Positions 1 to 8,032 of a DNA stretch of 8,032 nucleotides are shown piece by piece (position 1 is the first letter of the stretch; each line of letters opens with the position of its first letter). Origin of the DNA: Kouleothrix aurantiaca (GTDB taxonomy: Bacteria > Chloroflexota > Chloroflexia > Chloroflexales > Roseiflexaceae). The DNA is taken from assembly GCA_001399705.1 (NCBI GenBank), contig LJCR01000081.1, positions 1-8,032 on the forward strand, in the 5' to 3' direction. Made by a program: the position numbers and the translations under genes. A model generated the notes under the pieces. It did not search any database, had not been told where the DNA came from, and saw nothing but the letters and a program-made list of their open reading frames with translations.

Positions 1-1
1 G

Positions 2-745
2 CCGCTGGCTATCGACGTGCGGACCGGCAAGTTGGTCGGGGGCCACGGTCGTATCGAAGTGCTGCAGGGGATGAAGAAGGCCGGCGGCAAGCCACCGCAG
101 CGCGTGGATGCGCGCGGCAAGGAGTGGTTTGTGCCGGTGGTGCGCGGCCTCTCGTTTACAACCGACCATGAGGCCGATGCCTACCTGATCGCCGCCAACC
201 AGCTCACGACCGCCGGCGGCTGGGATGATGGGATGCTGGGCTCGATGCTCGCCGAGCTGCGCGGGGCCAACGTCTCCTTCGAGGGCCTGGGCTTCGACCA
301 GGGCAAGATCAACAGCATGCTGGCGTCGTTCGCGCCGGCGGCCGAGCAGCTCGCGAATATGCCCACACCGCCCGCGCCGAGCTTCAGCCCGCCTCCGCCA
401 CCAGCGCCTCTTCCAGCCGCAGTGGCCAGCGAGCCGCCGCCCGCGATTACTCCGGCCGCCGTCGTGACGAGCGATGGCCAGTTCTCACCACCGCCGACCA
501 GCATGCCCGTCCTGGCCGAAGGGCAGACGCCGGCGGATGTGGGGGTGCTCGACCCGACGACGCGGATCGAGAGCGAGCACGCGCCCAAGGTGATGCGAAC
601 GATTTTGATTGGCCGCCACCATATTCCGTGCTCGGCAGAGGAGAGCGCAAAACTGGATGACCTGATTACGAAATGGATGGATCGCACAGGGAGCCTCTAC
701 GGTTTCTTTACCGCCCACCTGTACGAGCCAGCCGAAGAACTGTAA
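2..745 (+). CDS. ParB/Srx-fold domain protein with proline-rich linker (5' end missing)
   Basis: The reading frame is open from base 2, so the gene begins outside the window; the GTG at 17 lies inside the ParB fold and is unlikely to be the true start. The visible N-terminal part carries a G-G-H-G-R motif (codons from base 38), matching the N-G-H-L-R and D-G-H-M-R boxes of the two ParB-like genes at the right end of the window. A helical stretch follows with A-A-N-Q-L and G-G-W-D-D, typical of phage ParB-like proteins. Next comes a proline/alanine-rich linker (about bases 360-520), then a C-terminal module of about 50 residues beginning R-T-I-L-I-G. ParB/Srx folds bind nucleotides and may act as CTPases, kinases or nucleases; which applies here cannot be told. 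The stop TAA overlaps the ribosome binding site of the next gene, suggesting translational coupling. Confidence 0.8.
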   Translation, partial: PLAIDVRTGKLVGGHGRIEVLQGMKKAGGKPPQRVDARGKEWFVPVVRGLSFTTDHEADAYLIAANQLTTAGGWDDGMLGSMLAELRGANVSFEGLGFDQGKINSMLASFAPAAEQLANMPTPPAPSFSPPPPPAPLPAAVASEPPPAITPAAVVTSDGQFSPPPTSMPVLAEGQTPADVGVLDPTTRIESEHAPKVMRTILIGRHHIPCSAEESAKLDDLITKWMDRTGSLYGFFTAHLYEPAEEL

Positions 746-750
746 GGAGA
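744..750 (+). promoter_or_regulatory. Shine-Dalgarno site overlapping a stop codon
   Basis: The purine run AAGGAGA shares bases with the TAA stop (743-745) of the upstream ParB-like gene. It sits 10 bases before the GTG at 761 but 19 before the ATG at 770, which favours the GTG as start. The next paralog also begins GTG-TTC, which supports the same choice. Confidence 0.7.
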
Positions 751-760
751 CTGCACCGCC

Positions 761-2164
761 GTGTTCTACATGAACTACCCGATCGCCGCGCTCAAACCCG
801 CGCCGTACAACCCGCGCAAGATTGATGAGCAGGCATTCCTGGCGCTCCAGCAATCCATCAAGACCCTTGGAATGGTCAAGCCCATCATCGCCGGCGAAGA
901 CGGCACGATCGTTGCGGGCCACCAGCGCTCGCGGGCCGCGATGGCGGTAGGCGTGGAGCACGCGCCCGTGTTCGTCGTCAAGGAGCTGAACAAGCTCGAC
1001 GAAATCCGTTTCAACCAGCTGCACAACGGCACCGACCTGGACACCGGCGACGAGAGCGTGCGCGTTCCGCCGTGTGACCAGGTCGGCTACTATGACGTGC
1101 CCCACCAGAGCATCAAGGGCAACCTGAAGGCGAAGGGCAAGGGCCTGCGCGCGGCGATTATCGAGCTGATCACCAGCTATGGCCCCTGGGGCGGCGTGGT
1201 CGCCGCGGCCGACGGCGAGGTGCTCAGCGGCGCGCAGTACGCGCTGGCCTGCAAGCTCGCCCATCTGCCGTGCCGCACCTTCTACGTGCCGCAGAGCGAG
1301 GCGGCCCGGGTGCGAGCAATCTTCAACAAACAGTACGGTCAGTTCTACTACGAGAATTTGCCCAAGCTGACCTACATGCAGACCTTCGCGCAGCTGCACC
1401 GCTTGCGGGCCGGCAAGTCGGAGCGCACGCCGAAGGGCATCGTCAGCCCGAACTACGAGAACGTCTACATCCCCAACTTCCGACCAGGTGAGCGTATTCT
1501 GGACTTCGGCTGCGGCCAGGGCGACTATGTGAGGTTGCTGCAGGGCCGCGGCATCCGGATCTGGGGCATGGAGTTCTTCTATCGCGCCGCGCAGCAGATC
1601 AACACCCAGGCCGTGCATATGATGGCCGACAGCCTGTTTCAGACCCTGCGCACCCACGGCCGCTTCGACACCGTGATCTGCGAGTATGTGCTGAACAGCA
1701 CGGATCGCCTGGCCGCCGAGCAGGCCGTGATGACCTGTCTGAACGCCTTCTGCAAGCCCGGCGGGCGGATCTACGCCTCGGGCCGCCAGTACCTGGATAA
1801 CACCGACTACGTGGATCACACCAGGCAGCAGGCCAACACGCAGTATCAGATCAGCTTCCTCGACCCGAACGGCTACACCGGCAAGATTCGCGGCGGCCGC
1901 TGGTACTACCAGAAGTATCACACCGACGCGATGGCGATGGATTTGGCGCAGACCTACATCGGAAAAGATGCACGGTTGACGAAGCCGGCCGGCGACCACC
2001 TGTTCATGATCAGCGGCGTGAAGCAGCACGAGCTGGCCGAGGCCGACGTGATTCGCGCGCTGGAGTATGAGTTCAATCTGACCTGGCCGAACGATATGAC
2101 CGTCAACCGGCACCGCGAGGCGACCCAAGCCTGGCGCGCCGCGGTCGCGCTTGAGCGCGCATAG
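761..2164 (+). CDS. ParB-like domain / class I SAM methyltransferase fusion, tandem copy 1
   Basis: Residues 6-100 form a ParB-like domain: box P-Y-N-P-R (15-19), G-M-V-K-P (37-41) and nucleotide-loop motif A-G-H-Q-R (52-56). A conserved F-N-Q-L-H-N-G-T-D-L-D-T-G-D stretch (84-97) links to a middle domain (about 108-215) containing S-I-K-G-N (117-121) and an S-G-A-Q-Y-A-L helix (156-162). The class I methyltransferase domain (about 235-345) has motif I D-F-G-C-G-Q-G (248-254), the acidic motif II residue E271, motif IV-like F-D-T-V-I-C-E-Y-V-L-N-S-T-D (302-315) and K-P-G-G-R (332-336). The tail (about 375-467) includes W-Y-Y-Q-K-Y-H-T (381-388). It lacks the D/N/S-P-P-Y/F/W and P-C catalytic motifs of standard DNA base methyltransferases, so the substrate is unknown. 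It is the first of three tandem paralogs, and its start is GTG. Confidence 0.88.
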   Translation: MFYMNYPIAALKPAPYNPRKIDEQAFLALQQSIKTLGMVKPIIAGEDGTIVAGHQRSRAAMAVGVEHAPVFVVKELNKLDEIRFNQLHNGTDLDTGDESVRVPPCDQVGYYDVPHQSIKGNLKAKGKGLRAAIIELITSYGPWGGVVAAADGEVLSGAQYALACKLAHLPCRTFYVPQSEAARVRAIFNKQYGQFYYENLPKLTYMQTFAQLHRLRAGKSERTPKGIVSPNYENVYIPNFRPGERILDFGCGQGDYVRLLQGRGIRIWGMEFFYRAAQQINTQAVHMMADSLFQTLRTHGRFDTVICEYVLNSTDRLAAEQAVMTCLNAFCKPGGRIYASGRQYLDNTDYVDHTRQQANTQYQISFLDPNGYTGKIRGGRWYYQKYHTDAMAMDLAQTYIGKDARLTKPAGDHLFMISGVKQHELAEADVIRALEYEFNLTWPNDMTVNRHREATQAWRAAVALERA

Positions 2165-2172
2165 GAGCCACA

Positions 2173-3564
2173 GTGTTCCATCCGAGCTATCCACTCAGCG
2201 GCCTGACGCCGGCGCCCTATAACCCGCGCTTCCTCGACGACACGGCATTCGTGGCGCTCCAGCGCTCGATCCGGACGCTCGGCATGATCAAGCCAGTGAT
2301 TGCGACTAGCGACGGCCGCATTCTGGCGGGCCACCAGCGGCAGCGCGCCGCGATGGCGATCGGCCTCGAGTACACGCCGGTCTACGTCGTGAACGGCATC
2401 GATCCGGTCTCTGAAATGCGCTTCAACCAGCTGCACAACGGCACCGACCTGGACACCGGCGACGAGCATGTGACGGTGCCGGCCAGCACTGGCCTGGGCT
2501 ACTATGACGTGCCGGCAGTGAGCATTCGCGGGACGCGCCGCGCCAAGGGCGGCACACTCCGCGTGGCGATCGCCGAGCTGCTGACCAAGTTCGGCCCCTG
2601 GGGCGGGATCGTGGCCAGCCAGAGCGGGGAGTGTCTGAGCGGGGCGCAGTACGCCCTGACCTGCAAGCAGCTGGGCATACCCTGCCGCACCTATTACGTG
2701 CCCGATGAGCTGGCCAGCCTGGTCAAGGGCATGTTTCGCCGGGCCTACGGCGAGTTCGACTACTCCAAGCTCCCCAAGACCACGTATATGCAAACCTTCG
2801 CGCAAATGTACCGCGTGCGCCAGGATGAGGAGGGCCGGCCGATTGGGGTTGGCCAGCCATTTTATGAGCACGTTTACATCCCGAACTTCAAGCCAGGCGA
2901 GCGCATTTTGGACTTCGGGTGTGGCCAGGGCGACTACGTGCGGATCTTGCAGACCAAGGGCTACCGGATTTGGGGCATGGAGTTCTTCTATCGCGCCGGC
3001 CAGGGGCTGAACACGCCGGCGATCCACCAGATGGCCGACAGCCTATTCGAGACGCTGCGCACCCACGGCCGCTTCGATGTGGTGCTGTGTGAGTTCGTGC
3101 TGAACTCGACCGACCGCAACGAGGCCGAAGTTGCGGTGATGACCTGCCTGAACGCGCTGTGCAAGCCGGGCGGGCGGATCTACGCCTCGGGCCGCACGCG
3201 GTCGGCCACCGAGCGCGAGATCACCAACACGGCCGATACGCAGGGCACGCTGAGCTTCCTGGATAAGGACGGCTACAGCGCGATCGCGCAGAAAGGCCGC
3301 TGGCTCTACCAGAAGTACCATACGCCGGCGCAGGCAACCACGCTGGCGAAGACCTATATCGGCCCGAACGCAGACTACGGCATCCTGAGCGGAATGGATA
3401 CCGTGTTCTTGATTCAGGGCACGAAAGAGGTCGAGCTGCCGCAAGCCCAGGTGGAGGCGGCGCTGACGTTCGAGTTTAACCTTCCGTGGCCTGATGGCCA
3501 CACCGTCAATCGGCACCGTGAGGCGGTCGACGCCTGGCGCGCAGCCATAGCCCTGGAGCGATAA
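2173..3564 (+). CDS. ParB-like domain / class I SAM methyltransferase fusion, tandem copy 2
   Basis: This is a full-length paralog of the preceding gene with the same domain order. It has P-Y-N-P-R (15-19), A-G-H-Q-R (52-56), a middle domain, methyltransferase motif I D-F-G-C-G-Q-G (247-253), motif IV-like F-D-V-V-L-C-E-F-V-L-N-S-T-D and the tail W-L-Y-Q-K-Y-H-T. The GTG start is preceded by AGGAG (2163-2167) inside the stop codon region of copy 1, so the two are probably translationally coupled across an 8-base gap. One difference stands out: the middle-domain lysine of copies 1 and 3 (I-K-G-N) is arginine here (I-R-G-T, residue 119). By eye it is nearer to copy 3 than to copy 1 in several blocks (M-Y-R, T-C-K, C-E-F-V-L-N). 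The substrate is unknown; a role in nucleic-acid or nucleotide modification is inference from the ParB fusion. Confidence 0.88.
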   Translation: MFHPSYPLSGLTPAPYNPRFLDDTAFVALQRSIRTLGMIKPVIATSDGRILAGHQRQRAAMAIGLEYTPVYVVNGIDPVSEMRFNQLHNGTDLDTGDEHVTVPASTGLGYYDVPAVSIRGTRRAKGGTLRVAIAELLTKFGPWGGIVASQSGECLSGAQYALTCKQLGIPCRTYYVPDELASLVKGMFRRAYGEFDYSKLPKTTYMQTFAQMYRVRQDEEGRPIGVGQPFYEHVYIPNFKPGERILDFGCGQGDYVRILQTKGYRIWGMEFFYRAGQGLNTPAIHQMADSLFETLRTHGRFDVVLCEFVLNSTDRNEAEVAVMTCLNALCKPGGRIYASGRTRSATEREITNTADTQGTLSFLDKDGYSAIAQKGRWLYQKYHTPAQATTLAKTYIGPNADYGILSGMDTVFLIQGTKEVELPQAQVEAALTFEFNLPWPDGHTVNRHREAVDAWRAAIALER

Positions 3565-3568
3565 TTCC

Positions 3569-4960
3569 ATGCCTTTTTACCAGAACTACCCTATCGACCA
3601 GCTCGCGCCGGCGCCCTACAACCCGCGCCACCTGGACGACAATGCGTTCAAGGCTCTGCAGCGCTCGATCCGCGTGCTGGGGATGATCAAGCCGGTGATC
3701 GCGGCCGACAACGGCACGATCGTGGCGGGCCACCAGCGCTCGCGCGCGGCGCGTGAAGTCGGCCTGACCCACGTTCCGGTGTTCGTCGTCAACGAGCTGA
3801 ACATCATGAACGAAATGAAGTTCAACCAGCTGCACAACGGTACCGACCTCGACACTGGCGACGAGCATGTGAGCGTGCCACCGTGCGAGGGGACGGGCTA
3901 CTACGACGTGCCGGCCGCCGCAATCAAGGGCAACCAGCGCGCGCAGGGAGCCTCGGTGCGGGTGGCGATCGCCGAGCTGATGACCCTGTACGGCGAGTGG
4001 GGCGGGATCGTGGCCACGCAGAGCGGGAAGTGCCTCTCAGGCGCCCAATACGCCCTGACCTGCAAGATGCTCTCGAAGCCCTGCCGCGTCTACTACGTGC
4101 CCGACGACAGCGAAATGATGGTCAAGGGCATCTTCCAGCGCGAGTATGGCGTGTTCGACTACGGCAAGCTGCCGAAGACGACCTATTACCAGACGTTCGC
4201 GCAGATGTATCGCAAGCGCGAGGATGAGGCCGGGCGGCCGCGCGGCGTGTCCGCGCCGTTCTATGAGAAGGTCTACATCCCCAACTTCCGCGAGGGCGAG
4301 CGCATTTTGGACTTTGGCTGCGGCCAGGCCGACTACGTGCGGCTGCTCCAGAAGAAGGGCGTCCGGATCTGGGGCATGGAGTTCTATTTCCGCGCCAAGC
4401 AGACCATCAACACGGTGGCCGTGCATCAGATGGCCGATAGCCTGTTCGCCAGCCTGGAGGGCTATGGCCGCTTCGACACGGTGCTGTGCGAGTTCGTGCT
4501 GAACTCGACCGACAGCCTGGAGGCCGAAGCCGCCGTGATGACCTGTCTGAATGCCCTGTGCAAGCCGGGCGGGCGGATCTATGCGAGCGGCCGCACCACC
4601 AAGAGCATCGACGACGAGATGAAGGCCACCAGCAAGAACCAGTACGCGCTGGCGTTCCTGGACAAGAACGGCTACTCGGCGCGGGCGGTGCGCGGCAACT
4701 GGCTCTACCAGAAATATCACACGGTCGCGCAGGCCACCGATCTCGCCAAGAAGTACATCGGCGCCGATGCGCAGTACGTCGAGCTCGCCGGCGCGCCCAA
4801 CACCTTTTTGATCACCGGCACCAAGCAGCACGAGCTGCCCGACGATGCGGTACGGGCCGCACTCATGTTCGAGTTCAATCTAATGTGGCCCGACGGCCAG
4901 CAGGTGAACAAGCATCGGGAGGCGATCGCTGCCTGGGAGGCCGCGCGCGCCAGGGACTAG
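3569..4960 (+). CDS. ParB-like domain / class I SAM methyltransferase fusion, tandem copy 3
   Basis: This is the third paralog, with an ATG start and GGAG (3555-3558) ten bases upstream inside the 3' end of copy 2; the gap to copy 2 is 4 bases. The ParB-like box reads P-Y-N-P-R and A-G-H-Q-R as in the others, the middle domain has I-K-G-N, and the tail has W-L-Y-Q-K-Y-H-T. Methyltransferase motif I is D-F-G-C-G-Q-A (248-254): the third glycine of G-x-G-x-G is alanine. Many class I methyltransferases tolerate a small residue there, so activity is not excluded. The frame is intact and the key motifs are kept, so the three copies look like working, diverged genes and not decaying duplicates. An intrinsic terminator starts about 30 bases after its stop, making it the last gene of this transcription unit. 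Its function is as uncertain as that of copies 1 and 2. Confidence 0.88.
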   Translation: MPFYQNYPIDQLAPAPYNPRHLDDNAFKALQRSIRVLGMIKPVIAADNGTIVAGHQRSRAAREVGLTHVPVFVVNELNIMNEMKFNQLHNGTDLDTGDEHVSVPPCEGTGYYDVPAAAIKGNQRAQGASVRVAIAELMTLYGEWGGIVATQSGKCLSGAQYALTCKMLSKPCRVYYVPDDSEMMVKGIFQREYGVFDYGKLPKTTYYQTFAQMYRKREDEAGRPRGVSAPFYEKVYIPNFREGERILDFGCGQADYVRLLQKKGVRIWGMEFYFRAKQTINTVAVHQMADSLFASLEGYGRFDTVLCEFVLNSTDSLEAEAAVMTCLNALCKPGGRIYASGRTTKSIDDEMKATSKNQYALAFLDKNGYSARAVRGNWLYQKYHTVAQATDLAKKYIGADAQYVELAGAPNTFLITGTKQHELPDDAVRAALMFEFNLMWPDGQQVNKHREAIAAWEAARARD

Positions 4961-4991
4961 ACCTCAATCCAAACTGAGACAGGCAGCGAAC

Positions 4992-5031
4992 AAGCGCCGA
5001 CGACCTTCACGGTCTCGGCGCTTTTTGTTTT
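4992..5031 (+). terminator. Strong intrinsic (rho-independent) terminator
   Basis: The left arm AAGCGCCGA (4992-5000) pairs fully with TCGGCGCTT (5015-5023). After a single bulged C (5001), GACC (5002-5005) pairs with GGTC (5011-5014) around the loop TTCAC (5006-5010). A T-rich tract, TTTTTGTTTT (5022-5031), follows at once. The stem is about 13 base pairs and GC-rich. It separates the methyltransferase triplet from the downstream module and ends only three bases before the next ribosome binding site. Confidence 0.9.
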
Positions 5032-5033
5032 CC

Positions 5034-5038
5034 GAGGA
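5034..5038 (+). promoter_or_regulatory. Shine-Dalgarno site deciding the start at 5045
   Basis: GAGGA lies six bases before the ATG at 5045 but directly abuts the in-frame ATG at 5039. A touching Shine-Dalgarno would be too close for normal initiation, so 5045 is the better start. Confidence 0.65.
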
Positions 5039-5044
5039 ATGCGA

Positions 5045-5815
5045 ATGACCAAAGACATCCACGCAAATCAACCCCGCGACTGGCACGGCCGGTACGCGGG
5101 ATCTGCGAATCCAGGGCGCGAAAGTGGGCCGCCCAGGGACGCGGAGGAGATCCACAGCGTCGGCGGCGTGCGGCTGCTGCTGACGGGCGGCCGCACGCCC
5201 ACCTACCAGATCTGGAAGGGCGATGAGCTGATGCACGAGCAGCCCGCGACGCGCGCCTGGCGGCAGGAGCGGCGCGAGCTGAGCGACAAGGCGGCGACGA
5301 TCGCCGGCGTCGAGCCCTCTAAGCCCAAGGTCGAGGGCCGCGAGACCTTCAATCAGAACGGCGTGCGCGTGGTGGTGACACCGGGGAATGAGCCGAAGTT
5401 TCAGGTCTACAAGGGCGACACGCTCATTCACGAGCAGCCGGCGACGCGAGCCTGGAAGAGCGAGCAGACGGCAGTTCTGTCTATCGCCGAGCAGGCCGCC
5501 GGCATCGTGCGGCCGCCGACGGCAACCGCGCAGATCAACGGGCATTTGCGCCAGGGCTCGATCCGCGGCGGCCCGGTCAGCGTGCGCGGGCAGCTGGATT
5601 ACGTGGCGGTGTACGTCGAGAACAAGCTGTCGGAGAACCCGGCGCTCAATCCGCGCGACGTGCAGGCCAAGGGCCGCGCGCTGGCTGAGAAGTGGGCCGC
5701 GCAAGGCCCGGCGTATTTCCAACGGCAGATGCAGTTTCAGGTCAGCCGCCAATATCAGCGGCACCTCGACGAGGAGGATACTGACCGGAACCGCGAGATT
5801 ACTGAGGAGGGATAG
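5045..5815 (+). CDS. Unrecognised protein with a duplicated ~48-residue module
   Basis: I do not recognise this 256-residue protein. Near the N-terminus it has R-D-W-H-G-R-Y-A-G (11-19), resembling the R-D-x-x-G-R-F/Y pattern seen near the start of many phage head or scaffold-type proteins; this is only suggestive. Two internal repeats follow: residues 41-88 and 106-153, about 24 of 48 positions identical, with the core H-E-Q-P-A-T-R-A-W kept exactly in both. The repeat begins with a V-R-L/V beta-like strand, a K-G-D turn and a helix. The C-terminal third is charged and probably helical. There is no signal peptide or membrane segment. It is the first gene after the terminator and ends one codon before the next start (stop 5813-5815, GTG 5816), so it is coupled to the terminase-like gene. 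A role in phage assembly or DNA packaging is possible but unproven. Confidence 0.75.
   Translation: MTKDIHANQPRDWHGRYAGSANPGRESGPPRDAEEIHSVGGVRLLLTGGRTPTYQIWKGDELMHEQPATRAWRQERRELSDKAATIAGVEPSKPKVEGRETFNQNGVRVVVTPGNEPKFQVYKGDTLIHEQPATRAWKSEQTAVLSIAEQAAGIVRPPTATAQINGHLRQGSIRGGPVSVRGQLDYVAVYVENKLSENPALNPRDVQAKGRALAEKWAAQGPAYFQRQMQFQVSRQYQRHLDEEDTDRNREITEEG
5165..5503 (+). repeat. Internal protein-coding duplication (two copies, 195-base offset)
   Basis: Bases 5165-5308 and 5360-5503 encode two versions of the same ~48-residue unit separated by a 17-residue spacer. The shared core includes K-G-D, then H-E-Q-P-A-T-R-A-W. About half the residues are identical, so the duplication is old but both units are kept. 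Confidence 0.8.
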
Positions 5816-6310
5816 GTGGCGAAGCGCGCGCAAGAAACACCGAAGGCCCTGGAGGCTTTTGAGCAATATTGGGCGCTTGGGCCATCGCGCAGCCTGCGAG
5901 CGCTGGCTGACGCGACCGGCATCCAGCTCAGCCAGCTGGGCGACTGGTCGAGCAAGTTTGACTGGCAGTATCGCGTGATGCAGCGGCAGCGCGAGGAAGT
6001 GGCGGCGGCGCGAGTCGCTGCAAAGAAAGAGGCCGCCGCGCTCGGCAGGAGGCGCCTCCGGAACGCGCAGTTACTCCAGGAGGCGGCGCTGACCATATTC
6101 GCCAAGGCCAATATCGCGGAGATGGAAGAAGACGCCCGCGAGTACCTGGACACGGCGCTCAAGATGATGACTGAAGGCATGCGCGCTGAGCGTCTCGAGC
6201 TGGGCGAGGCAACCGAAACAATCTCACTGGCACCGCCGAAGCCCATCAATGCTATGTCGGATGAGGAGCTGCGCGACTACATCGAGCTGCTCGAACAAGA
6301 CGCGGCATAG
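5816..6310 (+). CDS. Probable phage terminase small-subunit-like protein
   Basis: This 164-residue protein starts at GTG directly after the upstream stop, with GAGGAGGG (5804-5811) four bases before it. Residues 25-54 have the look of a small-terminase helix-turn-helix: R-S-L-R-A-L-A, then T-G-I, then D-W-S-S-K-F-D-W-Q-Y-R, the pattern used by DNA-recognition domains that begin phage packaging. The rest (about 56-150) is a long charged helical region, likely coiled coil, suited to oligomer formation. The C-terminus (S-D-E-E-L-R-D-Y-I-E-L-L) is acidic. Small terminases are often 130-180 residues, so the length fits. No large terminase is visible in the window. It could instead be another helix-turn-helix regulator of phage origin. 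The assignment rests on motif memory, not on a database match. Confidence 0.6.
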   Translation: MAKRAQETPKALEAFEQYWALGPSRSLRALADATGIQLSQLGDWSSKFDWQYRVMQRQREEVAAARVAAKKEAAALGRRRLRNAQLLQEAALTIFAKANIAEMEEDAREYLDTALKMMTEGMRAERLELGEATETISLAPPKPINAMSDEELRDYIELLEQDAA

Positions 6311-6328
6311 CCGCAAGAGGACGCGATC

Positions 6329-6919
6329 ATGCACGACACCTTTATCAACGACCACCTCGAGAGGCTGGAGCAGCAGGATCCCGGCAGCCGCGACCACGCG
6401 CAGCGCGTGGCGATCTACGGCATGGCGCTGGGCCAGAAGCTCGGTCTGTCGAGCGAGGATTTACAGCAGCTACGGTGGGGCCTACTGCTGCACGATGTCG
6501 GCAAGCTGGGCGTGCCGGACGGTATCATTCGGTTCCCCGGCAAGCTCACGGCCAAGGAGTGGGCGGCCGTCATGCAGCACCCGGCCTACGGCGACCAGAT
6601 GCTCGCCGAGGTCGAAGGCGCGGGCCTGCTGCGCACGGCGGTGCGGCACCACCACGAGCGCTATGACGGCGACGGCTACCCCGCCGGCCTCAGTCGCAAC
6701 GAGATCCCGCTGTTCGCCCGTATCGCGGCGATTTGTGATTCGTGGGACGTGATGCTCACGGATCGTGCCTATAAGCCGGCCATGACAGTCGCCGAAGCCG
6801 TAGCGGAGCTGCGGCGCTGTAGTGGCACGCAGTTCGACCCCTCTCTGGTCGACCTGTTCCTGTCGGTGTCCCACCGCATGGCGGACATCCCTTCCTACGT
6901 CGAGCACTACATCAGTTAA
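6329..6919 (+). CDS. Free-standing HD-GYP domain phosphodiesterase
   Basis: This 196-residue protein is nearly all one HD-GYP domain. Visible landmarks are H23 (R-D-H-A-Q-R-V), H55-D56-V-G-K59, the conserved G-V-P-D (61-64) and P-G-K-L-T-A-K-E (70-77), H84-P85, H107-H108-H109-E110, D113-G-D-G-Y-P (113-118), I-P-L-F-A-R-I (126-132), the D137-S-W-D140 metal-site segment followed by T-D-R-A-Y, and a late G-T-Q-F-D-P. HD-GYP enzymes hydrolyse cyclic di-GMP (some also cGAMP) with a two- or three-metal centre; all expected ligands seem present, so it is probably active. There is no receiver, PAS or membrane domain, so nothing in the protein senses a signal. AGAGG (6316-6320) lies eight bases before the ATG. 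Its place between a small-terminase-like and a ParB-like gene is unusual and may indicate manipulation of host cyclic-nucleotide signalling. Confidence 0.9.
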   Translation: MHDTFINDHLERLEQQDPGSRDHAQRVAIYGMALGQKLGLSSEDLQQLRWGLLLHDVGKLGVPDGIIRFPGKLTAKEWAAVMQHPAYGDQMLAEVEGAGLLRTAVRHHHERYDGDGYPAGLSRNEIPLFARIAAICDSWDVMLTDRAYKPAMTVAEAVAELRRCSGTQFDPSLVDLFLSVSHRMADIPSYVEHYIS

Positions 6920-6933
6920 AGGAGCCTAGTTCA

Positions 6934-7557
6934 ATGCAGCATCCAACCTGGACATCGAAGGTCGTCAAGCACGCCGACGTGGCGCCCGGCGACCTCCTCA
7001 ACCACCCGGACAACGTCACGATCCACACCGCCGAGCAGCAGGAGGACATGGTTCGCATGTTCCGCAAGATCGGCTGGGCGGCCTCGGTGCTCGTGAGCGT
7101 GAAGACTGGCCGCATCATCGACGGGCATATGCGCGTCGCGGCCGCCCTGAACGCCGGCGCTAGTACGGTGCCGGTCGATTACGTGGATCTGACCGAGGCC
7201 GAGGAGCGCAAGGCGCTGCTGTACCTCAAGCGCATGACCACGCTGGCCGGCATCGACCGCGTCAATTTGGCCGACGTGCTGGAGCAGGTCTCCACGCTGG
7301 ACGCCGACATTGCGGCGATGGCCGACGCCTTCGCCCGCTCCAGCGGCCTGCTGAGGGCGCAGAAGCTGATGGCCGACCGAGAGACGCCGCAGTATATGGA
7401 CGTCACGATCGGCGAGTTCACCTTCCAGATCACCTGGCCCGAGTACGTCCACTGGCGGCTCGGCATGCAGGACATCTGCAAGACCAGGAAGAAAACCCTG
7501 TTAGCTGAAATTTATGTCCGTTTGGGACTTCCCAAACCGACCGACGACATCAAGTAG
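6934..7557 (+). CDS. ParB/Srx-fold domain protein with C-terminal beta-helix module
   Basis: This is a 207-residue protein. The ParB-like domain (about 9-100) contains N-H-P-D-N (23-27), G-W (47-48) leading into a beta strand, and I-I-D-G-H-M-R (61-67), the nucleotide-loop box. A helical region follows (about 100-150). The C-terminal ~45 residues (M-D-V-T-I-G-E-F-T-F-Q-I then a helix) resemble the C-terminus of the first gene in the window (R-T-I-L-I-G-R-H-H-I), so the two share architecture, without the proline linker here. AAAGGAG (6918-6924), overlapping the upstream TAA, lies nine bases before the ATG. Such short ParB-like proteins are common near phage terminase genes and are often annotated as ParB nucleases, although nuclease activity is rarely shown. 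It is not a chromosome-partition ParB: no central helix-turn-helix is evident. Confidence 0.82.
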   Translation: MQHPTWTSKVVKHADVAPGDLLNHPDNVTIHTAEQQEDMVRMFRKIGWAASVLVSVKTGRIIDGHMRVAAALNAGASTVPVDYVDLTEAEERKALLYLKRMTTLAGIDRVNLADVLEQVSTLDADIAAMADAFARSSGLLRAQKLMADRETPQYMDVTIGEFTFQITWPEYVHWRLGMQDICKTRKKTLLAEIYVRLGLPKPTDDIK

Positions 7558-7608
7558 GCGCTTCGCCGCTCCCATACATTGTCACTGAAAGGACACTGAG
7601 GAAATACA

Positions 7609-8032
7609 ATGAACAACCCCTGGCAGAACCGCATCGTGGGCCACGAGGAAGTCGATCCGCTGACGCTGAAGGCTCACCCGAAGAACGTCCGCACGCACGC
7701 GAGCGCGCAGCGCCGCCTGATGGAGTCGGCCCTCGACGAGCTGGGCCACGTCGGCAAGATCGTTGTGAGCCAGCGCACGCGGCGCGTGCTCAACGGCCAC
7801 CTGCGCGTCGAGCTGGCGATCGGCCGCGACGAAGAGACGATCCCGGTCACCTGGATCGACGTGGATGAGCAAGAGGAGCTGGTGGTACTGGCGTTCTTCG
7901 ACCAGATTGGCGATGGCGCGAAGATCGACGCCGCGAAGCTGCAAAGCACGCTCAGCCAGGTCAGCGCCGAGAGCGATGGCCTCAGAACGATGCTCGCCGA
8001 TTGGGGCGCCGGCTTCCAGGTGACGATCGTAC
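7609..8032 (+). CDS. ParB/Srx-fold domain protein (3' end missing)
   Basis: The frame opens at ATG 7609 with GAGG (7598-7601) seven bases upstream and stays open for 141 codons to the window edge. The N-terminal part is a ParB-like domain: A-H-P-K-N-V-R (22-28), a G-K-I-V-V strand (49-53) and V-L-N-G-H-L-R (60-66). Beyond it, V-D-E-Q-E-E-L-V-V-L-A (about 86-96) matches the helix that follows the box in the preceding gene (T-E-A-E-E-R-K-A-L-L). It resembles both the preceding gene and the first gene of the window, but all three differ too much to be recent duplicates. It probably continues into the helical and C-terminal modules seen in those two. Confidence 0.82.
   Translation, partial: MNNPWQNRIVGHEEVDPLTLKAHPKNVRTHASAQRRLMESALDELGHVGKIVVSQRTRRVLNGHLRVELAIGRDEETIPVTWIDVDEQEELVVLAFFDQIGDGAKIDAAKLQSTLSQVSAESDGLRTMLADWGAGFQVTIV

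What the first reader, a model, noticed from the sequence alone, without database searches (positions are those of the whole stretch)
761..4960. Tandem triplet of ParB-methyltransferase fusion genes
Three full-length, intact paralogs of a four-part protein (ParB-like, middle domain, class I methyltransferase, conserved tail) lie head to tail with gaps of 8 and 4 bases and stop-overlapping ribosome binding sites. Phage genes are rarely kept as three diverged copies unless the copies differ in target or form a hetero-complex. This is the strongest candidate here for an undescribed system, such as DNA or nucleotide modification, counter-restriction or a multi-subunit machine.
Basis: partly seen in the sequence, partly recalled or inferred. 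Interest (0 to 1): 0.75.

Follow-up and report, generated by a model that had tools for sequence, protein, structure and literature searches.

The report
Triple phage ParB-methyltransferase gene cluster
A phage-type gene cluster in a genome assembly that is likely from the Chloroflexales carries three intact, long-diverged copies of a protein that is predicted to fuse two ParB-type domains to a methyltransferase, lies next to a DNA-packaging gene, and would likely methylate the phage's DNA, probably with a different target for each copy.

Summary
In detail: three intact genes (761-2164, 2173-3564, 3569-4960) lie head to tail and are 61-68% identical. All belong to PHROG 5475 (unknown function). 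The 'middle domain' is most likely a second, degenerate ParB fold: the box II arginine is tyrosine in 53 of 54 relatives. The methyltransferase lacks the standard DNA N6A/N4C and m5C motifs. The family is normally single copy (45 of 46 clusters other than the Chloroflexales loci) and usually sits in a packaging module: standalone ParB, this protein, terminase. In Chloroflexales it is multiplied, and the copies are old: each window copy has its own relatives elsewhere (best 85-92% identical). A second Chloroflexales lineage has its own set. All 13 multi-copy proteins keep 47-50 of 51 conserved residues; two ortholog pairs show purifying selection. Best reading: a nucleotide-gated clamp that methylates phage DNA before packaging, the copies differing in target; DNA as substrate, gating and target difference are inferences. 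Phage ParB plus Methyltransf_23 fusions are in print (PMC12704722); I did not find the tandem ParB or the multi-copy cluster in print.

The parts
2..745 (+). standalone ParB-like gene (5' end cut by contig edge) directly upstream; conserved partner
   Evidence: phrog_620 E 1.3e-15; 37-42% identical to the upstream ParB of L080, L081, L082
761..2164 (+). copy 1 of ParB-pseudoParB-methyltransferase (467 aa)
   Evidence: own orthogroup with P0010, P0013
2173..3564 (+). copy 2 (463 aa), reference for the structure model
   Evidence: own orthogroup with P0002-P0006
2173..2451 (+). copy 2 domain 1: ParB/CTPase fold with intact GHQR box (residues 1-93)
2473..2742 (+). copy 2 domain 2: second, degenerate ParB-like fold (residues about 101-190; Arg of the box replaced by Tyr160)
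   Evidence: profile-profile E 1.4e-5 to domain 1; model of the domain alone pLDDT 92.8; best PDB matches ParB and sulfiredoxin, at weak E-values
2860..3207 (+). copy 2 domain 3: class I SAM methyltransferase core (residues 230-345), motif I DFGCGQGD, motif IV position CEFVLNSTD
   Evidence: Methyltransf_23; PDB matches; motif survey
3208..3561 (+). copy 2 domain 4: insert and tail (residues 346-463), the part that differs most between the window's copies
3569..4960 (+). copy 3 (463 aa)
   Evidence: own orthogroup with P0007-P0009
5039..5815 (+). protein of unknown function between the copies and the small terminase gene
   Evidence: weak relatives in L079, L081, L082 (25-41% over parts)
5816..6310 (+). 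terminase small subunit
   Evidence: phrog_6299 E 7.9e-19; 59-63% identical in L079, L081, L082
6329..6919 (+). HD-GYP type phosphodiesterase, recurring in the module
   Evidence: HD_5 E 5.9e-33; 32-39% identical relatives in L079, L081, L082
6934..7557 (+). further ParB-like gene
   Evidence: phrog_498/phrog_620; 51-53% identical in L079, L081, L082
7609..8032 (+). further ParB-like gene, 3' end cut by contig edge
   Evidence: phrog_8071; 48-50% identical in L079, L081

Best explanation
Three adjacent intact genes encode old, diverged copies of one phage-type protein, predicted to consist of two ParB folds, a SAM-type methyltransferase and a variable tail, which would likely act as a nucleotide-gated clamp that methylates phage DNA shortly before packaging, probably with its own target for each copy. 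Proposed steps: domain 1 binds an NTP (inferred from its fold and invariant GHQR box); the arginine-less domain 2 serves as a built-in pseudo-partner, so that the chain closes on DNA (inferred); the standalone ParB encoded directly upstream helps to load it (inferred from context); the methyltransferase then modifies the DNA, probably not by the standard N6A, N4C or C5 chemistry since those motifs are missing (motif absence shown, chemistry inferred); the fast-diverging insert and tail set the target (inferred). Chloroflexales phages kept two or three copies, most likely to cover more than one target and so evade host restriction or mark DNA for the terminase (inferred).
Confidence: 0.4

Rival explanations
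1. The protein methylates something other than DNA (a nucleotide held by the ParB pocket, an RNA, or a capsid or terminase protein); the copies serve different substrates.
For: Methyltransferase core resembles tRNA (Trm9, METTL6), glycine and small-molecule methyltransferases; no standard DNA methyltransferase motif in 54 of 54; ParB-type folds can be nucleotide enzymes (SerK, sulfiredoxin; in the fold list and in PMC12704722).
Against: The ParB part resembles that of phage ParB-DNA methyltransferases (phrog_498) and the genes usually sit in the DNA-packaging module.
Confidence: 0.25
2. The copies form one hetero-oligomeric clamp (subunits with different roles) rather than enzymes with different targets.
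For: The window's copies lie in one tight operon and belong to separate orthogroups; ParB folds close by pairing (canonical ParB, abstract of PMC12704722).
Against: All copies keep nearly the full conserved set, so none has decayed into a non-catalytic subunit; elsewhere one copy suffices (45 of 46 clusters). Copy number varies between 2 and 3 in Chloroflexales genomes, and in L081 and L082 other ORFs lie between some copies.
Confidence: 0.17
3. Packaging control: the protein marks or nicks the pac/cos site for the terminase rather than protecting the genome; copies are dosage.
For: Usual position beside terminase genes; BCE_0392 nicking and the packaging suggestion (PMC3459991; PMC5512222; passages).
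Against: Dosage does not explain why copies are 61-68% identical with orthogroups of their own.
Confidence: 0.13
4. Recent or neutral tandem duplication without functional meaning.
For: Tandem arrangement; family otherwise single copy.
Against: Own orthologs of each copy elsewhere (best 85-92% identical), separate sets in two Chloroflexales clades and a pair in L045, conserved residues and dN/dS below 1.
Confidence: 0.05

Closest known systems
PHROG 5475 (phage protein family, unknown function)
   Same: Near full-length match of all three copies, E 3e-103 to 2e-106
   Different: The PHROG entry as shown gives no function and no copy-number information
Phage ParB-CTPase fold + Methyltransf_23 fusions (Kaljevic et al., PMC12704722; abstract, passages and discussion seen)
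   Same: Same two Pfam domains, enrichment in phages and prophages
   Different: The passages seen do not mention a second ParB domain, the packaging operon or multi-copy clusters; supplements not seen
BCE_0392 ParB-methyltransferase of a B. cereus prophage (PMC3459991, PMC5512222; passages seen)
   Same: ParB domain fused to a methyltransferase in a prophage; suggested role in replication or packaging
   Different: It is an adenine methylase (m6A detected); this family lacks the amino-methylase motif and has a second ParB-like fold; sequences not compared here
phrog_498 ParB-DNA methyltransferase and phrog_620 ParB (PHROGs)
   Same: ParB domain related; phrog_620 is the usual upstream partner
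   Different: phrog_498 matches only the ParB part of the copies (about 90 residues)
Canonical ParB/Noc CTPase clamps
   Same: Domain 1 fold and GxxR box
   Different: No HTH domain found by Pfam; a methyltransferase instead

Membership tests
PHROG 5475 | Whole-length match to the family profile | tested here: met
   residues 1-461 of 467, 1-459 of 463 and 5-457 of 463
ParB-CTPase fold proteins | ParB_N domain above the curated cut-off | tested here: met
   38.9, 29.8 and 41.6 bits against 26.3
ParB-CTPase fold proteins | Conserved arginine of box II (GxxR) | tested here: met
   domain 1: GHQR invariant in 91 of 91; not in domain 2 (53 of 54 Tyr, 1 Phe)
ParB-CTPase fold proteins | NTP binding or hydrolysis | not testable with these tools
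   needs a binding assay
Canonical chromosome/plasmid ParB (ParABS) | HTH DNA-binding domain | tested here: not met
   no HTH family among Pfam matches (E up to 0.1) of the three copies
DNA amino-methyltransferases (N6A, N4C) | Motif IV [DNS]PP[YFW] | tested here: not met
   0 of 54 proteins
DNA C5-cytosine methyltransferases | Catalytic PC motif | tested here: not met
   0 of 54 with PCQ or PCN, the only two forms tried
Class I SAM methyltransferases (Methyltransf_23 type) | Methyltransf_23 profile and Rossmann fold | tested here: met
Phage DNA-modification systems | Modified base in phage DNA | not testable with these tools
   no raw long reads or mass spectra available

The most novel reading that the evidence does not exclude
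A multi-specificity phage genome-marking machine: ParB-type nucleotide clamps, each with a built-in pseudo-ParB partner, carry a methyltransferase of non-standard chemistry onto phage DNA at packaging, and Chloroflexales phages twice evolved paralog sets in which every copy recognises a different site or assembles into a mixed clamp.
Probability: 0.2. Interest if true: 0.8.

Novelty: new variant of a known kind. Interest (0 to 1): 0.5.

Why it matters
ParB folds are an expanding class of nucleotide switches, and many phage fusions are uncharacterised. This family gives a testable case: one ParB fold with an intact nucleotide box, one tyrosine-substituted ParB-like fold and a methyltransferase in one chain, usually beside the terminase. 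Natural sets of two or three diverged paralogs allow target specificity to be compared copy by copy. If it modifies DNA, the missing standard motifs would imply an unfamiliar modification.

Tried and rejected
Middle domain as a piece of a fold-type II PLP enzyme: considered from sequence resemblance by eye (recalled) and dropped after the profile match to domain 1 and the model searches, which list ParB, sulfiredoxin and SerK chains first.

The single-sequence scan of viral contigs found nothing; the alignment query gave 67 loci, several of them domain-only matches. Phage records: 11 with a match, 4 of them covering at least 80% of the query. Terminase Pfam PF03354 in the window's own assembly: none; that tests one terminase family only. 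PADLOC: only partial matches, to a type II methyltransferase over the ParB part and to mad2 over the methyltransferase core; not followed. Search over 400 genomes drawn from the phylum: 3 of 400 with a match; over the order: 5 of 82. The three protein searches scored only about 8,000 candidates each and listed 120.

Paper searches that gave no direct account of this family: (concerned HD-GYP); one search gave PMC12704722, which names the domain fusion. 'Not found in print' rests on these searches and on what I opened: PMC12704722 (outline with abstract, passages, the discussion section), and passages only of PMC12783734, PMC5512222, PMC3459991, PMC8597652 and PMC7824862. Other listed papers were seen as listings only. 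Supplements could not be read.

Rows left out before counts. One search scanned 43 upstream ORFs: 39 of the 41 directly upstream + strand ORFs of at least 100 aa listed, plus four picked by hand (window, L080, L081, L082; in L081 and L082 other ORFs lie between that ParB and the first copy). I dropped the directly upstream ORFs of L079 and L081, judged spurious by eye and not tested. So 39 of 43 leans upward: directly upstream it is at least 35 of 41, and 9 of the 50 representatives had no such ORF (some at contig ends). One search scanned 62 of 66 long downstream ORFs; one search scanned 72 of 85 shorter ones plus 3 added by hand. Conserved columns were set on 41 of 50 clusters: the four Chloroflexales loci, L045 and four distant relatives (L077, L078, L096, L097) were left out. 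Partial and domain-only matches are not among the 69 loci. The 57-row tree leaves out 7 duplicates and 8 long-branched rows of the 72-row tree.

Full report
What is there. The window (8032 bases, a complete contig) reads in one direction: a ParB-like gene cut at its start (2-745), the three copies (761-2164, 2173-3564, 3569-4960), a gene of unknown function (5039-5815), the small terminase subunit (5816-6310), an HD-GYP gene (6329-6919) and two more ParB-like genes (6934-7557, 7609-end). The assembly's order is taken to be Chloroflexales because contigs of the same lengths (167263, 120319, 9719 and 4317 bases) appear as its order-mates and, named, as Chloroflexales bacterium ZM16-3, Oscillochloris sp. 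ZM17-4 and Candidatus Viridilinea halotolerans; the assembly is 7.5% contaminated. That the contig is phage or prophage rests on the terminase gene and synteny.

The family and its place. Scans of viral contigs and species genomes, with four phage records, gave 69 loci outside the window with a full-length member, in 50 clusters at 90% identity. Four of these are the Chloroflexales loci L079-L082. Of the other 46, 45 have one copy and one (L045) has two; the hosts of the viral contigs are unknown and the loci span at most about 25 kb, so distant second copies would be missed. Two further proteins, P0086 and P0141 (40% identical), have the same longest-contig length (5109) and may be another pair; that is inference from length only. 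Of 43 upstream ORFs scanned, four of them hand-picked, 39 match phrog_620 ParB. Terminase large subunit and portal families lead the downstream scan (for instance phrog_979 in 17 and phrog_38 in 15 of 62), and small terminase families that of shorter ORFs (phrog_57 in 10 and phrog_309 in 6 of 75). Annotated examples: Escherichia phage vB_EcoM-613R2 (ParB, this protein, two further genes one of them ParB, then the large terminase a few genes on) and Bacteroides phage BS-TP3 (ParB, this protein, small and large terminase). In Brochothrix phage BtpYZU02 the relative sits among replication genes, several genes before the terminase, and in Aeromonas phage HJ05 the neighbours are unannotated: the packaging context is usual, not universal.

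Multiplication. In the window's order 5 of 82 genomes have the family: three copies in the window's own; three, two and three in three others (in the last on two contigs); and one broken copy at a contig edge. Every Chloroflexales genome with intact copies is thus multi-copy (4 of 4). In L081 and L082 other ORFs lie between some of the copies. In the 72-row tree and the 57-row tree copy 1 groups with P0010 and P0013, copy 2 with P0002-P0006 and copy 3 with P0007-P0009, all starred; copies 2 and 3 are sisters (98/96 and 99/96, starred). Copy 1 joins the L080 clade (88/93, not starred), a fork left open; both lie next after the upstream ParB, in position one. The two L079 copies fall in two groups of one starred clade, one of those groups weakly supported (81/57 and 76/66). 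The ZM16-3 and ZM17-4 copies form a clade apart (94/90, 92/87, not starred; starred once P0038 is added), in which L081_b groups with L082_a and L081_c with L082_b. The simplest reading is an old duplication shared by the window and Viridilinea phages, a further one in each, and a separate multiplication in the ZM lineage; the forks named as not starred leave room for other histories. Same longest-contig lengths also suggest pairs in metagenomes (P0012/P0017, P0014/P0028, P0024/P0025).

Selection and divergence. Copies 1-3 keep 50, 49 and 49 of 51 columns conserved in single-copy relatives; all 13 multi-copy proteins examined keep 47-50. Two cross-genome ortholog pairs give dN/dS 0.12 and 0.25; the window copies 0.36-0.50 at high dS. 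Between orthogroups with 80-90% identical methyltransferase cores the tail is 45% identical (32 pairs), within orthogroups 74% (59 pairs). Against a simple reading, four-fold sites in the window copies agree more in the core than elsewhere (94 of 125 against 167 of 306, nominal p 6e-5), so part of the contrast may be gene conversion of the core; pairs are not independent; and the ZM copies do not show a better conserved core.

Synteny. The small terminase (59-63% identical), HD-GYP (32-39%) and the ParB gene after it (51-53%) recur in L079, L081 and L082. In L081 the HD-GYP gene lies upstream of the ParB and copies, not after the terminase. The window is thus one instance of a partly rearranged but conserved Chloroflexales phage module.

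Mechanism and comparison. What is shown: domain order by profile and model, box states, missing motifs, operon, age and maintenance of the copies. What is inferred: NTP gating, the pseudo-partner role of domain 2, DNA as substrate, target difference. [quoted passage not shown] PMC3459991 (passages) reports m6A by the prophage ParB-methyltransferase BCE_0392 and suggests replication or packaging. PMC12783734 (passages) says that ParBc domains are frequent fusions to DNA methyltransferases with unknown function. The finding is a new variant of that kind.

Noticed in passing
6329-6919: Small HD-GYP type phosphodiesterase (HD and HHE..DG.GYP motifs) between terminase and ParB genes; relatives in L079 and L082 lie in the same place, that of L081 further upstream. 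PMC7824862 (passages) predicts that such phage enzymes degrade cyclic nucleotide signals of host defence.
   Followed up: partly
2-745, 6934-7557, 7609-8032: Three further ParB-like genes, so six of the nine genes in the window carry a ParB-type domain; each of the last two is 31-34% identical to relatives of the other.
   Followed up: partly
5039-5815: Protein of unknown function with an apparent internal repeat (GVRLLLTGGRTPTYQIWKGDELMHEQPATRAW and GVRVVVTPGNEPKFQVYKGDTLIHEQPATRAW); no family match in Pfam, PHROGs or NCBIfam.
   Followed up: no
761-4960: Raised agreement at four-fold degenerate sites in the methyltransferase core of the three copies (94 of 125 against 167 of 306), suggesting past gene conversion.
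   Followed up: partly
L045:1934-4695: A two-copy tandem in a viral contig far from the Chloroflexales clades in the tree, a duplication of its own.
   Followed up: partly
L089:6103-7586: A broken family copy at a contig edge of an Oscillochloris assembly, seen as two separate reading frames.
   Followed up: no
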